From NCBI GenBank assembly GCA_903928685.1, contig CAIYRS010000108.1, positions 1-64,000 of the forward strand: DNA of 64,000 nt. The letters run 5' to 3'. Shown here one piece after another: positions 1-64,000 of this stretch. Below the pieces are notes generated by a model, which saw only the letters and a list, made by a program, of their open reading frames with translations, did not search any database and was not told the DNA's origin. The stretch comes from an uncultured Methylococcaceae bacterium. GTDB taxonomy: Bacteria > Pseudomonadota > Gammaproteobacteria > Methylococcales > Methylomonadaceae. The first letter of the stretch is position 1. Each line of letters begins with the position of its first letter. The position numbers and the translations under genes are program-made.

Positions 1-32
1 TCATGCTTCGACAAGCTCAGCACGAACGGTTT
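1..32. repeat. Partial dispersed repeat at window edge
   Basis: The first 30 bases carry the core CTTCGACAAGCTCAGCACGA. From memory, versions of this core are dispersed between genes in many proteobacterial genomes. Only part of the element lies inside the window and no second copy was found here, so the call rests on recognition of the core alone. Confidence 0.35.
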
Positions 33-75
33 AAGTCTCTGGTTCATATAATTTTTTCCTTAACTTAATGGCAGT

Positions 76-171
76 GACGCTCTGCGTGGGAATGCCGCCC
101 GCGACGCTCCAGCGTCGCCTTACGCAACGCTGGAGCGTTGCAGGATGCGTTACCACGCGGAGCGTGGGAAC
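76..171. repeat. Composite palindromic intergenic repeat (two hairpins inside an imperfect inverted repeat)
   Basis: Two back-to-back near-perfect palindromes are visible: GCGACGCT-CC-AGCGTCGC at 101-118 and GCAACGCT-GG-AGCGTTGC at 124-141. They are enclosed by an imperfect inverted repeat (CGCTCTGCGTGG at 78-89 against CCACGCGGAGCG at 153-164, one mismatch). Elements with the GTTCCCACGCTCCGCGTGG core are common intergenic repeats in many bacteria. It lies just downstream of the Uma2 gene and could act as a transcript-end hairpin for it. Confidence 0.65.
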
Positions 172-207
172 GATAAAAGATTACAGCCCATGGCAGGCGG
201 TGGTTAT

Positions 208-804
208 TTAAATCTGCTCTGCGGCTTGCTCACTCAAAAACGCCGCCACATCTTGGTTTTGCACACGTCGATAAATGTCTTCGACTGGCAGGGTTAAGGC
301 TATCGATTCAAAGGTGATGTCATCGCCCAAAAAATAATGCTTGGGCATCCAGCCTTCGCGTCTTCTCAACACGGTGACATCAGCAATATCTTGTTCAATA
401 AGGACATATTCCTGCAAACTGGGGAGATTGATGTAAGCCATGAATTTTAGCGTCTCATCTTTTTTCCGGGTTGAGCGTGACAAGACTTCGACAATCAGCA
501 CGGGCGTTTCGGTGTAATAAGGCTCGGATTCATCAAACTGGCAATCGACCATCACATCGGGATAGAAAAAGTTGTCTTTGACGCGCAATTTCATGTTCGA
601 ACCGAATGGCTCGCACGGGGCGTTTTCTAAATGATTACCAAATTTCCTATATACATTCTCTGCAATCCGTTCATGGTTAGCACTAACATCCGCCATAGCA
701 TAAACATAGCCGTCAATCAGCTCATGTTTGATTTGCCTTTCTAGCTCCTCTGCTAAATAGTCTTCCACGCTGATGAATTCGCTGGGTTTTAATACGGCTG
801 ACAT
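208..804 (-). CDS. Uma2 family (DUF820) putative endonuclease-fold protein
   Basis: This 198-residue protein matches the Uma2/DUF820 family, a PD-(D/E)XK-like restriction-endonuclease fold of unknown biological role that is often amplified in cyanobacteria and methylotrophs. Visible family features are the SVEDYLAEE start, HELIDGYVYAM, then YPDVMVDC and PVLIVEVLS, which supply the acidic and Glu residues of the putative nuclease site, followed by a KFMAYINLPSLQEYVLI block. A longer frame reaches 885, but its first 27 residues come from a decayed kinase fragment (see 878-1086). The ATG at 804 gives the usual MSAVLKP-type start. The gene stands alone, with no antitoxin-like or methylase partner. 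The family call is firm; no function can be assigned. Confidence 0.8.
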   Translation of the reverse strand: MSAVLKPSEFISVEDYLAEELERQIKHELIDGYVYAMADVSANHERIAENVYRKFGNHLENAPCEPFGSNMKLRVKDNFFYPDVMVDCQFDESEPYYTETPVLIVEVLSRSTRKKDETLKFMAYINLPSLQEYVLIEQDIADVTVLRRREGWMPKHYFLGDDITFESIALTLPVEDIYRRVQNQDVAAFLSEQAAEQI

Positions 805-877
805 GATTTTGCTCCAAGGCTGGGATGAAGCCATAAAATACAGGGATTTTATAGTGTCCCTGAAGTCCTTACCTATC

Positions 878-1086
878 TCATCCAAGCAAATCTATAACTA
901 CGTCAAACGCTGGTTAGTTTCATCAAAAAAACGGGCGACAATTCGTGTCATGGGATAAGTAGGCCGTTTTAACAGACTTAAGCAATGCCAATGTTCGTCG
1001 GTTTTTTGGGCTAGGATTACAGCGTTCAAGCAACGCTTCCAATAGGCAGGCAAACGCCCGCATTTCTAGTTGCTGTAGTGCTTACG
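878..1086 (-). pseudogene. Decayed fragment of the 3' end of an LRR-kinase gene
   Basis: About 205 bp here align by eye with 5785-6000, the last ~70 codons of the LRR protein kinase at 5783-7120. Shared blocks include CATCCAAGCAAATC, GGGCTAGGATT, AGGCAAACGCCCGCA and the final GCTGTAGTGCTT / GTTGCAGTGCTT stretch, on the same strand. The reading frame is not maintained, and no kinase or LRR part survives further right. It is therefore a relic of a second copy. The relic and the intact gene flank the 1334-residue RTX gene, which suggests a past duplication or insertion event. Confidence 0.75.
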
Positions 1087-1326
1087 TCCTACTTCGCTAA
1101 GTTTTCAATATGATGGCTTTGTGATTTTTCTTTTAGCTGTCAAGGCAAATCTGAAAAAAAATAGTAAATGTAAAGGTTCTGTCACAATTTTTATAGATAG
1201 TGGCGGCTTTTTGTTGTGCCTTCCAAAGTCGCAGCAATGAAGTCGCTAGGATTTTTGAGTAGCGATAACCGTTATTGCGCTTATTTTTAAATCTGTATTT
1301 CACTAACTATAAACAGGAGAAAAGTT

Positions 1327-4300
1327 ATGACTCAAACCACTGTCGATTTATCAACGTATGTCCGCGTAGGCCGTTACGATTTGCCAGAACCTACCCGTAC
1401 AGCCCATCCAGCTAACAGCTTGTTGGCGCAAGAAGTTTCAGCAGTCACTTACAATAAAGACACCGACACTTTGTTTGTGGTTGGCGACGGCGGTACATCT
1501 ATCGTGCAAGTCAGTAAAACTGGCGAGTTGATCGATTCCATGACTTTATCTCCAGGTTCAAGCCCACAAGGCACAGAGTTTTATGATCCAGAAGGCTTAA
1601 CTTATGTTGGTGGCGGCAAGTTTGTCATGACTGAAGAACGCGATCGCCAAGTGGTTTCATTCACTTACACGCCAAACACTGTATTGACACGCGCTGATGC
1701 CCAAACTGTTGATCTCGGCACGTTTGTGCAAAATATCGGCCTTGAAGGCATTACTTATGATCCGCAAACAGGCGGATTTATTTTAGTTAAAGAAAAACAA
1801 CCCGAAGGTATTTTCCAAACAGGCGTTGATTTTAATGCAGGCACAGCAACTAACGGTTCGGCAACAACAGTAAACTCAGTTGACTTGTTTGATCCAACGT
1901 TGACTAACTTGCTGGATTTTGCCGATGTTTTCGCCTTATCAAATTTGTCATTCTTAGCAGGACAAACAGATTCCAGCCATTTGTTAATTCTTAGCCAAGA
2001 ATCCGGCAAAATCATCAATGTTGACCGTTCAGGTAATGTTTACAGCTCATTAAGCATTCAAACCGATGCTGGCAATCCATTAGATGTTCCTGCCCAGCAG
2101 CATGAAGGCGTAACCATGGATAACAATGGTTATTTGTATGTGGTCAGCGAAAATGGCGGCGGCGATTTTGACCATCCACAACTGTGGGTTTACGCACCAT
2201 CAGCTTCTTTAAACCAAGCCCCCACTGCATTAGCATTAAACAACCAAACCGCTGCGATTTTGGAAAATACCAGCACCACCGTCCGTATTAAAGTAGCGGA
2301 TGTTGCTGTGACTGACGACGGTTTGGGTACTAACAACCTGACGTTGGCGGGTGCAGATGCTGCCTTCTTTGAAGTGGACAGCACTGGCTTGTACATCAAA
2401 GCAGGTACTGCGCTGGATTTCGAAACTAAGAGCAGCTACAGCGTTACCGTGAATGTCGACGACACTTCTGTGGGCAGCACGCCAGATGCCAGCGTTAACT
2501 TCACAATCTCTGTCACTGACATCATCAATGAAAACCCTGCTAAACCTGTTTTGTATATTTCTGAAGTCGCGCCTTGGGCTAGCGGCAACAGCACATTAGG
2601 TGCCGATTGGTTCGAAGTCACCAACTCCAGCTCATCAGCCATCAACATTACTGGCTGGAAAATGGATGACAACTCCAACTCTTTCGGTTCTTCTGTTGCA
2701 TTGAATGGCATCACTTCGATTGCTGCTGGCGAATCGGTGATCTTTATCGAAAAAAGCAGCACGTCGACTGCGGACTTTGCCACACTCTTTAAAACCCTTT
2801 GGTTTGGCGGTAACCCACCAGCTGGTTTACAAATCGGTACTTATACCGGTTCAGGCGTTGGCTTAAGCACTGGCGGCGATGCCGTTAACTTGTATAACAG
2901 TAGCGGTTTATTACAAGCCAATGTTACTTTTGGTGCTTCACCTGCAGGCCCAACTTTCCAAACTTTCAACAATGCTGCAGGCATTAATAATGGTGCGATC
3001 AGCCAATTGAGTGCTGTCGGTGTTAATGGTGGCAATGCTGCAGTAAATTCTGCTAGCGAAATTGGCTCACCTGGTACAGTCGGTAAATTGTTTATCTCTG
3101 AAGTTGCGCCGTGGTCTAGCAGCAACAGCCCAGTCGGTGCGGATTGGTTTGAAGTGACCAATTCAACTACCAGTGCGATAGACATTACTGGCTGGAAAAT
3201 GGATGACAACTCCGGTTCTTTTGCCGCTTCTGTCGCCCTTAGCGGTATCGCCAGCATTGCAGCAGGCGAGTCGGTAATCTTTATTGAAACTGCCAACTTA
3301 ACAGCAGCTAAAGAAGCTTTCTTAAACAACTGGTTCGGCGCAAACCGTCCTGCTGGCTTGCAAATTGGCAGCTACAACGGTTCAGGCGTTGGTTTGAGCA
3401 CTAGTGGTGATGCGGTCAACTTGTACAACGGTGCGGGCATATTGCAAGCCAGTGTCATTTTTGGTACTTCCCCTACAGGCACTTTCCCAACCTTTGACAA
3501 TACCGGTGCATTGAACAACACCACCATCTCAAACTTGAGTTCTGCGGGTGTTAATGATGCTTTCAATGCTGTCAACGATACCAAAGAAATTGGCTCACCT
3601 GGTGCAATCGCTGCAGTCAACAAAGCGCCTGTGGCTGGTGATGACAGCTTGACTAGCGTTGCTGAAAACTCTGGCGCACGCACCATTAGTTTTGCCAGCT
3701 TGCTTGCTAACGATTCTAAAGGCCCTGCTAACGAAAATGGCCAAACTTTGACCATCACCAGTGTAAGCAATGCTGTCGGCGGTGTAGTAACCATTGTCGG
3801 TACTGATGTGATCTTCACACCAGCTGCCAACTATTTCGGCCCAGCCAGCTTCGATTACACTGTGCGTGATAACGGTGTGACAAATGGTGTCAACAACTTC
3901 CTGAGCGATGTTGGTACCGTTAGCTTCACCATTACCCAAGTCAACTACGCACCAACAGTAGCAGTGACACAAGTGACTTCTTCACTTGCTGAAAATGCAG
4001 ATACCAGCAGCGCCATTAAAGTCGCTGATATTGTGATTTCAGATGATTCACTGGGCACAAACGTACTGAGCTTAAGCGGTGCCGATGCAGGCCAATTTGA
4101 AATTATCGGCAACGAGCTTTTCTTGAAAGCGGGTACAGTGTTGGATTATGAAACATTAACTAGCTTGAATGTGAGTGTGAACGTTGACGACGCAACTATC
4201 GGCACATCACCTGATAATTCGAAATCAGTGACTGTCGCCATCACCAATGTGGTCGGTATTTCGCCAGGTCTCTTGAGTGTAGCTATTCAAAACGGTACTG

Positions 4301-5331
4301 GTGAAGAAGACATACTAACTGGTAGTGGTCTCGCCAATACCTTGAATGGTCTGGGCGGTAACGATACTCTGATAGGTTGCAAAGGAAACGACACCCTAAA
4401 TGGTGGCAGTGGAAATGATACCTTCATTTATCAATTCAACGATGGTGCAGATACCATCGATGGCGGAGATGGTTTTGATACACTGAAAATTTTCGGTAAT
4501 AACAATGCCAATAAATTGGATGTTATTTTCAGTGGTAAATATCTTGCCATTACAAATATCCAAGGTAGTGCGCTTGTCAACGTTGAAGCAATTACAGCTG
4601 ATCTTTCTGGTGGCGTGGACACTTTAAGTTATGCGGGTAGCAACAACGCTGACGTTACAGTAAACCTTTCAACTGGACAAGCATCTGGATTTACTTCAAT
4701 TACTGATATTCAGAATGTTATCGGCGGTTCTGGTAACGATACCTTTACCGGCGATAGTTTTGTGAATAGATTTACAGGCGGTTTTGGTAATGATTACTAC
4801 TTTGTTAACAATAACGACGTTATCGTTGAAGGTGTTGGTTCTGGTATAGATTATGTATTTACTGACAGCAATAGTTTCTCATTGGCTAATAATGTTGAAA
4901 ACCTTATCTTTACTGGTACCGGGGATTTTGTTGTTACAGGTAATAATATCGCCAATATAATCAACGGCGGCAGCGGTAATGATACTATCAATACACTTCG
5001 TGGAAACGATGTTATCAATGGCGGCGCTGGTAATGACGTTATGGATGGCGGTTTAGGAAATGATACCTTTGGTTTTTATCAAGATGCCCTAGGTTTTGGC
5101 AATGATATTATCAAAGGTTTCGATGCCAACGCCGCTGGTGGACAGGATATGTTAGATATTACAGGTCTTCAGATATACGCTGATACTTTTGCATCTTCTG
5201 TCAGTATCACTAATAACGGTGTTGATACCTTGGTAACAATAGGTACAGATACTATCCAACTTATTGGCGTTAATGGTATTGGTGCAAATGCTATTACCCA
5301 GCAAGATTTCTTGTTGGCCACATACGGATAA
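1327..5331 (+). CDS. Large modular RTX protein: YjiK-like propeller, cadherin-like and duplicated lamin-tail domains
   Basis: This 1334-residue protein has no N-terminal signal peptide and a C-terminal block of Ca2+-binding GGxGNDxx nonapeptides (about residues 1005-1300), as expected for type I secretion. Residues ~20-290 resemble the SdiA-regulated/YjiK beta-propeller family (YDPEGLTYVG, HEGVTMD). A cadherin-like domain starts near 295 (NQAPTALAL), and two lamin-tail domains start at ~408 and ~587 (ISEVAPW, GADWFEVTN, ITGWKMDDNS). A tandem-95-type Ig domain starts at ~764 (NKAPVAGDDS) and a second cadherin-like domain at ~872. The start follows an AGGAG site at about 1315. No type I secretion ABC or membrane-fusion gene is nearby. 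It is probably a secreted or surface Ca2+-dependent adhesin or enzyme; the catalytic activity, if any, is unknown. Confidence 0.8.
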   Translation: MTQTTVDLSTYVRVGRYDLPEPTRTAHPANSLLAQEVSAVTYNKDTDTLFVVGDGGTSIVQVSKTGELIDSMTLSPGSSPQGTEFYDPEGLTYVGGGKFVMTEERDRQVVSFTYTPNTVLTRADAQTVDLGTFVQNIGLEGITYDPQTGGFILVKEKQPEGIFQTGVDFNAGTATNGSATTVNSVDLFDPTLTNLLDFADVFALSNLSFLAGQTDSSHLLILSQESGKIINVDRSGNVYSSLSIQTDAGNPLDVPAQQHEGVTMDNNGYLYVVSENGGGDFDHPQLWVYAPSASLNQAPTALALNNQTAAILENTSTTVRIKVADVAVTDDGLGTNNLTLAGADAAFFEVDSTGLYIKAGTALDFETKSSYSVTVNVDDTSVGSTPDASVNFTISVTDIINENPAKPVLYISEVAPWASGNSTLGADWFEVTNSSSSAINITGWKMDDNSNSFGSSVALNGITSIAAGESVIFIEKSSTSTADFATLFKTLWFGGNPPAGLQIGTYTGSGVGLSTGGDAVNLYNSSGLLQANVTFGASPAGPTFQTFNNAAGINNGAISQLSAVGVNGGNAAVNSASEIGSPGTVGKLFISEVAPWSSSNSPVGADWFEVTNSTTSAIDITGWKMDDNSGSFAASVALSGIASIAAGESVIFIETANLTAAKEAFLNNWFGANRPAGLQIGSYNGSGVGLSTSGDAVNLYNGAGILQASVIFGTSPTGTFPTFDNTGALNNTTISNLSSAGVNDAFNAVNDTKEIGSPGAIAAVNKAPVAGDDSLTSVAENSGARTISFASLLANDSKGPANENGQTLTITSVSNAVGGVVTIVGTDVIFTPAANYFGPASFDYTVRDNGVTNGVNNFLSDVGTVSFTITQVNYAPTVAVTQVTSSLAENADTSSAIKVADIVISDDSLGTNVLSLSGADAGQFEIIGNELFLKAGTVLDYETLTSLNVSVNVDDATIGTSPDNSKSVTVAITNVVGISPGLLSVAIQNGTGEEDILTGSGLANTLNGLGGNDTLIGCKGNDTLNGGSGNDTFIYQFNDGADTIDGGDGFDTLKIFGNNNANKLDVIFSGKYLAITNIQGSALVNVEAITADLSGGVDTLSYAGSNNADVTVNLSTGQASGFTSITDIQNVIGGSGNDTFTGDSFVNRFTGGFGNDYYFVNNNDVIVEGVGSGIDYVFTDSNSFSLANNVENLIFTGTGDFVVTGNNIANIINGGSGNDTINTLRGNDVINGGAGNDVMDGGLGNDTFGFYQDALGFGNDIIKGFDANAAGGQDMLDITGLQIYADTFASSVSITNNGVDTLVTIGTDTIQLIGVNGIGANAITQQDFLLATYG
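2551..3610 (+). repeat. Tandem internal duplication encoding two lamin-tail domains
   Basis: Two consecutive blocks of about 534 bp (starting near 2551 and near 3085) encode nearly parallel sequences. Shared landmarks in order are ISEVAPW, GADWFEVTNS, ITGWKMDDNS, GESVIFIE, PAGLQIG, GSGVGLST, GDAVNLYN and EIGSPG. Each unit is one lamin-tail domain of about 178 residues. The similarity persists at DNA level in the segments coding for SGVGLST and WKMDDNS, so the duplication is intragenic. Confidence 0.85.
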
Positions 5332-5467
5332 CAATTCTCAATTTTCCAGAGTAATCAGGCCTAGCTTGATTGCTTTGGGATATTAGGGGTGTTTATTTTG
5401 GATATATTTAGCTACGGATTGTTAAGTGGCTAATACCGTATTTAACCTATCGATGTTCTTCAAATCA

Positions 5468-5520
5468 CGCCAACTAATTCCCAAGCCTAAAGTTTGGGAA
5501 TTAGTTGGCGTATCTTTTTT
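5468..5520 (+). terminator. Strong Rho-independent terminator after the 1334-residue RTX gene
   Basis: A perfect 17-bp stem (5468-5484 with 5494-5510, core CCAACTAATTCCCAA) encloses a 9-base loop and is followed by TATCTTTTTT. It lies 137 bp beyond the stop at 5331. The rest of the 5332-5782 gap shows no gene. Confidence 0.85.
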
Positions 5521-5782
5521 GGGGGAGTGGGTTTTATTTGTAAGTTACCTTTAAAAAAGGTTATGACTTATTGCCAAAAGACTGTCACATCAAAATAGCT
5601 AATTTAGCGCGTTCGATGGGATAGTATTTGCTCACACTATCCTACAAAGTGAAGTGCATTGTTCGCGACTGCGCCCGCCCATTCTGTTAGTTGTTAAACA
5701 AGGTATTTCTATATACCGTTTGTAGCATATTCGGTAAACAGAAAATATTATCCGCATTGCCTCGGCTCGATTAACCCAATCC

Positions 5783-7120
5783 TCATCCAAGCAAATCCAA
5801 AACCGCCAGCAACCACTGGTTGATTTCATCAAAAAGCGGGCGGCAGGTTGTGTCATCGGACAAACAGGCTGTTTTTAGCGTATTAAGCAACGCCAGTGCT
5901 TGTGGGTTTTCAGGGCTAGGATTGCAGTGTTCAAGTAACTCTTCTAATAAGCAGGCAAACGCCCGCACTTCTAGCTGTTGCAGTGCTTCTGCTATGGCTT
6001 TGTCTTCGCTTGGGTAAAACGATGCAGCGCCGAAATCTCCTAATAGGGCGTGGCCTTGGTGGTCGCACAAAATATTATGTCCGTAGAGATCGCCGTGCAT
6101 GATGCCTTGCTTATGCAGGTGTTGGGCGACGGCGGCAATACCTTGAGCTATTTGCAGCACGACGGCTAAATCAAAATAGGTGTTTTCAGGGTAAGTATCG
6201 CGAGTGCAAGTGGCAAAGCTTGGCGGCCCGGCAAGGTTTTTCAGTTCTGGGTTAACCAATGCCATCACCAAGCCATTGGCGGCGGTTGGGTGTTCGCTTA
6301 GTTTGCCGAGTACGGCGATGAGGTTGGGGTGTTGTCCGGCTGCGATAGCGGCTGCCATTTCGCAATGCGGTAAGCCATCGCTAGTTACCGCGCCTTTGAA
6401 TAATTTCACCGCCACGTCAGCCGTGCTGTTATCGGCTTGCCGATAGCTGGCACGATGGATAATCCCCGACGCGCCTTCGCCTAAAGTCTGCTCAAGCGCT
6501 AAGCGTTGCCAAGCAATTTCGGCAATGGGCGTGGTGGTCAGTTTTTGGCGTTCTAATGCTGCCGAAAACGGATTGCCGGAATACGCCAGCCACGATAAGC
6601 GCGGCAATGACAACAGCCACGCGGGCAAGTGGTCGAGTTGGTTGGCGGCTATGCGGAGTAATTCCAGTTGTTTGCAGTTGCTGAGGGTTTCCGGCAATGT
6701 TTTCAGTTGGTTGCCCGCCAGTAGGAGTTTTTGCAGCTGGGTGCAAGCGCCGATTGCTTCGGGTACGGCTTCGATGGCATTGTCGGTCAGCGTCAGCCAG
6801 CGTAACTTTTTTGGTAGCGATTTAGCGGGAATTGTGCGGATGCGGTTGGCTTTGAAGCCGATCATACTTAGCTCAGGACAGCCGCCTAAAACCTCTGGCA
6901 ATTCGGTGAAGTTATTATCTGAGCAAAACAAGATACGCAGCTTTGTGAGTTGGGCGAAATCATCGGGGAGTTCTGACAGTTGATTGCCGGATAGGTCGAG
7001 AATTTCTAGGCTATCCGCTAATTGCATAATTTCAGAAGGAAATTGTGTTAATTGGCATGATAGTTTTAGCTGGCGAATGCCGATGAGTTCACCGGAACGG
7101 AGCTGGGCGAGTGTTTGCAT
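5783..7120 (-). CDS. Leucine-rich-repeat serine/threonine protein kinase
   Basis: This 445-residue protein has an N-terminal run of about eight LxxLxLxxNxLxxLP repeats (residues ~14-195; SLEILDLSGNQLSELP, KLLLAGNQLKTLP) followed by a Hanks-type kinase domain. The glycine loop GEGASG lies near 210, the ATP lysine is in VAVKLF, the catalytic loop HGDLYGHNIL is near 342 and the metal motif GDFGAA near 362. All core catalytic residues are therefore present. The frame opens earlier at a TTG (7189), but the ATG at 7120 gives the family-typical MQTLAQLRSGEL start. No membrane segment is seen, so it is probably cytoplasmic. Substrates are unknown. A decayed copy of its 3' end lies at 878-1086. Confidence 0.88.
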   Translation of the reverse strand: MQTLAQLRSGELIGIRQLKLSCQLTQFPSEIMQLADSLEILDLSGNQLSELPDDFAQLTKLRILFCSDNNFTELPEVLGGCPELSMIGFKANRIRTIPAKSLPKKLRWLTLTDNAIEAVPEAIGACTQLQKLLLAGNQLKTLPETLSNCKQLELLRIAANQLDHLPAWLLSLPRLSWLAYSGNPFSAALERQKLTTTPIAEIAWQRLALEQTLGEGASGIIHRASYRQADNSTADVAVKLFKGAVTSDGLPHCEMAAAIAAGQHPNLIAVLGKLSEHPTAANGLVMALVNPELKNLAGPPSFATCTRDTYPENTYFDLAVVLQIAQGIAAVAQHLHKQGIMHGDLYGHNILCDHQGHALLGDFGAASFYPSEDKAIAEALQQLEVRAFACLLEELLEHCNPSPENPQALALLNTLKTACLSDDTTCRPLFDEINQWLLAVLDLLG

Positions 7121-7313
7121 GGGGAATGGGTTTGCGGCAGGCGTTGTGGCGATTGGGCTATAGTAAAGCGAATTGGGATTATTTCCCAAGCGGCTTAGTT
7201 TTTTTGTGTTTATAAGTTTTGTAGTTGGATAGTTTTTGGGGATTGGGTCATAGCGTTGCTAAACTGCGATGCTAGGAAGTTGATGGTTATAACAACACGA
7301 ACTGGAGGCAATC

Positions 7314-9431
7314 TTGAGAATGAAAACAAACGACCCCGTATCATTAGTGGGTGAAGCTATACGGCGTAATGTCCTGTGGTTATTGGGTCTTGCTGCTTTA
7401 ATGGTTTTTTTTACAGTTGAAGCTAACGATTCCTTCTTAAATGCAATCGCTAGTGGCGTTGGAATAAATATTAAACAATTTTTAAACACAGAATTAGGCA
7501 TTGAATCTAAAAATAATGTTACAGGTAGAGCGATTCGCAAATTTCCTGTGAATAAAAGCATTGCCTCCCCCATTGCTCTTGACCTCAATGGCGACGGCTT
7601 GCAAACCAGCTCGTTGGGTGAAGGTGTTTTCTTTGATTATGACCATAATGGCTTTGCTGAGTATACGGGCTGGCTCAACCCCGAAGATGGGTTTTTGGTG
7701 CGCGATTTGAACAACAACGGCAAGATCGATAGTGGCCTGGAGTTATTCGGTTCAAATACCTTGCTTGCCAATGGGTACGCAGCTAACGGTTATATTGCCT
7801 TGGCAGCACTGGATAGCAATGGCGACGGGCAAGTCAACGCCCAAGACAATGCCTACTCTAGTCTGCGTATCTGGAAAGACATTTATGAAGACGGTGAAAG
7901 TAGAGCCGATGAGCTGTTTTCCTTAAGTGCTGTAGGCGTGCAAAGTTTGTCAACGGCCTACACTAATATTAGCCTGTCCGACCACGGCAACAACCTGTTA
8001 CAGGCAGGTACGTTTACCCATACCGACGGCAGCATAGGTAACAGTGCTGACATTTGGTTTCAAACCGATGACACTTTCAGCAACCCCACCAACCCCCTGC
8101 CAGAAACCGCCGCTGTCGCCGCACTTCCAAATGCGCGCGGCTACCGCAATGTTTACGACCTGCACCAAGCCATGCTCCATGATGCCAGTGGGCATTTACA
8201 AGCTGTGGTACAGCAGTTTGCCGACTCGCCAGCTTTAGAGCGCCGCACTTTGGTTGACGCAGTTATTTATGCGTGGGTGGGGGTGGATAATCTAGCGGTT
8301 GACAGCCGAGGGCCTAATATTGATGCGCGAAAATTGGCGACGTTTGAGGTTTTCACTGGGGGAGGTTTTCAACAGGCTTATGGTGCTGATGGCGATAGTA
8401 TTGGTAACCTCGGTCCGAATGCCGCGCAATACATTACAGGTTTGTTTGACGAGCTTGCTACAGAAACCTACCAAAAACTGATGGACAGTTATTTTACGCG
8501 CTTATTGGACACGGTAGATTTAGAATGGAATGACGCATCCAATCGGTTTGAAGGGGAGGTTGGTCAAACGGACATCGGATTGCAGCAGCTTTATAACCAA
8601 GGCAACAATGGCGTGGCAGAAATCATAGAGTTTGCCAATGTGCTTAAATTGAAAGATAGCTTAGACCAACAAATTCTGGGTAGCTTGCGTACTCATGGGG
8701 ATTTAGGCAGTGGTTTTGCCGGGTTGCTGGGCAGGCTGGGTAGTAATTTATACATGTTTACCCGTAATGATGGCGAGAAAGTCATTTACGGTAACGATAA
8801 CGAGTTCATCAACCAAGATATGCTGATTTTTGGCACAGGGATTGTCCCGTCAGATATTGCTTTTGTCCGTCGCGGTTACGATCTCATTTTGGAAGTTAAT
8901 GGTACAAACGGGCAAGTCGTTTTGCAGTCTTTTGGTTTGGAAGATAAAAACCGCATTGAGGCGGTTATGTTTGCGGATGGCACATTATGGGACAGTACGT
9001 ATTTGAACAATAAAGTGCCTGATGTGCCCGCTATTGGCGGTGAAGATAATGATTCGCTCTCAGCTTGGGTTGGTTTTGACAGCGTTCTTGTTGGTATGGG
9101 CGGTAATGATACGCTGATTGGTAAGGCAGGAAACGATACCTTGGATGGTGGTGAGGGTAATGACATTTTGCAGGGTGGTTTGGGTAATGATACGTACCTG
9201 TACAATTTAGGGGATGGTTTTGATGTTATTTCTGATTTTGGCAATAACGCCAATAATTTAGATACGATTATGTTTGGTGCAGGAATAACGGTGGCAGATA
9301 TTGTTATTGCACGGGTCAATTCTGATTTAGTCTTAAAAGTAAAGGGTACGAACGGGCAAATTATTTTGCAATCCTTTGAATGGGATGTCACTAAGCTTAA
9401 TGATGCGATTAAATTTTCAGATGGTAATTAA
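7314..9431 (+). CDS. RTX/FrpC-like calcium-binding protein with N-terminal membrane helix
   Basis: This 705-residue protein uses a TTG start, chosen because GGAGG at 7304-7308 lies five bases upstream; an in-frame ATG at 7320 is possible. A hydrophobic helix (NVLWLLGLAALMVFF, ~19-34) is followed by a series of Ca2+-loop motifs: DLNGDG 90-95, DYDHNG 108-113, DLNNNG 131-136 and DSNGDG 167-172. The central part (~200-490) resembles FrpC/iron-regulated-type proteins. Two haemolysin-type calcium-binding-related modules (ending LQSF...FADGT and LQSFEW...FSDG) bracket GGNDxLxG RTX repeats near 594-630. The C-terminal repeats imply type I secretion, but an N-terminal membrane helix is unusual for that route. 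The role is unknown. Confidence 0.78.
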   Translation: MRMKTNDPVSLVGEAIRRNVLWLLGLAALMVFFTVEANDSFLNAIASGVGINIKQFLNTELGIESKNNVTGRAIRKFPVNKSIASPIALDLNGDGLQTSSLGEGVFFDYDHNGFAEYTGWLNPEDGFLVRDLNNNGKIDSGLELFGSNTLLANGYAANGYIALAALDSNGDGQVNAQDNAYSSLRIWKDIYEDGESRADELFSLSAVGVQSLSTAYTNISLSDHGNNLLQAGTFTHTDGSIGNSADIWFQTDDTFSNPTNPLPETAAVAALPNARGYRNVYDLHQAMLHDASGHLQAVVQQFADSPALERRTLVDAVIYAWVGVDNLAVDSRGPNIDARKLATFEVFTGGGFQQAYGADGDSIGNLGPNAAQYITGLFDELATETYQKLMDSYFTRLLDTVDLEWNDASNRFEGEVGQTDIGLQQLYNQGNNGVAEIIEFANVLKLKDSLDQQILGSLRTHGDLGSGFAGLLGRLGSNLYMFTRNDGEKVIYGNDNEFINQDMLIFGTGIVPSDIAFVRRGYDLILEVNGTNGQVVLQSFGLEDKNRIEAVMFADGTLWDSTYLNNKVPDVPAIGGEDNDSLSAWVGFDSVLVGMGGNDTLIGKAGNDTLDGGEGNDILQGGLGNDTYLYNLGDGFDVISDFGNNANNLDTIMFGAGITVADIVIARVNSDLVLKVKGTNGQIILQSFEWDVTKLNDAIKFSDGN

Positions 9432-9467
9432 TTAGCTATAGAGCTGTGGGCAAGAGCATGAAAACCA

Positions 9468-9501
9468 ATGTGGCGACAAACCTTAGGTTTGCTCACCACA
9501 T
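9468..9501. terminator. Hairpin between convergent RTX and chitinase genes
   Basis: ATGTGG...CCACAT encloses a second inverted pair, CAAACC-TTA-GGTTTG, giving an interrupted stem in the 94-bp space between two convergent genes. No clear T-run follows, so termination is only likely from position and structure. Confidence 0.4.
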
Positions 9502-9525
9502 CGGTCAATTGGTGATTACAGCGCG

Positions 9526-11487
9526 TTATTTACAGACGCCATCCGTACCATGTACGCAAGCGGGTACTGTTAATTTCACCGTGGCGCTGCGGTTGTTGGC
9601 GGATTTTGCGTAGAAAGTGTAAACCCCGCCGTTGTCTGGAAACTGATAGTTCGCTGCGTAGATGGGCTGGCCATTACCATTTGTCCAAGTGTATCTCAAA
9701 GGCAGTGTGCTGCCATCCGGCCAGCGGATTGACATGGAGGCCACGCTTGGGTCTAGTGCGGTTACTTCAACCCACCATGTGCCGAGTCTGGCGACTGAGA
9801 AGCTGGGTGTCCAAGGAGTGTTGGCAATGTTAGCTTTAATTGTGGCTTTTTTGGTTGGGTCTGCATGGCTGGTGGCGTTAATTGTGCAAGTTTGTTCGCT
9901 ACTGGGGGCGATGTAGTTACCGTTGCTGTCGATGGTTCCGCAATTCAGCTCGGTGATTGACCAGGTTACCGCTTTGTTGAGGCTGCCTGTGACTAAGGCA
10001 TTAAATTGGATTTTGGCATCGGTTTTCAGCCAAGTATCGCCCTGCGTGATGGAGATGCCGACGGTTTGTTTTTTGCCGGGTGTCAGGAAGCCATTGGCTA
10101 ATGCTTCCAAAAGAAAATTGGGTTGGCTGTGGGTTTTGACATAGCCTTGGTTGATGGTCCAAATGATGATGCCACCATAACCGTTGTCGCGTGAGAATTT
10201 GCCTTTTGCCAAAATGGATTGTTCGTCTTCAAAGGTGACGTACTTGCATTGATGCTGTTCGGCTTTAGGCAAAGATAGGTAAGGTTGTGCTGCGGCATTG
10301 TCCCAGTGGCGATAGCGTTGGGCATAGCTGCCGCCAGTACCAAACAAGTCTGAGAGCATAAAGTTATTGTCGCCGCCTTCAATAGTAACGCCGTTTTCGG
10401 TGCTTTGGTTGGGGCCGGTAATGCCGCCTGTGTAGCAAGTGGCGTAAAAGCTGATGCCCATTGCCAATTTGCTTTTGGGTACGCCTGCGTCGGCAAAGCG
10501 GTTGAAGGAGTCTTCAATGGATACTGGGGTAGTGGGTTTTGCGCCTTTCAATGGCGAGTTGTACCAAGAGAACCAGCCAGAACCTGCCCACGAGGTTGCT
10601 GGGTAATATGACATCAGCGTCAATCGGTCAATTTGTTGGGCAATCAGTGGGAAATGTGGGTCAACAGTGTCGGTATTCAGATTGATCGGGCCTGTCGGTA
10701 CAGTCAAAATGGCATTTGGGGCGGCTAACCGCAATTCGGTGACGAAGCTGACGAACAGGTCCCAGTCGATATTATTTTCCCAGTCCAAATCTAGGCCGTC
10801 GTAACCATAATCGTTCATGGCGGCTAATAAATTGGCGATAAATTCAGCGCGATGATTGGCGACGGCATTTTTTATTTCTACGCCGTTGTCGTCGCCACCT
10901 AACATTAAAATAGCTTTTTTGCCTGCGGCATGGGCGCGGGCGGCAATATCTCTGGCTAGCAATGGGCCGTTGGTGGTATCCCAATCAAAAGCCGTGTTTA
11001 AAGAGCCATCTGCATTGGCTTTAACGCGGCCCATGATGATGTGGGTTAAGCCGTTCCAATCAATCTTGTTGGCGGGATACAGGCTTTGTTGATAGGCAAC
11101 GTAATAACCCATTACCCATTGGGTGGCAATGGTCGGTTTGATGTAAATGTTGACAGCGTCTGAGGCGAAAGCGCCTTGGTTGTCTGTTACCGTCAGCTTA
11201 AAACTTAGCTTGCTTGATACACCTACCATCGGTGCGGTGAAACTGGCCTGAGCTTTGTTGGCATTGGTCAGCGTGACCGCTAGGCCAGCAGTTTGTAGCC
11301 ACTGGTAGGCGACGACAGTGCCATCGTTATCTTGGCCTTTGCCTTGTAAAGCAACTAAGGCAGATTCGTTTACGGTATTATCTGCCCCTGCGTTAGCAGT
11401 TGGTGGTTGATTGGCGTAGGCGTTTGGTAAATAACTGAATAAACTGAATGCCAGTGCGTAGATGGCAGTTTTATTTATGAATTTCAT
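9526..11487 (-). CDS. Secreted GH18 chitinase
   Basis: This 653-residue protein has a Sec signal peptide (MKFINKTAIYALAF..., cleavage after NAYA-N near residue 25). A PKD/Ig-like domain follows (~27-118; PPTANAGADNTV), then a glycoside hydrolase family 18 barrel (~125-470). The catalytic signature DGLDLDWE is intact near 229-236, with the final Glu as general acid. Strand motifs MGYYVAY, LMLGGDD and LMSYYP are also present. The C-terminal ~170 residues form a further beta-rich module (GISITQGDTWLKTDA...) of uncertain type. It should hydrolyse chitin or related beta-1,4-GlcNAc polymers outside the cell. It stands as a single gene, convergent with the RTX gene. Confidence 0.9.
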   Translation of the reverse strand: MKFINKTAIYALAFSLFSYLPNAYANQPPTANAGADNTVNESALVALQGKGQDNDGTVVAYQWLQTAGLAVTLTNANKAQASFTAPMVGVSSKLSFKLTVTDNQGAFASDAVNIYIKPTIATQWVMGYYVAYQQSLYPANKIDWNGLTHIIMGRVKANADGSLNTAFDWDTTNGPLLARDIAARAHAAGKKAILMLGGDDNGVEIKNAVANHRAEFIANLLAAMNDYGYDGLDLDWENNIDWDLFVSFVTELRLAAPNAILTVPTGPINLNTDTVDPHFPLIAQQIDRLTLMSYYPATSWAGSGWFSWYNSPLKGAKPTTPVSIEDSFNRFADAGVPKSKLAMGISFYATCYTGGITGPNQSTENGVTIEGGDNNFMLSDLFGTGGSYAQRYRHWDNAAAQPYLSLPKAEQHQCKYVTFEDEQSILAKGKFSRDNGYGGIIIWTINQGYVKTHSQPNFLLEALANGFLTPGKKQTVGISITQGDTWLKTDAKIQFNALVTGSLNKAVTWSITELNCGTIDSNGNYIAPSSEQTCTINATSHADPTKKATIKANIANTPWTPSFSVARLGTWWVEVTALDPSVASMSIRWPDGSTLPLRYTWTNGNGQPIYAANYQFPDNGGVYTFYAKSANNRSATVKLTVPACVHGTDGVCK

Positions 11488-11960
11488 GGCGTTAATCCTC
11501 TGTAATTATGGGCGACGGTGAAAATATATGACTTTTTTTAAAGCCCGTCTCAGCCGCCGCAGAGAATTAAGAACCAGACCACACTATTAGTTAGGTAATG
11601 ATAAATAGGCTAACGATAATACTGGATTACAAACCAAACAGGCTTTGAAGGTATTGGGACTGGCGTAAAAAACATGTTTTTTACTACATTTATGCCATTC
11701 AAAACGCCGATTGTATGCAATTTATCTATTGGCACGTCAGCCTAGGCGAAAAACGGGGTTGTCATTCTTGGTCGCCAGCAAGTCAAAGCAATAAATTATT
11801 GTTTGTTATGGATTTGCATTTATTGCATCCTAATTCGGCATTTAAACCCATTTTATAGCTTTGCGATTTTAGCCAAGCACTGCAAAATACGCTGTTTACT
11901 TCTATTATCAGGCGCAATCGTCGTTTAAGTTGTCGAATAGGCCTTTCACTTCAGTATTTC
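11488..11960. other. 473-bp intergenic region between divergent chitinase and argA
   Basis: This stretch separates two divergently transcribed genes, so it must contain both promoters. No protein-coding frame or RNA gene was recognised. The only notable structure is the palindrome at 11665-11684. Confidence 0.6.
11665..11684. repeat. Dispersed AT-rich palindrome, copy 1 (family B)
   Basis: The perfect 20-bp palindrome GTAAAAAACATGTTTTTTAC occurs again with extended arms at 14164-14191 and 18307-18332. A similar left flank (GAAGGTATTGGGACTGG here, GAAGGTATTTGGTTTTGG at copy 3) shows that it is part of a longer repeat. Confidence 0.75.
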
Positions 11961-13274
11961 ATGATCTTACAAAACGAATTTGTTCATTGGTTTCGGGCTT
12001 CTTCGCCTTACATTCACGCGCATCGTAATAAAACCTTTGTGGTGTGTTTTGGTGGCGAGGCGGTGTTGGCTGAGGATTTCGACCATCATGTCCATGATTT
12101 TGCGCTATTAAATAGCTTGGGTATCCGTTTGGTGTTGGTGCATGGTATCCGCCCGCAAATCGACCAGCGTTTGCAGTTGCTGGGTTCTGAGCCGCGTTTT
12201 CATCACAATCTCCGCATTACCGATGGGCAAGCCTTGCAGTGTGTTAAAGAGGCGGCGGGTTTGGTGCGGGTGGAGATTGAGGCTTTGCTGTCTTTAGGCT
12301 TGGCAAATTCGCCGATGGCAGGGGCAAAAATGAAAGTGGCCTCAGGCAATTTCGTCACTGCTAAGCCTTTAGGGGTGATTGATGGCGTCGATTATGGCTA
12401 TACCGGGGAGGTGCGGCGTATTGATAGCGTTGCCATCCATCAGCAATTGGATCAAGACAATGTGGTGTTGATTTCGCCGATTGGGTATTCGCCTAGCGGT
12501 GAGGTGTTTAATTTGTCGGCAGAGCAGGTCGCTACCGCTGTGGCTATCGCCTTAAAAGCGGAGAAGTTGGTGTTGTTGACTGAGCAAGATTGCTTTAATC
12601 CGGACGGCGGCGGGCAAATTCAGCAAATGACCACGGCGGAGGTGACGGCGTTATTGCAGCAGCATCCTGATATGGATAACAGTATTAGCCAGCCGTTAAA
12701 AGCCGCTATCCAAAGTTGTGAGGCGGGCATCAGCCGGGTGCATTTGATTAACCGTGCCTTGGATGGCGCGTTGTTGTTGGAGTTGTTTTCCCGCGATGGC
12801 ATCGGGACATTGATAAGTTCCGCGCCTTATGAGGAATTGCGTCCGGCGACCTTGAACGATATTGGCGGCATTTTGGAATTGATTAAACCTTTGGAGCAGC
12901 AAGGCAAGTTGGCAAAACGCTCGCGGGAAAAAATCGAGATGGAAATTGCCGATTATATTGTCATTGAGCGCGATGGTTTGATTATTGGTTGCACGGCCTT
13001 ACATGCCAATTTGCAGCGGCAATTCGGGGTGATTGCCTGCCTTGCCGTGCATGGCGATTATCAACGTTCGGCGCGGGGCAATCGCTTGCTGGAGTTTATC
13101 TACCGTAAAGCCAAGCAACAAAATTTGAAGACGCTGTATGTTTTATCCACGCAAACCATGCACTGGTTTATCGAGCGGGGGTTTGTGCCAAGCTCGGCTG
13201 AGCAGCTGCCGGATACCATTAAGGCACTTTATAATCCAGAAAGAAAATCGAAAGTTCTTTATCAAAACATTTAG
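11961..13274 (+). CDS. argA: N-acetylglutamate synthase (classical ArgA)
   Basis: ArgA transfers acetyl from acetyl-CoA to glutamate, the first step of arginine synthesis in the cytoplasm. The 437-residue length is normal. Residues 1-~290 are the amino-acid-kinase domain (FVVCFGGEAVL, LVLVHGIRPQID, LLTEQD), which serves as the arginine-sensing part in classical enzymes. Residues ~295-437 are a GNAT acetyltransferase domain (IVIERDGLIIGCTALH; GVIACLAVHGDYQRSARGNRLL, with the acetyl-CoA loop). It starts with ATG and is followed after 12 bp by cpdA. Other arginine genes in the window are argF and argD near 40 kb. Confidence 0.95.
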   Translation: MILQNEFVHWFRASSPYIHAHRNKTFVVCFGGEAVLAEDFDHHVHDFALLNSLGIRLVLVHGIRPQIDQRLQLLGSEPRFHHNLRITDGQALQCVKEAAGLVRVEIEALLSLGLANSPMAGAKMKVASGNFVTAKPLGVIDGVDYGYTGEVRRIDSVAIHQQLDQDNVVLISPIGYSPSGEVFNLSAEQVATAVAIALKAEKLVLLTEQDCFNPDGGGQIQQMTTAEVTALLQQHPDMDNSISQPLKAAIQSCEAGISRVHLINRALDGALLLELFSRDGIGTLISSAPYEELRPATLNDIGGILELIKPLEQQGKLAKRSREKIEMEIADYIVIERDGLIIGCTALHANLQRQFGVIACLAVHGDYQRSARGNRLLEFIYRKAKQQNLKTLYVLSTQTMHWFIERGFVPSSAEQLPDTIKALYNPERKSKVLYQNI

Positions 13275-13286
13275 CGAGTGCCGATA

Positions 13287-14090
13287 ATGACTGTAAGCAA
13301 TGATTGCCTAACGATACTGCAATTGACCGATTTGCATTTGATGTCCCAGCCAGAAGGCACTTTGTTAGGGGTAAATACCGCCCGCTATTTTCAGGCGGTG
13401 CTGGCTAAGGCATTAAGCGATCATCCGCAGGTGGATGTGCTGTTGCTAACGGGAGATTTGGTGCAAGACATCACCGCAGATAGTTATCGCTATCTGCTAG
13501 CCTGTCTTGAGCCACTGGGCATTGCTTGCCTGTGTTTGCCGGGTAATCATGATGATGTCGGCTTAATGACGGCGATATTGGCGGGTGGCAAGATCCGTTC
13601 CGATAAGCAGGCGCTGTTCGATAAATGGCAGTTGATTTGCTTGAATAGCCAGATTATCGGTGCCAATGGCGGGCATTTGGACGCGCAAGAGTTGGCTTGG
13701 TTGGATCATTGTTTACAAAGCCATCCGCAACATCATGCTTTGATAGCGGTGCATCACCATTGCGTACCTGCGCGGAGTGCTTGGATGGATACGATGATGA
13801 TCGACAATAGCGATGCTTTTCTGGCGATAGTTGGGCAGCATGCCAAAACCAAGCTGATTGTGAATGGGCACGTCCACCAAGTGATGGATGAAATGCGCGG
13901 TTATATTCGGATACTGGCAACGCCATCGACTTGCTTTCAATTTACGCCACTGAGCGCGGCATTTGGTGTTGATGACACAGCGCCGGGTTATCGGGTCATC
14001 AAATTATTTGCTGATGGCAATATAGATACAGCGGTTGTCCGTTTGCCGGGAAGTATTGAAGGCTTGGATTTGAGTGATAAAGGTTATTGA
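13287..14090 (+). CDS. cpdA: 3',5'-cyclic AMP phosphodiesterase CpdA (Icc)
   Basis: This calcineurin-like metallophosphoesterase carries the full metal-ligand series: TDLHL (DxH), GDLVQD, GNHDD, AVHHH and NGHVHQ. That order and the ~267-residue length match CpdA, which hydrolyses cAMP and so lowers CRP-type signalling. The ATG at 13287 is preferred (GCGAG eight bases upstream). A GTG at 13278 would add three residues. It closely follows argA and is probably co-transcribed with it. Functional assignment to cAMP rather than another phosphodiester rests on family resemblance. Confidence 0.85.
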   Translation: MTVSNDCLTILQLTDLHLMSQPEGTLLGVNTARYFQAVLAKALSDHPQVDVLLLTGDLVQDITADSYRYLLACLEPLGIACLCLPGNHDDVGLMTAILAGGKIRSDKQALFDKWQLICLNSQIIGANGGHLDAQELAWLDHCLQSHPQHHALIAVHHHCVPARSAWMDTMMIDNSDAFLAIVGQHAKTKLIVNGHVHQVMDEMRGYIRILATPSTCFQFTPLSAAFGVDDTAPGYRVIKLFADGNIDTAVVRLPGSIEGLDLSDKGY

Positions 14091-14100
14091 TTTTTTTAGG

Positions 14101-14252
14101 TGTCCACGAACGACACGAAAAGGCACGAACGTTTTTGTAAAATATTGGGTTTTAATCGGAATCGGAGTAAAAAAACATGTTTTTTTACTCCAATCCAATT
14201 TAGCAGGATAAAAAAGCTATTTTTTCGTGGCTTTCGTGTTTTTCGTGGACAA
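14101..14252. mobile_element. MITE-like element, family A, copy 1 (with palindrome B inside)
   Basis: A left arm beginning TGTCCACGAACGACACGAAA (14101-14130) is mirrored by a right arm ending TTTCGTGTTTTTCGTGGACAA (to 14252). The same arms bound elements at 15651-16144 and 56996-57127. It contains no coding frame. A family B palindrome sits in its centre. Confidence 0.8.
14164..14191. repeat. Dispersed AT-rich palindrome, copy 2 (family B)
   Basis: This is a perfect 28-bp palindrome, GGAGTAAAAAAACA followed by its exact reverse complement. It is the longest of the three copies and sits inside the MITE-like element 14101-14252. Confidence 0.8.
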
Positions 14253-14269
14253 AATGCTTGTAGCAATTA

Positions 14270-14809
14270 CTAAGCTTTTTTGGACGGATTTTTGTTCTGC
14301 TTATCCAAATAGCCAGAAACATCAATCGGTATTCCGCGCGATGCCAACACCACACTCAATTCGCTCATCGCTTTTAGATACACTTTGCGTTTGAAATAGA
14401 CAACATTATCTAACGGCTCCCAATAATCCACCCAACGCCAGCTATCAAATTCTGGTTTTGGGCAATGGTCAAAGCGCACGTTAGCTTCTTTTGTTAGTAA
14501 GCGCAAAATATACCAAATTTGTTTTTGGCCTATGCACAACGGTAGGGAATTCTTGCGTATATAACGCTCAGGCAAACGGTAGCGTAACCAATATCGGGTG
14601 CGGCCTAGGACTTCCACATGTTGTTGCAGTAGTCCAGTTTCTTCCCACAACTCCCTAAACATTGCCGCTTCGGGGTCTTCATCTTGATTGATCCCGCCTT
14701 GCGGAAACTGCCAAGCGTCCACGCCCATCCGTTTTGCCCAAAATACACGACCCTCGTCATTACAAAGGATGATGCCGACATTTGGTCGGTATCCTTTAGA
14801 GTCTATCAT
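14270..14809 (-). CDS. rppH: RNA pyrophosphohydrolase RppH
   Basis: RppH removes pyrophosphate from the 5' end of mRNAs and triggers RNase E-dependent decay. The 179-residue protein has the RppH-typical start [14 protein letters not shown] and an intact Nudix box beginning [17 protein letters not shown] and ending WEETGL, as well as CIGQKQIWY and [12 protein letters not shown] longer frame reaches 14845, but the ATG at 14809 aligns with the conserved family start. It is divergent from the HAD phosphatase gene at 14962, an arrangement also seen in Pseudomonas. Confidence 0.95.
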
Positions 14810-14961
14810 CTTAAAACCTGTATTTTTAGTTCGCCTGCCGCTCATGGATGACTGTGATAAAATTCAGGCACTGTCGGCAGATAATATGCCGACATTGTTC
14901 CATAAATACAGCACATAAGCCATAGTGGCTAAGCCTTTTAATAACTTAAGACAGGATTAAC

Positions 14962-15645
14962 GTGAGTTTAGCAATTTTTGATTTGGACAACACTTTAATA
15001 GGTGATGACAGCGATTATTTATGGGGGCAATTTTTGGTTGACCAAGGCATTGTTGACCAAGCCTATTACGAAGCCGCCAATGCCAAATTTTATGACGATT
15101 ACCGCCAAGGCACCTTGGACATCAACGAGTTCTTGCGTTTTTCCTTAAAGCCGTTGGCAGATCATTCTTTTGATAAGCTTCAGCAATGGCGGGCGCAATT
15201 TGTCGAAACCATTATCAAACCAAAATTGCTGAAACCGGCACAACAACTGGTTGATAAACATCGGGAGCGTGGCGATACCTTGCTGGTGATTACCGCAACC
15301 AACCGTTTTGTTACCGAGCCAATTGTTAATCTTTACGGCATCAGCCAATTATTGGCGACCACGCCAGAATTTATCGATGGACGCTATACAGGCAATGTCA
15401 GCGGCATCCCGTGTTTTCAGCAAGGCAAAGTCACGCAATTGGAAGCTTGGTTGCAAAACTCCACAGAGACTTTGGTAGATAGCTGGTTTTATAGCGATTC
15501 CCACAATGATCTGCCATTACTGCAACGCGTCACTTATCCAGTTGCTGTTAATCCCGATGAAAAACTGGCGAGCTTTGCCGAAAATGTAGGCTGGCCGATT
15601 ATTAGCTTGCGCGGCGAGGAATGCCCTAGCCATCATTTTAAGTAG
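14962..15645 (+). CDS. HAD family phosphatase (subfamily IB, SerB-like)
   Basis: This 227-residue cytoplasmic protein has HAD motif I FDLDNTLIGDDSDY, with the nucleophile and acid/base Asp pair, motif II in LVITATN, a lysine in FQQGKV as motif III, and motif IV YSDSHNDLPLL. The helical cap insertion after motif I places it in class IB with phosphoserine-phosphatase-like enzymes. It uses a GTG start with AGGA upstream. The natural substrate is not predictable. It is divergent from rppH. Confidence 0.85.
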   Translation: MSLAIFDLDNTLIGDDSDYLWGQFLVDQGIVDQAYYEAANAKFYDDYRQGTLDINEFLRFSLKPLADHSFDKLQQWRAQFVETIIKPKLLKPAQQLVDKHRERGDTLLVITATNRFVTEPIVNLYGISQLLATTPEFIDGRYTGNVSGIPCFQQGKVTQLEAWLQNSTETLVDSWFYSDSHNDLPLLQRVTYPVAVNPDEKLASFAENVGWPIISLRGEECPSHHFK

Positions 15646-15650
15646 GGTGT

Positions 15651-16144
15651 TTGTCCACGAAAAACACGAAAAGACACGAAAAAAGGTAGTTTTTTTATTC
15701 AGCATGTTCAGTGATTCCCTAGGCAACAATCAAGTGTCGGCAAAGCTGAGTTCGTCACTTACTATTAACTGATGTTACGCAGTGACGCGCTTTTCTCCCG
15801 TTTGCCGCGTCGAGCACCGGAGTATTTGTCGGGAACAGCCCGAAGGGGTGCGGCATGGATGCCGCACGGCGGCAGATGGGCAGGAAGCCCATTCTGCCGT
15901 CCCCCGACAAATGCGAGGAGCGCAAGACATGAGCGGCGATCGGGCCGCCTTTTCTTTGGCTACTTGCTTTTGGCGGCGCAAAAGAAAGTAGCTCGCCTTC
16001 GGGTGCGAGTACCCGATTAGAAAAACTGTCGCGATAGCGACTCAGCATAATTAATTTCAAACCGCAGTAATCGTCTGCGTAACATCAGCTATTAATATGT
16101 GCTTACCTTGAATGTTCGTGTCTTTTCGTGTTTTTCGTGGACAA
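15651..16144. mobile_element. MITE-like element, family A, copy 2 (interrupted by family C)
   Basis: The terminal inverted repeats are perfect over 30 bp (15651-15680 against 16115-16144; outer bases TTGTCCACGAAAAACACGAA). The element is 494 bp rather than ~130-150 bp because a 320-bp family C element (15769-16088) has inserted into it. It encodes no transposase. Confidence 0.85.
15769..16088 (+). mobile_element. 320-bp TIR element, family C, copy 1
   Basis: The ends are perfect 14-bp inverted repeats: CTGATGTTACGCAG at 15769-15782 and CTGCGTAACATCAG at 16075-16088. The interior contains several short palindromes (GTGCGGCATGGATGCCGCAC). A related 320-bp copy is at 20433-20752, and an inverted, diverged copy is at about 42978-43338. 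Short open frames inside look non-coding: they exist on both strands in all copies. Confidence 0.85.
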
Positions 16145-16336
16145 TACAAAAAACGTAACGTCATTACTGGCGTTCTGTGACGATAATTGACTGGATACAC
16201 AAAGCAAATTTCAGTTAGTATCGGCGGCTTGTCTTAACAGTGCCTGCGCTGTGGTTGCCCAGAAACCAAGCGTGCGGCATAAATAACTATAAAACTAGGC
16301 TTTAGTAAATAAAGCCACCAACTAGGGGAGGTTTGC

Positions 16337-18160
16337 ATGGACATTATTATTGCCATTATTGAAGACTATTTGAGCGGTTCAGGCATCAGCATCGCCCAAC
16401 TTGCGCTAGGTATTACAGGGTTTTCTCTATTAATAACACTGTTGACCTTGTTAAGTTCGGGACGAAAAGCCAGCAAATTGGCGAAAATCTTAGCGAAAAG
16501 CCGTGTTGACCACGAACAGCTGCAAGCGCAATCGGCTGAGCAGCTTCTGCTTGCCCAAGCGCAAGTTGAACAAATGACTGCCGAGTTACAGCAAAAAGAT
16601 GACGACTTGGCGCAACAACAGCAAAGCCTGCAAACCCAAATCACCCTGGCACAAGCTTTACAAGAGCAAATAGATCAGCATTACCAAAACCAACGGCAAT
16701 TTTTGCTGAGTGCGGCAAATGATTTTCTTTTGCAAGCCATTAGCGGCAGTGATGCTGTCAATGCCTTAGAAAATGCCGCCTTGTGGCCTATGCAAATCGC
16801 CGTTATTGAAGAATTGGCAGGCCAAGTGCAAACCTACAATGCCGCCATCGCCAAATTAACAGCAAAAACCCGCAGCGATAAAGCGCGTATTGATAAGTTG
16901 GAATTGGCGAAGCTTACTGTCGTTAATGGCTTAAACCAAGCTGCCTTACAAAATCGCCAAAAGGCCGACGCATTAACAGCGGAATTGGCGCAACAACAAG
17001 CGCAAATCGCCGCCGTAACGACCGAAAATCTTGGCTATAAAGCCACAATTACTAGCTTGGAAATGCAACGCTTGTCGGTTTTTGATGAATTAAATCAAGC
17101 CAAAATACAACGCAGCCAATTGCAAACGGAACTTGCCGATAAACAACAACAGTTGAGTGAATCCGCGCAAGCTGTCGCTAAATTGCAAGCAGAAAGCCAA
17201 GCCGATAAAAATGCAATGGCGCAAGAACGCGAAAAAAATGCCCAAGCTTTGGCTGATGCTAATCAAAAATCGGCGCAAGTTGTTGCTGTCGCTGCCAAGG
17301 TGGAAAGCCAACCGCTAGTCGAGGCAGTGATTTCTGAACCCGAAGATGACAGCAAAAAACCACAAAATAGATTCGGCAAATTCATGCACACTGCTGATTC
17401 CGCTAAGCCTAAAGAAAGCCCAGCAGAGGTAGCGACACCGACAGAAGTGGTGGTAACGGCACAGCCAGAAGTTAAAGATGAGCCGCCTGTTGTTGACGCG
17501 CCAAAAGCACCAAGCCTGTTTGCCAGAATGAAGGCTTCAGCAAAACAAGTTGGCGATTTAGGCAAGCCCAAAGGAAGCGAAGTAGTGACAGCAGCTGCGC
17601 CTGAAACAGACATTCTCCCTGAGATAGTGTTTGACGATGAGTTGCCTGCTATCGAGCCACCAAAATCGCAAAACCTGTTTGCCAAATTGAAGGAATCGGC
17701 AAAACACGTCGGTGATTTAACTAAGCCCAAAGAAAGCGCTGTTGAAGCTTCTAGCGTAAATGAAGCGCCAGCAACACCAGAGCAAGATGATAAAGTTTTG
17801 GTGCTGCCAACAACGCCAGAACCAGAAAAGCCGCAAAATTTGTTTGCTAAATATATGGCATCAAACAAATCCCCAGATGTAGCTGTAGCCAGTGTAGCCG
17901 AAGAAAAATCGACAACGGCTACGCCGCAAGAAACAGCAGTAGACGTGCCTGCGAAAAAATCCGGCTCGCTATTTGGTAAGCTGATGGGTTCGGTAAAACC
18001 TGATGTGCAGGAGAAAAAAGCCGATCAAGTTAGCGAAGTGTCAGCACCATCATCATCACCCGTGGAAGCTTCGTTAATCATTATTGAGCCCGAGCCGCTT
18101 GAAACTGAAAATAAAAAAGATTTGAAAGCGTGGTATAAAAAATTTACGGGTAATAAGTAA
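16337..18160 (+). CDS. Membrane-anchored coiled-coil protein with five C-terminal repeats
   Basis: This 607-residue protein matches no family known to me. A single N-terminal membrane helix (IAQLALGITGFSLLITLLTLL, ~18-38) is followed by a long Gln/Ala-rich coiled coil (~45-320). The C-terminal half is Pro/Glu/Lys-rich and low in complexity. It carries five degenerate copies of a short basic-hydrophobic motif: RFGKFMHTADSAKPKES, LFARMKASAKQVGDLGKPK, LFAKLKESAKHVGDLTKPK, LFAKYMASNKS and LFGKLMGSVKPD. It ends in the basic tail KAWYKKFTGNK. The ATG follows GGGGAGG. It stands alone between repeat clusters. It could be a cell-envelope scaffold, but no function is claimed. Confidence 0.7.
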   Translation: MDIIIAIIEDYLSGSGISIAQLALGITGFSLLITLLTLLSSGRKASKLAKILAKSRVDHEQLQAQSAEQLLLAQAQVEQMTAELQQKDDDLAQQQQSLQTQITLAQALQEQIDQHYQNQRQFLLSAANDFLLQAISGSDAVNALENAALWPMQIAVIEELAGQVQTYNAAIAKLTAKTRSDKARIDKLELAKLTVVNGLNQAALQNRQKADALTAELAQQQAQIAAVTTENLGYKATITSLEMQRLSVFDELNQAKIQRSQLQTELADKQQQLSESAQAVAKLQAESQADKNAMAQEREKNAQALADANQKSAQVVAVAAKVESQPLVEAVISEPEDDSKKPQNRFGKFMHTADSAKPKESPAEVATPTEVVVTAQPEVKDEPPVVDAPKAPSLFARMKASAKQVGDLGKPKGSEVVTAAAPETDILPEIVFDDELPAIEPPKSQNLFAKLKESAKHVGDLTKPKESAVEASSVNEAPATPEQDDKVLVLPTTPEPEKPQNLFAKYMASNKSPDVAVASVAEEKSTTATPQETAVDVPAKKSGSLFGKLMGSVKPDVQEKKADQVSEVSAPSSSPVEASLIIIEPEPLETENKKDLKAWYKKFTGNK

Positions 18161-18448
18161 CGGAGCAGGGGACGCTTTAAGGTCTGTCTAATTCCAGCCA
18201 GACGGATGACGCTGGTTACCAAGCTCTAGCTTGGTAACCTTAGTTCGAGAAGCTCTCTTCGAGAATTGCAACTTAGCTAGCAGATACAACGAAGGTATTT
18301 GGTTTTGGAGTAAAAAACATGTTTTTTACTCCGTAGTTAGGTTCTCGCGCGATTGATGCGTCTCCTGCCGTCGGCACATCCTATTAAAAAACAATGTTTT
18401 ATTGATTTAATGGCAGGATATAAAGGTTAACTTAAAACAAATCACTAT
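18161..18448. other. 288-bp convergent intergenic region packed with palindromes
   Basis: It contains the hairpin GGTTACCAAGC-TCTA-GCTTGGTAACC (18214-18239), a short palindrome-like TTCGAGAAGCTCTCTTCGAGA, and the family B palindrome at 18307-18332. No T-run follows the first hairpin, so it is not a canonical terminator. No gene was recognised. Confidence 0.55.
18307..18332. repeat. Dispersed AT-rich palindrome, copy 3 (family B)
   Basis: This is a perfect 26-bp palindrome, GGAGTAAAAAACA plus its exact reverse complement. It is the same family as 11665-11684 and 14164-14191. Confidence 0.8.
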
Positions 18449-19987
18449 CTACGTTTTATCCGTAAGCACCAAGTGCGACAGCCTTAACCCGGTCGCTACC
18501 AACACCACCGCATAACTAGCCATCGCCGCAGTAATCCACAGTAACAAGCCCAGTATCCGGTTGGTCGCTGATTGGTTATGCCACCAACTGACATCCACGC
18601 AGTAATACAGCAATCCAGCCATAACGAGGCTGGCAATGCTGATCCGCAACAAAAACCACCACCAACCGGATTCGGGTTTGTACACCTTGTCGCGACGAAG
18701 TTTATTTAAAAGCAGCAAGGCGTTAAGCAATGCGCCTAATGAGGTCGCTAAGGCTAAACCCGCGTGTGCCAAGGGGATTGCCAATACATTCAGGGCTAAG
18801 CTGGTCAGCATGGCGTAAATGCCATAACGCACTGGGGTTTTCATGTCATGCCGGGCGGTAAAGCCGGAAACCAGTACTTTTATCAGCAAATAGCCGATTA
18901 ATCCTAGCGCATAAGCTTTTAGGCTTTGCCCTGCCAAATGCACGTCGGTAGCGGTGAATTCATGGTATTGGAATAAGGTCGACAGCATCGGCTCAGCCAG
19001 TAAAACCAAGCCGATGGTGGCCGGTATGCCCATTAATACCAATAGGCGGATGCCCCAATCCAATGCCGAAGAAAAGGCTTCTGGCGATTGCGCGGCATGG
19101 CATTTGGCTAGTTTTGGCAAGATAACAGTTGCTAATCCCATGCCCAAAATTCCTAAGGGAAATTCAACCAGTCGATCGGAATAATACAGCCAAGAAACGC
19201 TACCAGCCGCCAGTAATGAGGCGATTAAGGTATCTAATAGCAAATTGACTTGGGTGATGGAGACGCTCAATACGGCGGGCAACAACTGTTTAAACAAGCG
19301 CTTGACGCCAGCATGGTTGAAGTCTATACGTAGCCGTGGCAGCAATCCTAGTCGCTGTAATGCGGGCAGTTGCAGGGCGATTTGGGCAATGCCTGCGATA
19401 ACCACGCCCCAAGCCAAGGCGCTAACGGGATCTGCCAGTAAAGGCGCTAAAAAAATCGCGGCGGCTATCATCGCGATATTTAATAAAGCGGGGGTTAGGG
19501 CAGGGATTATAAATTGTCCGTAAGCATTCAAAATGCCGCCAGCAAACGCCACTAGCCCGATAAATAGCAAATATGGTAGGCAAATTTGCAGCAATTGTGC
19601 TGCTAGGGCATGTTCTGGACTGTGCCAAGCATAGCCGGGTGCTAAGATGCTAATCAGTATTGGCGCGGCGATGATGCCTAAGATGCTGATAACCAGCAGC
19701 ACTAAGGCCAAGCTGCCCGCGCTGCGGTCTATAAAGCCTTTGGTGGCGTGTTGGTCGCCACTGGCTTGGTAATCTTCAAGGATGGGCAAAAAGGCGTGGC
19801 TGAACGCGCCTTCGGTAAACAAGCGCCGTAAAAAATTGGGAATTTTAAAGGCGACAAAAAACGCATCTGTGGCTAAATCTACGCCAAAAATCCTGGCAAT
19901 CAGCATGTCACGGACAAAGCCAAGTATTCGGGAAAGCAAGGTGATGATGCTAACGGACAAAGTCGATTTATAAAGTCGGCTGCTCAA
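18449..19987 (-). CDS. murJ: Lipid II flippase MurJ
   Basis: MurJ (MviN) moves the peptidoglycan precursor lipid II across the inner membrane. The 512-residue protein is almost entirely hydrophobic, consistent with about 14 membrane helices. It carries the family signature near the N-terminus (SRILGFVRDMLIARIFG, DAFFVAFKIPNFLRRLFTEGAFSHAFLPIL) and the conserved LPKLAK block. The start is TTG at 19987, with AGGA upstream; no nearby ATG fits the family start. It is divergent from rpsT, the arrangement seen in many Gammaproteobacteria. Confidence 0.95.
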   Translation of the reverse strand: MSSRLYKSTLSVSIITLLSRILGFVRDMLIARIFGVDLATDAFFVAFKIPNFLRRLFTEGAFSHAFLPILEDYQASGDQHATKGFIDRSAGSLALVLLVISILGIIAAPILISILAPGYAWHSPEHALAAQLLQICLPYLLFIGLVAFAGGILNAYGQFIIPALTPALLNIAMIAAAIFLAPLLADPVSALAWGVVIAGIAQIALQLPALQRLGLLPRLRIDFNHAGVKRLFKQLLPAVLSVSITQVNLLLDTLIASLLAAGSVSWLYYSDRLVEFPLGILGMGLATVILPKLAKCHAAQSPEAFSSALDWGIRLLVLMGIPATIGLVLLAEPMLSTLFQYHEFTATDVHLAGQSLKAYALGLIGYLLIKVLVSGFTARHDMKTPVRYGIYAMLTSLALNVLAIPLAHAGLALATSLGALLNALLLLNKLRRDKVYKPESGWWWFLLRISIASLVMAGLLYYCVDVSWWHNQSATNRILGLLLWITAAMASYAVVLVATGLRLSHLVLTDKT

Positions 19988-20082
19988 GTTTATTCCTAAA
20001 AACCTATTAAAAACATTGACAATGGTAGCATTTAAAAAGAAAATACGCGGCTATTTAACTCAACTCAAAGACTCGAGACATT

Positions 20083-20346
20083 ATGGCTAATACAGCACAA
20101 GCTAAAAAACGTGCGAAACAAGCGGAAAAAAGCCGTATTCGCAATGCAGGACAACGCAGCAACTTACGCACCTTTATTAAAAAAATTATTGCCGCTGTAA
20201 GAGCTGGTGATAAAGAACAAGCGCAAGCAGCTTTCAAAACTGCTATGCCAATCATCGACTCAGCTGTTAACAAAGGCATTATCCATAAAAATAAAGCCGC
20301 ACGTAGCAAAAGCCGATTGAATGCCAAATTGAAAGCAATGAGCTAA
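20083..20346 (+). CDS. rpsT: 30S ribosomal protein S20
   Basis: This 87-residue, strongly basic protein starts MANTAQAKKRAKQAEK and contains NIHKNKAARSKSRL-type sequence (GIIHKNKAARSKSRLNAKL), diagnostic of S20, which binds 16S rRNA in the small subunit. It is monocistronic and followed by its own terminator at 20374-20398. Confidence 0.97.
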   Translation: MANTAQAKKRAKQAEKSRIRNAGQRSNLRTFIKKIIAAVRAGDKEQAQAAFKTAMPIIDSAVNKGIIHKNKAARSKSRLNAKLKAMS

Positions 20347-20373
20347 TTGCTGTTAATTGAACATGTCTGATAA

Positions 20374-20398
20374 AAAGGCCGCATTTGCGGCCTTTTTA
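20374..20398 (+). terminator. Rho-independent terminator of rpsT
   Basis: The stem AAAGGCCGCA-TT-TGCGGCCTTT is followed by TTATTTTG. It begins 28 bp after the rpsT stop codon. Confidence 0.9.
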
Positions 20399-20432
20399 TT
20401 TTGTGCGGCATCATCAGTTAATAATTAAATAA

Positions 20433-20752
20433 CTGACGTTACGCGGTAATGTGTTTTTCTCCCGTTTGCCGCGTCGAGCACCGCAGCATTTGTCGGGAAC
20501 AGCCCGAAGGGGTGCGGCATGGATGCCGCACGGCGGCAAAGGGGCAGGAAGCCCCTTTTGCCGTCCCCCGACAAATGCGAGGAGCGCAAGACATGAGCGG
20601 CAATCGGGCCGCCTTTTCTTTGGCTACTTGCTTTTGGCGGCGCAAAAGAAAGTAGCTCGCTTTCGGGGGCGAGTACCCGATTAGAAAAACTATCGCGATA
20701 GCGACTCGGTATAATTAATTTCAAATCGCAGAAGTCGTCTGAGTAGCATCGG
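20433..20752 (+). mobile_element. 320-bp TIR element, family C, copy 2, ending at the proB stop codon
   Basis: It has the same length and interior as the copy at 15769-16088. The ends are CTGACGTTACGCGG (20433-20446) and CTGAGTAGCATCGG (20739-20752), which are diverged inverted repeats. The last base is immediately followed by the TAA (minus strand) of proB. The remaining bases 20347-20432 hold only the rpsT terminator. Confidence 0.85.
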
Positions 20753-22895
<2,143 letters not shown>

Positions 22896-22927
22896 TTAAG
22901 TACTGCCATTATCCGCTCGATAGAAAC

Positions 22928-22960
22928 AAAAAAAGCCCCACCGAAAGGCGGAGCTTTTTA
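22928..22960 (-). terminator. Hairpin between rpmA and obgE
   Basis: AAAAAGCTCCGCC-TTTC-GGTGGGGCTTTTTTT is read on the minus strand. It sits between rpmA and obgE and may attenuate transcription so that the ribosomal genes are expressed more than obgE-proB. Confidence 0.75.
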
Positions 22961-23007
22961 GCGGCAGCTGCCGAAGCAGTCTGCCTAAATGGGCATGCAA
23001 TAGCTAT

Positions 23008-23265
23008 TTAAGCTGCAACAATGCTTACAAATTTACGGTTGTTAGGGCCTTTGACCTGAAACAACACTTTGCCTTCTGCTGTGGCGAACAAGGTGTGGTC
23101 TTTGCCACAGCCTACATTGCTGCCTGCATGAAAATGCGTGCCACGTTGACGGACAATAATGCTGCCCGCAGTAACCAATTCACCACCGAAGCGTTTTACA
23201 CCTAAGCGTTTCGCGTTTGAGTCGCGACCGTTGCGGGTACTACCGCCAGCTTTCTTATGAGCCAT
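23008..23265 (-). CDS. rpmA: 50S ribosomal protein L27
   Basis: This 85-residue basic protein begins [20 protein letters not shown] and contains [17 protein letters not shown], diagnostic of L27, whose N-terminal tail reaches the peptidyl-transferase centre. It is preceded by rplU with a 15-bp gap. Confidence 0.98.
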
Positions 23266-23280
23266 TGTTAACTCCTGATA

Positions 23281-23592
23281 TTAAGCAGAAATGCCAGTAA
23301 TCTGGACTTCTGTGTAGTATTGACGATGCCCCATGTGTTTCATGTGGTGCTTACGTCTTCTGAATTTGATGATTTTGATTTTGTCGTGACGGCCTTGAGA
23401 CAAAACAGTTGCTGTCACTTTGCCGCCTTCAACCAGAGGTGCGCCAATTTTGATGCCGTCTTCTGATTGGATCATCAGTACGTTATCAAACTCAACGCTG
23501 TCGCCAACGCCCAGCTCCAGTTTTTCTATTTTTAAGTAAGTACCTTCCTGAACGCGGTACTGTTTACCACCTGTTTGAATTACCGCATACAT
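23281..23592 (-). CDS. rplU: 50S ribosomal protein L21
   Basis: This 103-residue protein starts [17 protein letters not shown] and contains the [17 protein letters not shown]-binding stretch typical of L21. The frame opens further up to 23640, but the ATG at 23592 gives the exact family start and length. It is the first gene of the rplU-rpmA-obgE-proB operon and divergent from ispB, as in many Gammaproteobacteria. Confidence 0.97.
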
Positions 23593-23809
23593 CTGCGTAA
23601 GCTCCGTCAAGCATGAATCTGTTATAAAGTGAACAGACAATTTTAGTTTTAAAATAAAATTGAGTCAACCAATAAGTTGAATCAACTACATAGAATTGCC
23701 AACGATGACATCCCAAGCAAGCATAAAAGCTTCGTGCATTGGCATGGCAGTTGGTTGTTAATGCGTTATAATAATATATTAAATCCGTATTTCATAGACA
23801 TAGCATGAA

Positions 23810-24856
23810 ATGCCTCAAAAACTTTTACTCGAAAGCGACCAAATAATGGCATCACACGCATTGCAAAGCGCGACAGCAACCGCACCTATAGACTTTGAAT
23901 CGATCAAAAGCTTAACTGAATCTGAGGCTAAGGCGGTAGATCAGCTCATCATTGATGAGTTAAGTTCCGATGTGATTTTAATCAATCAAATGGCGCATTA
24001 CATCGTTGGCAACGGCGGCAAACGCCTACGTCCAATGCTGTTATTGCTGGCGGCAAAAGCCTTGGGTACTGTCAGTGACAAGCATTTGATATTAGCGGCA
24101 GTCATTGAATTTATCCACACAGCAACCTTATTGCATGATGACGTGGTTGATGAATCTGATTTACGGCGCGGCAAAGAATCCGCCAATGCCGTCTGGGGTA
24201 ATGCTGCTAGCGTCTTAGTTGGCGATTACTTGTACTCCAGCGCTTTTGAAATGATGGTACGGACTGGCAATATGCGGGTAATGGAAATCTTATCCAAAAC
24301 CACCACAGCGATTGCCGAAGGCGAAGTATTGCAATTGTTAAACTGCAACAATCCCGAAACCACCGAAGCCAAATATCTGGAAGTGATTGCCCGTAAAACT
24401 GCGATTTTATTTAGCGCAGCCACCCGTTTAGGCGCAGTCATTGCCGACGCACCGCCGGAAGTAGAAGAAAATCTTGCCCTCTATGGACAGCATCTTGGCG
24501 TAGCCTTTCAGTTAATTGATGATGCGTTGGACTATAAAGCCAACCAAGAAGACTTAGGTAAAAATCTAGGCGATGATTTAGCAGAAGGCAAGCCAACATT
24601 GCCATTGATTTATGCGATTGAACACGGCACAGCGGAGGAATCGGCTATTGTCGTAGAAGCCATCAAAAATGGTGACCGTGATGCCTTCAACGCCGTATAC
24701 GACATAGTAAAAAAGACCCAAGCGATTACTTACACTGAACAGCGTGCTGACGAAGAATCGCAAAAAGCCATTGTCGCCTTGGCGATATTGCCAGATTCGG
24801 CATACAAAGATGCTTTGATACAACTGGCAAAATTTTCAGTACAACGTGATTACTAA
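23810..24856 (+). CDS. ispB: Octaprenyl diphosphate synthase IspB (polyprenyl synthase)
   Basis: IspB makes the long isoprenoid side chain of ubiquinone by adding isopentenyl diphosphate units. The 348-residue protein has both Asp-rich Mg2+ motifs: LLHDDVVDESDLRRG and LIDDALDYK. GGKRLRPML and GEVLQL are also present. The length is about 25 residues above the usual; an internal ATG at 23846 (MASHAL) is an equally plausible start, as neither has a clear ribosome-binding site. The exact chain length of the product is inferred from the position next to rplU. Confidence 0.92.
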   Translation: MPQKLLLESDQIMASHALQSATATAPIDFESIKSLTESEAKAVDQLIIDELSSDVILINQMAHYIVGNGGKRLRPMLLLLAAKALGTVSDKHLILAAVIEFIHTATLLHDDVVDESDLRRGKESANAVWGNAASVLVGDYLYSSAFEMMVRTGNMRVMEILSKTTTAIAEGEVLQLLNCNNPETTEAKYLEVIARKTAILFSAATRLGAVIADAPPEVEENLALYGQHLGVAFQLIDDALDYKANQEDLGKNLGDDLAEGKPTLPLIYAIEHGTAEESAIVVEAIKNGDRDAFNAVYDIVKKTQAITYTEQRADEESQKAIVALAILPDSAYKDALIQLAKFSVQRDY

Positions 24857-24875
24857 ACCAAAGTAATCAACGCCA

Positions 24876-24915
24876 AAAATAAAAATGGCGGGGACTTTTA
24901 CCAAGTCCACGCCAT
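24876..24915 (-). terminator. Terminator for the PhoX-like gene
   Basis: A 13-bp stem with one mismatch (ATGGCGGGGACTT at 24885-24897 against AAGTCCACGCCAT) is followed, on the minus strand, by TTTTTATTTTTGG. The polarity fits the gene at 24978-26591; ispB converges from the left. Confidence 0.7.
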
Positions 24916-24977
24916 CCCAATCAGTTTAAGTTACTAATCTAATAAACCAATGTAGCCATTGCAGCTACACAAACGGC

Positions 24978-26591
24978 TTATCTTTTACGGACGATTTCCC
25001 AAGTGTTGTTGTCACCATGTTGTTGAGTCCAGAAAACTCTCCAGCCATTGACGAATGGTGTTGGGTTTGCTGTTCCTAACAAACCAGCGATAGATGGATC
25101 ACCATTAGAAACGTGGATACCAGTGATTTCGTTATCGCCATTTTGTTGGAGGCCAGAAGTAGCTGAATCCAAAGTTGCAGATGCGTCACGGCCTTCAGCC
25201 AAGAATCGTACTGGTGTGTTGCTAGGATTGCTGTAATCTAACGCAGGGTTTAAAACATAACCTGAGTCAAGTGCGTTTCTTTGAGTATGCAATGTATCGC
25301 CAGCATCTTCAACGATCAACAATTGGCTTGCATTTAAGAATGAGATGTTGTCAAAACCAGAATGAGCTGCATCACCCAAATAAACCATGCTTAACATGCC
25401 TTTGTCTACAGAGGGGCTAGTTTGGCTAAGTTTGAAAATACCACCAAAGCCGCCGTGATCGCTGCCAGCTTGAGTCAGGTTGTTAGTGTCACCAGTTTCA
25501 GTGAAATAGAATTCAGTGAATGGTCTGTTTGGATTAGGGCGGAACACGCCGTTTTCAGGGCGCTTAAATGGTGTGGCAGAAGCTGTTTTTGCAGCAGCGT
25601 TAGCATCAAAAGCAACAAAACCATCTACATCAGTGTCATGAATAGTAACCCAAGATGTTTGGAATTTTTTGCCATAAGTATGTAAATCTTTCATATCTTG
25701 AGAAAGGATGTCGAGATCAGCTAAACCAGTATGAAATACGATGGCGTTGCCATTGTTAACAACTTGCAATGCTTGTAATTTGCCACCTAATGACAAATTG
25801 GTAGTGTCTTTTGGTACGAAACGGTAAATAAAGCTGTTTGGCTGTCTGGCTTTAGTGTTTACAGTGCCGTTAACGCCGCCTTGGTCAGCGACCAACCATA
25901 AGCTACCATCAGAAGCCAATTGGATGCCTTCCCAGCCAGCGTGGCCAATTACAGTATCAAGTTTAGTGACAGTTGAAGGGTAGCTAGTAGACGCTTCTAA
26001 TACAACACCTTCATTTGCACCGCTAGTAGCCGCTTCTTCACCAGTAAACATCAATTTTTGGGTGAACGGGTTCCAAGTAGAGCCATCCAAAAGTGGCATG
26101 ATAGCGCCATCAGGCAAAGTGTCTGCCATCAAAGTAACGCGGTGTGCGCCGTCAGCATCCAAGTTGATGCGAGTGATATAGCCGTGATCACCAACTTCAT
26201 GACCTTGGAATAAGAAATGTGTGCCGTAGTTATAAGCAGAGTCTGCGCCAGTTTGGCCAGACAATACTAAGTATGTGTTTTTATCAGGTTCAGTTTTGAA
26301 CGCTTCTTTTGGTGTTGCAGGTGTTGTTACGCTACCCAATACTGGAACCATTGCAGCAGTAGTACCGTTGCTTGTATAACCATAATATGGTGTGTTAGCA
26401 GTGGCGCCATCCAATTTCATAGAACCAGTTGCTTGTAAGCGCATGTCCAATTCAGGTGACAACGTATTTGGTGCAGCAATGCCAGCAGTTTTCGTGTTAG
26501 CAGCTGGAACGTTGGTAAGTGTAACTACCGCATTTGCAGAACCTGCAAAAACAGTAAGGGCCAAACATACATAATTCAATTGAAATTTCAT
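24978..26591 (-). CDS. PhoX-like (DUF839) secreted phosphatase-family protein
   Basis: This 537-residue exported protein has a Sec-type signal peptide (MKFQLNYVCLALTVFAGSANA-V). The body resembles the PhoX/DUF839 beta-propeller family. Visible motifs are HEVGDHGYITRINLD, FTGEEA in the position of the metal-binding Glu pair, GWEGIQLASDGSLWLVADQGG, KRPENGVFRP, FYFTETGD, and FDNISF...LLIVEDAGD. Family members are Ca2+/Fe-dependent alkaline phosphatases that release phosphate from organic esters. Classical PhoX uses a Tat signal with twin arginines, which is absent here. The strong AGGAGG site sits just before the ATG. The closeness to phoA-type and lipoprotein genes supports a phosphate role, but the substrate is unproven. 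Confidence 0.68.
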   Translation of the reverse strand: MKFQLNYVCLALTVFAGSANAVVTLTNVPAANTKTAGIAAPNTLSPELDMRLQATGSMKLDGATANTPYYGYTSNGTTAAMVPVLGSVTTPATPKEAFKTEPDKNTYLVLSGQTGADSAYNYGTHFLFQGHEVGDHGYITRINLDADGAHRVTLMADTLPDGAIMPLLDGSTWNPFTQKLMFTGEEAATSGANEGVVLEASTSYPSTVTKLDTVIGHAGWEGIQLASDGSLWLVADQGGVNGTVNTKARQPNSFIYRFVPKDTTNLSLGGKLQALQVVNNGNAIVFHTGLADLDILSQDMKDLHTYGKKFQTSWVTIHDTDVDGFVAFDANAAAKTASATPFKRPENGVFRPNPNRPFTEFYFTETGDTNNLTQAGSDHGGFGGIFKLSQTSPSVDKGMLSMVYLGDAAHSGFDNISFLNASQLLIVEDAGDTLHTQRNALDSGYVLNPALDYSNPSNTPVRFLAEGRDASATLDSATSGLQQNGDNEITGIHVSNGDPSIAGLLGTANPTPFVNGWRVFWTQQHGDNNTWEIVRKR

Positions 26592-27053
26592 GAAACCTCC
26601 TAATTATGGAAAAAGTTTAAAAATCATGGCGTTCAGTTAAATTTACCAATTGTCAATTGTAGTCATAGACTATTAAAAATAGTAATTGGAGACTATATAA
26701 ACAAAAAATAAAAACTGAACATCCCGAAGCTTAAAAGAAAATTACTACTGGTTAATGAAAATTAAATAACAAAATTGTGATAATTTAGGTGTGCTAATTT
26801 TTCATTTTGCCGCAGCGGTAAAGTAATTAAAATCATATGCTTATAAAGTAATTACACAGGCGATATGATTTAAGTCACGCATCAGTTTCATAATAGGCAT
26901 TAGACAATTCACGATTTTGACATATAAACCAAGTAGCCTTGCAGGAATAACTCGCGGGCTTTGGTTATCAAATAAACAACTTTTAACTAAGTTTTTCGAT
27001 TCCCTCACAGCACGCACATTAATTCAAACCTTGTTTAATATTTGGAGTGCAGT
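26592..27053. other. 462-bp AT-rich divergent intergenic region
   Basis: This is the promoter region shared by the PhoX-like gene (leftward) and the lipoprotein-phoA pair (rightward). It is AT-rich and contains no convincing ORF or RNA gene. No array of CTGTCAT-type PhoB half-sites at 11-bp spacing is visible, in contrast to the olsB promoter. Confidence 0.5.
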
Positions 27054-27551
27054 GTGTCTGTTTTACCTTCCTCTGTTATTGCTTGCTGCGTGCTTGCAAC
27101 ATTAATGCTTGCTGGTTGCAACCAACAAGCAAGCAAAGAATCCCCTGTTTCCACCATCGCGGAAGCTAAAAAAATATCCCCAGAAACAACTGAACTCAGC
27201 TTAAGGGAGTTTTATAAATTCCCCGTTGGCCCACGCGGTTTAGAGCCCACAGAAAAACTATTGCGCCTTAACGGCAAACGCGTTCGGGTAACAGGCTACA
27301 TGGTTAAGGAAGAAGAGCCAACGATAGGCTTATTTATGCTGGCTTCATTACCCGTCAGTATGGCTGAAAAGGAAGACGGCCCAGCCGATGACTTACCCGC
27401 TGCCACGCTATTTATCCATCCACCGATTGCCGACAAAGAGAAAGTAATCCCTTACAAAGCTGGCTTATGGCAGCTAACGGGAATCTTAGAATTAGGCAAT
27501 CAAGAAGAAAGCAATGGACGCATGTCGTTTACACGGCTGATTTTGGATTAA
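27054..27551 (+). CDS. Putative lipoprotein, DUF3299-like
   Basis: This 165-residue protein has a GTG start placed by GGAG six bases upstream; a TTG at 27042 would add four residues. The N-terminus is a lipoprotein signal ending LMLAGC, with the lipidated Cys near 22. The mature part contains LLRLNGKRVRVTGYMVKEEE and LFIHPPIADK, reminiscent of DUF3299 proteins, small periplasmic proteins of unknown role. It sits 139 bp before the phoA-type gene and is likely transcribed with it. The function is unknown. Confidence 0.65.
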   Translation: MSVLPSSVIACCVLATLMLAGCNQQASKESPVSTIAEAKKISPETTELSLREFYKFPVGPRGLEPTEKLLRLNGKRVRVTGYMVKEEEPTIGLFMLASLPVSMAEKEDGPADDLPAATLFIHPPIADKEKVIPYKAGLWQLTGILELGNQEESNGRMSFTRLILD

Positions 27552-27690
27552 CCTGCTGGCAGAATGCGGTGTTCCGCCAGAATTCCGGGTAATTTGATGG
27601 CGAAAACCCATCAATAAAAGGAGAAAACTGCAAAGGAAGTGGCACCGCACACGCGCTTAATTTTTAAACTTTAATTCGGAGATACCTTCA

Positions 27691-29688
27691 ATGAAACATC
27701 GTAATACACTTGTAGCCGTTGCGGTTGCGTCTGTTTTAGCAGCTGGGATCAACACAGCTAATGCCTTATCTGTAACGCGTTTGACGCCGCCTAGCCAATT
27801 GTTTGCAACTGGCGGTGCTAAATCAGCACCAATGATTGCCCGTTTTATTCCTGGTCAACGCTTTGATTTACAAGCCACAGTAGCACCTGATGTTGGCCAA
27901 ACTATTTCTCAAGTAGATTGGTCTATCGATGGCAAAGCTTTCACTCCTGTAGCTGGCACAACTAGCTTGGTTGCTGCAACGGCAAGTGGTGTAATTGCTA
28001 ATTCAAAAGTAGCATCGCTACGTGCCTTTTCAATCAATAAAATTGGTGTTCATACGTTTACTGCAACAGCAGTTCAAAGTGACGGAAAAACGGTAACTGC
28101 AACAGGTAACTTTGAAATTGTCGCTACGCCAATAAATACTGCAACATCTGCTAAAAATGTCATCATTATGTTGGGAGATGGTATGGGTGCTAGCCAACGT
28201 ACAGCGGCACGTATTATGTTGAATGGCTATTCACAAGGTAAAACTAACGCCAAATTGGCGATGGATACTTTCCCAAACACTGCCATGATTATGACTGCCT
28301 CGTTGAACAGTATCGTTACTGACTCAGCACCAGGTATGCAAAATTATGTTTCAGGTAACAAATCAATCAACAACCAAGAAGGTGTATGGCCTGACGACAC
28401 CACTGACAAATTCGACAACCCACGTTTTGAATACTTGTCTGAATATTTGGCACGCAAACAAAGCAAAAAATTGGGTATCGTAACAACTGCTGATGTTTTC
28501 GATGCTACTCCAGCATCAAATGCAGTGCATACCCAAGACCGTGGTGCAGGTACAGGTATTGTTGACCAATACTTGGATGACAGTTCCACAACAGGATTGA
28601 CTGTATTGATGGGTGGTGGTCGTAAATGGTTCTTGCCAAATTCAACCAATACAAATTCACCGCAAGTCGCAACGGGCACTCAGCGTACCACTGCTACTGA
28701 TTACGTATTACCTTCAGACATCGTTACTGGTTGGCAAGTAGCCGCAGGCCAAAGCAACGCAAACCGCGATCTTATAACTGATTTCACCAATGCTGGCTGG
28801 ACGTACGCTTCAGATAAAACCACAATGAATGCTGCAGGCGTTCCAAATAAATTGTTGGGCTTATTTGCTTATTCCAACATGAACGTTGCTTTGGATAAAA
28901 TTGATGGTCGTCGTGGCGCATCCACTATCGTGAATGATTACGGTTTTACAGACCAACCAATGTTGGATGAAATGACCGACAAAGCCCTTGAAGTATTGGA
29001 TGCCAACAGCCCGAATGGTTTCGTATTGATGGTTGAAGGCGCGTCTATCGACAAACAAGCGCATAACATGGATGCTGAACGTATGATGCTCGATACTATT
29101 GAGTTTGACCGTTCAGTCCAAAAAGCCAAAGATTATGTTGATGGTACAGGTGCATTTGCTGGTAACCCACATCCAGACACATTGGTTTTGGTTACTGCTG
29201 ATCATGAATGTGCTGGTGCAGTTATTATCGGTGCATCTACTGTTACTGACAGCGCATTGCAAGGCAAAACTAACACAGCGGCTTCTATGCGTGATACTGT
29301 CGTTGGTAACTATGAATTGGCTGGCTTCCCAACATATACTATTGCTACTGACGGTTATCCAACCACAACTAACGTTGATAAACGTTTGTTGATTGGTTTC
29401 GGTGCAAACTCTGACCGTTATGAAGACTGGCGTACTAACGCTCAACCATTGCGTGACAGCCAACAACCATTGAACGGTTCAGCGCCGTTGAACACTTATC
29501 CAAGCAGCCCAACTACTCGTGATGCAACTACTGGTTTCTTGATTACTGGTCAAGTTCCTGGTTCTAGCGCAGTACACACTGGCGGCGATATTCCATTATC
29601 TGCTTATGGCAAAAATTCAAGCCAGTTTGCAGGTACTATCGACAACACTGATGTATTCTTCAAAATAATGAGAGCTGTTGGCCGTTAA
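27691..29688 (+). CDS. phoA: PhoA-type alkaline phosphatase
   Basis: This exported 665-residue enzyme would hydrolyse phosphomonoesters in the periplasm. A Sec signal (MKHRNTLVAVAVASVLAAGINTANA) is followed by an Ig-like ~120-residue domain (~40-150) absent from E. coli PhoA. The alkaline phosphatase domain then shows its metal and catalytic motifs in order: IIMLGDGMGASQ, TDSAPGMQNY (nucleophilic Ser), VEGASIDKQAHNMD, VTADHECAG and HTGGDIPLSAYG. The start follows GGAG at ~27679. It is larger than the ~450-residue E. coli enzyme because of the N-terminal domain and loops. Neighbouring PhoX-like and lipoprotein genes form a phosphorus-scavenging cluster. Confidence 0.88.
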   Translation: MKHRNTLVAVAVASVLAAGINTANALSVTRLTPPSQLFATGGAKSAPMIARFIPGQRFDLQATVAPDVGQTISQVDWSIDGKAFTPVAGTTSLVAATASGVIANSKVASLRAFSINKIGVHTFTATAVQSDGKTVTATGNFEIVATPINTATSAKNVIIMLGDGMGASQRTAARIMLNGYSQGKTNAKLAMDTFPNTAMIMTASLNSIVTDSAPGMQNYVSGNKSINNQEGVWPDDTTDKFDNPRFEYLSEYLARKQSKKLGIVTTADVFDATPASNAVHTQDRGAGTGIVDQYLDDSSTTGLTVLMGGGRKWFLPNSTNTNSPQVATGTQRTTATDYVLPSDIVTGWQVAAGQSNANRDLITDFTNAGWTYASDKTTMNAAGVPNKLLGLFAYSNMNVALDKIDGRRGASTIVNDYGFTDQPMLDEMTDKALEVLDANSPNGFVLMVEGASIDKQAHNMDAERMMLDTIEFDRSVQKAKDYVDGTGAFAGNPHPDTLVLVTADHECAGAVIIGASTVTDSALQGKTNTAASMRDTVVGNYELAGFPTYTIATDGYPTTTNVDKRLLIGFGANSDRYEDWRTNAQPLRDSQQPLNGSAPLNTYPSSPTTRDATTGFLITGQVPGSSAVHTGGDIPLSAYGKNSSQFAGTIDNTDVFFKIMRAVGR

Positions 29689-29726
29689 TTCATTTGACTA
29701 CCTATACGCTTATTAACCTTCAATAG

Positions 29727-29750
29727 CACAGGATGGACAGCTATCCTGTG
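29727..29750. terminator. Hairpin downstream of the phoA-type gene
   Basis: CACAGGAT-GGACAGCT-ATCCTGTG lies 38 bp after the phoA stop, between convergent phoA and recD. No T-run follows; it is a possible transcript-end structure. Confidence 0.4.
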
Positions 29751-29829
29751 ACTTGCTACAAAAGATAAACCAAGCTTTTCAGCGCAACGTCCAAGCCGGA
29801 CATTCTCCCGATAAGGATAGGAGTTGCGC

Positions 29830-31464
29830 TCAAGCTTGGAACTTCTCCACCAAGCCCGTCACCCTCGCCACTTTCTGCTTAACCGCCTGCAAAAATACGG
29901 CTTCCTCCGTCACCAGCCGCACCACTTTTTTCGCCCGGGTAATCCCCGTATACAACAGTTCTTTGGTCAATACCGGATTCAATTGTTCTGGCAATACCAA
30001 TAGCACTTTTTCAAATTCAGAGCCTTGGCTTTTATGGATGGTCATGGCAAACACCGTTTCGCATTGCGGCAAACGCGCAGGCAGATATTTTTTGATGCTG
30101 CCATCGGGTCGTTGGAAAAACACCATCAACTTGCCTAGTTCATCTAACAGACACAAGCCAATATCACCGTTATACAACTGCAAAGCCGGATTATTCTGCA
30201 ACACCATCACCGGACGCCCCACATACCAAGCCCCCGATAACTGAATACGATGTTGGGCTTGCAAGGCTTGCTCCACCCGATAATTTATATCCGCGACACT
30301 ACGCCCGCCTTGGCGATTGGCGCACAGCACTTGAAAGCGGTTAAAAGCACGGAAAATGGCATCGACAGCAGCACCCGCCTTAATCTCTGCCAAATACGTC
30401 CATTGTTGTTCGGCGCTATAGGCAATCAAGTCATCAAACAGCAATCCACAGGCCGCATGTCCATCCTGCAAAATCTGCCAAGCGTGTTCTGCTTGCCCGT
30501 CGTTGATGGCAACTGCCAGCGCTTTGATTGCGCCGCCAAATCGGTAAGAAACCTGCAATTCCACGGTTTGTTTAGCCAATGCGCTAGTCAAATCCGCTAA
30601 CACCGCCCCCGATTCCACTGATGCCAACTGGTCTTTATCGCCCAATAAAATCAACCGCGCATTCGGTTTTAAGGCATCCACCAGCTTGCTGATTAACGCC
30701 AAATCCACCATGGATGCTTCATCCACCACCACCAAATCGTAAGGTAAGGGCTGTTGGCTGTCGTGGCGAAAATACGGCGATTGCGGTTTTGCGCCCAATA
30801 AACGGTGCAGGGTGCTGACGGCTTCTGGAATGCTGGCCTTAATTGCCGCATCGGCAGGTAGTGCCGCCTTATTAATGCCGATGGCTTCCTGCAAACGCAT
30901 CGCCGCTTTGCCTGTTGGTGCTGCCAAGGCGATATGCAAAGGCTGCTCGGCAAGGGTTTGCAAGACCGCCAAAATTTTCACCACCGTGGTGGTTTTGCCC
31001 GTACCTGGGCCGCCAGTGATAATGCAAAACGCCTGCTTAACCGCCACTTTTGCCGCTTCCCGCTGCCAATTGGTGATTTGTTCCGGCTTGCCAAAATAGT
31101 TATCCAGCAAATCCTCCAGCCGCGCATCGTCAAAATCCCGTTTTATCATGACGGTAAGTTGCTGCGCCAAACGTTGTTCATAAAACCAATAACGGTGCAA
31201 ATACAGGCGATTAGCTTCCAGCACCAACGGCAATGGCGGCACATCCAAATTATCCGGATTATCCATCACCAAGCCCGAGGCCAATAACAACGGCTGGCTG
31301 TCAGCATCAATAGCGATACAGTTATGGCCTTGGTTTTGTTGGCTGGAAACCGCCATCACCAAAGCGGCAAACGCGGGCTTTTGTGATGCAGGCAATGTGG
31401 CGCGTTGGCAAAGAAAATCTGCAAAAGCAACATCAAGGCGGGAATAAAGAGGTTGTTCCATCAT
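29830..31464 (-). CDS. recD: Exodeoxyribonuclease V alpha subunit RecD
   Basis: RecD is the 5'-3' helicase of RecBCD, which processes double-strand breaks. The 544-residue protein has Walker A GGPGTGKTTT, Walker B-type VVDEASMVD, GDKDQLASVE and the C-terminal TIHKSQGSEF / YTGITRAKK motifs of SF1B helicases. The length is somewhat below the E. coli 608. Its ATG overlaps the toxin stop codon (ATGA), so translation is coupled to the preceding toxin-antitoxin pair rather than to recB directly. Confidence 0.94.
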   Translation of the reverse strand: MMEQPLYSRLDVAFADFLCQRATLPASQKPAFAALVMAVSSQQNQGHNCIAIDADSQPLLLASGLVMDNPDNLDVPPLPLVLEANRLYLHRYWFYEQRLAQQLTVMIKRDFDDARLEDLLDNYFGKPEQITNWQREAAKVAVKQAFCIITGGPGTGKTTTVVKILAVLQTLAEQPLHIALAAPTGKAAMRLQEAIGINKAALPADAAIKASIPEAVSTLHRLLGAKPQSPYFRHDSQQPLPYDLVVVDEASMVDLALISKLVDALKPNARLILLGDKDQLASVESGAVLADLTSALAKQTVELQVSYRFGGAIKALAVAINDGQAEHAWQILQDGHAACGLLFDDLIAYSAEQQWTYLAEIKAGAAVDAIFRAFNRFQVLCANRQGGRSVADINYRVEQALQAQHRIQLSGAWYVGRPVMVLQNNPALQLYNGDIGLCLLDELGKLMVFFQRPDGSIKKYLPARLPQCETVFAMTIHKSQGSEFEKVLLVLPEQLNPVLTKELLYTGITRAKKVVRLVTEEAVFLQAVKQKVARVTGLVEKFQA

Positions 31465-31772
31465 GATGGCAAATTGAAGTTATTTTTGATGTCCATTCGG
31501 CTATGTAAAATAGCCAGCACATCAATGAATGGGGTGTTTATTTGATAAAAAATGCGATGTTTTTCAACAGCTAGGCAACGGTAACCGGATTTAATATCAG
31601 GTCTTGCAATGCCAATTTCAGGATTATCCAGCAAACTGCTAAGGCCTTGTTCGATAAGGCTAAGATATTTTTCTGTCTGTACAGCCCCCCAAATTTGCAG
31701 CGAATACGCACTAATGGCTTGCAAGTTTTGCTGGGCAGTAGCAGATAGGCGAATGCTGAATACTGTCCGCAT
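31461..31772 (-). CDS. ParE/RelE superfamily toxin of a type II TA pair
   Basis: This 103-residue protein has the compact ParE/RelE fold signature: an N-terminal strand RTVFSIRLSATAQQNLQAISAYS, then the central NPEIGIARPDIKSGYRCLAVEKHRIFYQI and C-terminal VLAILHSRMDI. Members inhibit gyrase (ParE) or cleave mRNA (RelE). The QxAxxDLxxI-like helix and closing HxRxD pattern favour ParE. The start shares a base with the antitoxin stop and its stop overlaps the recD start by four bases. The target is inferred from family only. Confidence 0.88.
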   Translation of the reverse strand: MRTVFSIRLSATAQQNLQAISAYSLQIWGAVQTEKYLSLIEQGLSSLLDNPEIGIARPDIKSGYRCLAVEKHRIFYQINTPFIDVLAILHSRMDIKNNFNLPS

Positions 31773-32041
31773 TAGTTGCTAGACAAATCAGAATTTAGTT
31801 TTGCAAATAACAGCTTCAGGCTATTTTTATCGACATCGACAAACCGCCCCGCTTCTATATCTGCTTCACCTTCTGCCAAGTTTGCCCTTAAATGCTTAAG
31901 TTTTATTTGTTGGAGCAACTCTTCGTTGCAGGCCATAAAAAGCAACGCTTCAGCAATCACTTCGCTTGCGTTGGTGTAAAAACCACTGTGCAACTGGGTG
32001 TTAACAAAATGCTCTAATTCCGGCGTTAGGGAAATATTCAT
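31772..32041 (-). CDS. ParD-type antitoxin
   Basis: This 89-residue protein begins with a ribbon-helix-helix segment (MNISLTPELEHFVNTQLHSGFYTNASEVIAEALLFM) typical of ParD/CopG DNA-binding antitoxins, followed by an acidic C-terminal toxin-binding tail. It directly precedes the ParE-like gene. It would neutralise the toxin and autorepress the pair. It lies 35 bp downstream of the recB stop. Confidence 0.9.
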   Translation of the reverse strand: MNISLTPELEHFVNTQLHSGFYTNASEVIAEALLFMACNEELLQQIKLKHLRANLAEGEADIEAGRFVDVDKNSLKLLFAKLNSDLSSN

Positions 32042-32076
32042 TAGTAATCCTTGGTTGTGTATTTATGGACTGATTA

Positions 32077-35000
32077 TCAACCATCGGCATGGCTATCAGC
32101 AAACACCGCCGCCAACGCCTCAACTTTCGCCAGCTCCGGCCTATCCCGATACACGCCGCTCATCGCCACATCCGCCTGCATACCGCGCACAAACAAATAA
32201 CGCACGCCGCCAAAATGCTGTTGGTAGCGATAACCAGGCAGGCGGTTTTGTAAATAACGGTGCAAAACCACGGTGTACAGCCAGTATTGCAAACCGTAAT
32301 TGTGTTCGCGCATGGCTGCCAGCAAGCTAGTCGGCTGGTAATCGGGCAGGTAGTTGGTTTTATAATCCATCAGATAATAACGGCCTTGATAACAGCAAAT
32401 CAGATCGATAAACCCCGTCAAATAACCGCACAAGGTTTTGCTATCTAAGGGCTGGAAGGCAGGGCTATCGGCAAGGATATGGTTAATCTGCACGGTATCC
32501 AAAGTTTGCAGCGACAGATAAAAAGGCATTTCCTTTAAACAGTGCGAGGCAGGCAAATTCATCAAACAGAAATCTGCATCTTTCGCCGATAACGGCGTGC
32601 TGACCACGATTTTCAGTAAGTCGTCCAGCAACTGTGGTTGGCTGAGTTTAAGGCCAAAACGCTGGCAAGCTTGCTGACGTTGTAGCGGGTTGAGATGGCC
32701 TTGTGCCAAGCTGGCAAAATGGCAATGCTCCAGCAATTCATGCACCACGTTGCCCGTGATTGCACCCAGCGGCAGTTGTTCCGCTTCAGTCAGCGCGGCA
32801 CTCAGCTGTGGCTCATCACTTTTGTTTTCCGGCAATTCCGGCGCATCGTGCTGGCTTAACGCCGACAACGCGGTGTAACTGCTCATTTGCCAATGGCTGT
32901 ATAACGACCGCCGCAATTGCCGCGCCTGCAAATTTGGTTGCTGTTTAACGGCTTGGTAATCGCCACGCAATTGCGCCGGAAGCGTCAATAAGTGATAGCC
33001 AAAAGCGTTCGGCAAACTGTTGCCCAAGCCCTGCAAAACCGCTTGTTGGCCTGCAAAACCCGCTTCGGCAAAATCCACCTCGCCCGATAACAACCACGCC
33101 ATCGCGGAACTATTGGCATTTTCAACACTGCGGACATCCGCCCACGCCAAATAACAACGGAATTTGGCACGGGTGACGGCAACATAAAACACCCGCAAAT
33201 CTTCCGCCAACGCCTCGGCTATCGCTTGCAAACGTCGGGCTTCAAACTGTTCCGAGCCCAAATCCGCCACCATACCGCCGTCTTCATGACAAATCACCAG
33301 CGCTTTTTCTGTGTTTAAGCGGTTATTGCCTTGCCATAAATACGGGCAGAACACCACGGGATATTCCAAACCTTTGGCGCGGTGCATGGTGATAATCTGC
33401 ACGGCATCCTCGTCGCTTTCCAAACGCAATTGCTGGTTTTCACTGCCAGATTGCGTTTGCACGGCTTTGCTGATGGCATTTTGCAACCAATCTAAGGTTT
33501 TGTTGATGGCTAAATGTTCCTCCAAAGCCGCTGTTTGCAAGAGTTCAAGCAAATGCTGGAGATTGGTCAAACGCCGTTCCGCCAATGCCGACTTTGCCAA
33601 CACCAAGCGGATTTGTTCTTGGCTTAACAGCGATTGCATCATCGCCATTAGTCCGCGTTTTTGCCAATCCTGAAAATAGCCCAAAAACCGCGACACCCAG
33701 TTATCCCACGCTTGTTCATCATTGCCTAAGCGGTATAAAGCCTGTCCGTCCAAGCCAAACCAATCTAAGGCCAAAGCTTGTTTTAGCAAACCGCTATCAC
33801 CCGGATTGGCGACCGCTTGCAGCAGCACATGCAAATCCACCGCTTCTTGGCTTTGGAATACCGACTCGGTATTGTTGAGCACCGACGGTATGCCCGCTTG
33901 CCGCAACAGCGTTTGATAATCGCGGGCTTGTCTGTTGGTGCGGACCAAAATGGCTATGTCTTTGGGTTGCACGGCGCGGTTGTCGGGTTGCAGCCGATAC
34001 GTATCCACCAATAATGCGGTTATTTCATTGCAGACGGCGACGGCAATATGCTCGGCGGCGTCGCTGCGGTTGCTTTGCCAATAGCCAGATTTGCTGTCGC
34101 TTTCTGGTAATTGCCATAACAGCATCGGCGCAACGGCTTGTCCGGCAAATTGCAGATGACCGTTGGCGGCAGTTTGTGCGGCCTGCACGTTAATAAATTG
34201 TAAATCCGCCAATTTAAAGGCTTGCTCACGACTGAATAAGGCATTTACGGCGGCGACCAAATCGGGATGCGAACGCCAATTTTTGCCCAAGGTAAATTGC
34301 CGTTGCGCTTGTTGTTGTGCTTGTAAATAAGCATAAATATCCGCGCCACGGAATTTGTAGATGGCCTGTTTAGGGTCGCCAATCAAATACAAATATTGGC
34401 TGTCGGCAGCAAACACCGTGGAGAAAATCCCCCATTGGCTGCTATCCGTGTCTTGAAATTCGTCAATTAACGCCGCTTGAAAACGCTCCCGCAATTCGGC
34501 AATCAGCAAGTTGCTTTTTTCACCATGCAGCGCATCAGCCAAGCGTTGGATTAAATTATCAAACGACAACACATTCATTTGCTGTAAGCGCTGGTCCAAA
34601 TCGTTACGCAAATTGTCCAGCAAATTGCCGCGCAGACTCACCGCCACGGTATGCAGCGCAGCCGCCAAATCATCAAACGCCGCTGTGTCGATCGCCAATT
34701 CCGCCAGATAAGCGTCTTTGCGCTCATCGGCAGATTGGTTTTTATTACCGCGAAACTTGGTGCCATCCAAACCATCGCGCAAACCCGCCGCCGTTAACAT
34801 CGTAAAAACCGCCTTATCCGGCATCAGGCAATTGCCGCGCAACCAGCTTGCCAAAGCGGGCGCTAGGGCGATTAAATTGTTCCGGTAACTGGCTTTAAAC
34901 TTGTCCCCAGCGTTAGCCACGGTTGCCAACAAATCGTCCAACTGGGTGGCGGCGATGGCGACCAGCTGTTGCAAGGCAGTCAGCGTGGTCGATAAATCAG

Positions 35001-35607
35001 CGGTTTCAGGAAAAACGCGGATACCTTCGGCTATGCGGTCAACACTGGCGAGCAGGGCATCGGGTGTAGTGTAGTCCGCCATCAACACCGCCACTTCCCA
35101 AGCGCTGCGGGTATAAAGCTGCCGCCGCCAAAAATCATCGGCACAGGCTTGTTTAATCTTCGCCAAATCGTCGGTTAATTCGGCATCAAACAACTGCCCA
35201 CTTTCCAGCGCGTGTTCCCGCAAAATCCGTTGGCAAAAACCGTGGATGGTAAAAATGCTGGCGCGGTCAATATCCAATAACGCCAAATCCAAACGTTGCT
35301 GCACCTGTTCTAGCGGCTGATCTAAGCCAGCTAACCACGCGGCATTGGCATTATCGGCAGCCTCATCATCCCGCAACGCCCGCTTGGCATCGCGCAGATT
35401 ATCGCGGATACGCTCCCGCAACTCCTCCGTAGCCGCCTTGGTAAACGTAACCACCAACACCTGCTCAATCGACAAACCCAGCTCCACCACAAAACGCAGC
35501 ACCAAACCTGCGATGGTATAAGTTTTACCCGTACCCGCACTGGCTTCGATTAAATTAACGCCTTTGGATAATGGTGTATCGGTAACGTGGAAATTGGGGA
35601 TGGTCAT
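32077..35607 (-). CDS. recB: Exodeoxyribonuclease V beta subunit RecB
   Basis: RecB is the 3'-5' helicase and nuclease subunit of RecBCD. The 1176-residue protein shows Walker A IEASAGTGKTYT near residue 20, LVVTFTKAATEELRERI, DEFQDTDSSQWGIF, GDPKQAIYKFRGAD and TMHRAKGLEYPVVF helicase motifs. The C-terminal nuclease site is GFIDLI...YLMDYKTNYLP. The length is normal. No recC is present next to it; the upstream side carries a RAYT transposase. The downstream toxin-antitoxin pair separates it from recD. Confidence 0.95.
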   Translation of the reverse strand: MTIPNFHVTDTPLSKGVNLIEASAGTGKTYTIAGLVLRFVVELGLSIEQVLVVTFTKAATEELRERIRDNLRDAKRALRDDEAADNANAAWLAGLDQPLEQVQQRLDLALLDIDRASIFTIHGFCQRILREHALESGQLFDAELTDDLAKIKQACADDFWRRQLYTRSAWEVAVLMADYTTPDALLASVDRIAEGIRVFPETADLSTTLTALQQLVAIAATQLDDLLATVANAGDKFKASYRNNLIALAPALASWLRGNCLMPDKAVFTMLTAAGLRDGLDGTKFRGNKNQSADERKDAYLAELAIDTAAFDDLAAALHTVAVSLRGNLLDNLRNDLDQRLQQMNVLSFDNLIQRLADALHGEKSNLLIAELRERFQAALIDEFQDTDSSQWGIFSTVFAADSQYLYLIGDPKQAIYKFRGADIYAYLQAQQQAQRQFTLGKNWRSHPDLVAAVNALFSREQAFKLADLQFINVQAAQTAANGHLQFAGQAVAPMLLWQLPESDSKSGYWQSNRSDAAEHIAVAVCNEITALLVDTYRLQPDNRAVQPKDIAILVRTNRQARDYQTLLRQAGIPSVLNNTESVFQSQEAVDLHVLLQAVANPGDSGLLKQALALDWFGLDGQALYRLGNDEQAWDNWVSRFLGYFQDWQKRGLMAMMQSLLSQEQIRLVLAKSALAERRLTNLQHLLELLQTAALEEHLAINKTLDWLQNAISKAVQTQSGSENQQLRLESDEDAVQIITMHRAKGLEYPVVFCPYLWQGNNRLNTEKALVICHEDGGMVADLGSEQFEARRLQAIAEALAEDLRVFYVAVTRAKFRCYLAWADVRSVENANSSAMAWLLSGEVDFAEAGFAGQQAVLQGLGNSLPNAFGYHLLTLPAQLRGDYQAVKQQPNLQARQLRRSLYSHWQMSSYTALSALSQHDAPELPENKSDEPQLSAALTEAEQLPLGAITGNVVHELLEHCHFASLAQGHLNPLQRQQACQRFGLKLSQPQLLDDLLKIVVSTPLSAKDADFCLMNLPASHCLKEMPFYLSLQTLDTVQINHILADSPAFQPLDSKTLCGYLTGFIDLICCYQGRYYLMDYKTNYLPDYQPTSLLAAMREHNYGLQYWLYTVVLHRYLQNRLPGYRYQQHFGGVRYLFVRGMQADVAMSGVYRDRPELAKVEALAAVFADSHADG

Positions 35608-35675
35608 GGCGGGTAGGCTTGGTTTAGATGGCGTTAGTTTAAGCTACGCGTTGGTATTGTGGAGTTTTAGATTTT

Positions 35676-35691
35676 GTAGGAAGCCCATCAT
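35676..35691. repeat. Half REP element overlapping the RAYT stop codon
   Basis: GTAGGAAGCCCATCAT is one arm of the REP palindrome family D found at 36251-36325, 36933-37011 and 54654-54730. Its last bases include the TCA that is the TGA stop of the transposase gene on the minus strand. Confidence 0.7.
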
Positions 35692-36218
35692 TCTCCGGTA
35701 TCAAAATCAAACTTATCCTTAAACGCCCAATCCTGCTGATAAACACCCTGCTCAACAAGTTGATGGAAACTCGAATAAGGCCAATCGGCAACGCGCTCCA
35801 CCCAACCATGCTTGACCGGATTCCAATGGATGTAATCAACGTGCCTGTTCCAATCGTCTTGATCGCGCAGCAAATGCTCCCAGAATCGCCTTTGCCAGAT
35901 GCCGCGTTCCCTTCGTTGGATTCGGCTAGGTGAGATTGGCTCGCCTTTGGCAATTGCCCTTGAGAAATGGCCTTTGAGCAAATTCCAGCGCGTGGAAAAA
36001 TCGGCATCATTGGGCGGTAATGTCCAAATACAGTGGATATGATCCGGCAAAATCACCACCGCATCCATACGATAAGGATGGCGTTGTTTCACATAACGGA
36101 AAGCCGCGCGTAATTGCTCTATGTGTTCAACCAACAACGGATTATTGTGCCGTTCGGCAAGATTGACGGTAAAAAACCACGAAGCCCCAGGCACATAAGC
36201 ACGGCGGTAGTCAGTCAT
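35688..36218 (-). mobile_element. REP-associated tyrosine transposase (RAYT), CDS
   Basis: This 176-residue Y1 (IS200-like) transposase of the RAYT group has the HUH metal site DHIHCIW, a catalytic Tyr in HVDYIHWNPVKHG, and the conserved WRRFWEHLLRD-like WQRRFWEHLL. RAYTs cut and move REP palindromes that carry a GTAG tetranucleotide at the foot of the hairpin. Both full REP copies beside this gene begin GTAGGATGGG. The frame is intact and all catalytic residues are present, so it could be active. The gene and flanking REPs form a typical REPtron. Confidence 0.93.
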
Positions 36219-36250
36219 GGTTTTTCCAAAAAGCTGATGTTAAACAAAAT

Positions 36251-36325
36251 GTAGGATGGGCTGACGATAGGAAGCCCATCATGGGGGGCGAGATTGATGG
36301 GCTTCCTATCGTCAGCCCATCCTAC
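36251..36325. repeat. REP palindrome, family D, copy 1
   Basis: A left arm GTAGGATGGGCTGACGATAG is mirrored by the right arm ending CTATCGTCAGCCCATCCTAC around a 19-base centre. It lies upstream of the RAYT gene, and its right end contains the TAG stop codon (minus strand, 36322-36324) of the next gene. Confidence 0.9.
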
Positions 36326-36888
36326 CCCAGTTCATCATGAATTATTTCTCGCGCCCTTCGCTTAAGTGCCTGTAATATTGGAGGTAAATCGGTGAATGAA
36401 ACATTTTCAGCCTTATTCCAATAATTTTCTGCGTCAAATTTCATATATCTTGGATCGTGATGTTTGTTCAATTTATCCAATCTCTTAAATTCTTCTAAGA
36501 AAACTTGGCCTTCTATAATTTTGTTGACGAAAGCGTCAACCGTTTCCTCTACATCTGGTGGCAAAAACAATCGTGATAGCATGAACTGTTTTCGTGACTC
36601 GCTCAGTGCCGAAGATAAAAGTGCTGGATATTCTTCTGTTTTTTCTCCTTCAAAGATATAAGGTTTGGTCATTTGCTGATAATAGTGAAAGCATTTTTCA
36701 AGAGCAATATACAAAGGTACGATTGCATCTATTTGTTTCGCGTGAATTCGAGATTTACGTTCTCGACTCTTTTCTTCTCGAAGTTTAGCTATTTCGTATA
36801 GTGTCTTTGGCACGGCAATACTGCCGCCAATAATAGAAAAAATACTCGCCGAAATTATTGATATATCTTTCAAGTCATTTAAATCCAT
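36322..36888 (-). CDS. Hypothetical protein with one N-terminal membrane helix
   Basis: This 188-residue protein is not recognised. It has a hydrophobic segment (ISIISASIFSIIGGSIAVP, ~8-26), followed by a charged, probably helical cytoplasmic part (LREEKSRERKSRIHAKQID...) with no catalytic motif. Composition is more AT-rich than its neighbours, suggesting acquisition. It lies exactly between two family D REP palindromes, and its TAG stop is formed by the terminal GTAG of the left one. It may therefore have been trimmed or extended by REP insertion. It could be a membrane-associated defence or signalling protein, but nothing in the sequence proves this. Confidence 0.6.
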   Translation of the reverse strand: MDLNDLKDISIISASIFSIIGGSIAVPKTLYEIAKLREEKSRERKSRIHAKQIDAIVPLYIALEKCFHYYQQMTKPYIFEGEKTEEYPALLSSALSESRKQFMLSRLFLPPDVEETVDAFVNKIIEGQVFLEEFKRLDKLNKHHDPRYMKFDAENYWNKAENVSFTDLPPILQALKRRAREIIHDELG

Positions 36889-36932
36889 AAACTCTTATTA
36901 AATATAATGCGTTATTTAAGTATCGTAGTATC

Positions 36933-37011
36933 GTAGGATGGGCTGACGCAAGGAAGCCCATCAAATGAAGCCACAAAAAACGATGGGCTTCCTTTCGTCA
37001 GCCCATCCTAC
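36933..37011. repeat. REP palindrome, family D, copy 2
   Basis: The arms GTAGGATGGGCTGACG and CGTCAGCCCATCCTAC enclose a slightly diverged centre (GCAAGGAAGCCCATCA and its mirror). It lies between the hypothetical gene and ilvD. Confidence 0.9.
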
Positions 37012-37040
37012 AATCCTTGATTAATCCATCAATCCTAAAA

Positions 37041-38726
37041 TCAATTATCCGTAACCGCCCCCGTAGAAGCCGAACTCACCAACTTGGCATATTTCGCCAA
37101 TACGCCACGGGTGTATTTCGGGGCGGGTTGTTGCCATTTTTCCATGCGCCGTGCGATTTCATGCTCGTTGATATGCAAGGTTAAGGCGTTGTTTTCGGCG
37201 TCAATCGTTATGGTGTCGCCGTTTTCGACGATGGCTAAGGGGCCGCCGACGTAGGCTTCTGGGGTGATGTGGCCTACGACAAAACCGTGCGTGCCGCCGG
37301 AGAAACGTCCGTCGGTGATTAGCGCGACTTCTTTACCTAAGCCTTTGCCCATGATCGCTGAGGTTGGTGAGAGCATTTCGCGCATTCCAGGGCCGCCTTT
37401 CGGGCCTTCGTAGCGGATGACGATGACGTCGCCTTTGACGATGTCTCCGTTCAGGATGCTTTGCAGGGCTTGCTCTTCGGCATCAAAAACTTTGGCTTTG
37501 CCAGTGAAGCACAGGCCTTCTTTGCCGGTGATTTTCGCCACACCACCTTCGGGTGCGAGGTTGCCGTATAGGATGACCAAATGGCTGTCTTTTTTAATTG
37601 GATGGGCGAGGTCGTGGATCATGTCTTGACCATCTGGATAGGGGGCAACGTCGGCGAGGTTTTCTGCCAAGGTTTTGCCTGTTACCGTCAAGCAATCGCC
37701 GTGTAACAAACCTGCGTCCAATAAGATTTTCATCAATGGTTGGATGCCGCCGATTTCGACCAATTCCGCCATTTGGTATTTTCCACTGGGTTTCAAATCC
37801 GCCAACATCGGTACACGTTTGCCGATGCGGGTGAAATCGTCCAAGCTCAAATCCACTTTCGCGGCATTCGCCATCGCCAGCATGTGCAGCACGGCGTTGG
37901 TTGAGCCGCCTAGCGCGATGACTACAGTGATGGCGTTTTCAAAGGCTTCTTTGGTCATGATGTCGCTGGGTTTGATGCCTTTTTCAATCAGGTTCATCAC
38001 CGCAGCGCCTGCGCGTTCGCAATCCAGTTTTTTGTCGTTGGAAATCGCAGCTTGCGCGGAGCTGTTGGGCAAACTCATGCCTAGTGCTTCAATTGCCGAA
38101 GCCATGGTGTTGGCGGTGTACATGCCGCCGCAAGAGCCTGCGCCTGGGATGGCTTTGGTTTCGATGGCGGTTAGTTCGGCATCATCGATTTTGTTATTGG
38201 CGCGTGCGCCGACGGCTTCAAATACCGAGACGACATCGAGTTTTTTGTCTTTATGGCAACCGGGCATGATGGTGCCGCCGTAGACGAAAATCGCAGGACG
38301 GTTCAGGCGCGAGATAGCAATCATGCAGCCCGGCATGTTTTTGTCGCAACCACCGATGGCGACTACGCCGTCAAAGCCTTGGCAACCGACGACGGTTTCG
38401 ATGGAATCGGCGATGACTTCACGCGATACCAGCGAATATTTCATGCCTTCCGTACCCATCGAAATACCGTCAGAGATGGTGATGGTATTGAAGATAACGG
38501 CTTTACCAGCGGCGTTGTTGACACCAACTGCGGCATCATCCGCCAGTTTGTTGATGTGCATATTGCACGGCGTGACCATGCTCCAAGTGGAAGCAATGCC
38601 GACTTGTGGTTTTTTGAAGTCTTCGTTTTTAAAACCGACGGCATAAAGCATGGCGCGGCTAGGTGCGCGTTCCATACCGTCGACAACTTGGGATGAAAAA
38701 GGGCGGGTGTCGTTTGAGTTAGCCAT
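37041..38726 (-). CDS. ilvD: Dihydroxy-acid dehydratase
   Basis: IlvD dehydrates 2,3-dihydroxy-isovalerate and -methylvalerate in valine, leucine and isoleucine synthesis, using an Fe-S cluster and Mg2+. The 561-residue protein carries the signatures [11 protein letters not shown] and, later, [10 protein letters not shown] / [16 protein letters not shown]. The cysteines in [16 protein letters not shown] and [14 protein letters not shown] are candidate cluster ligands. At ~560 residues it belongs to the shorter form common outside enterobacteria. It is monocistronic and begins with ATG. Confidence 0.96.
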
Positions 38727-38806
38727 GTGGCGATTCCTTATAGTTATTTGTTTACTGTTGGTGGAATAGGGGTGGAAAGTGGTTGGTTTGTGCGTCTGTT
38801 GCGCCG

Positions 38807-38884
38807 GTTGGGTTGCAGGTTTTTTTTTAACCCAACGGGATTAGCGCAGTTGTTGGGTTGCGAAAAGTTTGCAACCCAACCTAC
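38807..38884. repeat. GTAG-headed REP-like palindrome of another family
   Basis: Read on the minus strand it begins GTAGGTTGGGTTGC, then AAACTTTTC and GCAACCCAAC, followed by a second inverted pair GTTGGGTT / AACCCAAC. The GTAG head is the RAYT-type signature, but the stem sequence differs from family D. It lies between ilvD and the SH3 protein. Confidence 0.7.
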
Positions 38885-38943
38885 GGTATTTACTGGTATG
38901 TGGTTCGGGTTTGGCTGCGGGTCTTTAAAAATACTGATCTAGA

Positions 38944-39612
38944 TCAGTAAGAATCCCAGCGGCTTTTGCGTCGCCAGCCAAGTTTGGGCAGGATGAAGCC
39001 TAAAATGACGCTGAAAAAACTCAGGATGCCGCCGTATAAAAACCAGTCCTGTGAGGAGGTGTCTTTTAGGGCATGGTTTTCCAGTTTGAGTTGTTGCAGT
39101 TCGCGTTCGGCGTTGACTACGCGCTCTTGCAGTTCATCGCGTTCGTTTTTTAATTGCACCACGCCTGCGGCAGCGGCTTTTATTTGGTTGAGTTCTAAGC
39201 TGAGGCGGTCGCGCTCGTTAGCTAAGGATTTTTCCAGTGATGTGCCAGGGGTGATGGAATCTTTAACGATTTTTAACTCAGCTTTTAGCGATAAGTTTTC
39301 CGATTGCAAAGATTTTAGGGTTTTCAGGTTGGTTTCAATCTGATCCCTGGCTGGCAGCTCTTTCATGGTTTGGCGGGTTTGGATAAAACCTTCTGCGCCA
39401 TCTTCGGTGCGGACGGGGGTAAAACCGGATTTGGTTTTTTCGCCGACCACCGTCAATGGCGTGCCTGTTGCCACCAGTTTGACCACTTTGGCTTCGTTAT
39501 CCGGTTCGCTGCGGATCGACAAGTTGAGGTTGTCGGTGACGTAAACGGTTTCGGCGTAAGCTGCATTGGCGACGAGTAAGGGAATAGCTAGCCAAAATGT
39601 TGGTTTTTTCAC
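38944..39612 (-). CDS. TIGR04211-family SH3 domain protein
   Basis: This 222-residue envelope protein has a signal peptide (MKKPTFWLAIPLLVANAAYA-E), a bacterial SH3 domain (YVTDNLNLSIRSEPDNEAKVV...TPVRTEDGAEGFIQT, ~24-85), a coiled coil (~95-190) and a C-terminal membrane helix (DWFLYGGILSFFSVILGFILP) with a basic tail. This architecture is the TIGR04211/YgiM family, presumed to interact with peptidoglycan; the precise role is unknown. It lies 41 bp downstream of argF on the same strand. Confidence 0.9.
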   Translation of the reverse strand: MKKPTFWLAIPLLVANAAYAETVYVTDNLNLSIRSEPDNEAKVVKLVATGTPLTVVGEKTKSGFTPVRTEDGAEGFIQTRQTMKELPARDQIETNLKTLKSLQSENLSLKAELKIVKDSITPGTSLEKSLANERDRLSLELNQIKAAAAGVVQLKNERDELQERVVNAERELQQLKLENHALKDTSSQDWFLYGGILSFFSVILGFILPKLGWRRKSRWDSY

Positions 39613-39653
39613 GGGAATCCCTGCTAAGAGTTTGTATTTTGGCGATTTTACCG

Positions 39654-40556
39654 TTATTTGCCGCAGATAAGAAATTCCAGCAAGGCTTTTTGTGCGTGTA
39701 GGCGGTTTTCTGCTTCGGCAAAAACAATGCTTTGCGGGCCGTCGATAACCTCAGCGGTGACTTCCTCGCCACGGTGGGCAGGTAGGCAGTGCATGAATAA
39801 GGCGTCGGCATTGGCGGCTTTCATGATGTCGCTGTTGACTTGGTAATGGCGGAAGGCAATTTCCCGCAATTGCTGTTCTTGCTCTTGCCCCATGCTTGCC
39901 CATACGTCGGTAACGATCAAATCGGCATGTTCGGCGGCGGCAATGGCGGTGTCGAAAAATTTCACCCGTGCTCCGGCGGCGGCAACGATGTCGGCATCCG
40001 GGTAGTAGCCTTCTGGGCTGGCGATATGCAGGGTAAAGTCCAGAACCATCGCCGCGTGGATGTAGGAATGGCACATGTTGTTGCCATCGCCTATCCAAGT
40101 GACAGTTTTGCCTTGGATGTCGCCGCGTTGTTCAAAATAGGTTTGCATATCGGCGAGCAATTGGCAGGGGTGCTGTTGGTCAGTCAGGCCGTTAATGACT
40201 GGCACGCTGGAATGCTCGGCAAAGGTGGTAACGGTGTCGTGGCGGTCGGTACGCAGCATGATGCAATCGACCATGCTGGAGATGACTTTGGCGCTGTCTT
40301 GCAAGGGTTCGCCACGGCCTAGTTGGGTGTCGCGTGGCGACAAAAATAAAGCGCTGCCACCAAAATGCGCCATGCCTGCTTCAAAAGAGATACGGGTGCG
40401 GGTGGAGGATTTTTCAAAAATCATCGCCATCACCTTGCCTTTTAATGGTTGGTAATCGGGGTCGCGGTGATTTTTTAAGTAAATGGCGCGGTGGATTAGG
40501 GCGCGGAATTCGTCGCCGGATAAGTCAAGCAAGCTGATAAAGTGTCTTGGATTCAT
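39654..40556 (-). CDS. argF: Ornithine carbamoyltransferase
   Basis: ArgF converts ornithine and carbamoyl phosphate into citrulline. The 300-residue protein shows the carbamoyl-phosphate site [12 protein letters not shown], the HPCQLLAD motif, DVWASMG and the ornithine-side [11 protein letters not shown]. It starts 11 bp after the argD stop, so argD-argF form an operon, with the SH3 protein downstream. Confidence 0.97.
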
Positions 40557-40567
40557 AACGGTATTAC

Positions 40568-41746
40568 TTAAAGCTGGTCGGTAAAAGCATGGATAAGTGC
40601 CGATAAAGTAGTCACTAATTGGTTTATTTGTTGGTCGTCGATAATTAACGGCGGCAGCAAACGGATGGTTTTGTCGTTGGTGACATTAATCAGTAATTGT
40701 TTTGCTAAGGCGGCACTGACCAGTTCCGCGCAAGGTGCGGTTAGTTCTATGCCGATCATCAAACCCAAATGGCGGATTTCCATGACATGCGGGTTGCCTT
40801 GCAGTTGTTTGGCGAAACCAGACGCGATTGCCAAGCCTTTTTCGGTTGCTTGCGCTGCCAAATTTTCTTGCTCTGCGGTTGCCAAAACTGCCAGCGCGGC
40901 GCGGCAGGCCAATAAGTTGCCGCCGAAGGTTGAGCCGTGTGCGCCTGCGGTCAGCAGTTGCGCGGCTTTGCCACTGGCTAAACACGCGCCGATAGGTACG
41001 CCGTTACCTAAGGCTTTCGCCATTGAACACACATCCGGCAAGATGCCGTTGTGTTGGTAGGCCAAAAATTTGCCCGTACGGCACATGCCTGTTTGGATTT
41101 CATCCAGCATCAGCAGCAAGTTGTGTTGGTCGCATAACTCACGCAATTGGTTGAGGTAATCAGCCGCAGGAATATTAACGCCGCCTTCGCCTTGTACAGG
41201 TTCTACCAAGATGGCGACGATATTTTTATGTTCGTCCAGTTGCTGTTTGATGGCGTCGACATCGTTATAAGGCACGCGGATAAAGCCTTCAACTAAAGGC
41301 GCAAAACCTTGCTGTACTTTGGCGTTGCCAGTGGCGCTTAAGGTTGCCAGCGTCCGTCCGTGGAAGCTTTTTTCCATGACGATGATGGCGGGGTTGCTGA
41401 TGCCAAGGCTGTGTCCATATTTACGCGCCACTTTGATGGCGGCTTCGTTGGCTTCTGCGCCGGAATTGCAGAAAAACACGTTGTCCATGCCGCTTTTGGC
41501 GGTCAACTGGCTTGCCAATTGTTCTTGTAAAGCGATGTGGTAAACATTAGAGGTGTGCAGCAGGGTGCGGCTTTGTTCGCAAATCGCTTGATGTACGGCG
41601 GGATGCGCGTGGCCTAAGCTACACACAGCAATACCGGAAAGGGCATCCAAGTAGCGGACATCGTTTTCATCCCATAAACACGCGCCTTCACCACGGACGA
41701 AAGTCACCGGTAAACGTTGGTAAGTGGGCATAATTTGGCTGGTCAT
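40568..41746 (-). CDS. argD: Acetylornithine aminotransferase
   Basis: This PLP-dependent class III transaminase makes N2-acetylornithine from N-acetylglutamate semialdehyde and may also act in lysine synthesis. The 392-residue protein contains [45 protein letters not shown] and the PLP lysine in [15 protein letters not shown]. It is the first gene of the argD-argF operon and divergent from grxD across a 155-bp space. Confidence 0.96.
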
Positions 41747-41910
41747 AAGGCGTGCCTTTAAACGAAAAAGTCGGCAGTTGCTGGCCGATAAAAAAATGCT
41801 CGATTATAAGTTTCAATCAAATGCTAGGCAAGCTTATGATTTTGATTTTACTTTTTTCAATAGGCTAAAGTTGGTAGAATCTATTTAAATTTTTTACCGA
41901 GGTGATACTG

Positions 41911-42231
41911 ATGAGCGTTATAGAACGAATTGAAGACCAAATTAAAAATAATCCGGTGGTGCTTTATATGAAAGGTACGCCCGATTTTCCACAATGTGGC
42001 TTTTCAGGGCAAACCGTGCAGTTATTGGACGCGTGTGGTGCTGAATACAAAGCTGTAAATATTTTTGAAGACCCCGAATTGCGTGAAGCTTTAAAAACTT
42101 ATTCCAGCTGGCCGACCTATCCGCAGCTTTATGTTAATGGCGAATTGGTTGGCGGTTGCGACATCGTTATTGATTTGTACAAAAAAGGCGAGTTGAAACC
42201 GTTGTTGGCATCGGTAGGTGCGGCTGGCTAA
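41911..42231 (+). CDS. grxD: Monothiol glutaredoxin Grx4/GrxD
   Basis: This 106-residue CGFS-type glutaredoxin binds and transfers [2Fe-2S] clusters, often with BolA. The active site PQCGFSGQ and the glutathione-contact motifs SSWPTYPQLYVNGE and GGCDIV are present. The start is the ATG at 41911, with GAGG eight bases upstream; an in-frame GTG at 41902 overlaps that ribosome site and is unlikely. It is followed by a good terminator. Confidence 0.96.
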   Translation: MSVIERIEDQIKNNPVVLYMKGTPDFPQCGFSGQTVQLLDACGAEYKAVNIFEDPELREALKTYSSWPTYPQLYVNGELVGGCDIVIDLYKKGELKPLLASVGAAG

Positions 42232-42248
42232 ACGCTTACCCTCTTCAA

Positions 42249-42287
42249 AGCCTGATCCGGCAATCTAACCGGATCAGGCTGTCTTTA
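42249..42287. terminator. Terminator between convergent grxD and rnt
   Basis: The perfect 12-bp stem AGCCTGATCCGG ... CCGGATCAGGCT has an 8-base loop and is followed by GTCTTTATT. Confidence 0.8.
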
Positions 42288-42291
42288 TTGG

Positions 42292-42912
42292 CTACTTCGC
42301 CAGTTCCTCTAGCTGTTTCCAGCGATTAATTATCTTACAAAAAACCTTAGCGGTTTGTTCGGCATCATACAAAGCTGAGTGTGCCTTCTCGTTATCCCAT
42401 TCCATCTCTGCCGCTTCGGCAATTTTAGCCAATACCGTTTGTTGATAAGCCAAGCCACCCAAAGTTGCAGTATCAAAGGTGCTGAAGGGGTGAAACGGGC
42501 TGCGTTTTATTTGTGTGCGGGCAATGGCGGCATTTAAAAAGGCAATATCGAACGCTGGATTATGTCCGACCAAAATCGCCCGGGTGCAATTGTTGCGTTT
42601 GATGGCTAGGCGGATGGGCTTGAACAGCAATTCCAACGCATCTTTTTCATCAATTGCCATGCGGAAAGGGTGGAACGGGTCGATGCCGTTAAATTTCAAA
42701 GCCGATTCTTCCAGCTCTGCATTTTTAAAGGGGATGACATGGGTGGAATAGTGTTCAGTAATCTGTAAATCGGCATTGCTGTCGTATTCAACAATGACGG
42801 CGGCAATTTCCAGCAAGGCGTTTTTTTTAGGATTAAAGCCAGAGGTTTCTATATCAATGATGACTGGCAGATAGCCTCTAAAGCGTTTCTCTATGGGGTG
42901 AAATGTATCCAT
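42292..42912 (-). CDS. rnt: Ribonuclease T
   Basis: RNase T is a DEDDh 3'-5' exonuclease that matures tRNA and other stable RNA 3' ends. The 206-residue protein has Exo I VIIDIETSGFNP, the Exo II region LVGHNPAFDIAFLN and Exo III HSALYDAEQTAKVF. It also has the RNase T-specific HPFSTFDTATLGGLA. It is convergent with grxD, the same neighbour arrangement as in several gammaproteobacteria. Confidence 0.95.
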   Translation of the reverse strand: MDTFHPIEKRFRGYLPVIIDIETSGFNPKKNALLEIAAVIVEYDSNADLQITEHYSTHVIPFKNAELEESALKFNGIDPFHPFRMAIDEKDALELLFKPIRLAIKRNNCTRAILVGHNPAFDIAFLNAAIARTQIKRSPFHPFSTFDTATLGGLAYQQTVLAKIAEAAEMEWDNEKAHSALYDAEQTAKVFCKIINRWKQLEELAK

Positions 42913-42977
42913 TTGGTCGGTGTATGCCCTAAAAAATAATAGCCGCCATGTTACGCCAAGTTGCTTGATATTAATAT

Positions 42978-43338
42978 CGGATGTTTTGTTATCCAGATAG
43001 CTATAAATAATGAATGAGTCGCTATCGCGACGATTTTTTTAAATCGGGTTCTCGCACCCGAAGGCGAGCTACTTTCTTTTGCGCCGCCTCGGCAACTGCT
43101 CCTGCGTTGCTCTACCTCCTGCATCCATGCAGTCGAAAAGCAAGTAGCCAAAGAAAAGACGGCCCGATTGCCGCTCATGTCTTGCGCTCCTCGCATTTGT
43201 CGGGGGACGGCAGAATGGGCTTCCTGCCCATCTGCCGCCGTGCGGCATCCATGCCGCACCCCTTCGGGCTATTCCCGACAAATGCTCGGGTGCTCGACGC
43301 GGCAAACGGGAGAAAAGCGCGTTACTGCGTAACGTTGC
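42978..43338 (-). mobile_element. TIR element, family C, copy 3 (inverted, with 47-bp insertion)
   Basis: It is the reverse complement of the copies at 15769 and 20433. The right end CTGCGTAACGTTGC is well preserved; the left ~45 bp are diverged, so that boundary is approximate. Between GCGCCGCC (ending 43088) and AAAAGCAAGTAGCC (from 43136) it carries 47 extra bases absent from the other copies. This element fills most of the gap between rnt and the AcpA-type gene. Confidence 0.8.
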
Positions 43339-43370
43339 GATAATAAGAGCATCGAAATTAAAACTCTCTT

Positions 43371-44876
43371 TTAAGGCTCAAGCGCAAAAGCATTCAACAA
43401 ATCGCCCGCATTTTCCCGCACACCTGCCAGCGGCTCTAATTGAAAGCGGCGGGTGATAAATTTAATGATGGAGGTGGTGTCGTAGGCGGTATGGTCGACA
43501 AAACCGCGTTTTGCGAAAGGCGAAATAATGATGGCGGGTACGCGTGTGCCTGGTCCCCAGCGGTCGCCTTTTGGTGGTGCGGCATGATCCCAAAAGCCAC
43601 CGTTTTCATCATAAGTAACAATAATTGCTGTAGACCGCCATAATGGGCTGCGTTGTATGCGGCTGATTAGTTCATGGATGTGTTGGTCACCGGATAACAC
43701 ATCGGTATAACCGGGATGTTCGTTCAAATGACCGACGGGTTTATAAAAGGCGACTTGCGGCAGCGTGCCTTGGTCTATGCCGTTAAAAAATTCTTCGGCA
43801 TCTTTTAAATGGTTTTGGCGATCGGCTGTGCCGGGCGCAAAACGGGCAAAATAATTAAACGGCTGATGATGTGCTTGGAAGTTTAATGCGCCTTCGCTGT
43901 GCTTATAAATCACCGTGCGCGGCTTGTCGGCGGCTTGTAAACCATCCGCAAGGGCTAGGTTCCAGCCGCCTGCATACCATGCCCAAGAAATATGTTTCGC
44001 AGACAAGGTGTCGCCAATGGTTTTGCTGGTTTGCGGCGGTAACGGATGTTGTGCCGGATCAGCAAAGCGGGCATCACTGCCGTTTGCGGGTGGTAATCCC
44101 GAAGGTTGGTAAGGCGGTTGCTGGCTGTTGATGGAGTAGCCGTCGGGCGTTATCGCGCCGTCCAATAATAACGGCGGCCCTTGCATGGCGGATTTGGGCG
44201 ACTCTGGTTTGCGTTGCAGACGGCCTTGGCTATCAACTTGGGCGCGGAGTTTTGCTGGTGCGCTCAGGTCTTGCGGGGTGCAGGCGCAAATCAGCCATTG
44301 ATGGTTAAGGTAAGAGCCGCCAAATGCGCTCATGAAAAAATTATCTGCCAAAACATAGTCTTTAGCCCATTGCCACATCGGCAATTTAGAACCGTCGTAA
44401 TAACCCATCGCTAAGCCGCCAGCATCGGAAATGGCAGCGAAGCGGTTATTTTTACCGCCGTTGATCTGTTCGATATTTTGGTAATAACGGTGCAGCAAAT
44501 CCCGTGAGTTTTCTGAAAGCGGCAGGTTGACGGGCGGTAAATCGATACGGAACGGGCGGTTGGGTAATTTCACCTTGATTGCAGGGTGTTCGTTATTTTT
44601 GCTGGCGGGAATCGGCGGTAGTTCGGCAAAGGCTTTGCCATCGTGGTCTAGTTGTAAATACTGCTCAGGCGTTGCTTGGGCGATGCCATTGGCGTTGGGG
44701 AACAAACCGTAGAGATGGTCAAAACTGCGGTTTTCCGCGTAGATGACGATGATGTGTTCAATGGCATCAAGCCCTTTGGCGCTGGGTTTGCTGGTCGTAC
44801 TGGCGCAGTTGGCTAACAATAGCGCCAGTGGCAAAATCAGTAATGTTGGGTAAGGTAAGCGCTTAATAATGGTCAT
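43371..44876 (-). CDS. AcpA/phospholipase C-type phosphoesterase, lipoprotein
   Basis: This 501-residue protein is of the phosphoesterase family that includes Francisella AcpA and bacterial phospholipase C. The motifs are IIVIYAENRSFDHLYGLFP (metal and nucleophile region), NFFMSAFGGSYLNHQ, IIVTYDENGGFWDHAAPP and GTRVPAIIISPFAKRGFVDH. A lipoprotein signal (MTIIKRLPYPTLLILPLALL, then LANC) places it in the envelope. The ATG at 44876 was chosen because a longer frame to 44936 buries this signal. The substrate (acid phosphatase, phospholipid or phosphonate ester) cannot be fixed from sequence; it fits the phosphate-scavenging theme. Confidence 0.85.
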   Translation of the reverse strand: MTIIKRLPYPTLLILPLALLLANCASTTSKPSAKGLDAIEHIIVIYAENRSFDHLYGLFPNANGIAQATPEQYLQLDHDGKAFAELPPIPASKNNEHPAIKVKLPNRPFRIDLPPVNLPLSENSRDLLHRYYQNIEQINGGKNNRFAAISDAGGLAMGYYDGSKLPMWQWAKDYVLADNFFMSAFGGSYLNHQWLICACTPQDLSAPAKLRAQVDSQGRLQRKPESPKSAMQGPPLLLDGAITPDGYSINSQQPPYQPSGLPPANGSDARFADPAQHPLPPQTSKTIGDTLSAKHISWAWYAGGWNLALADGLQAADKPRTVIYKHSEGALNFQAHHQPFNYFARFAPGTADRQNHLKDAEEFFNGIDQGTLPQVAFYKPVGHLNEHPGYTDVLSGDQHIHELISRIQRSPLWRSTAIIVTYDENGGFWDHAAPPKGDRWGPGTRVPAIIISPFAKRGFVDHTAYDTTSIIKFITRRFQLEPLAGVRENAGDLLNAFALEP

Positions 44877-45056
44877 GATGGTATTCGGCGGCAAAAAAAT
44901 TATCTTGCCAATGGTAGCATAGCGGAATTCACACACAGCAATCGTTAGCTTAACGATTTGGTTGTGGGATAAGTCTTAACTTCGTTTGGTAACGTGGCGT
45001 GCAAACCTCGGTTTGTGCTGTTACAAGGCTCAATGTTGAATGTCGGTATTATTTTC

Positions 45057-45138
45057 GTAGGGGCGAGCGGCTGCTCGCCTTTATCGTAGTAGGATTGGGA
45101 ATGGATTCTTAAAAAGGCGGACAGCCGTCCGCCGCTAC
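45057..45138. repeat. Pair of GTAG-headed inverted repeats
   Basis: GTAGGGGCGAGCGGCTGCTC at the left faces a minus-strand GTAGCGGCGGACGGCTGTCC at the right, each a small hairpin with a GTAG head. The opposed arrangement is that of REP doublets (BIMEs). It lies upstream of the AI-2E transporter gene. Confidence 0.65.
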
Positions 45139-45216
45139 AGGGTTGGATCAACCGCGTTGACTGCTGTGCTCCAACCCTTCGTTAACCCACTAACAACGAT
45201 TTTTCAGGCCAAACTT

Positions 45217-46275
45217 ATGAATGCTATTAATGGCTATCCGGTAAAACAGTTGATACCTCTGGTCTTGTTGGTTGGGCTATTGCTGTTGGCTTATTCGGTT
45301 TTGAAAGACTTTTTATTGATCTTGGCGTGGGCTTTCATCATTGCCTATACCTCATGGCCTGGGTATTTATGGCTGCGGCATAAGTTAAATGACAGGGCTA
45401 CGCTAAGTGCGGCGGTCATGACGGCATTTATTTCGGCGTTGGTGATGTTGACGGTGTTTTGGTTAGTTGCCATGTTGCAGAATGAAATTGGCTTGGCGTA
45501 TAAATCCTTGGTGGTCAATTTTGCTGATGGCCCTTATCAGTTGCCGGAAGCAATCGCAAATATTCCGTGGCTAGGGCATTATTTACAGGATTGGTTAGAC
45601 CGTTTAAGCGATGACTGGCCTGGCGTGAGCGCACAAGTGGTCAATTGGGCGAAGCAATGGCTGGGTGAACTGGGGCGATTTCTTGGCAACCTTGGCAGCT
45701 ATTTTATGAACTTGGGTTTTGTCTTGGTGACGGTGTTTTTTTGTTTCCGCGACGGTGAGCAGATGATCCATCAAGTCCAGCAAGGCTTGGTGCATTTTTT
45801 AGGCGAATATCGGCAGATGTATTTGCAAGCCATCGGCAATACTACGCGGGCGGTGGTGTACGGCATAGTTATGGCGGCCTTAGGGCAAGGCATTGCGGCT
45901 GGATTGGGTTATGCGGTCGCTGGCGTACAAGCGCCCGTACTATTCGCTACCATCACCGGCATAGTGGCGTTGGTGCCTATGGGCGCAATGCTGGTTTGGC
46001 TATCAATTGCCATTATGTTGCTGGCTTCGGGGCAGTTTTGGCCGGGTGTGGGTTTGTTATTATGGGGTTTTTTAGTGATTAGTACGGTCGATAATATCAT
46101 TCGTCCCATTGTTATCAGTGGCACTAGCCAAGTGCCGTTTTTGGTGGTGATGTTTGGGGTGTTTGGAGGATTGTCGGCATTTGGGGTCATCGGCGTTTTC
46201 TTAGGGCCGGTGATTTTGTCGGTGTTGCTGGCAGTGTGGCAAGCCTGGTTAAAACAACAAACAGAGATGCAATGA
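45217..46275 (+). CDS. AI-2E family (PerM-like) membrane transporter
   Basis: This 352-residue inner-membrane protein has about seven to eight hydrophobic helices and the family C-terminal pattern GVFGGLSAFGVIGVFLGPVILSV. Members export varied small molecules or act as antiporters; the name AI-2E is historical. The ATG at 45217 starts just before the first helix, while a TTG at 45157 would add 20 residues. Its stop overlaps the next gene (ATGA), so it is co-translated with the garR-like and hyi genes. Confidence 0.85.
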   Translation: MNAINGYPVKQLIPLVLLVGLLLLAYSVLKDFLLILAWAFIIAYTSWPGYLWLRHKLNDRATLSAAVMTAFISALVMLTVFWLVAMLQNEIGLAYKSLVVNFADGPYQLPEAIANIPWLGHYLQDWLDRLSDDWPGVSAQVVNWAKQWLGELGRFLGNLGSYFMNLGFVLVTVFFCFRDGEQMIHQVQQGLVHFLGEYRQMYLQAIGNTTRAVVYGIVMAALGQGIAAGLGYAVAGVQAPVLFATITGIVALVPMGAMLVWLSIAIMLLASGQFWPGVGLLLWGFLVISTVDNIIRPIVISGTSQVPFLVVMFGVFGGLSAFGVIGVFLGPVILSVLLAVWQAWLKQQTEMQ

Positions 46276-47162
46276 TGATGGCGCAATTACCCGTATTGGG
46301 TTTTTTGGGTATTGGTTTGATGGGCAAGCCGATGGTATTACGGTTATTGGCGGCGGGTTACCAAGTGCATGTTTGGAACCGTAGCCAAGATAAATTACCC
46401 GCTGTGGTGGCTGCGGGCGCTGTGCCTTGCCAGTCGGTGGCGGACGTGGTTAACCCCGCTGAGGTGATTATCTTATGTTTGTCAGACACCGCTGCGGTTG
46501 AGCAAGTGGTGCAAGAGGGCATTTTGGCGCAGGGTAGGGCAGGCAAGTTGGTGATTGATTTGTCCAGTATCCATCCAGATAACACGCGGGCGTTGGCAGC
46601 GATCTTGTCGGCGCACTGTGGTATGGGTTGGGTGGATGCGCCAGTCTCCGGCGGTGTACCGGGCGCGGAACAAGGCACTTTGGCGATTATGGCAGGCGGT
46701 ACTGAGCAAGATGTTGCTATCGCCCGGCAAGTGCTGTCGCCGTTGTACCAGCAATTGACCCACATGGGCGCGGTTGGCTGCGGGCAGGTGACGAAAATCT
46801 GTAATCAAATGATTGTCAGTTGTAATGTGTTGGTGATTGCCGAAATGATGGCTTTGGCACAGCAGGCAGGTGTTGATGCCGCACAGATTCCAGCGGCGTT
46901 GGCGGGCGGATTTGCCGATTCTAAGCCCTTGCAAATCGTCGCGCCGCAAATGGCGGCAGCTTGTTTTGAGCCAGTGAAATGGCGGGTAAAAACCTTGTTG
47001 AAAGATTTATCGATGGCGGTATCGCTGTCGGTAAAGCAGGGTAGCGCCACACCAATGTCGACATTAGCCGCGCAATTGCTGCAATTACACGGCAGTCATG
47101 GCTATTTGGAGCAAGACCCGTCTACTTTAATCAATTTATATAGTAACAAGCCCGATGCTTAA
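46272..47162 (+). CDS. NAD-dependent 2-hydroxy-3-oxopropionate (tartronate semialdehyde) reductase-like
   Basis: This 296-residue protein is of the beta-hydroxyacid dehydrogenase family (GarR/GlxR/MmsB). The N-terminal Rossmann motif GFLGIGLMGKPM, the substrate loop DAPVSGGVPGAEQGTLAIM and the catalytic lysine in VTKICNQMIV are present. A downstream hydroxypyruvate isomerase gene points to tartronate semialdehyde reduction to glycerate rather than to 3-hydroxyisobutyrate. The start overlaps the transporter stop by four bases, and its end overlaps hyi by eight. Confidence 0.85.
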   Translation: MMMAQLPVLGFLGIGLMGKPMVLRLLAAGYQVHVWNRSQDKLPAVVAAGAVPCQSVADVVNPAEVIILCLSDTAAVEQVVQEGILAQGRAGKLVIDLSSIHPDNTRALAAILSAHCGMGWVDAPVSGGVPGAEQGTLAIMAGGTEQDVAIARQVLSPLYQQLTHMGAVGCGQVTKICNQMIVSCNVLVIAEMMALAQQAGVDAAQIPAALAGGFADSKPLQIVAPQMAAACFEPVKWRVKTLLKDLSMAVSLSVKQGSATPMSTLAAQLLQLHGSHGYLEQDPSTLINLYSNKPDA

Positions 47163-47937
47163 GTTTTCTGCCAATTTATCCATGTTATTTACCGAGTTGG
47201 CTTGGCTGGAGCGCTTTCAGGCCGCTAAGCAACACGGGTTTACTGCTGTTGAAATCCAGTTTCCCTATCATTTGCCTGCTGAAACCATACTAGCGGCTTT
47301 AAATCAGCACGCGCTAAAGCTGGTGTTGTTTAATGTCGATGCCGATGATTTACTGCAAGGCGGCGAAGGCTTGGCGTGTGTGCCGGAAAAACGCGGGCAA
47401 TTTCGGCAAGCGGTGGCGCAGACGATGGCTTACGCGCGGGTGTTACAACCGGAAGCTATCAACGTGCTGCCGGGTCGCTGTTTGCAGGCCAGCCGATATG
47501 ATGAATATCTCGCGACCTTTAAGGAAAATTTGGCTTATGCGGCGGCGCAGTTTGCCACCTTGGGTATCAACACGGTGTTTGAAGCTATTAATAATGTCGA
47601 TATGCCAGGATTTATCGTCGCCGATAATGGCTTGGCGGTGGCGATTTGGGAGGAGTTGCGCGTTAATCATCCCAATTTGTTTTTACAGTACGATGTTTAT
47701 CACAGCCTGCAAATGGGTGAAAAGCCTGTGCAGATTATTGCCGATCATGCCGATAAAATCGGGCATATCCAATTCGCCGACCAGCCTGGTCGTGGACAAC
47801 CAGGCACAGGCAGCGCCGATTTTGCCGCAATTTTTGCGGCGATTGGGCAATCAGATTATGCCGGATGGCTTGGGGCGGAATATAAGCCCGTAGGCGCAAC
47901 GGCGGAAAGCTTGGCTTGGTTGGCGGCGTATTGTTGA
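47155..47937 (+). CDS. hyi: Hydroxypyruvate isomerase
   Basis: Hyi interconverts hydroxypyruvate and tartronate semialdehyde. The 260-residue TIM-barrel protein carries typical Hyi segments: KFSANLSMLFTEL at the start, GFTAVEIQFPY, FEAINNVDMPGFIV, LQYDVYHSLQMGE and HIQFADQPGRGQPGTG. It overlaps the preceding reductase gene by eight bases. Together the pair links hydroxypyruvate and tartronate semialdehyde to glycerate. No glyoxylate carboligase or glycerate kinase gene is adjacent. Confidence 0.93.
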   Translation: MLKFSANLSMLFTELAWLERFQAAKQHGFTAVEIQFPYHLPAETILAALNQHALKLVLFNVDADDLLQGGEGLACVPEKRGQFRQAVAQTMAYARVLQPEAINVLPGRCLQASRYDEYLATFKENLAYAAAQFATLGINTVFEAINNVDMPGFIVADNGLAVAIWEELRVNHPNLFLQYDVYHSLQMGEKPVQIIADHADKIGHIQFADQPGRGQPGTGSADFAAIFAAIGQSDYAGWLGAEYKPVGATAESLAWLAAYC

Positions 47938-47948
47938 GCTGTCGGCTG

Positions 47949-48758
<810 letters not shown>

Positions 48759-48821
48759 TCAATTAGTTACGAAATAAGGTGTTGCTTGGGCTTTTGTATA
48801 AGAAACATAGCGATTGCTTCC

Positions 48822-48883
48822 ATGTCATTTGTCATTAATTGTTTTGTCATTTTGTGTTCATGGAACTGTCATGATACTGACAT
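48822..48883 (+). promoter_or_regulatory. PhoB-binding array (Pho boxes) upstream of olsB-olsA
   Basis: Four consecutive 7-mers with exact 11-bp periodicity match the PhoB half-site CTGTCAT: TTGTCAT 48844, TGTTCAT 48855, CTGTCAT 48866 and CTGACAT 48877. A fifth, ATGTCAT at 48822, is in register two periods upstream. An AT-rich candidate -10, TATTAT at 48891, lies seven bases beyond the last half-site, with no good -35, as expected for PhoB-activated promoters. Confidence 0.85.
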
Positions 48884-48931
48884 GTTTTTTTATTATCGTA
48901 TTTCTTATAGTCAATGGAGCCATGTATTTTT

Positions 48932-49723
48932 ATGAAACAACACACTGCCGATATACAAGTAAAACCTGCCAAACGCTTAGAGTGCTTTGTGGCAGAATCA
49001 CAAGAATTAATACAAGAAGCGCAGCGTTTACGATACCGTATTTTTGCCAAGGAAATGGGGGCAAAACTGAAATCTGAAGCCGAAGGCTTAGATTACGATG
49101 AAGTGGATAATTTTTGTGACCACTTGGTGGTTTTCGATAATGTCACTAATAAAATTGTCGGCTATACCCGTTTATTAACTGACCAACAAGCCAAGCAATT
49201 GGGTCGGTTTTATTCCCAAAGTGAATTCAATCTGGATCATGTCTTAACCTTACCAGGACGTTTTTTGGAAATAGGCCGCACCTGTGTTGACCCTGATTTT
49301 CGCGGCAGCGCGGTGTTGACGACTTTATGGTCTGCCTTAGTGGAATATGCTTTAAAAGGCCAATTCAACTATTTATTGGGTTGTGCCAGTATTACCCCAG
49401 GCCCTAGCGGTTTTGCGGTTGACGCGGTTTACCGCAATATCGACAGCAAAAACATCGCACCAGCTTCTTTGCAAGTTACCCCAAGTATGCCTGTACCAGC
49501 ACAATTACGTTGTGACCGTGACGAATCCGGCATTCCGCCATTGTTAAAAGCGTATTTACGTTTTGGCGCTTTGATTTGTGGCGAGCCATGCTGGGATGAA
49601 GATTTCAATTGCATGGATTTATTCGTATTATTGCCGCTGGATCAATTACAACAACGCTACAGCAAGCATTACATGAGAGATTGCAAGGTCAGCAATGAAA
49701 TTAACGCCACTAGTACTTTATAA
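48932..49723 (+). CDS. olsB: L-ornithine N-alpha-acyltransferase OlsB
   Basis: OlsB attaches a 3-hydroxy fatty acid from ACP to ornithine, giving lyso-ornithine lipid at the inner membrane. The 263-residue protein has the GNAT-like OlsB pattern: EAQRLRYRIFAKEMGA, DNFCDHLVVFD, LEIGRTCVDPDFRGSAVLTTLW, LLGCASITPG and GEPCWDEDFNCMDLFVLLP. The ATG at 48932 is preferred (GGAG about 12 bases upstream); an ATG at 48914 would add six residues. It overlaps olsA by 29 bp. The promoter carries the Pho-box array, which fits synthesis of phosphorus-free lipids during phosphate starvation. Confidence 0.88.
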   Translation: MKQHTADIQVKPAKRLECFVAESQELIQEAQRLRYRIFAKEMGAKLKSEAEGLDYDEVDNFCDHLVVFDNVTNKIVGYTRLLTDQQAKQLGRFYSQSEFNLDHVLTLPGRFLEIGRTCVDPDFRGSAVLTTLWSALVEYALKGQFNYLLGCASITPGPSGFAVDAVYRNIDSKNIAPASLQVTPSMPVPAQLRCDRDESGIPPLLKAYLRFGALICGEPCWDEDFNCMDLFVLLPLDQLQQRYSKHYMRDCKVSNEINATSTL

Positions 49724-50477
49724 GCTTGTCCGTGTTGCCCTGTTATTTCTGATTGGCTTGGTGATAGCGGCGATTTTATTCCCGCTAATCAATTTACTGC
49801 TTACTCAAAAAGCCGCCAAGAATACCCGTGACGCGATAAAAAAACATTGGCTGCTTTGGTTTAGTGCCATTATCAAATTGCAAATCAGCCAGCAAGGTGA
49901 ATTGCCAGAGCAAACCGCGTTACTGGTGAGCAATCATGTTTCTTGGCTAGATATTATTGTTATTGGTCGTTATTTGCCTGCCTATTTTGTTGCCAAAAGC
50001 GATATTTTAAATTGGCCTGTCATTGGTTATTTGGCGCGTCAGGCAGGTACTATTTTTATCCGTCGTGGCGATAAAAAACACATTATGGCGACAGCAGAAC
50101 GCATGGTGTGGCTGCTTAAACAAAACAGCAATATTATTGCGTTTCCTGAAGGTACCACCACTTCTGGTGATGAAGTGTTAAATTTCCACGCATCGCTGTT
50201 CCAACCTGCGTTATTGACCAAATCAGCTATCCAGCCAATCGCCATTGAATATCTGGGCGCAGCCAAAACCTTGGCACCGTTTATTGGGGATGATGAGTTT
50301 GTTCCGCATTTGTTGAAAATGCTGACCATGGACAAAATCGAAGTAAAGATTAGCTTTTTGCCGATGATTAATACTGTTGGCAAAACTCGTGTTGCAGTCT
50401 GCAATGAAAGCCGGGCAATGATTGTCGGGCAAGTAATGGGTTTGGAAGCTCCGCTGGTTTCCAACGCTGGCGAATAG
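49695..50477 (+). CDS. olsA: Lyso-ornithine lipid O-acyltransferase OlsA
   Basis: This 260-residue 1-acylglycerol-3-phosphate acyltransferase-family protein has an N-terminal membrane helix (VALLFLIGLVIAAILFPLINLLL), the catalytic NHVSWLD (HX4D) and the substrate motif FPEGTTTSGDEVL. Overlap with olsB marks it as OlsA, which adds the second fatty acid to lyso-ornithine lipid, rather than PlsC. A dual role in phosphatidic acid synthesis cannot be excluded. Confidence 0.85.
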   Translation: MKLTPLVLYKLVRVALLFLIGLVIAAILFPLINLLLTQKAAKNTRDAIKKHWLLWFSAIIKLQISQQGELPEQTALLVSNHVSWLDIIVIGRYLPAYFVAKSDILNWPVIGYLARQAGTIFIRRGDKKHIMATAERMVWLLKQNSNIIAFPEGTTTSGDEVLNFHASLFQPALLTKSAIQPIAIEYLGAAKTLAPFIGDDEFVPHLLKMLTMDKIEVKISFLPMINTVGKTRVAVCNESRAMIVGQVMGLEAPLVSNAGE

Positions 50478-50486
50478 CATAAAGCA

Positions 50487-50503
50487 GCGGGCAGGATGCC
50501 CGC
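50487..50503. other. Short hairpin between convergent olsA and sseA
   Basis: GCGGGC-AGGAT-GCCCGC starts 10 bp after the olsA stop. No T-run follows. A related CAGCGGGCAACGCC sequence lies at the 3' end of sseA, so this may be the end of a dispersed repeat rather than a terminator. Confidence 0.35.
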
Positions 50504-50552
50504 GCTCCTTGGTACTTATCAATACAAATCGAAAAGCTACTTTTCGACCATC

Positions 50553-51395
50553 TTAACAGCGGGCAACGCCGCGATTCGTATCCCGAATCCATTCACTCCA
50601 CGATCCTGCATACAGTTTTGAGCCGTTTAAACCTGCATGTTCCATTGCCAATAAATTGTGGCAGGCGGTAACGCCAGAGCCGCAGTTATGTACCACCTGT
50701 TCAGGGCTGTGATTACCCATCAATTTAATAAATGCTTGCCGTAATTGCTCAGGTGCTAAAAACAGGCCGTTACTCAGGTTTAATTGGAATGGGCGGTTGC
50801 TTGCGCCGGGGATATGTCCGGCGATAGGGTCAATGGGTTCTTGCTGGCCTGCAAAGCGTTCCGGTGTTCTAGCATCAATCAGGCAAACGGATTTTTTAGC
50901 CAAGGCGTTTTCCAATTGCCTTGCCGTTAGCCAATAGCTGTCATTTAAATAAGGCCTAAATACCGTTGCTTGTGGTTTAGGCAATACCGTGGTGATGACA
51001 TAGCCTTGTTGTTGCCAGTGCTGGATGCCGCCATCCAGTACTCCGACCTTATCATGCCCTAAGCAGCGTAGTAACCACCATAACCGCCCAGCAAAAGCCC
51101 CGCCCGCATCATCATACACAATCACTTGGCTGTGGTTGCCCACGCCCCACGCACCGAGTTTTTTTGCTAATACCCGAAAGTCGGGCAGTGGATGTCGTCC
51201 CGTTTGGCTAGTAATGGTTGCTGATAAATCCCTATCCAGATGGGCGTAACGCGCATTTGGCAAATGCCCATGACGGTAGTTGGCTTCTCCGATTGCCGTA
51301 TCGGCTAAAGAAAATCGGCAATCAATAATCACATAATCGGGATTAGCCAGTTGTTGCTGTAGGGCGCTTGCAGAAATTAAAGTAGTGTAGTGCAT
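50553..51395 (-). CDS. sseA: Sulfurtransferase (thiosulfate/3-mercaptopyruvate type)
   Basis: This 280-residue tandem-rhodanese protein has an inactive N-terminal domain and a C-terminal domain carrying the active Cys near 236 in HNCGSGVTACHN; the CGSGVTA loop is of the mercaptopyruvate type. CLIDARTPERFAG and GHIPGASNRPF are conserved rhodanese boxes. A longer frame reaches 51476, but the ATG at 51395 gives MHYTTLISASAL, the normal domain start. It overlaps the end of the quinone oxidoreductase gene by 19 bp. Confidence 0.88.
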   Translation of the reverse strand: MHYTTLISASALQQQLANPDYVIIDCRFSLADTAIGEANYRHGHLPNARYAHLDRDLSATITSQTGRHPLPDFRVLAKKLGAWGVGNHSQVIVYDDAGGAFAGRLWWLLRCLGHDKVGVLDGGIQHWQQQGYVITTVLPKPQATVFRPYLNDSYWLTARQLENALAKKSVCLIDARTPERFAGQQEPIDPIAGHIPGASNRPFQLNLSNGLFLAPEQLRQAFIKLMGNHSPEQVVHNCGSGVTACHNLLAMEHAGLNGSKLYAGSWSEWIRDTNRGVARC

Positions 51396-52363
51396 GGGCT
51401 TACCTGTAAGATGATTTTGCCAAGGTGTTGGTTGCTTTCCATTAACGCGTGGGCTTTTGCCGCCTCTGTTAAGCAAAAAACTTGGTGGGTAACGGGTTTT
51501 ATCTGGCCTGATACCAGCAAAGGCCAGACATGGTTGAGCAGATTTTTGGCTATTGCCGCTTTAAAACCATCATCCCTGGCGCGTAATGTTGAGCCTGTAA
51601 TGGTTAGCCGCTTAAGCATAATCGGCAGCAGGTTAATTTCCGATTTTATGCCATTTTGCAGGGCGATTTGTAGTAATCTGCCGTCAACAGCCAAGCAATT
51701 TAGGTTGCGTGGCAAGTAATCGCCGCCAATTATATCGAGAATAACGTCAACGCCACGCTCGTTAGTTAACTGTTTGATGGCGGTTACAAAGTCTTGTTGC
51801 TGATAATTGATGGCGGCATCCGCGCCTAATTGCCGACAAAAATCGCATTTGTCATCCGAACCCGCTGTGACCATAACTTTAGCGTTAAAGGCTTTAGCCA
51901 ATTGGATTGCCGCTGTGCCTATGCCGCTGCTGCCACCATGGACGAATAAAGTTTCATTTGCCGAGAGCTTGCCGCGATCAAAAACATTGCTCCAGACGGT
52001 AAAAAAAGTTTCTGGCAAGCCCGCCGCATCGAGTAATGACAGGTTTTCGGGTACAGGCAGGCATAATGCCGCTGATGCTGTGCAATAGTCCGCGTAGCCG
52101 CCGCCAGTCACCAACGCGCAGACGGCATCGCCAACCTTAATATTGGTGACATCTTTCCCGACAGCGGCAATAAAGCCAGCCACTTCCAAGCCCGGAATGT
52201 CAGATGCGCCGACAGGTGGCGGATAAAGCCCAAGGCGCTGCATCACATCGGGACGGTTAACACCTGCGGCAACCACTTTAATAAGCACTTCATGGGCTAA
52301 TGGCGTAGGCATATCGCGTTCGCCAATTTGCAAGGATTTATCGATTATTTCGATGACACGCAT
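51377..52363 (-). CDS. PIG3-family NAD(P)H quinone oxidoreductase
   Basis: This 328-residue zinc-independent medium-chain dehydrogenase/reductase has an N-terminal GroES-like domain (VLIKVVAAGVNRPDVMQRLGLYPPP, IPGLEVAGFI). Its NADPH site is FVHGGSSGIGTAAIQLAKA. The RPDVMQR-G-YPPPPG signature places it in the PIG3/TIGR02824 group, which reduces quinones by one or two electrons. It is the first gene of a pair with sseA; the stop lies inside the sseA start region. Confidence 0.9.
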   Translation of the reverse strand: MRVIEIIDKSLQIGERDMPTPLAHEVLIKVVAAGVNRPDVMQRLGLYPPPVGASDIPGLEVAGFIAAVGKDVTNIKVGDAVCALVTGGGYADYCTASAALCLPVPENLSLLDAAGLPETFFTVWSNVFDRGKLSANETLFVHGGSSGIGTAAIQLAKAFNAKVMVTAGSDDKCDFCRQLGADAAINYQQQDFVTAIKQLTNERGVDVILDIIGGDYLPRNLNCLAVDGRLLQIALQNGIKSEINLLPIMLKRLTITGSTLRARDDGFKAAIAKNLLNHVWPLLVSGQIKPVTHQVFCLTEAAKAHALMESNQHLGKIILQVSPCTTLL

Positions 52364-52574
52364 GGTAAAGCCTATAAATGCAGATAAAGTTTTGTTAATT
52401 GCCGGGAATGGCTATTATGTAAAAATACCGTGAATTCCAGCAAAAAAGCCAAAAGATTGAAAAATTTTGAGGTAGATTGCTTTTGAAAAATCCCATTGTA
52501 TTAATTCTTGTTGTAATGAAGTGGTAATAAACGCTTTGTTACTATATCGCCACTATCCATAGCCTATAAATTGT

Positions 52575-53267
52575 ATGTCAAGACTGAATATTCTTGTTGT
52601 TGAAGATGAAGATGCTATCCGTGGCATGTTAGTGATGGTGCTAGAGCAAGCTGGCTTTAAGTCAATTGCGGTCGCTGATGCGGAAGATGCCCAAAAAGCA
52701 TTGGATGATGTGTTTCCAGACATGATTGTGTTGGACTGGATGTTGCCCGGCGTTAGCGGTGTTGAATGGGCACGTCGCCTAAAAAAAGAACCGATGTACC
52801 GGGATTTGCCGATTATTTTGCTGACCGCACGCGGTGAAGAAGAAGACAAAGTACGCGGCTTAGAAATTGGTGCGGATGATTACATCACCAAACCGTTTTC
52901 CCCCAAAGAATTGGTGGCGCGTATCCGTGCCGTGCTCAGGCGCAGCGGCAAAATACAAGGCATGGCGCAAATCACCTTGGGTGACTTGGTGTTGGACACT
53001 GAGCAGCACCGCTTGAGTATTGGCGACAAACAACTGGAAGTCAGCCCGACTGAATTCCGCTTGATGCAGTTTTTTATGACCCATCCGGATAAAGTCTACA
53101 GCCGCACCCAGTTGTTGGATCAGGTTTGGGGGCGTAGCGTTTATATTGAAGAACGTACTATCGACGTGCATATCCGTCGTTTACGGAAAATTCTGGGCGA
53201 ATATGGTCGTGAAGATTTGGTGCAAACTGTGCGCGGCTTTGGTTACCGATTCTCGTTAACGGATTAA
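52575..53267 (+). CDS. phoB: Phosphate regulon response regulator PhoB
   Basis: This 230-residue OmpR-family transcription factor has a receiver domain with acidic pocket VVEDEDAI, phospho-acceptor Asp in IVLDWMLPG and KPFSPKELVARI. The C-terminal winged helix contains SPTEFRLMQFFMTHPDKVYSRTQLLDQVWG and RTIDVHIRRLRKIL. The PhoB-type recognition helix and the downstream phoR make the assignment secure. It activates genes with Pho boxes such as olsB. No pst-phoU genes are in the window. Confidence 0.95.
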   Translation: MSRLNILVVEDEDAIRGMLVMVLEQAGFKSIAVADAEDAQKALDDVFPDMIVLDWMLPGVSGVEWARRLKKEPMYRDLPIILLTARGEEEDKVRGLEIGADDYITKPFSPKELVARIRAVLRRSGKIQGMAQITLGDLVLDTEQHRLSIGDKQLEVSPTEFRLMQFFMTHPDKVYSRTQLLDQVWGRSVYIEERTIDVHIRRLRKILGEYGREDLVQTVRGFGYRFSLTD

Positions 53268-53270
53268 TTG

Positions 53271-54551
53271 ATGCACATTTGGCGTAAAGAAATCCGCATA
53301 GCATTAATTGGCTTTTGGGTAGTTGCGGTTGTCGGTTTGAGTACCGGGTATTTTTGGCCGTTTTTGCTGGTGTTTAGCTGGTATTTGCTGCTTAGGCAAA
53401 CATTGCAAATCAACCGTTTTGAAAAATGGCTTAGGGATGGTGCTAAGGGCCAACATCCTAAGGCTAGCGGTATTTGGCAGGAAATTTATTTCCATTTATA
53501 TCAACAAAAAAAAACCGACAAACGCCGGAAGAAAAAATTACGCAAATTGATTGAGCAGTTCCGGCTGTCAACAGAAGCCTTGCCCGATGCTGCCGTGGTC
53601 TTAAATAACAGCGACGAAATTGAATGGGCCAACAAAGCCGCCCGGCAGGTCTTGGGCTTACAACAAAACGATAACGGTCAGCGTATCCCTAACCTAATCC
53701 GTTATCCAGATTTCATCACTTACCTCAAATCAGGCAATTACAGTCAATCGGTAGTCATTCCTTCCCCGCTCAACCACCGCGTTATCTTAGAAGTGCGGAT
53801 TATTCCCTACGGTGGCAATCTACGTTTATTGTTGGCGCAAGACGTTACCCAGCTAAAGAAAATGGAAACCATGCGTAAGGATTTTGTCGCCAATGTCTCG
53901 CATGAACTTAGAACGCCATTGACGGTACTCAAAGGCTATTTGGAAACTATGCAAGACCTCGATGACGGCAATTCGCCTTTATTGACGACTTCTTTTAGGG
54001 AAATGCAAAGCCAAACCGAACGTATGCAGCATTTGGTGGACGATTTGCTGTTGTTGGCGCGTTTGGAAACGCAACGTAAAAAGCCGCAGTGCATTAATGT
54101 GCCCAGCTTGTTAAGCCAGATTTGCAAAGAAGGCGATGTTTTAGAAAGCGCCACTAGGCGTATTGAATTGACACTGGAATCCTCGGCTTACATCTATGGT
54201 GAAGAGCAAGATTTACGCAGTGCTTTCAGTAATTTACTGAGCAACGCCCTGAAATATTCCCCAGACGATGCCTTAGTAAAAGTGCGTTGGTATCAAACCA
54301 GCAATGAGTTGGTATTAGCGGTTGAAGATTTTGGCGAAGGCATTGCCGCTGTCGACATTCCCCGAATTACTGAACGGTTTTATCGGGTTGAGCATAAACG
54401 CCGCAAAAAAGTCGCTGGTACGGGTCTAGGTTTGGCGATCGTAAAACATGTCTTGGTACGCCATGACGCTACTTTGGAAGTAGTGAGTGAATTAGGTAAG
54501 GGCAGTTGTTTCCGCTGCCATTTTCCTATCCGTAGGTTGTGTACTATTTGA
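53271..54551 (+). CDS. phoR: Phosphate regulon sensor histidine kinase PhoR
   Basis: This 426-residue inner-membrane sensor has two adjacent hydrophobic segments (residues ~10-40). A PhoR-type linker and PAS domain follow (ALPDAAVVLNNSDEIEWANKAA), then HisKA with the H box VANVSHELRTPLTVLKGY and an ATPase domain with NALKYSP, DFGEGI and GTGLGLAIV. The ATG at 53271 follows the phoB stop by three bases; a TTG directly after the stop is less likely. It phosphorylates PhoB under phosphate limitation. Confidence 0.95.
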   Translation: MHIWRKEIRIALIGFWVVAVVGLSTGYFWPFLLVFSWYLLLRQTLQINRFEKWLRDGAKGQHPKASGIWQEIYFHLYQQKKTDKRRKKKLRKLIEQFRLSTEALPDAAVVLNNSDEIEWANKAARQVLGLQQNDNGQRIPNLIRYPDFITYLKSGNYSQSVVIPSPLNHRVILEVRIIPYGGNLRLLLAQDVTQLKKMETMRKDFVANVSHELRTPLTVLKGYLETMQDLDDGNSPLLTTSFREMQSQTERMQHLVDDLLLLARLETQRKKPQCINVPSLLSQICKEGDVLESATRRIELTLESSAYIYGEEQDLRSAFSNLLSNALKYSPDDALVKVRWYQTSNELVLAVEDFGEGIAAVDIPRITERFYRVEHKRRKKVAGTGLGLAIVKHVLVRHDATLEVVSELGKGSCFRCHFPIRRLCTI

Positions 54552-54653
54552 TGAAGGGGTCGCTGTAGCGAATCTTATAGCATTACCGGATGAATTCGCT
54601 TGCGTGCACTGCCTTAGGTTAATAAATAAAATCAAGAGATTAAGTTTTAATAT

Positions 54654-54730
54654 GTAGGATGGGCTGACGATAGGAAGCCCATCAAAGTCGGTAACCCCAT
54701 GATGGGCTTCCTATCGTCAGCCCATCCTAC
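54654..54730. repeat. REP palindrome, family D, copy 3
   Basis: GTAGGATGGGCTGACGATAG is exactly mirrored at the right end around AAGTCGGTAACCC. The arms are identical to those of copy 1 beside the RAYT gene 18 kb away. It lies 103 bp after phoR. Confidence 0.92.
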
Positions 54731-54800
54731 GTTTAGTTGTTGTAATATTTAATGCAACACATTGATTTTAAATTATTAATATTTTAAGACGGTATCTACA

Positions 54801-54840
54801 AAAAAGCCCGCCAGTTTTTGCAAACTGGCGGGCTTTTTTA
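54801..54840. terminator. Bidirectional terminator between phoR and dsbA
   Basis: The perfect 13-bp stem AGCCCGCCAGTTT / AAACTGGCGGGCT (54805-54817, 54822-54834) has a four-base loop, with A5 before and T6 after. It can serve both convergent genes. Confidence 0.92.
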
Positions 54841-54858
54841 TTAACGCGGTGTTACAGA

Positions 54859-55485
54859 TTAATTCGCTTTAGGCGCAGATTCTTGTTTGATGAGCTGGTT
54901 CATCACTTCAATCATCTTTTTATGCGTGCCAGCTAATGGGCCGCTGGTGACATATTTGCCATTAATGATGACGGCAGGAACGCCAGTTATGCCGTAACGT
55001 CCGGCGATAATTGGCGCTTGGCGCATTTTGGCATCAACAGCAAAGGAATTGAAGGCTTCTTTAAATTGCGCTTTATCAACACCGTGGGCAGCAAAAAAGT
55101 CGCTCAACTCTTCTTCAGATTCCAATTTTTGTTTTTTGTTTTGGATAGCATCAAACAAATCACCGTGGACTTTCTCAACCACACCTAAGGTTTCAGCAAC
55201 AAAATAAGCTTTTGCATGTTTGCCCCAAGTGTCATTAAACACCGCAGGTTGGCGGATAAATTCCACATTTTTGGGAGCAGTTTTTAACCACGCCGCCAAT
55301 TCAGGTTCAAACGCGAAGCAATGCGGGCAGCCGTACCAAAAAAACTCAATCACTTCGACTTTTTCTGGATGTTGGGTGGGTTGTGCTGAGGACAGGGCTT
55401 CATAGCCTGGGCCTTCGGCAATCGCAAAGCTTGACCAAGCAACAACAGCCGCTAACAACATAGCTTGGGTGAGGTTTTTAAACAT
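54859..55485 (-). CDS. dsbA: Periplasmic disulfide oxidoreductase DsbA
   Basis: DsbA introduces disulfide bonds into exported proteins. The 208-residue protein has a signal peptide (MFKNLTQAMLLAAVVAWSSFAIA), the active site FFWYGCPHCFAFEP and the cis-Pro loop ITGVPAVIINGKY. The ATG at 55485 gives the expected signal start; a longer frame to 55512 is not needed. It lies in the conserved engB-cytochrome c4-dsbA neighbourhood, as in Pseudomonas. Confidence 0.94.
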   Translation of the reverse strand: MFKNLTQAMLLAAVVAWSSFAIAEGPGYEALSSAQPTQHPEKVEVIEFFWYGCPHCFAFEPELAAWLKTAPKNVEFIRQPAVFNDTWGKHAKAYFVAETLGVVEKVHGDLFDAIQNKKQKLESEEELSDFFAAHGVDKAQFKEAFNSFAVDAKMRQAPIIAGRYGITGVPAVIINGKYVTSGPLAGTHKKMIEVMNQLIKQESAPKAN

Positions 55486-55570
55486 GAGTGCAAGTCTCCA
55501 GGGAATATTCAAGGGTTATCATAAAATTCAGAGTGGCAGATACGCAAAACGTATCAGCCACAGAATTTGC

Positions 55571-56242
55571 TTAGTGCATTACCGAGATGCGGTAAGCGAC
55601 GGCTTTGATTTCTTCGGCAGTCATCTTTTTGGCAATCATGTGCATCATATTGTCTGGGGTATTACCGCGAACACCGGTTTTGAAATCGGTGAGGGCTTTA
55701 ATCAGATAATCCGCATGTTGCGATTTTAAAGACGGGAAAGCGGCGGGTTTGTTCCCTTCTGCTGTTGGGCCGTGGCAAGCGATACAGGCAGAAACTTCCC
55801 TAGGTAAGTCACCATTGCGGTACAAATCGCCACCTTGGGCTATAAGTTCTTGAACGTCTTTGCCTTTAGTCGCTGCTGCTTGGTCATCTTCATCGTCATC
55901 ATCGTCCGCTACAGGCAGGCTGTTGGCGGAAATTTTTTGCGCGGCGTAATAAGCAGAAATATCAGCAATATCGTGTTCAGACAAGCCCATTGCCAAAGCA
56001 GACATCATCGGGTCTTTACGTTCCCCGGATTTAAAAGCCAATAATTGTTTGGATAAATACGAAGCGTGTTGCTGCGCGAGTTTAGGAAAATTTGCCACCA
56101 AACTATTGCCGTGGTCACCGTGACAACTGACACAAGCACCAGCCTTGTCTTTTCCTGCCTCAATATCAGCTTCTGCGTGTAAAATAGGCGAAGTACTGGC
56201 AATAGCCAGGGCCAATGTAAGTACCAGCGACGTTTGTTTCAT
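55571..56242 (-). CDS. Diheme cytochrome c4 with acidic linker
   Basis: This 223-residue periplasmic cytochrome has a signal peptide (MKQTSLVLTLALAIASTSPILHAEA) and two class I heme domains with CVSCH at 37-41 and CIACH near 152-156. Distal methionines are in DPMMSALAMGLS and NMMHMIAKKM. Cytochrome c4 shuttles electrons to terminal oxidases. An unusual run of aspartate and glutamate (ADDDDDEDD, near 107-115) lies in the linker, where typical c4 proteins have a short neutral connection. Confidence 0.92.
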   Translation of the reverse strand: MKQTSLVLTLALAIASTSPILHAEADIEAGKDKAGACVSCHGDHGNSLVANFPKLAQQHASYLSKQLLAFKSGERKDPMMSALAMGLSEHDIADISAYYAAQKISANSLPVADDDDDEDDQAAATKGKDVQELIAQGGDLYRNGDLPREVSACIACHGPTAEGNKPAAFPSLKSQHADYLIKALTDFKTGVRGNTPDNMMHMIAKKMTAEEIKAVAYRISVMH

Positions 56243-56343
56243 CAGGTTGTCCTCATAATGTTGTTTTTATAGCCCGCATTCAAAGCAGCAGGTGGCTTGC
56301 ATCTTCAAATTCTACCTTAATTGGTACGCTTAAGCGAGGCAAC

Positions 56344-56982
56344 ATGAACCGGATTTACCAGCAAGCAACATTTCTTAATAGCTCACCGCACTTACGCAAT
56401 ACCCCCGCAGACGAAGGCCGGGAGATTGCTTTTGCAGGCCGCTCCAATGCCGGCAAATCCAGCGCCATCAATTCTTTGACTAACCAAAACAGTTTGGCGC
56501 GGATTAGTAAAACCCCCGGACGCACACAAATGTTGAACTTTTTTGCCATCAACGCCGAATGGCGGTTTGTGGATTTGCCTGGTTACGGCTATGCCAAAGT
56601 GCCGCCGGAAGTTAAAAAACAATGGCATGAATTAATGGAAACCTATTTATGCCAACGTAAATCCCTGTGCGCGATTGTCTTGGTTATGGATGTGCGTTTA
56701 CCGTTGACCGAATTTGATTTACAGATGGTGGAATGGTGCGAGCATTCTGGATTGCCTTTGCATATTTTGCTCACCAAAGCCGATAAATTGACTTATGGCG
56801 CCGCCAAAAACACCTTGCTAAAAGTGCAGCGCGAATTAAGCCGGATTACCGTGCCCTTATCAGTGCAATTGTTTTCATCGCTGAAAAAGACTGGTATAGA
56901 TGAATTACATGCCGTGTTGGATGAGTTATTTACCGCCACTTGGCAGCTTGAGTTAGAAGACAGTGATGTGGTTGATGAGTAA
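56344..56982 (+). CDS. engB: Ribosome biogenesis GTPase EngB (YsxC/YihA)
   Basis: This essential GTPase acts in 50S subunit assembly. The 212-residue protein has G1 FAGRSNAGKSS, G2 KTPGRTQ, G3 DLPGYGYAKV, G4 TKAD and G5 SSLKK in the normal order. Divergent from cytochrome c4 across ~100 bp; a MITE-like repeat follows it. Confidence 0.96.
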   Translation: MNRIYQQATFLNSSPHLRNTPADEGREIAFAGRSNAGKSSAINSLTNQNSLARISKTPGRTQMLNFFAINAEWRFVDLPGYGYAKVPPEVKKQWHELMETYLCQRKSLCAIVLVMDVRLPLTEFDLQMVEWCEHSGLPLHILLTKADKLTYGAAKNTLLKVQRELSRITVPLSVQLFSSLKKTGIDELHAVLDELFTATWQLELEDSDVVDE

Positions 56983-56995
56983 TTGAATTTTTATT

Positions 56996-57127
56996 TTGTC
57001 CACGAAAAACACGAAAAAGCACGAACGTAACGTAGTGAAACTGGGCTTAACTTACTTTGGGGTTCAGTCCATTTTGGGCATTATAACGACGATATTTTTC
57101 GTGCCTTTTCGTGTTTTTCGTGGACAA
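56996..57127. mobile_element. MITE-like element, family A, copy 3
   Basis: The arms TTGTCCACGAAAAACACGAA (left) and TTTCGTGTTTTTCGTGGACAA (right) match those of copies 1 and 2. At 132 bp it has no coding capacity. It sits between engB and a hypothetical gene. Confidence 0.85.
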
Positions 57128-57157
57128 ATGCAATAAACAACAGCCGATTCAATCAGC

Positions 57158-57544
57158 ATGAAAGATAACAAAGTACAAATAAGCGAATGTGCGCCGCTGG
57201 TGCCGTTAAGCAATAAACTCAGGCAACTGGCACAAAAGCCTGCACTAGAGCCGCCGACAAAGCCGCAACCAGTAAAGCCAACTCCGCCAATGGCAAACAA
57301 CGTCCAGCAAGCACTGATGCAGGTACAGCAAACCTTTGATCTTAAAGTGCAGCAGCTGCTCAGCCAATTTCCTGAAGCCAAAAAACACACGCTGTTTAAA
57401 TTGCGTTTTGGCACGCTTGAAGCGTTAAAGGCCATGCCGATTGCTTTGGCGTTTAAAAAACTCGGCATTGCCGAAACCCCTGCTTTGCGGGTGTTACAAG
57501 GACTGAATTATCATGGCGAAACCGTGGCGAATAAGGCCACTTGA
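57158..57544 (+). CDS. Hypothetical protein, 128 residues
   Basis: This protein is not recognised. The N-terminal third is Pro/Lys-rich (QKPALEPPTKPQPVKPTPP). The rest is probably helical (NNVQQALMQVQQTFDLKVQQLL, TLFKLRFGTLEALKAMPIALAFKKLGI). There is no signal peptide or membrane segment. It starts 31 bp after a family A repeat and is followed, 123 bp later, by pabB on the same strand. The regular codon pattern and amphipathic helices favour a real gene. Confidence 0.55.
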   Translation: MKDNKVQISECAPLVPLSNKLRQLAQKPALEPPTKPQPVKPTPPMANNVQQALMQVQQTFDLKVQQLLSQFPEAKKHTLFKLRFGTLEALKAMPIALAFKKLGIAETPALRVLQGLNYHGETVANKAT

Positions 57545-57667
57545 GTCGCCGCCAGTGATTTTGGAAATGATGTTACAATTGCCCACAGATCAACAGGCGC
57601 AAACACCTGCCAACTTTCTGGTTTGCTGATTACAACAAACCTATTCGCCCATCCAACGCCCTTATCA

Positions 57668-59050
57668 ATGCCGGAACCGATACAACGCCAATTTTCCCTG
57701 CCGTATTTTGCCGATAGCGCGACGCTGTTTTCTTCAATTGCTGATTTGCCCTGGGCGGTTTTCTTAGATAGTGGCTACCCCGCCAGCCAGCAAGGCCGTT
57801 ACGATATTATCGCTGCCGAACCCGTTTGCACGTTAATTACCCAAGGCGACCTCACCACCATCAGCACTGCTAGTGAAACCGTCACTTCGTCGGCTGATCC
57901 GTTTGCCTTGCTTAAACAGCAATTACAACAATTTCCTCATAGCGCCGAAGCGGGCGACTTACCTTTTAACGGCGGCGCTATCGGCTATTTTGGCTATGAT
58001 TTGGCGCGGCGTTTGGAAAAACTACCCGTTATCGCCGAAGCGGCAGAACACATTGCCGATATGGCGGTGGCTATCTACAGCTGGGCGGTGGTGATTGACC
58101 ATCAACAACAAAGCAGCGTATTGGTGGTGCAGGGCGGTGATCCGCAACAATGGCAACACTTGCAAAACCGCTTTAACCAATTGCCAACGGCTATGCCGCC
58201 AAGCACTTTCCAGGTTACCAGCCCCGTGCTTGCCAATATGGATAAGGCGGCATATTCAACAGCGTTTGAGCGCATCAAATATTATCTGCAAGAAGGCGAT
58301 TGCTATCAGGTAAACCTGGCTCAGCGTTTCGCCGCTGAATGTTCCGGCAATCCGTGGTTAGCGTATTTATGCTTGCGTGAACTCAATGCCGCGCCATTCA
58401 GTGCTTATCTAAATTTGCCGGAAGTGCAGGTGTTAAGTTCCTCGCCGGAGCGGTTTTTAAAATTGCGGGCAGGCTTGGTGGAAACCAAGCCAATTAAAGG
58501 CACCTTGCCAAGAAAGCGCGATGCCCGTGAAGACCAACAGCAAATTCAGTTATTGCAAAACAGCCCAAAAGACCGCGCAGAAAACCTGATGATTGTTGAT
58601 TTGCTGCGGAATGATCTCGGCAAAGCCTGTACCCACGGCTCGGTGCGTGTGCCGAAACTGTTTGCCGTAGAAACCTATACCACCGTGCATCATTTGGTCA
58701 GTACCGTCACAGGTGAATTGGCGGCAAACCAACACGCGGCGGATTTGCTGAAAAGTTGTTTTCCAGGCGGATCGATTACAGGCGCACCAAAAATCCGCGC
58801 GATGGAAGTTATTGAAGAATTAGAGCCACATCGTAGAGGCGTTTATTGCGGCGCTATTGGCTATATTGGTTTTGACGGCAATATGGACACCAATATTGCC
58901 ATCAGAACTTTGGTGCATTCCCAAGGCAGCATCCGTTTTTGGGCGGGCGGCGGTATCGTCAACGATTCCGAAGTGGACGCAGAATACCAAGAATGTTTCG
59001 ATAAAGCCGCTGCCATGTTGGCGGTGTTAAAGCATTTTTCCGTCGTATGA
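57668..59050 (+). CDS. pabB: Aminodeoxychorismate synthase component I
   Basis: PabB converts chorismate and ammonia (from PabA) to 4-amino-4-deoxychorismate, the precursor of p-aminobenzoate for folate and methanopterin-type cofactors. The 460-residue protein has the chorismate-binding domain with the PabB-type lysine motif TKPIKGTLPRKRD, then RAENLMIVDLLRNDLG, FPGGSITGAPKIRAMEVI and GAIGYIGFDG. The ATG at 57668 matches the family start; upstream in-frame residues are probably untranslated. It overlaps the next gene by four bases. Confidence 0.92.
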   Translation: MPEPIQRQFSLPYFADSATLFSSIADLPWAVFLDSGYPASQQGRYDIIAAEPVCTLITQGDLTTISTASETVTSSADPFALLKQQLQQFPHSAEAGDLPFNGGAIGYFGYDLARRLEKLPVIAEAAEHIADMAVAIYSWAVVIDHQQQSSVLVVQGGDPQQWQHLQNRFNQLPTAMPPSTFQVTSPVLANMDKAAYSTAFERIKYYLQEGDCYQVNLAQRFAAECSGNPWLAYLCLRELNAAPFSAYLNLPEVQVLSSSPERFLKLRAGLVETKPIKGTLPRKRDAREDQQQIQLLQNSPKDRAENLMIVDLLRNDLGKACTHGSVRVPKLFAVETYTTVHHLVSTVTGELAANQHAADLLKSCFPGGSITGAPKIRAMEVIEELEPHRRGVYCGAIGYIGFDGNMDTNIAIRTLVHSQGSIRFWAGGGIVNDSEVDAEYQECFDKAAAMLAVLKHFSVV

Positions 59051-59601
59051 AAGTGATTAAATTAGGCGGCAGCCTGAGTTATGGCGACGACTTGCCACAG
59101 TGTTTGCAAACCATAGCCAACTTGCCAGAAACGGTGGTGATCGTGCCGGGCGGAGGTGCTTTCGCCGACCAAGTGCGGATGGCGCAACATAATTGGCAGT
59201 TTGATGATGCCACCGCCCATGCCATGGCAATCTTGGCAATGCAGCAAATGGCGTTGTTATTGCAAAGCTTGGCTAAGTCTTTGCCGATAGCCGATTCGGT
59301 CGCGGCAATCCGCCAGCAAGCCAATCCGCATATGATATGGTCACCAAAATTACCGGAATTGGATGCGGCGGGCATTGAAGCGAGCTGGGACGTCACTTCT
59401 GATAGCTTGGCGGCTTGGTTGGCAGGGGAGTTGGCAGCCGATGAGCTGGTGTTGGTGAAATCGGCAACTATCGATAGCAAGCAAAGTATTGCCGAGCTTG
59501 CCGAGCTAGGCATTATTGATGGGGCGTTTTGCCGTTTGGTGGAACACGCCCGCTATCCTATAAAAATCCTAAACGCAGATGATTTTAATGGCGCTCTCTA
59601 A
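59047..59601 (+). CDS. Small amino-acid-kinase family protein, MfnE-like
   Basis: This 184-residue protein of the amino-acid-kinase fold has an N-terminal VIKLGGSL, the phosphate loop VPGGGAFADQVR, DDATAHAMAILAMQQMA, and VTSDSLAAWLAG. From memory this pattern parallels archaeal MfnE, the aminomethylfuran-phosphate kinase of methanofuran synthesis, and kinases in methylotroph C1-cofactor gene sets. It is shorter than aspartokinase or UMP kinase and lacks their regulatory parts. ATGA overlap with pabB suggests a joint operon for one-carbon cofactors. The family is firm; the MfnE role is inference. Confidence 0.68.
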   Translation: MKVIKLGGSLSYGDDLPQCLQTIANLPETVVIVPGGGAFADQVRMAQHNWQFDDATAHAMAILAMQQMALLLQSLAKSLPIADSVAAIRQQANPHMIWSPKLPELDAAGIEASWDVTSDSLAAWLAGELAADELVLVKSATIDSKQSIAELAELGIIDGAFCRLVEHARYPIKILNADDFNGAL

Positions 59602-60283
59602 ATCCCCCGTAAAACGCAGCCTAGGTAATCGGCTTAGCCAATTGTTGCTAAGACAATTTAAAAACCTGTATTACCAAGCCAGAGAATCCATTGGCGACCA
59701 TAAGCGGATGTTGGTGGTGGAACAAGTGAGCCACGCCTGCGTGAGCTTGGGCGAAACCCGTGATGAATTCGCCGATGCGCTAGAGCGTTTCAAAAATTTG
59801 GTGCATGTCGCCGACAGCGGTTTGGAGCAGAAATACAATTTGCTGAATCGGCAATATCAATTTTGCTTGGCAAAATCGGAGGCGGTCAGTTACCGCATTA
59901 AAGCCATCGAAACCGTCAGCGAAGCCTTGTTTGCCGAATGGGAAAGTGAGTTGGAGGAGTACAGCAACCGCAGCTTACGTAATAGCAGCAAGCAACAATT
60001 GAAAGCGGCAAAACAAAATTATGCCAAGTTGATTAAAACCATGCGCCGGGCTGAAGATAAAATCCAGCCAGTTTTGGCAGCGTTTAAAGACCAAGTTTTG
60101 CACCTTAAACACAATTTGAATGCCCGTGCTATCGCGGCCTTACAACACGAGTTTATTGAGATTACTTTAGATATTTCTCAGCTTATTTTAGCGATGGAGC
60201 AGACCATCGCCGAAGCCAACCAATTTGTCGCCGTGCTGGTTGAGCAACAACCGACGGCGCAAAAGGCCTTACCTAAAAATTAA
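59588..60283 (+). CDS. DUF2959 family protein
   Basis: This 231-residue helical protein matches DUF2959: ESIGDHKRMLVVEQVSHA, FADALERFKNLV, LFAEWESELEEYSNRSLR, KTMRRAEDKIQPVLAAFKDQVLHLKHNLNARAIAAL. It is predicted to be mostly coiled coil. The function of the family is unknown. The ATG at 59588 lies inside the end of the kinase gene, which continues the overlapped pabB-kinase operon. Its end overlaps the convergent lipoprotein gene by four bases. Confidence 0.85.
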   Translation: MALSKSPVKRSLGNRLSQLLLRQFKNLYYQARESIGDHKRMLVVEQVSHACVSLGETRDEFADALERFKNLVHVADSGLEQKYNLLNRQYQFCLAKSEAVSYRIKAIETVSEALFAEWESELEEYSNRSLRNSSKQQLKAAKQNYAKLIKTMRRAEDKIQPVLAAFKDQVLHLKHNLNARAIAALQHEFIEITLDISQLILAMEQTIAEANQFVAVLVEQQPTAQKALPKN

Positions 60284-60705
60284 AGCTTGTACAAAACGTC
60301 GTTAGCTTTATCTTTGGCGTCTTCTTTTTTCTTACCTTTAATGTCTTGTTCGTCACGTTCAGCGCTAAATTTGCTGATCATATCTTCCCAATTTTTATAT
60401 TGGCTATAGGCAGCAAAGCCTTCATCTTTACGTTTTTGGTAGATTTCTTTACCTAAACCGATAATTTCTTCTGGTTTTTTGCCATCGACTGCATCAAGGA
60501 ATTGGGAGTCGTCTTTATTGGCATCGCGGATTGCCCAAAACGCCACTTCAAACTCAATACGGCTGTTGGCAGGCAAACGGTTTTTTAAAGCTTTTACTGA
60601 GCGGTAAGCGGTTTTGGTGTTATGTCCGTTGATTTGGTCACCTTTACCGCAAGCGATCAACAGGGAGCAAGTCAATAAGACCATGCAAAAAGAAAGTTTT
60701 TTCAT
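60280..60705 (-). CDS. Small lipoprotein, DUF6694-like
   Basis: This 141-residue protein has a lipoprotein signal MKKLSFCMVLLTCSLLIAC, with the lipidated Cys at 19. The mature part is charged and helical (SVKALKNRLPANSRIEFEVAFWAIRDA), resembling DUF6694 lipoproteins. The C-terminal third is rich in Lys, Asp and Glu. The role is unknown. It is convergent with the DUF2959 gene. Confidence 0.75.
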   Translation of the reverse strand: MKKLSFCMVLLTCSLLIACGKGDQINGHNTKTAYRSVKALKNRLPANSRIEFEVAFWAIRDANKDDSQFLDAVDGKKPEEIIGLGKEIYQKRKDEGFAAYSQYKNWEDMISKFSAERDEQDIKGKKKEDAKDKANDVLYKL

Positions 60706-60909
60706 AAAGATAACCTCGAAGTGTGACGGGTCTGTGTTATGGTTATTTATTGTTATTTAGAAGACGTTTTAACCGCAATTGTTAGCCATAAATTGAATAA
60801 CAAGGTTGGCTGCTTGCTTGCCGCTGCAACGCCGTTAAGCTTGGTTCTTAACGCCAGATTATTAAACAAAGTAAAATGCTCAGGTATTATAACCCTGAGC
60901 TAATCGGCC

Positions 60910-62652
60910 ATGCTGGAATTTATCCAATTATTAAAACATCGATACCAAACGGTTTTAGCGCAGCAATCGATAGCGACTGACAAAACGCTTTATCAGCAAC
61001 GCATAGATAAACTTATACTAGCCGAAGCCTTCATGCGCAAGGGACAAGCGGTTAATCAGCGCAATTCGTTACCCTTACAGATTGCCGTTATTGGCCCTAC
61101 GCAAGTCGGTAAAAGCTCGGTTGTTAACGTTTTGCTGGAGACTAGCGCGGCGGCTGGGGTTAGCCCGTTGGCGGGTTATACCGTACATCCGCAAGGCTTT
61201 TGCCATCGATTGGACATTGCCGATTGCGCTGGCTTGCAACATTATTTCGGACGTTTCCAATGCCTGCCACAAGAGCAATTAAGCAAGCAACGGCTGGATT
61301 GTTACGCATTGCAAAATACCTTCGCCGAGTCTTCCTTGTTGCCGGAGTGCGTACTTTGGGATACCCCGGATTTTGATTCCATCGATTCCGATACTTACCG
61401 CGAAGGCGTTATCCGCACTTTAGCCTTAGCCGATATAATCGTTTTAGTGGTCAGCAAAGAAAAATACGCCGACCAAACCGTCTGGGAAATGATGGCAATG
61501 CTGGCAGGCTTGCAGCAACCGACCTTAATCTGCCTCAACAAATTGCTCGAAGGTGCGGAAGCGCTATTGTTACCGTCGCTACAAGAAAAATGGCAGCAAG
61601 TCCGCGACGATGCCTTTCCCGACGTTATCCCGCTTTATTACCAAAAACCCATAGGCTTGCCGATTTGGCCTGAAGCTAAGAAAGCCAGTTTGCTGAAGCT
61701 AGTCAGCAAAATCAGTGCTAAAAAACACCCGCGCATAGAGCAACAATTGTTACAAAAATATTGGGCAGATTGGTTGCAGCCGATAAAAGCTGAGCATCAA
61801 TCTTTGGCAGAGTGGGAGGCGATGGTCAGCAAAAGTATGCAGGAATCCTTGGCGAGCTACCAACGGGATTTTTTAAACCACCCGCATCATTACGAAACCT
61901 TCCAGCAAGCCATGGCGGAATTGTTGACCTTGTTGGAAATCCCCGGATTAGCCGGATTCTTAACCGGAGCGCGTAAAGCCATGACTTGGCCTGTCCGGCA
62001 GCTGATGAAATTTGGCCGTAAGCAATTACATCTCACCGAAACCAGCCATGAAATCGTCTTGCTTAAGCAAATCGCCGAGCATAGCCTGATACATCTTGCC
62101 GAAGCCTTGCTAGACAAATCCAGCCAAGGTGAACAAGCCTTGTGGTGGAAAGAACTTAGCCAGCAATTACGCAGCCAACGCAGCCAGCTATTGCTAGATT
62201 TTGCCGATAACGCCAAAAACTATCACTTAGGTTTTCAGCAAGATGTGGAACAAACCGCCCATAGTTTGTACTATAAACTGCAAGAACAGCCCTTGGTGTT
62301 GAATAGCTTGCGGGCTACCCGCGTCACCGCCGATGCCGCCGTTATCGCCCTAACATTGCATACAGGCGGAATAGGTGTGCATGATTTGGTGATTGCCCCC
62401 GCCATGTTAACGGTGACCTCCTTGCTCACCGAAAGCGCTATCGGCAGCTATATGCAGAAATTAGAGTCACAATTGAAAAAACAGCAATTACAAGCCGTTA
62501 AGCAGCAGTTGTTTGTTGATGGCATCAACACTAAATTGCTAAGCTTGCCAGCACAGTTATCGGCACTTAGCCATTTTAATATTACGCCCTCACAACTTTC
62601 CACGGCAGAACAGCAACTTAAAGAAAAACGTCATGGCTTACGATTACTCTGA
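60910..62652 (+). CDS. Dynamin-like GTPase, first of an overlapping pair
   Basis: This 580-residue protein has G1 IGPTQVGKSS at ~61-70, a G3 region DTPDFDS (~151-157) and the G4-like LNKL near 209. A long helical C-terminal region follows, with a hydrophobic patch (TGGIGVHDLVIAPAMLTVTSLLTES, ~480-505) that could insert into membrane. The size and layout resemble bacterial dynamin-like proteins, which often come as adjacent unlike pairs. The NKxD motif is incomplete (NKLL). The ATG at 60910 has no strong ribosome-binding site. Its end overlaps the second GTPase by 20 bp. The function is unknown; a membrane-remodelling or envelope-stress role is inference. Confidence 0.7.
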   Translation: MLEFIQLLKHRYQTVLAQQSIATDKTLYQQRIDKLILAEAFMRKGQAVNQRNSLPLQIAVIGPTQVGKSSVVNVLLETSAAAGVSPLAGYTVHPQGFCHRLDIADCAGLQHYFGRFQCLPQEQLSKQRLDCYALQNTFAESSLLPECVLWDTPDFDSIDSDTYREGVIRTLALADIIVLVVSKEKYADQTVWEMMAMLAGLQQPTLICLNKLLEGAEALLLPSLQEKWQQVRDDAFPDVIPLYYQKPIGLPIWPEAKKASLLKLVSKISAKKHPRIEQQLLQKYWADWLQPIKAEHQSLAEWEAMVSKSMQESLASYQRDFLNHPHHYETFQQAMAELLTLLEIPGLAGFLTGARKAMTWPVRQLMKFGRKQLHLTETSHEIVLLKQIAEHSLIHLAEALLDKSSQGEQALWWKELSQQLRSQRSQLLLDFADNAKNYHLGFQQDVEQTAHSLYYKLQEQPLVLNSLRATRVTADAAVIALTLHTGGIGVHDLVIAPAMLTVTSLLTESAIGSYMQKLESQLKKQQLQAVKQQLFVDGINTKLLSLPAQLSALSHFNITPSQLSTAEQQLKEKRHGLRLL

Positions 62653-64000
62653 ATTAGTGGACAAAACCCAAACTTGGGCGGAACAAGCCAGCGCAGCGGC
62701 TTGGATAACGGCGGCAAGCGCACAGCAGCTGACCGAATGCGATAACCGCAGCCCAGACAGCCTGTTCAGCCAAAATGGCTGTAGCCGACCGTTAATAGTC
62801 GCTTTCATGGGCGGCAGCGGTGTTGGCAAAAGCACCTTATTAAACCGCTTGGCTGGTAAAGCCATCGCCCGCACTGGCATAGAACGCCCCACCTCACGGG
62901 AAGTGACTTTATTCCATCACCATAGCGTCGCCATCCAGCAGTTGCCAGAAGATTTCCCCATCACCCAAATCAAAATTGCCCAACACGAAGAAGATGCCAA
63001 AAAAAATCTGATTTGGATCGACATGCCCGATTTTGACAGCACCGAACAAAGCAACAAACAATTGGTGTTGCAATGGTTGCCGCATATTGATGTGTTGGTT
63101 TATGTGGTGAGCCCAGAACGTTATCGCGACGAAAAAGCCTGGCAATTGTTATTAGCAGAAGGCGCACGGCACGCGTGGCTGTTTGTGCTCAACCAATGGG
63201 ATAGGGGGCAAGAAGAACAATTTGAAGACTTCCGCTTGCAACTGCATAAAGCGGGCTTTTATGAGCCGATTATTTTTAAGACTGCCTGTACCGAAAACCT
63301 ACAAGCCGACGAATTTGCAGACTTAGAGGCAACCATCAACAGTTTGGCAACCACTCATGTTGTTGAGCAATTGGAGCAACGCGGTCTAGTGGCAAGAAAA
63401 CAGGAATTGCTGCAAAAACTTCATGCCATAGACAGCCAATTAGGCAAGCAAGCCGCAGTCAAGCAACTCGACCAGCAATGGCAGCAACAATGGCAAGCCG
63501 CACAACAAGTCTTCCAACAAGGTTTTGCTTGGCCTTTGCAAACCCTTGCCAACTTTTATGCCGAACATGCAGCAGACTTGTTATCCAGCAATCATGGCAA
63601 TGCCACGGTATTATGGGACACCTGGGCGCAAACCCGCTTTGACGATAGCCTAGATGAACTGGTGCAGTATGCCGACCAACAAGGCATCCCCGTTGCCCCG
63701 CTAAAAGCGCAATTACTGCCAGTGCGTGAGAAAGCCGCGAAAATCATGCACACCGCAACCGAGTTATCCGCCCGGCAAGCCTTAGCAAACCCCGGCAATG
63801 TCTTACAGCGCAACTTTTTAAAAGTGATGCGTTTGTGCGAAATCAGCCTGCCGTTACTGGCGATGGGTTGGGTGGCTTATCAAGTATTTATCGGCTACTA
63901 CTACAGCAATCTCACTAACAGCCATTATTTGGGGGCAGACTTTGCCATCCATAGCAGCTTGTTAATTGCCTTAACGTGGTTAGTGCCGTTTTTTGTGTTG
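62633..64000 (+). CDS. Dynamin-like GTPase, second of the pair (partial, runs off the window)
   Basis: The frame is open from ATG 62633 to the window end (456 codons, no stop). G1 FMGGSGVGKST (~59-68), G3 region DMPDFDS (~131-137) and a full G4 NQWD (~187) are present. The middle is helical and Gln-rich. Two hydrophobic helices appear near the end of the visible part (LPLLAMGWVAYQVFIGYYY ~407-425; SSLLIALTWLVPFFVL ~441-456), so it is probably an inner-membrane GTPase. It shares the unusual PDFDS sequence with its partner, and its start lies 20 bp inside the partner's end. The C-terminus is unseen. Confidence 0.72.
   Translation, partial: MAYDYSELVDKTQTWAEQASAAAWITAASAQQLTECDNRSPDSLFSQNGCSRPLIVAFMGGSGVGKSTLLNRLAGKAIARTGIERPTSREVTLFHHHSVAIQQLPEDFPITQIKIAQHEEDAKKNLIWIDMPDFDSTEQSNKQLVLQWLPHIDVLVYVVSPERYRDEKAWQLLLAEGARHAWLFVLNQWDRGQEEQFEDFRLQLHKAGFYEPIIFKTACTENLQADEFADLEATINSLATTHVVEQLEQRGLVARKQELLQKLHAIDSQLGKQAAVKQLDQQWQQQWQAAQQVFQQGFAWPLQTLANFYAEHAADLLSSNHGNATVLWDTWAQTRFDDSLDELVQYADQQGIPVAPLKAQLLPVREKAAKIMHTATELSARQALANPGNVLQRNFLKVMRLCEISLPLLAMGWVAYQVFIGYYYSNLTNSHYLGADFAIHSSLLIALTWLVPFFVL

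Follow-up and report, generated by a model that had tools for sequence, protein, structure and literature searches.

A conserved tandem Pho-box array forms a predicted PhoB promoter upstream of the lipid genes olsBA in Methylococcales

Results

Organization of the olsBA locus

The window, that is, the whole stretch of 64,000 nucleotides analyzed here, comes from the genome of an uncultured Methylococcaceae bacterium that groups with Methylovulum. It contains olsB and olsA, with a 29-bp overlap between the two genes, an array of 11-bp direct repeats in front of them, and phoB and phoR further downstream (Table 1).

Table 1. Coordinates of the features of the olsBA region (matches are counted against CTGTCAT)
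Feature	Position	Strand	Remarks
Acid phosphatase gene, phosphoesterase family	43371-44936	-	TIGR03397, 647 bits; 5 kb away
Outer, partly decayed Pho box (ATGTCAT, CATTAAT)	48822-48839	+	In 11-bp register; ATGTCAT at 48822-48828, 6/7 matches
Degenerate outer unit CATTAAT	48833-48839	+	4/7 matches
Distal Pho box TTGTCAT N4 TGTTCAT	48844-48861	+	TTGTCAT at 48844-48850, 6/7 matches; TGTTCAT at 48855-48861, weak, 4/7 matches
Proximal Pho box CTGTCAT N4 CTGACAT	48866-48883	+	Sole exact genome match; CTGTCAT at 48866-48872, 7/7 matches; CTGACAT at 48877-48883, 6/7 matches
Predicted -10 element TATCGT	48894-48899	+	Exactly 10 nt past the last half-site
olsB, N-acyltransferase, GNAT fold	48932-49723	+	PF13444; OlsB models best in NCBIfam
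olsA, lyso-lipid O-acyltransferase, PlsC family	49695-50477	+	PF01553
phoB, response regulator, predicted activator	52575-53267	+	TIGR02154, 338.9 bits (cut-off 296.2)
phoR, sensor kinase	53268-54551	+	TIGR02966, 412 bits (cut-off 334.2)

The OlsB protein shows an Acetyltransf_5 domain with 114 bits. NF052555 ranks first among the NCBIfam models with 161.7 bits against a cut-off of 320, and the other OlsB model reaches 151.8 against 350; the names of these models (BRUA, RHOCB) suggest alphaproteobacterial training sets. Since both scores lie well under the equivalog cut-offs, the protein was filed as OlsB-like, with ornithine as the likeliest, unproven substrate. OlsA models likewise top the NCBIfam ranking for the second protein, with 125.2 bits against a cut-off of 300, and this PlsC-type acyltransferase is coupled to olsB in a conserved pair: among the 57 relatives, olsA comes next after olsB in 55, and the remaining two loci are interrupted by a contig end. 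At the family level, the identification of olsB-olsA made in an earlier sequence-only reading of this DNA holds.

It is unlikely that PhoB induces olsBA but that the main product is another acyl-amino-acid lipid, such as a lysine lipid, or that the role is in envelope stress instead of phosphate sparing. In Acinetobacter, OlsB has been linked to lysine lipids as well as ornithine lipids (PMC11828411), which together with the sub-cut-off scores of OlsB and OlsA would fit such a product; however, the glycine-lipid model gives only 18.3 bits for OlsB, far under the first-ranked OlsB model, and the Pho-type promoter described below favors phosphate sparing. The amino acid that OlsB would N-acylate is most likely ornithine; with the second acyl chain attached by OlsA, the product would be a lipid that lacks phosphorus and can stand in for phospholipid. 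We fairly infer that ornithine lipids replace phospholipids in this organism at low phosphate.

PhoB and PhoR both exceed their curated NCBIfam equivalog cut-offs, and a gap-free alignment of 91 residues links the DNA-binding domain of PhoB to E. coli PhoB structures. No Pho box was seen in the window upstream of phoB, and none upstream of the acid phosphatase gene.

Structure of the repeat array and promoter

A Pho box consists of two 11-nt direct repeats (PMC4415409). Between 48822 and 48883 there are six units with N4 between neighbors, all in a single 11-bp register, and an extra TTGTCAT at 48829-48835 that is out of register with them. Direct reading bears out the coordinates given in the sequence-only reading for four CTGTCAT-like 7-mers at exact 11-bp steps (48844, 48855, 48866 and 48877), and also the register of its fifth unit at 48822, although the degenerate unit at 48833 separates this one from the other four.

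The four consecutive units from 48844 score 23/28 against CTGTCAT, whereas in surrogates of the 64-kb window (60 sequences from a first-order Markov model) the best four-unit score was 20, with a mean maximum of 17.8. Throughout the 3.38-Mb genome, exact CTGTCATN4CTGWCA is found only at 48866-48882, and a degenerate four-unit pattern (at most 3 mismatches) matches at the olsB locus only; its reversed control gave zero matches in the same genome. A profile of the olsB promoter, with 15 rows of which one was the window's own promoter and the others came from relatives, gave E=1e-9 at this promoter and E=0.24 at the next place outside it in a genome search. Matches of a single-box pattern elsewhere in the genome were taken as chance; the four loci inspected were without phosphate genes.

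Neither a -35 hexamer nor a sigma-70 -35/-10 pair was found at the olsB promoter, as expected if PhoB takes the place of the -35 element. The region therefore combines the features of a tandem-Pho-box promoter: CTGTCAT-like direct repeats at 11 bp, about 10 nt to the -10 element, and no -35 of its own. Transcription is predicted to begin at about 48905-48908. Downstream, a GGAG at 48916-48919 lies upstream of the ATG at 48932, which is most likely the start of olsB.

Conservation of the array in Methylococcales

The comparison set contained 57 olsB loci of Methylococcales which, with the window, gave 58 promoters, 28 of them non-redundant. All 58 show a four-unit array (at least 17/28) that ends exactly 10 nt before TANNNT, a combination present in one of 2900 surrogates; the loss of the 11-bp half-sites in close relatives, which the sequence-only reading had named as a result that would refute it, was not seen. 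Across the 28 non-redundant promoters, mean half-site scores were 6.25, 4.39, 4.46, and 5.43 at -33, -22, -11, and 0, respectively, and 3.79 at -55, compared with 1.77 off register, and strong half-sites (mean >3.2 of 7) are located exclusively at multiples of 11. The unit at -33 scores at least 5/7 in 93% of these promoters, the last unit in 89%, and the unit at -55 in half. Six or seven units are found in many olsB promoters of Methylobacter, Crenothrix and others, so the most fitting interpretation of the fifth unit at 48822 is that it is what remains of a third box.

The gene surroundings are far more variable: coaD adjoins olsBA in just eight of the 57 loci and phoBR lie near olsB in one, some of these loci being short and most extending more than 5 kb downstream. 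Since the array is kept with olsBA across differing surroundings, it belongs to the olsBA operon and not to the neighborhood. By the same counts, the closeness of phoBR to olsBA in the window is incidental; the sequence-only reading was right about the distance of 2 kb (phoB starts 2.1 kb downstream of the end of olsA), but as evidence for control of olsBA this adjacency was rejected.

That the repeats are chance or inherited functionless sequence has a negligible probability. The region is AT-rich and holds several TGTCAT-like words, one of them the out-of-register copy at 48829; nevertheless, the four-unit score lies above every surrogate, the array with its fixed -10 spacing is conserved in 58 of 58 promoters (28 non-redundant), and it survives altered gene neighborhoods. 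The earlier reading of two tandem Pho boxes is thus upheld by a score that surrogates do not reach, by uniqueness in the genome and by conservation with fixed spacing.

Some members of the order show particular arrangements. In one Methylovulum-group locus (L025, G015:C13:17023-17800), the olsB match falls into two parts that overlap, and the gene contains an internal stop, from a frameshift or assembly error; the Pho-box array upstream is intact. Another genome (G034) has two olsB-like genes, at G034:C1:85421 and 1080782. Where a close olsB relative is lacking, members of the order have genes for OlsF-like fused enzymes (575-618 aa; L027-L030), by which, as predicted from sequence, they would make the same lipid in another way; the box-like sequences upstream of these genes are weak and inconsistent.

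The motif at other phosphate genes

An independent pattern scan of 41 Methylococcales genomes found similar arrays upstream of pstS (two genomes), phosphate-selective porins of the PF07396 family (four), PhoX, PhoD and a phosphoesterase, most of them again with a TANNNT-like hexamer 10 nt downstream. The pstS promoters of the same genomes show a single box, with the 10-nt spacing in 22 of 25 (control, 1.3%); in the window's own genome the pstS promoter reads TCGTAAT-N4-TTGTCAT-10-TATTCT, which is weaker than the olsBA array. The motif is therefore present at recognized Pho genes (pstS, Porin_O_P, PhoX and PhoD), and this matching geometry within the order identifies it as a Pho box. Among the loci inspected for weak profile matches in relatives, no phosphate genes were recognized from the starts of the reading frames.

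OmpR-family regulators share direct-repeat binding, and CreB-like proteins also use 11-bp direct repeats, with the tag TTCAC. The array could in principle be the site of such a regulator, with olsBA answering to a non-phosphate signal, and some of its units read TTCAT, close to the CreB tag. We consider this very unlikely, given that the strict units are CTGTCAT and CTGACAT and that the same form and spacing are found before pstS, PhoX, PhoD and the phosphate-selective porins of the order.

A rather doubtful idea is that in Methylococcales PhoB has its most heavily equipped target in olsBA, with an operator that would ancestrally have had three boxes (six to seven half-sites), and not in phosphate uptake, with a single box at pstS. 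If this were true, few reactions of these methane oxidizers to a lack of phosphate would be stronger or earlier than the exchange of membrane lipids.

Three further loci were recorded. In L207 (G007:C12:89000-91400), an array-bearing phosphate-selective porin gene adjoins a second pstS copy and is oriented away from it. In L146 (G036:C8:207877-207916), a four-unit array with one mismatch to the degenerate pattern is located 50 nt upstream of an EAL-domain-like gene, suggesting phosphate control of cyclic-di-GMP through a putative EAL domain. PlcP is the phospholipid-degrading enzyme of lipid remodeling; L245 (G000:C9:12444-13043), in the window's own genome, encodes a 272-aa metallophosphoesterase that is PlcP-like by resemblance only, and no Pho box was found before it.

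Discussion

Model of olsBA regulation

The region 48822-48899 is very probably a PhoB-activated promoter driving olsBA, whose product would be a phosphorus-free lipid. On phosphate scarcity PhoR would phosphorylate PhoB, as is established for the family, and PhoB dimers would then occupy, in head-to-tail order, an operator of 11-bp direct repeats made up of two complete boxes and the remnant of a third. Judging from the geometry, PhoB at the -35 position would bring RNA polymerase with sigma-70 to the TATCGT element, and a single transcript would carry olsB and olsA, whose translation is probably coupled given their overlap. PhoB binding, low-phosphate induction and the lipid product are what we infer; the site, its geometry and conservation, the motif shared with other Pho genes, and the family-level gene identities are directly observed. 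PhoB control of olsBA, as proposed in the sequence-only reading, is accordingly supported as a prediction by the Pho-box geometry, its conservation, the recognized Pho genes with the same motif, and the precedents in Acinetobacter, Burkholderia sensu lato and Vibrio. Points that weigh against the model are the 4/7 match of the unit at 48855, the OlsB and OlsA scores under the equivalog cut-offs, and the lack of a visible Pho box before phoB in the window.

Regulation of ornithine-lipid genes by PhoB has been described before in Alpha- and Gammaproteobacteria, so that the olsBA promoter, strongly supported as a PhoB promoter by sequence comparison, adds a new bacterial order to a known regulatory link. 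No Pho box in Methylococcales was found in the literature searched, and the array supplies a Pho-box model for this order. It also provides gammaproteobacterial methane oxidizers (Methylovulum, Methylobacter, Crenothrix and Methyloglobulus) with a promoter for the synthesis of phosphorus-free lipid that is conserved and open to testing. Many gammaproteobacterial methane oxidizers inhabit phosphorus-poor lakes, fens and rice fields.

Comparison with known systems

In the E. coli pstS-type PhoB promoter, four CTGTCAT units at 11 bp are followed, after about 10 nt, by a sigma-70-type -10 element. The olsBA promoter likewise has four 11-bp units, a 10-nt spacer and tandem boxes replacing the -35 element; however, its array precedes lipid genes, its last unit is usually CTGACAY, and many Methylococcales relatives have a third box, which is decayed in the window.

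Outside the order, 15 of 28 gammaproteobacterial olsB loci show four-unit arrays unmatched in 60 surrogates, and nine of the 28 have TANNNT exactly 10 nt past the best array. Eleven more distant olsB genes (from alphaproteobacteria, Bdellovibrio-like bacteria and others) showed no array clearly above chance. The sequence-only reading knew the PhoB-olsB link from some alphaproteobacteria; the link extends beyond that class, in view of Acinetobacter olsB, Vibrio OlsF and about half of these 28 loci.

Phosphate control of ornithine-lipid synthesis is shared with Burkholderia sensu lato, where Pho boxes are predicted before olsB (PMC7814305), and with Vibrio cholerae, where OlsF depends on PhoB (PMC12186959), although the former is another bacterial group and the latter uses another enzyme than OlsBA. 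OlsB/A are noted in some methanotrophs, and Methylosinus trichosporium OB3b makes ornithine lipid under phosphate limitation (PMC9239053); this bacterium is a methanotroph like the present one, but an alphaproteobacterium. In Acinetobacter, a Pho box likewise lies upstream of a gammaproteobacterial olsB and aminolipid formation requires PhoR (PMC11828411). Acinetobacter olsA is not phosphate-responsive (PMC11828411), whereas in the Methylovulum-group genome, with two to three boxes upstream of olsB, olsB and olsA overlap, and therefore both genes should respond to phosphate.
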